Assembly: GCA_024206195.1 (NCBI GenBank)
Contig: JAAGZO010000378.1
Span: 1 to 7,174 of the forward strand
From: a bacterium
GTDB lineage: Archaea > Nanoarchaeota > Nanoarchaeia > Woesearchaeales > UBA10216
Length of the DNA stretch: 7,174 bases
Direction of reading: 5' to 3'
Below are positions 1 to 7,174 of this stretch, piece after piece. How positions within the stretch are numbered: the first letter of the stretch is position 1; each line of letters begins with the position of its first letter. The notes below the pieces were generated by a model. That model saw nothing but the letters and a program-made list of their open reading frames with translations, did no database searches and was not told the DNA's origin. The position numbers and the translations under genes are program-made.

Positions 1-853
1 CGGTATATATGTCGATTAATTCCTCGGCTACGGCTGTGGGTGTCCGGAAATATCGGTTGGCCACGTAGTCCAATACGCTCGTATCAATCTCATGGCCGAT
101 CCCGGTCCACACTGGGAGTCTGTATGATGCAATCCGCCTGGCAATAGCTTCATTATCAAGGGCCGATAGCTCCGTTTTGCTGCCACCCCCTCGGATGATG
201 ACTACAAGATCGACATTCCGTCCTTCAAGTACATCGAGAGCCCAGAGAATAGTGGGTTCAGTCTCATCTCCCTGGACTTTGGCATCAGCAAACAACACCT
301 GGAATCCGTAACGCGATGAGGCAAGGGTGTTAATGAAATCGTTGTAGGCTGCACTGCCGCTGCCGGTAATCAGGCCAATATTTTGGGACAATACCGGTAC
401 CTGGATCCCTTTGTTGCGATCGAGTAAGCCCTCCAAAGATAGTTGCTCGATGATCTGCCTTTTCCTAAGTTCGAGCTCACCGAGAGCAAATACGGGATCT
501 GCATCTGTAACGTTCAGGGACAGCCCATATCGTTGGTGGTACTGAACAGAACACCGGAAGCCTACCGTCGTTCCATTATCTAACTGAAGGTCAAGACTGT
601 GGGAGCGGAACTGCTGCTTGATATTGTTGAGATTGCGGTTCCAAATTGTGCATCTGATCTCGGCAATGATGTTGCCGCCTCTGTCGCTTTCTACTAACTG
701 GCAATAGAAAGACCCGCCCCGTTCCCGGCCAGAGGATATCTCCCCTTTTACCCAGATATCAACACCAACAATGGGTAGAAGGGTTTCTTGGATTTGCCTT
801 GTTACTGCTGAGATGCTGGAGAACTGTCTGCCATCTGTCAAAGTATCTATCAT
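1..853 (-). CDS. xseA: Exodeoxyribonuclease VII large subunit (XseA family), 3' end beyond the left edge
   Basis: The large, catalytic subunit of exonuclease VII degrades single-stranded DNA together with many copies of the small subunit XseB. I translated 284 N-terminal residues; the family usually has 400-460, so the C-terminal coiled-coil region lies outside the window. Residues 10-120 look like the OB-fold DNA-binding domain, ending in the family-like stretch GLSLNVTDADP. The catalytic domain follows: ITGSGSAAYND (162-172), RGGGS (221-225), TGIGHEID (250-257) and TPTAVAE (271-277). These retain the Asp, Arg, His and Asp positions reported as essential in the E. coli enzyme (recalled from memory), here D172, R221, H254 and D257. 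The motif wording is divergent (RGGGSKTEL rather than RGGGSLEDL; ITGSGSAA rather than ITSxxGAA), so this may be an accessory paralogue. The ATG at 853 follows an in-frame TGA at 860-862, so the start is firm although its Shine-Dalgarno is weak. No xseB is visible. Confidence 0.9.
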   Translation of the reverse strand, partial: MIDTLTDGRQFSSISAVTRQIQETLLPIVGVDIWVKGEISSGRERGGSFYCQLVESDRGGNIIAEIRCTIWNRNLNNIKQQFRSHSLDLQLDNGTTVGFRCSVQYHQRYGLSLNVTDADPVFALGELELRKRQIIEQLSLEGLLDRNKGIQVPVLSQNIGLITGSGSAAYNDFINTLASSRYGFQVLFADAKVQGDETEPTILWALDVLEGRNVDLVVIIRGGGSKTELSALDNEAIARRIASYRLPVWTGIGHEIDTSVLDYVANRYFRTPTAVAEELIDIYT

Positions 854-903
854 TGCATATCACACCATCAATGGATTTGGTAATCTCTGTCAGCTTGCCC
901 CAC

Positions 904-932
904 ATTATAGGCTCATGGATATCAATTGGCAA
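904..932 (-). promoter_or_regulatory. Sigma-70 type promoter for the xseA-like gene
   Basis: On the minus strand, TTGCCA (927-932; 5 of 6 to consensus) lies 17 bases before a perfect TATAAT (904-909). Transcription would begin near 897, giving a leader of about 44 bases before the ATG at 853. The -35 box overlaps the left arm of the inverted repeat at 922-959. Seen directly; activity is inferred. Confidence 0.7.
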
Positions 933-959
933 CCGCTTTCATCTACCCAAGCCAATTGA
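922..959. promoter_or_regulatory. Perfect 9-bp inverted repeat between two divergent promoters (candidate operator)
   Basis: TCAATTGGC at 922-930 is repeated in inverse as GCCAATTGA at 951-959, with a 20-base spacer. Because the core CAATTG is itself a palindrome, it also recurs as a direct repeat 30 bases apart, about three helical turns. The left arm overlaps the -35 box of the minus-strand promoter (927-932) and the right arm overlaps the -35 box of the plus-strand promoter (956-961). One regulator bound to both arms could control both genes. No regulator gene is visible nearby. Confidence 0.55.
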
Positions 960-985
960 CAAAAGGGTACTTCAGTTATCAGAAT
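956..985 (+). promoter_or_regulatory. Candidate promoter for the YigI-like thioesterase gene
   Basis: A perfect -35 box TTGACA (956-961) is followed after 18 bases by CAGAAT (980-985), which matches the -10 consensus at 4 of 6 positions. The -10 is the weak part; TATCAG at 977-982 is an alternative with a short 15-base spacer. The leader to the ATG at 1023 would be about 30 bases and includes the ribosome binding site. Confidence 0.5.
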
Positions 986-1006
986 ACGGGTAACCGTGTG
1001 AAAGAC

Positions 1007-1014
1007 AGAGGAGG
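1007..1014 (+). promoter_or_regulatory. Ribosome binding site of the thioesterase gene
   Basis: AGAGGAGG ends 8 bases before the ATG at 1023. This supports that start over the in-frame ATG at 1035. Confidence 0.8.
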
Positions 1015-1022
1015 CCATTTAT

Positions 1023-1502
1023 ATGGGTACCGTTATGGATGAATACCCTGAACTTGGGGGCATAGTGGAATATTATCGAGCATGGGAAGAGAAGGAGGAG
1101 AACTTTTCGAGTTTTCTTGACCTCACCGAAGCATCCCCTGACCTCGATAATGCCTGCTTCACATTTAATATTCGAAAGAGCCTAATTGGAAACATGTTCT
1201 TTCAGAGTCTTCATGGAGGTATCATCGCTTCGGTACTCGATAATGTGGGAGCCCATGCGGTCTTTCTTAGTGTCTACAAGCAAATCGAAGGGCAACCACT
1301 GGAAAAGCAAACCAAACGGATCAGTAAAATCGGTTCCATCGACCTACGGATAGACTATCTGCGGCCTGGAACCGGGAAGCAATTCACAGCGAGAGGCAAG
1401 ATTTTGCGAACCGGTAGAAAGGTAGCGGTCAGCCGTATGGAACTGTGGAATGAAGAAGACAAGCTAATAGCGGTAGGGACGGGGACTTACACGGTTGGGT
1501 AG
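1023..1502 (+). CDS. yigI: YigI-like hotdog-fold acyl-CoA thioesterase
   Basis: This 159-residue protein belongs to the PaaI/YigI group of hotdog-fold thioesterases, cytoplasmic enzymes that hydrolyse acyl-CoA esters. E. coli YigI (about 155 residues, as I recall it) has been linked to medium- and long-chain acyl-CoA and beta-oxidation. The HGG motif LHGGIIASVLD (64-74) at the start of the long hotdog helix carries the usual substrate and catalytic positions. The C-terminal half, SKIGSIDLRIDYLRPG (101-116) through KVAVSRMELWNEED to the final GTYTVG, follows the E. coli sequence nearly position by position. The N-terminal 40 residues are less similar. The gene has a good Shine-Dalgarno at 1007-1014 and its own candidate promoter, and diverges from the xseA-like gene. 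It ends 3 bases from the convergent DGQHR gene, with no terminator in between. It is probably resident rather than part of the nuclease cluster. Orthology rests on recalled sequence, not a search. Confidence 0.85.
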   Translation: MGTVMDEYPELGGIVEYYRAWEEKEENFSSFLDLTEASPDLDNACFTFNIRKSLIGNMFFQSLHGGIIASVLDNVGAHAVFLSVYKQIEGQPLEKQTKRISKIGSIDLRIDYLRPGTGKQFTARGKILRTGRKVAVSRMELWNEEDKLIAVGTGTYTVG

Positions 1503-1505
1503 CAG

Positions 1506-3770
1506 CTAAAACATTAATTTCCACTGAAGCCAGTTATAAGTCTCCTCTAGGAAATTGTATTCATCTTCGGTTATTACTTCCCGCTGAGGATGTGAGTATT
1601 TTTTTCGCACTGAGTTAAACTTTGCCAACCACGAAAGCTTCTTCTCTTTTTTCACTGTTTCCATACCATGAGGAGTAAAGTATTCACCTAATATTCCCCA
1701 ATGCTTAAGAATTATGGAATTGTAATGAATTGTGTTTAGAAAATGCCAATGTGGCTCATCGGAACCTTCGTCAATACTAGCATCAGAACAGGACTTCTGG
1801 ATCTCTTTTGGGACTCCTTCAATCCACCACTTCTTCTCACCAAGTTCTTTTTTCAACATCTGTACAATAAAATCATGGATTAACGGTTCAATGTTATTAT
1901 GCCCAACCTCCCATGCAGGCTTGTTGAACACTCCACTATGTTCCTTTATCCATTGTTCCAAGCCTTCAGGACTAAACTCAGTAAATTCCTTGTGAATCGC
2001 ATATAGAAACTCCATTGTTACCTTCTCTGGTGCACCACTGCCAAAATAACTCCTGAGTTTTTTGAGGCCCTCGCTATCTAATTCCTCTACGAAATCTATA
2101 ACAGGGACAAGGTATGGTATCACTTGATCAGCCAATTCCTCTCCTGACAAATCTTCCGGATTAAGATTATCGAACTTAACCAAGTGATCCAAGATATGAT
2201 CTAATACCCTCATTGTTGCAGCAATCCCGATGTTCATAGCAATGAAACCACCTTCACCACTCCCAGTTCTCCACTGATCCTGCAATTCATCTTCTATATA
2301 TCCGAAACACTTTTTAAAAAAGGCTATAGATTTGTTGAGCGTTTCATCATACCCCACATCAGTGAGATAACCACTTTTAATAAGCTTCTTGCCCTTTATC
2401 TTCCCAAAGAAACCCATCTTGTTACTTAATCCCCAATTTGAAATGGTTTCCAGAGTAAGACATCTTGTTTCTGTCTTTTTTTCTTCAGCAAGAACAATCC
2501 TCTTATAGAAGGGACTGCTATCATCAAAGTTTAAATGCGTGAGTAGGCGAGTCTTCAAAGCTAATAGTGCTTGTCCAGCGTCATCTGATTTCCAGTTAAA
2601 ATCCGCCATGATGGATCGTAATAGATTAGTAGGGACGGATTTTTGGTGATGGTTTATATCAACAAAAATTTTGGCTTGTTCCATCTGGGGCAAATTGTGA
2701 AATGCAACTACCGGTATAGTATGATTGGACTTCGATTTTGCCCTAGAATACCCATACAACCTGTGTTGCCCATCAATAACAAATGCTGATCTGTACACCT
2801 TTGGCAAATGCAGCACTCCAAAGCTTGTCTCGGAATCATGGTCAATTACACTTGCCTGATCAAACTTAAGCTCATTCTTTTTCTTGGTCTCTATGTTGAC
2901 TATGACTGAATTAGGAAAATAACCACCACCATCAACATATTTCCCAATTTCACCAAGTCTACTCTTACTTACTAATCGTTGATATGCTTCCGAAGCTTCA
3001 ACATCACTCTCAGTTCTATGAAGAACGAAAGACATTTTTAGGAGGGATTTTGGATCGATGCTGAAGGAGTAAAAAGTATGCCCAGCAGACATTTTCCCTT
3101 TTATAGCTGGTACTCTATTTGGCAATTTGGGTATATCCTGACCTGCAAACAACTTGCCAAAAAGCTGATATTTGGCTGCATGGCCCAAGTGATCCGTCAG
3201 CTGCTCCCAATATTCGATATTGGCCTCATTGAAATAAAAGATTGAGCCCTCTTCAAGCCTTTTTCTATCATTCTCACTCAAAATGGAATTGTTGGTAGCA
3301 AAAATAAAGGCAACTCGTGGTTTACCGGTAACCATGTTCTGAGCAGCTTGGCGTAGCCCGTCTTTTATTGCGATTATTTCATTGATGTCTTTCTGATAAC
3401 TTTCCTTTTTTCTTGTGGCACATGACTTACACTCTACAAATATGATGGCTTCTTCATCAGCTGCAAATACATCGACCTTTTTAGTGAGACCAGAGGCATA
3501 CTCAACTTTGAACTGATCATCCAGATTCATATGATGAAATTCCATTTTTGCAAAAAGTGCCCACACACGATCTTGATATGCTTTCCAATGGGGCTTCTCT
3601 TTTTTCATCCGTATGCTTTTCTTATGTTTCGACGGAACAAACTCCCATCCATCATTCTCCAGTCCCAGCTTTTTTGAAGGCTTTACTGTACAGAAATCAA
3701 AAGCTGATCTTTTATTGTTAATCGTCCATGTTGAGATGTTCTCTGACTTCACTAAATCTTCGGTTTTCAT
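1506..3770 (-). CDS. PD-(D/E)XK-like / DGQHR (DndB-like) / HEPN-Swt1-like fusion protein
   Basis: A 754-residue protein with three recognisable parts. Residues about 60-190 look like a PD-(D/E)XK nuclease fold: a lysine-rich lead-in, VE (89-90), VDVFA with D100, then FVECK with E113 and K115. Residues about 225-540 form a DGQHR domain: FVIDGQHRLYG (329-340; D333-R337), followed by the companion motif FVDINHHQKSVP (369-380), as in DndB-type proteins. Those are DNA-modification-associated regulators or NTPases related to ParB. Residues about 625-750 resemble the Swt1-type HEPN domain: KKWWIEGVP (646-654), then VRKKYSHP, containing the RNase-type R-x4-H motif (R722, H727). The gene follows the methyltransferase gene after 5 bases and its Shine-Dalgarno overlaps that gene's end, so the two are almost certainly co-translated. 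Likely role, by inference: restriction or effector partner of the methyltransferase. A purely regulatory DndB-like role is the alternative. Nuclease activity is unproven. Confidence 0.85.
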   Translation of the reverse strand: MKTEDLVKSENISTWTINNKRSAFDFCTVKPSKKLGLENDGWEFVPSKHKKSIRMKKEKPHWKAYQDRVWALFAKMEFHHMNLDDQFKVEYASGLTKKVDVFAADEEAIIFVECKSCATRKKESYQKDINEIIAIKDGLRQAAQNMVTGKPRVAFIFATNNSILSENDRKRLEEGSIFYFNEANIEYWEQLTDHLGHAAKYQLFGKLFAGQDIPKLPNRVPAIKGKMSAGHTFYSFSIDPKSLLKMSFVLHRTESDVEASEAYQRLVSKSRLGEIGKYVDGGGYFPNSVIVNIETKKKNELKFDQASVIDHDSETSFGVLHLPKVYRSAFVIDGQHRLYGYSRAKSKSNHTIPVVAFHNLPQMEQAKIFVDINHHQKSVPTNLLRSIMADFNWKSDDAGQALLALKTRLLTHLNFDDSSPFYKRIVLAEEKKTETRCLTLETISNWGLSNKMGFFGKIKGKKLIKSGYLTDVGYDETLNKSIAFFKKCFGYIEDELQDQWRTGSGEGGFIAMNIGIAATMRVLDHILDHLVKFDNLNPEDLSGEELADQVIPYLVPVIDFVEELDSEGLKKLRSYFGSGAPEKVTMEFLYAIHKEFTEFSPEGLEQWIKEHSGVFNKPAWEVGHNNIEPLIHDFIVQMLKKELGEKKWWIEGVPKEIQKSCSDASIDEGSDEPHWHFLNTIHYNSIILKHWGILGEYFTPHGMETVKKEKKLSWLAKFNSVRKKYSHPQREVITEDEYNFLEETYNWLQWKLMF

Positions 3771-3775
3771 GTCAT

Positions 3776-4615
3776 TTACCTCCTCAAAACATTGGTAAAA
3801 ACATATTCTTCGATAAATCCCCGCCTAGCCTTCTTACCACCAATTAAGCTTGCTCTCGTAACACTAACCGGAGCATCCATTCTCCCAAACAATGATTCAA
3901 TGGAATCATGTTTTGCGTTCGTCAGGATATAGTACGCACCTCTACTACGGATCTTCTCAATGAATATTGCTAATCGCTCCTGATCATCCCATGAAAATAG
4001 TCGTTCATTATACTTGATGAATCCATTCTTGATATGTGTAACAGTATAAGGAGGATCTAGAAACACTAAGTCATCTTTTTTAATGTGCTGGAGCGATTCC
4101 TCAAAATCACAGCATGTGACAATCGCAGGTTTTAAGAGCTCACTAAACCGTTTCAATCGGTCGAAATCAAATAACCTTTTATAACTCTTGAATCCATACG
4201 GAACATTAAATTCACCTTTTAGATTGACTCTGTATAATCCATTGAAACATGTCCTATTCAAATATATGAATTGGGCAGCTTTCTCAACAGATGAAGTGAA
4301 TCTATAGTCTCTTACACGATAATACTCTTCCTCTGTATTATGAAATTGATTCAACAGTTGAATGAGGTAATCGAACTCATCTCGTATCTGAGTATAGGCA
4401 TTGATTAAATCCGAATTGCTATCTGAGAGGTAGGATTTGTTTTTTGGTTGCAGATTGAAAAATACGGATCCGCCACCGACAAAGGGTTCATGGTAATTGC
4501 TGAATTTTGATGGTAAGAACAGGTGTAACTTCTTCAATAACCAAGTTTTTCCTCCAGCCCACCGGAGTATTGGTTTCTCAAATCCATTATTCTTATATGC
4601 TGAGTTTGATAACAT
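3776..4615 (-). CDS. Dam-family (D12 class) DNA adenine N6-methyltransferase
   Basis: This 279-residue protein transfers a methyl group from S-adenosylmethionine to N6 of adenine in DNA. All alpha-class landmarks are present in order: RWAGGK (18-23, motif X), EPFVGGGS (43-50, motif I, SAM binding), D65 (motif II region), NRTCFNGLYRVN (120-131) and FNVPYG (136-141), DPPY (187-190, catalytic motif IV) and the C-terminal RGFIEEYVFTN (265-275). Length matches Dam and the DpnII-type enzymes (about 270-285), and the central motifs resemble GATC enzymes. GATC is therefore the best guess for the target but not shown. The ATG at 4615 has only a weak Shine-Dalgarno; the frame stays open to a TAA at 4670-4672 without another start codon. 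It forms a tight pair with the downstream DGQHR fusion gene. I leave out the symbol dam because this looks like the modification subunit of a defence module rather than the housekeeping gene. Confidence 0.93.
   Translation of the reverse strand: MLSNSAYKNNGFEKPILRWAGGKTWLLKKLHLFLPSKFSNYHEPFVGGGSVFFNLQPKNKSYLSDSNSDLINAYTQIRDEFDYLIQLLNQFHNTEEEYYRVRDYRFTSSVEKAAQFIYLNRTCFNGLYRVNLKGEFNVPYGFKSYKRLFDFDRLKRFSELLKPAIVTCCDFEESLQHIKKDDLVFLDPPYTVTHIKNGFIKYNERLFSWDDQERLAIFIEKIRSRGAYYILTNAKHDSIESLFGRMDAPVSVTRASLIGGKKARRGFIEEYVFTNVLRR
3779..3784 (-). promoter_or_regulatory. Ribosome binding site of the DGQHR fusion gene, inside the methyltransferase gene
   Basis: A full AGGAGG forms the last two sense codons (Arg-Arg) of the methyltransferase gene, directly before its TAA (3776-3778). 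It lies 8 bases before the ATG at 3770. This arrangement favours translational coupling and fixes the downstream start. Confidence 0.85.
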
Positions 4616-4648
4616 CTTATTAAGTGCGGTATACCAGCTTTGACTCGC

Positions 4649-4654
4649 ATTATA
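4649..4654 (-). promoter_or_regulatory. Candidate -10 box for the methyltransferase/DGQHR pair
   Basis: A perfect TATAAT on the minus strand lies 33 bases before the methyltransferase ATG. At the usual distance the -35 region reads AGGGAT, a poor match, so any promoter here would be weak or activator-dependent. The surrounding 4616-4773 stretch contains no gene. Near the stop of the upstream HEPN gene it has a 6-bp inverted repeat (ATGCGT 4751-4756 / ACGCAT 4768-4773) without the T-run expected of a terminator. Confidence 0.4.
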
Positions 4655-4773
4655 AAAGAAAACTTCTGATTATCCCTTTCTCCCTAATGTCGTCAAGCTG
4701 AAATTGGATGACCTTTGGAAGCCAGACCCGACTTTGAACTTTGAATTCGGATGCGTGCGTTTGTTATACGCAT

Positions 4774-5436
4774 TTATTGGTATGGTTTTATATAACCAAC
4801 CGCTTCGATGAAATGGACGAGTACCTGAAAAGCACTATGCACAATCCTCTGGTCCATTTCAGAGTCGATTCCCTTCTCTCCATGAAAGAGGTTACACCTT
4901 ACACGGTATAACGCTGAAAGTGTATGAGGCCAGTCTAATGGAACTGGCTCTTGATTCTCCCTATGTTTTATCCAACATCTGGGTTCATATTCTTCAATCC
5001 CAGCTCTGATGTAGTGTGCTATCGTATCCTGACGATTCGTAGGGTGCCATAGTTGAGCATTCTTACGTCTAATTTCTTGTGCCTTAAATACTGGCCAGTA
5101 TTCATAGAATGCGTGTGCTGGTTCGGACACAGGTGAACTGATGTCATTGATCAACCTGTCAAAATCGCTGCAGACTTCCGGTTTTGCGGATAGAGCTTCT
5201 CTCCATTTGCGATCTGTATCAAAACCGGTAACACAGGCAGCCCAACCATTGAAGGCGATCCAAGTAAATATGAACGGTTCAAAGCTATGTGCCGGTTCAC
5301 AGTCTCGTTCTTTCCAAGCACGTCGGAACCAATTTGAAACAAGTCGCCTTCCGTCACGGTGTAAATACGGGTAACGCTGGAGATCAACTTCGTTCCCAAT
5401 ATTTTCGTTTGATATAAGCTCTCTACATATACTCAT
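4774..5436 (-). CDS. Stand-alone HEPN-domain protein
   Basis: The protein has 220 residues from the ATG at 5436, or 226 from an in-frame TTG at 5454. The N-terminal half carries FEPFIFTWIAFNGW (residues 52-65 from the ATG), a typical first-helix signature of one HEPN group. The C-terminal half has ALYRVRCNLFHGEK with the R-x4-H motif (R180, H185), which in many HEPN proteins forms an RNA-cutting site in a dimer. HEPN proteins commonly act as toxins or as effectors of defence systems. No MNT nucleotidyltransferase or other standard antitoxin lies next to it. Neither start has a convincing Shine-Dalgarno. A well-placed GGAGA instead serves an out-of-frame 14-codon ORF (5423-5467) that overlaps the HEPN start. 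It has its own candidate promoter (5482-5510), so it may be expressed separately from its neighbours. Family assignment is good; function and target are unknown. Confidence 0.75.
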   Translation of the reverse strand: MSICRELISNENIGNEVDLQRYPYLHRDGRRLVSNWFRRAWKERDCEPAHSFEPFIFTWIAFNGWAACVTGFDTDRKWREALSAKPEVCSDFDRLINDISSPVSEPAHAFYEYWPVFKAQEIRRKNAQLWHPTNRQDTIAHYIRAGIEEYEPRCWIKHRENQEPVPLDWPHTLSALYRVRCNLFHGEKGIDSEMDQRIVHSAFQVLVHFIEAVGYIKPYQ

Positions 5437-5467
5437 AATGGTTATACTTTTCAATGGATCGGTGCAT
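5423..5467 (-). other. 14-codon upstream ORF overlapping the HEPN start
   Basis: ATG at 5467 is preceded by GGAGA (5475-5479) at 7 bases and encodes MHRSIEKYNHYEYM before TAG at 5423-5425. It is in a different frame from the HEPN gene and contains the HEPN ATG (5436). Ribosomes ending here could re-initiate on the HEPN gene, limiting or coupling its translation. Alternatively it is what remains of the true HEPN start after a one-base change. If transcription starts at the candidate promoter just upstream, the GGAGA may fall at the very 5' end and the ORF would then be poorly read. Confidence 0.35.
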
Positions 5468-5481
5468 ATAATGTTCTCCGT

Positions 5482-5510
5482 ATTCTATTCATTGCAGTCG
5501 GGTGTGTGAA
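5482..5510 (-). promoter_or_regulatory. Candidate promoter for the HEPN gene
   Basis: TTCACA (5505-5510; 5 of 6) and TAGAAT (5482-5487; 5 of 6) on the minus strand are separated by exactly 17 bases, in the 95-base gap between the RNase H stop and the HEPN ATG. The predicted start near 5474 gives a leader of about 38 bases to the ATG at 5436. Confidence 0.5.
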
Positions 5511-5531
5511 GGTGTTAGATCCATGTAACAA

Positions 5532-6338
5532 TCAACTAATGCGTTCGCCTGTTTTACAGTCGATTTCTGCAAGGATATTAACAATCATTGGATTACCAGT
5601 GTTTTTATTAAGGCTTACACAGTAACAATGACCATCTCTTATTGATAATTTGGAAAATATAAGATCGACATAACCGTAATACTTGCTCTTTCTTGAGATA
5701 ACTTCATATTTGTATTTATATATACTTTGAGGCCTTAAATATTCAGTAGTAATTATATGGACTAACAACCTTTGCCCTTGCATTTTTACACTACCAATTT
5801 CAACAGCTTTATCTGTCTTCTTTTTTCTAACAGATACAACAGTAAGCGGTTTATTCGTTGCACTTCTTGCTGAGCCTTTTGCCAGTTTGTCTACTGCTTT
5901 ATTATGCTCATCTTTTGAATGGCTTTGCACCCAGTTGAATTCAACAATTCTGTTTGTTCTCTTTATAGCTTTTAAAAGTTCTCTCCAAATCCCTGCGTTT
6001 TCAACAGGTCTACCTTCGCGATTTCTCCATTTGTTTTTAGACCAATTGAACAATGCCCTTGTATGGTTATCTACAACATATCTGGAATCCGAATTTATAA
6101 CAATTTTATTGAAAGAACTTAGATCGTATATTCTGCGTGCTTCCTTCAATGCCTGCATGCAAGCGTACAGTTCCATTTGATTATTGGTTGCACCTTTGTA
6201 TCCCGATTGTTCAATATCGTGACATACCTCATTACCATTATCATCTATAGTAATAAATCTTATTCCTATACCACCTTTGCGTGGACCAGAAAATGACGAT
6301 CCGTCTGTATATATATTTAATGCATCGTCAATGATCAT
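5532..6338 (-). CDS. RNase HI-type ribonuclease with an extra C-terminal domain
   Basis: RNase HI cuts the RNA strand of RNA-DNA hybrids. Residues 5-155 of this 268-residue protein match the whole RNase HI fold. The acidic catalytic set is intact: D12 (IYTDGS), E56 (NNQMEL), D84 (NSDSRYV) and D150 (VDKLA). H140 sits in the flexible loop (WVQSHS). The basic-protrusion region NWSKNKWRNREGRPVENAGIW (98-118) is also like the E. coli enzyme. E. coli RNase HI has 155 residues; here about 113 more follow. They begin with a basic linker (VSVRKKKTDK) and continue into a segment rich in alternating hydrophobic and charged residues (about 180-260) that I do not recognise. There is no N-terminal hybrid-binding domain. 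Only a weak Shine-Dalgarno precedes the ATG at 6338. The gene is visibly AT-rich. It is more likely an accessory nuclease of the cluster than the housekeeping rnhA, so I give no symbol. Confidence 0.88.
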   Translation of the reverse strand: MIIDDALNIYTDGSSFSGPRKGGIGIRFITIDDNGNEVCHDIEQSGYKGATNNQMELYACMQALKEARRIYDLSSFNKIVINSDSRYVVDNHTRALFNWSKNKWRNREGRPVENAGIWRELLKAIKRTNRIVEFNWVQSHSKDEHNKAVDKLAKGSARSATNKPLTVVSVRKKKTDKAVEIGSVKMQGQRLLVHIITTEYLRPQSIYKYKYEVISRKSKYYGYVDLIFSKLSIRDGHCYCVSLNKNTGNPMIVNILAEIDCKTGERIS

Positions 6339-6370
6339 TGTTATATATTCCCACGCTTTTTTACCACTGC

Positions 6371-6397
6371 CTACCCTATTACTTCAGCTACACTCAT
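6371..6397 (-). other. 8-codon mini-ORF with a ribosome binding site
   Basis: On the minus strand AGGTGA (6401-6406) precedes ATG at 6397, which reads MSVAEVIG and then TAG. It lies between the hydrophobic peptide gene and the RNase H gene and could act as a leader that feeds ribosomes to the RNase H start 32 bases further on. It repeats the AGGTGAT layout used by the preceding small gene. At this length, chance is a real possibility. Confidence 0.25.
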
Positions 6398-6408
6398 AAA
6401 TCACCTGA

Positions 6409-6486
6409 CTACGATAACAACCTTGCTACTATAGCCCCAATCAATCCAGCAATGATGATTACTAATAAGTCGTATGGAGTTATCAT
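6409..6486 (-). CDS. 25-residue hydrophobic (single membrane-span) peptide
   Basis: A short ORF of 25 codons plus TAG. It starts MITPYDLLVIIIAGLIGAIV and ends in a short tail with one arginine and two leucines. Residues 7-21 form one uninterrupted hydrophobic stretch long enough to lie in or nearly cross a membrane, with Asp6 before it and Arg22 after it. A clear AGGTGA (6492-6497) sits 5 bases before the ATG at 6486, much better than the sites of several larger genes here. It begins 29 bases after the stop of the PD-(D/E)XK gene, so it is probably in the same transcript. Size and character resemble type I toxin peptides of the Fst/Ldr kind or other small membrane proteins, but I do not recognise a family and see no antisense RNA promoter with confidence. 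Confidence 0.55.
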   Translation of the reverse strand: MITPYDLLVIIIAGLIGAIVARLLS

Positions 6487-6491
6487 GATTA

Positions 6492-6497
6492 TCACCT
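6492..6497 (-). promoter_or_regulatory. Ribosome binding site of the hydrophobic peptide gene
   Basis: AGGTGA is placed 5 bases before ATG 6486. This is the main evidence that the 25-codon ORF is translated, rather than the longer overlapping frame at 6401-6583. Confidence 0.6.
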
Positions 6498-6515
6498 ATT
6501 TTTAAATGAGCTACG

Positions 6516-7040
6516 TCAACTTGTTCTGATCTGGAGATTGTTGGTGATGGTTTCCCATTTGTCTTTGTATTTATCATTATCAATCAAGCCCAGTTTAATT
6601 GCCCATAGATGGGGTTTCCTTTTTTCAGTTTTTTCTTTCTCCAGTACCTGTTCCCAAGTCAACTCATGCTTTGTCTGATATTGACGTCCATACTCTTCTA
6701 CTTGAGATAACAGCATCCCTCTAATTTCAGTGTCGGAGACAATAAAATAGTTGGGACTATCAAGGTTTGAGATATCAACGAATACAAAGTCGCACAGGGT
6801 TTTCCCCTCAATTTTTTGTTGATAATCCCGCCAGTGTGAGTTCAATATGGGAAAATCCTTTTTGTCTGTACATTTTACCTGAATAGCTGTCGATATGTTG
6901 GTTTCTGGATTCAAAGCAACTATGTCATAACCTTTGGTATTCCTCGAAGTAGGCATGGCAATCAGGTTTCGTTTGGAAAGCTCTGCACAAACCAAAAACA
7001 TCCCTATATTCCCCTTAAATTGAGGTTCTATATTGCTCAT
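6516..7040 (-). CDS. Small PD-(D/E)XK nuclease-fold protein
   Basis: The protein has 174 residues from the ATG at 7040. Residues 8-60 show the layout of a small PD-(D/E)XK-fold family: a helix with GNIGMFLVCAEL (E20), a basic strand (SKRNLIAMPTSRNTKGYD), then GYDIVALN with D39 and, 14 residues on, AIQVKC with Q54-V-K56. A Q-x-K ending in place of E-x-K is common in Holliday-resolvase-like and other accessory nucleases of this fold. The C-terminal third (about 120-165) is charged and contains HLWAIKLGLID; I do not recognise it. The ATG at 7040 is chosen over an upstream in-frame start at 7079 because GGGAGG (7046-7051) lies 5 bases before it. The longer version would also overlap the preceding gene. 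The gene follows the partial gene at the right edge by 14 bases, so it is in an operon with it. Specific substrate unknown. Confidence 0.75.
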   Translation of the reverse strand: MSNIEPQFKGNIGMFLVCAELSKRNLIAMPTSRNTKGYDIVALNPETNISTAIQVKCTDKKDFPILNSHWRDYQQKIEGKTLCDFVFVDISNLDSPNYFIVSDTEIRGMLLSQVEEYGRQYQTKHELTWEQVLEKEKTEKRKPHLWAIKLGLIDNDKYKDKWETITNNLQIRTS

Positions 7041-7045
7041 ATTGT

Positions 7046-7051
7046 CCTCCC
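7046..7051 (-). promoter_or_regulatory. Ribosome binding site deciding the start of the PD-(D/E)XK gene
   Basis: GGGAGG, 5 bases before ATG 7040, in the 14-base gap after the stop of the preceding gene. It argues against the start at 7079. Confidence 0.8.
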
Positions 7052-7054
7052 TTA

Positions 7055-7174
7055 CTATTCTGGTATAACCCCCGTACACCGCCAGTTGATCTCTGCAGTC
7101 TTATCATCAATATACACAACACAGGCAGGGTTACAGCCTTCCTTATCTATGTCAAGGTCAATCCACCATGTGCC
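7055..7174 (-). CDS. C-terminal end of an unrecognised protein (5' part beyond the right edge)
   Basis: The frame is open from the window edge to a TAG at 7055-7057 and gives 39 residues, including GTWWIDLDIDKEGCNPACVV (first 20) and ending in CTGVIPE. It holds three cysteines, two tryptophans in a row and many acidic residues. I recognise no family. The case for a real gene is the frame kept open to the edge and the 14-base gap, filled by a good Shine-Dalgarno, to the next gene on the same strand. That spacing is typical of an operon, so its product may share a role with the PD-(D/E)XK protein. Confidence 0.55.
   Translation of the reverse strand, partial: GTWWIDLDIDKEGCNPACVVYIDDKTAEINWRCTGVIPE

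What the first reader, a model, noticed from the sequence alone, without database searches (positions are those of the whole stretch)
1506..4615. Adenine methyltransferase coupled to a nuclease-DGQHR-HEPN protein: candidate undescribed defence module
The Dam-family gene and the 754-residue fusion gene are 5 bases apart, and the second gene's Shine-Dalgarno is the first gene's last two codons. DGQHR proteins are known from phosphorothioate (DndB, with related motifs in SspE) and deazaguanine (dpd) DNA modification. Here the only modification enzyme is an N6-adenine methyltransferase, and none of dndACDE, sspABCD or dpd is visible. The pair has the logic of restriction-modification: the methyltransferase marks self DNA while the fusion senses DNA state through DGQHR and acts through its nuclease or HEPN ends.
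Basis: partly seen in the sequence, partly recalled or inferred. Interest (0 to 1): 0.8.

Follow-up and report, generated by a model that had tools for sequence, protein, structure and literature searches.

The report
Methylase paired with gated double nuclease
A DNA-marking enzyme and a three-part protein (DNA cutter, nucleotide-binding switch, RNA cutter) travel together as a two-gene unit through many unrelated microbes, most likely as a virus-defence module that has no name yet and no tested function.

Summary
In five further loci from a census of 1,488 genomes the upstream gene is an adenine methyltransferase each time, twice of the unrelated MT-A70 family. Ten non-fusion DGQHR genes show no D12 neighbour. 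The methyltransferase seems to have been exchanged repeatedly; three loci hold a DpnII operon around the fusion; eight carry a DISARM-like cassette, and of 83 scored fusions only those eight lost both nuclease motifs. DGQHR is intact in 85 of 85. Seven loci lack the methyltransferase yet keep both motifs, which sits badly with plain restriction-modification. Most likely: a methylation-gated two-gene defence module, probably on GATC. Activity, specificity and defence are untested. ParB-HEPN fusions were tabulated in 2013; my searches found no account of the pair.

The parts
3776..4615 (-). D12-class (Dam/DpnM-type) N6-adenine DNA methyltransferase, 279 aa, first gene of the pair
4046..4057 (-). 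DPPY catalytic motif of the methyltransferase (D187-Y190)
   Evidence: sequence; alignment to DpnM 2dpm and Dam 2g1p; DPPY or DPPF in 75 of 76 MTase rows (window included), the other being the L006 remnant
3779..3784 (-). AGGAGG Shine-Dalgarno formed by the last two sense codons of the MTase gene
1506..3770 (-). Fusion protein, 754 aa: PD-(D/E)XK + DGQHR (ParB/Srx-like fold) + HEPN
3204..3590 (-). PD-(D/E)XK nuclease fold, residues 61-189; D100 (3471-3473), E113 (3432-3434), K115 (3426-3428)
2640..3098 (-). DGQHR domain core with ParB/Srx-like fold, residues 225-377
2760..2774 (-). DGQHR motif, residues 333-337
   Evidence: intact in 85 of 85 fusions aligned
1509..1937 (-). HEPN domain, residues 612-754; R722 (1605-1607) and H727 (1590-1592)
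   Evidence: R and H both present in 54 of 83 assessable fusions

Best explanation
A two-gene anti-invader module gated by adenine methylation. Step 1 (inferred from homology): the Dam/DpnM-type enzyme methylates adenine in host DNA, most likely at GATC. Step 2 (inferred): the fusion scans DNA, and its DGQHR domain, a ParB/sulfiredoxin-like nucleotide-binding switch, reads the methylation state. Step 3 (inferred): on DNA without the host mark the switch opens and the N-terminal PD-(D/E)XK nuclease cuts it, with the C-terminal HEPN domain cutting RNA as a second or last-resort arm. Shown here: the two-gene unit and its conservation, the three domains and their motifs, variation in the kind of methyltransferase partner, retention of DGQHR in every fusion aligned, and retention of at least one nuclease motif except where a DISARM-like cassette is present. 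Not shown: any activity, the GATC specificity, the sign of the gate, or defence.
For: Conserved unit: D12 directly upstream on the same strand in 62 of 77 loci (59 by HMM, one of them the L006 remnant, plus L021/L036/L045: Pfam D12 for L021 and L036, L045 by clustering with them), and somewhere in the locus in 70 of 77, the remnant included. Less biased draw: 5 new loci among 1,488 genomes other than the centres, each with an N6-adenine MTase directly upstream, 3 D12 and 2 MT-A70. Control: 0 of 10 non-fusion DGQHR genes in 7 genomes have a D12 within the roughly 1.5 kb held on each side (less at contig ends), and no D12 shares their contigs. GATC: closest solved relative is DpnM of DpnII (5.4e-47), the EcoDam base-contact positions (recalled) are conserved, and relatives of the MTase sit beside DpnII enzymes. 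Effector logic: of 75 non-DISARM fusions scored for both motifs, 45 keep both, 21 only D/E/K, 9 only HEPN, none neither; all 8 DISARM-linked ones lost both. DGQHR 85 of 85 (window, 79 genome loci, 5 viral loci).
Against: Seven loci (L007-L011, L013, L050) have an intact fusion and no MTase in the stretch held; a nuclease that cuts unmarked DNA should be toxic there. No D12 was found in the genomes of L007, L008, L009 and L013; those of L010, L011 and L050 have one elsewhere. Some are incomplete bins, L007 has a transposase gene just upstream, and N6_N4 methyltransferases occur in 6 of the 7. Partners from different MTase families are awkward for a fixed recognition sequence. D/E/K is broken in 17 of 85, 9 of them outside the DISARM clade, three of these being K to R. 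The absence of double losses outside DISARM is weak statistically (0.042, relatedness ignored) and HEPN loss is one event on the tree. No phage or nuclease data exist.
Confidence: 0.48

Rival explanations
1. SspE-like licensing: methylation of host DNA is the activating signal. The DGQHR domain reads m6A on host DNA, nucleotide turnover opens the protein, and its nucleases then attack unmarked invader DNA or cellular RNA; without methylation the fusion stays closed and harmless.
For: SspE has a DGQQR NTP pocket, is stimulated by its modification, and full-length SspE alone is reported as not toxic (PMC9646914, passages). This would explain why seven loci keep an intact fusion without the MTase and why MTases of different families can serve.
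Against: If the mark were needed, MTase-less fusions should decay, yet a five-member clade keeps all motifs. No DUF262 or DUF1524 match. In DpnII systems the mark is protective by established knowledge. [quoted passage not shown]
Confidence: 0.25
2. Ordinary type II restriction-modification: the fusion is a GATC-specific endonuclease that happens to carry extra domains, and DGQHR serves only DNA binding.
For: Gene order, tight spacing and a D12 partner as in DpnII-type systems; PD-(D/E)XK fold.
Against: DGQHR, not the nuclease motif, is the invariant part (85 of 85 against 68 of 85); three loci already carry a DpnII gene beside the fusion; MTase-less intact fusions.
Confidence: 0.12
3. Regulatory or non-defence pair: as proposed for DndB, the DGQHR protein controls how much methylation the MTase installs.
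For: DndB has been claimed to be a negative transcriptional regulator (PMC10853773, introduction passage). The gate domain is kept where both nuclease motifs are lost.
Against: Two nuclease motifs are kept in 45 of 83 scored fusions and at least one in 75 of 83; the pair sits inside DpnII and DISARM-like loci; patchy occurrence, 5 of 1,488 genomes.
Confidence: 0.1

Closest known systems
SspABCD-SspE (phosphorothioate-sensing defence)
   Same: Modification enzymes plus an effector with a DGQ(Q/H)R nucleotide-binding domain joined to a nuclease (PMC9646914 passages)
   Different: Mark is phosphorothioate and the effector is a DUF262-DUF1524 protein (PMC12707154 passage); here m6A by one D12 enzyme, a TIGR03187 DGQHR domain, PD-(D/E)XK and HEPN
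DpnII-type R-M operon
   Same: Closest solved relative of the MTase is DpnM; three relatives have the fusion beside a DpnII gene (L058 Pfam 1.9e-94; L068 and L079 by clustering)
   Different: No DpnII endonuclease in the window; the fusion shows no Pfam match to DpnII
DISARM
   Same: In eight relatives the pair closes an operon with DrmA and DrmB homologues (L042: 8.5e-132 and 1.2e-53; the other seven by clustering)
   Different: Not among the window ORFs and not seen within seven genes of the fusion in the other 72 loci, some of them on short contigs; in the eight the fusion's nuclease motifs are degenerate
Dnd (DndB) and Dpd (DpdB) DGQHR proteins
   Same: Same DGQHR domain family
   Different: Scores far below the DndB and DpdB equivalog cut-offs; no PT or deazaguanine genes among the window ORFs scanned; extra nuclease and HEPN domains
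ParB-HEPN (Swt1-like) fusions, e.g. Saro_3948
   Same: Listed in Table 1 of PMC3710099 (passages) as mostly active ParB-HEPN fusions; a fusion relative lies on Novosphingobium plasmid pNL1. I could not map the old locus tag to it
   Different: In the passages read, no PD-(D/E)XK domain and no adenine MTase partner is described for it; the figures are not held

Membership tests
D12/Dam N6-adenine methyltransferase | D12 profile match over cut-off and DPPY motif | tested here: met
D12/Dam N6-adenine methyltransferase | GATC recognition | tested here: inconclusive
   Contact positions (recalled from EcoDam) conserved: R18, F124, N125, L127, R129, P139; no methylome
DGQHR domain (TIGR03187) | Profile over cut-off, DGQHR motif | tested here: met
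   164.9 bits against 58.85; motif 85 of 85
PD-(D/E)XK nuclease | Fold with D and E-x-K | tested here: met
HEPN RNase | HEPN fold with R-x4-6-H | tested here: met
Dnd phosphorothioation system | DndB equivalog with dndACDE | tested here: not met
   TIGR03233 38.8 bits against 328; no Dnd component among the other four ORFs scanned
Dpd deazaguanine system | DpdB equivalog with dpd genes | tested here: not met
   NF041060 72.8 bits against 300; no dpd component among the other four ORFs scanned
GmrSD/SspE | DUF262 and DUF1524 domains | tested here: not met
   no such Pfam match listed at E up to 1
Type II restriction-modification | MTase and putative endonuclease genes side by side | tested here: met
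Type II restriction-modification | Endonuclease and MTase share one recognition sequence | not testable with these tools
   needs enzyme assays
Type II restriction-modification | Endonuclease harmful without its MTase | tested here: inconclusive
   7 loci with intact fusion and no MTase argue against, but specificity there is unknown
DISARM | DrmA and DrmB beside the MTase | tested here: not met
   not among the window ORFs scanned; present in 8 of 80 relatives

The most novel reading that the evidence does not exclude
The DGQHR domain is a general switch that reads DNA marks, and this family extends it to N6-methyladenine: an m6A-gated, and perhaps m6A-licensed, effector in which methyltransferase and nuclease parts are exchangeable around an invariant gate. 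D12, DpnM-type or MT-A70 enzymes write the mark; fused PD-(D/E)XK, fused HEPN, or a DISARM-like machine carries out the attack.
Probability: 0.35. Interest if true: 0.8.

Novelty: new variant of a known kind. Interest (0 to 1): 0.62.

Why it matters
DGQHR proteins are known beside phosphorothioate and deazaguanine systems, where their role is debated. A two-gene version tied to ordinary m6A is far easier to test: one writer whose mark is standard, one reader-effector, and natural variants that lack the writer, lack either nuclease motif, or lend the gate to DISARM-like machinery. It would also be a compact case of DNA and RNA attack joined to one methylation check.

Tried and rejected

Literature: searches 'DGQHR', 'DndB + adenine methyltransferase + HEPN', 'HEPN + ParB + restriction-modification + Swt1', 'DpnII + HEPN + defense', 'PF14072', 'DndB + HEPN', 'DndB + DISARM + methyltransferase + helicase', 'ParB-like + HEPN + methyltransferase + restriction endonuclease + defense island', 'DISARM + DrmA + DrmB + adenine methylase + ParB'. 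Passages (for PMC10853773 also the outline) were read in PMC4619093, PMC10853773, PMC12839542, PMC3710099, PMC3506569, PMC8649781, PMC13092281, PMC12707154, PMC12988326, PMC9646914, PMC3226654, PMC12757443; none was read whole, and the other papers listed were seen as listings only. Subscription papers, REBASE and bioRxiv were not searched.

Full report
What is there. The minus strand of the window holds a 279-aa methyltransferase gene (4615 to 3776) followed after five bases by a 754-aa gene (3770 to 1506). AGGAGG, the likely ribosome site of the second gene, is the last two sense codons of the first. The methyltransferase is D12/Dam class; its closest solved relatives are DpnM of the DpnII system (5.4e-47) and E. 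coli Dam (about 2e-31). The positions that touch the bases in EcoDam (recalled, not from a call) carry R18, F124, N125, L127, R129 and P139 here, as in DpnM except R for K at the first, so GATC is the likely target.

Is the pair conserved? A scan of genome contigs gave 418 relatives, of which the best 80 were returned. Three of these have no useful upstream sequence (L001, L002, L072). Of the other 77, 59 have an ORF that matches a D12 profile directly upstream on the same strand, 54 of them with a gap of 20 bases or less or an overlap; one of the 59 (L006) is only an 82-aa remnant. L021, L036 and L045 have a second kind of D12 there (Pfam for L021 and L036; L045 by clustering), making 62 of 77. 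L058, L068 and L079 have it two genes up with a DpnII gene between; L012 has one beside a split fusion; L056 and L063 have it downstream, L075 divergent, L057 2.6 kb upstream: 70 of 77 in all. Seven have none: L007-L011, L013, L050. The D12 profile found 67 ORFs in the 1,380 kb of the 80 loci, one per locus. Among nine IMG/VR loci, five have a D12-type gene next to the fusion (in L082 in two pieces).

The 80 loci are the closest relatives, so I also drew genomes by phylum: 3 of 300, 2 of 394, 0 of 397 and 0 of 397 beyond the centre genomes have the fusion at E 1e-40. All five new loci have an adenine methyltransferase directly upstream on the same strand: D12 in L096, L098, L099 and MT-A70, an unrelated family, in L094 and L095 (1.9e-29 and 1e-28). 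As a control, 10 non-fusion DGQHR genes in 7 genomes of another draw had no D12 within the roughly 1.5 kb held on each side, and none on the same contig. So the link is strong, is to adenine methylation rather than to one enzyme, and is special to this fusion family as far as sampled.

Partner exchange. In the fusion tree L058, L068 and L079 group with L047, which has an ordinary paired MTase, but their MTase groups with DpnM. They carry a D12 gene, a DpnII gene, the fusion and an N6_N4 methyltransferase (L058 by Pfam; L068 and L079 by clustering), that is, a DpnII operon with the fusion inside it. L044, L048, L059 and L060 lie among Bacillota fusions but have MTases that group with those of L020 and viral contigs. 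Both trees are quick ones with some long branches, so the exchanges are likely rather than proven. The second D12 kind (L012, L021, L036, L039, L045, L056, L057) lacks the GATC-type residues.

The DISARM-like cassette. In 8 of 80 loci (L042, L043, L049, L051, L054, L065, L070, L077) four genes precede the MTase in one tight run: a UvrD-like helicase, DrmA, DrmB and a NERD-helicase (L042 tested: DrmA 8.5e-132, DrmB 1.2e-53; the rest by clustering). Their fusions form one clade. In all eight the nuclease D/E/K and the HEPN R/H are both broken while DGQHR stays. Outside this clade, of 75 fusions scored for both motifs, 45 keep both, 21 keep only D/E/K, 9 keep only HEPN (three of these nine have K to R and may still work) and none has lost both; two more could not be scored for HEPN. 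Chance would give no double loss with probability 0.042 if rows were independent, which they are not. Two census loci (L098, L099) also have E replaced and keep R and H. The simplest reading is that the fusion needs at least one working nuclease unless the DISARM-like genes supply it, and that DGQHR, intact in 85 of 85 (window, 79 genome loci, 5 viral loci), is the part that cannot be spared.

Mechanism. Protective mark fits gene order, the DpnII and DISARM contexts and established R-M logic. Against it stand seven loci with both nuclease motifs intact and no MTase; in four of these genomes (L007, L008, L009, L013) no D12 was found at all, in the other three one lies elsewhere. Several assemblies are incomplete, L007 has a transposase just upstream, and other methyltransferases occur in six of the seven. 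SspE offers the other sign: its DGQQR pocket is stimulated by the mark on host DNA and the full-length protein alone is harmless (PMC9646914, passages; a review passage in PMC12707154, says it appears to arrest growth). I put protective-mark gating first (0.48), licensing second (0.25). In 5 of 7 genomes with the pair that I searched, only one D12 gene was found.

What is known. PMC3710099 (2013; Table 1 and text passages) lists ParB fused to Swt1-like HEPN (Saro_3948) and argues that HEPN domains in R-M loci act as a second line. PMC4619093 (passages) ties DGQHR to the ParB/Srx fold and to GmrS. PMC10853773 and PMC12839542 (passages) discuss DndB as a regulator that might also be an NTPase or nuclease. 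None of the passages describes a D12 MTase paired with a PD-(D/E)XK-DGQHR-HEPN protein, and the searches listed under Tried and rejected found no such account. In PADLOC-DB 2.0.0 the best hits of the fusion are DpdB (7.6e-22) and DndB on its DGQHR part; no model covering the three-domain protein was hit.

Verdict. It is best called a new variant of modification-coupled restriction. Function, specificity and the sign of the gate remain to be tested.

Noticed in passing
window 4774-5454 (-): 226-aa ORF with an R-x4-H stretch (RCNLFH) like HEPN, by eye; best Pfam hit E 0.21, PADLOC DzbB 0.027 over that stretch. Not found near the fusion in L001-L089.
   Followed up: partly
window 6516-7079 (-): 187-aa ORF with a D...IQVK stretch that looks PD-(D/E)XK-like by eye; no family match at E 0.05 or better.
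   Followed up: no
window 5532-6338 (-): RNase HI-like protein (PF00075 3.6e-30, residues 6-156) with about 110 extra C-terminal residues.
   Followed up: no
L090 5863-12361; L092 5875-12579: On two alphaproteobacterial plasmids a fusion relative without an annotated D12 in the stretch held sits near a second small DGQHR gene, a radical SAM protein and an ATP-binding protein (HSP90/GHKL-like in L092); possibly another modification system.
   Followed up: partly
L102 1142-4804; L104 3965-6515: The two organisms with the best plasmid hits to the window MTase, Zymomonas (pZZM405) and a Roseateles plasmid, have Dam near other DGQHR proteins, with a 440-aa unknown and a 157-aa protein that looks hydrophobic.
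   Followed up: partly
fusion residue C114 (window 3429-3431): The Cys between catalytic E and K is conserved in 85 of 85 fusions, including all 17 with a broken D/E/K motif. Unexplained.
   Followed up: no
P0108: A 983-aa relative carries about 230 extra N-terminal residues with no Pfam match.
   Followed up: no
L022-L082, mostly Bacillota clade: HEPN R/H seems lost once in a large clade; 21 of its 29 scored fusions that lack R/H keep D/E/K.
   Followed up: partly
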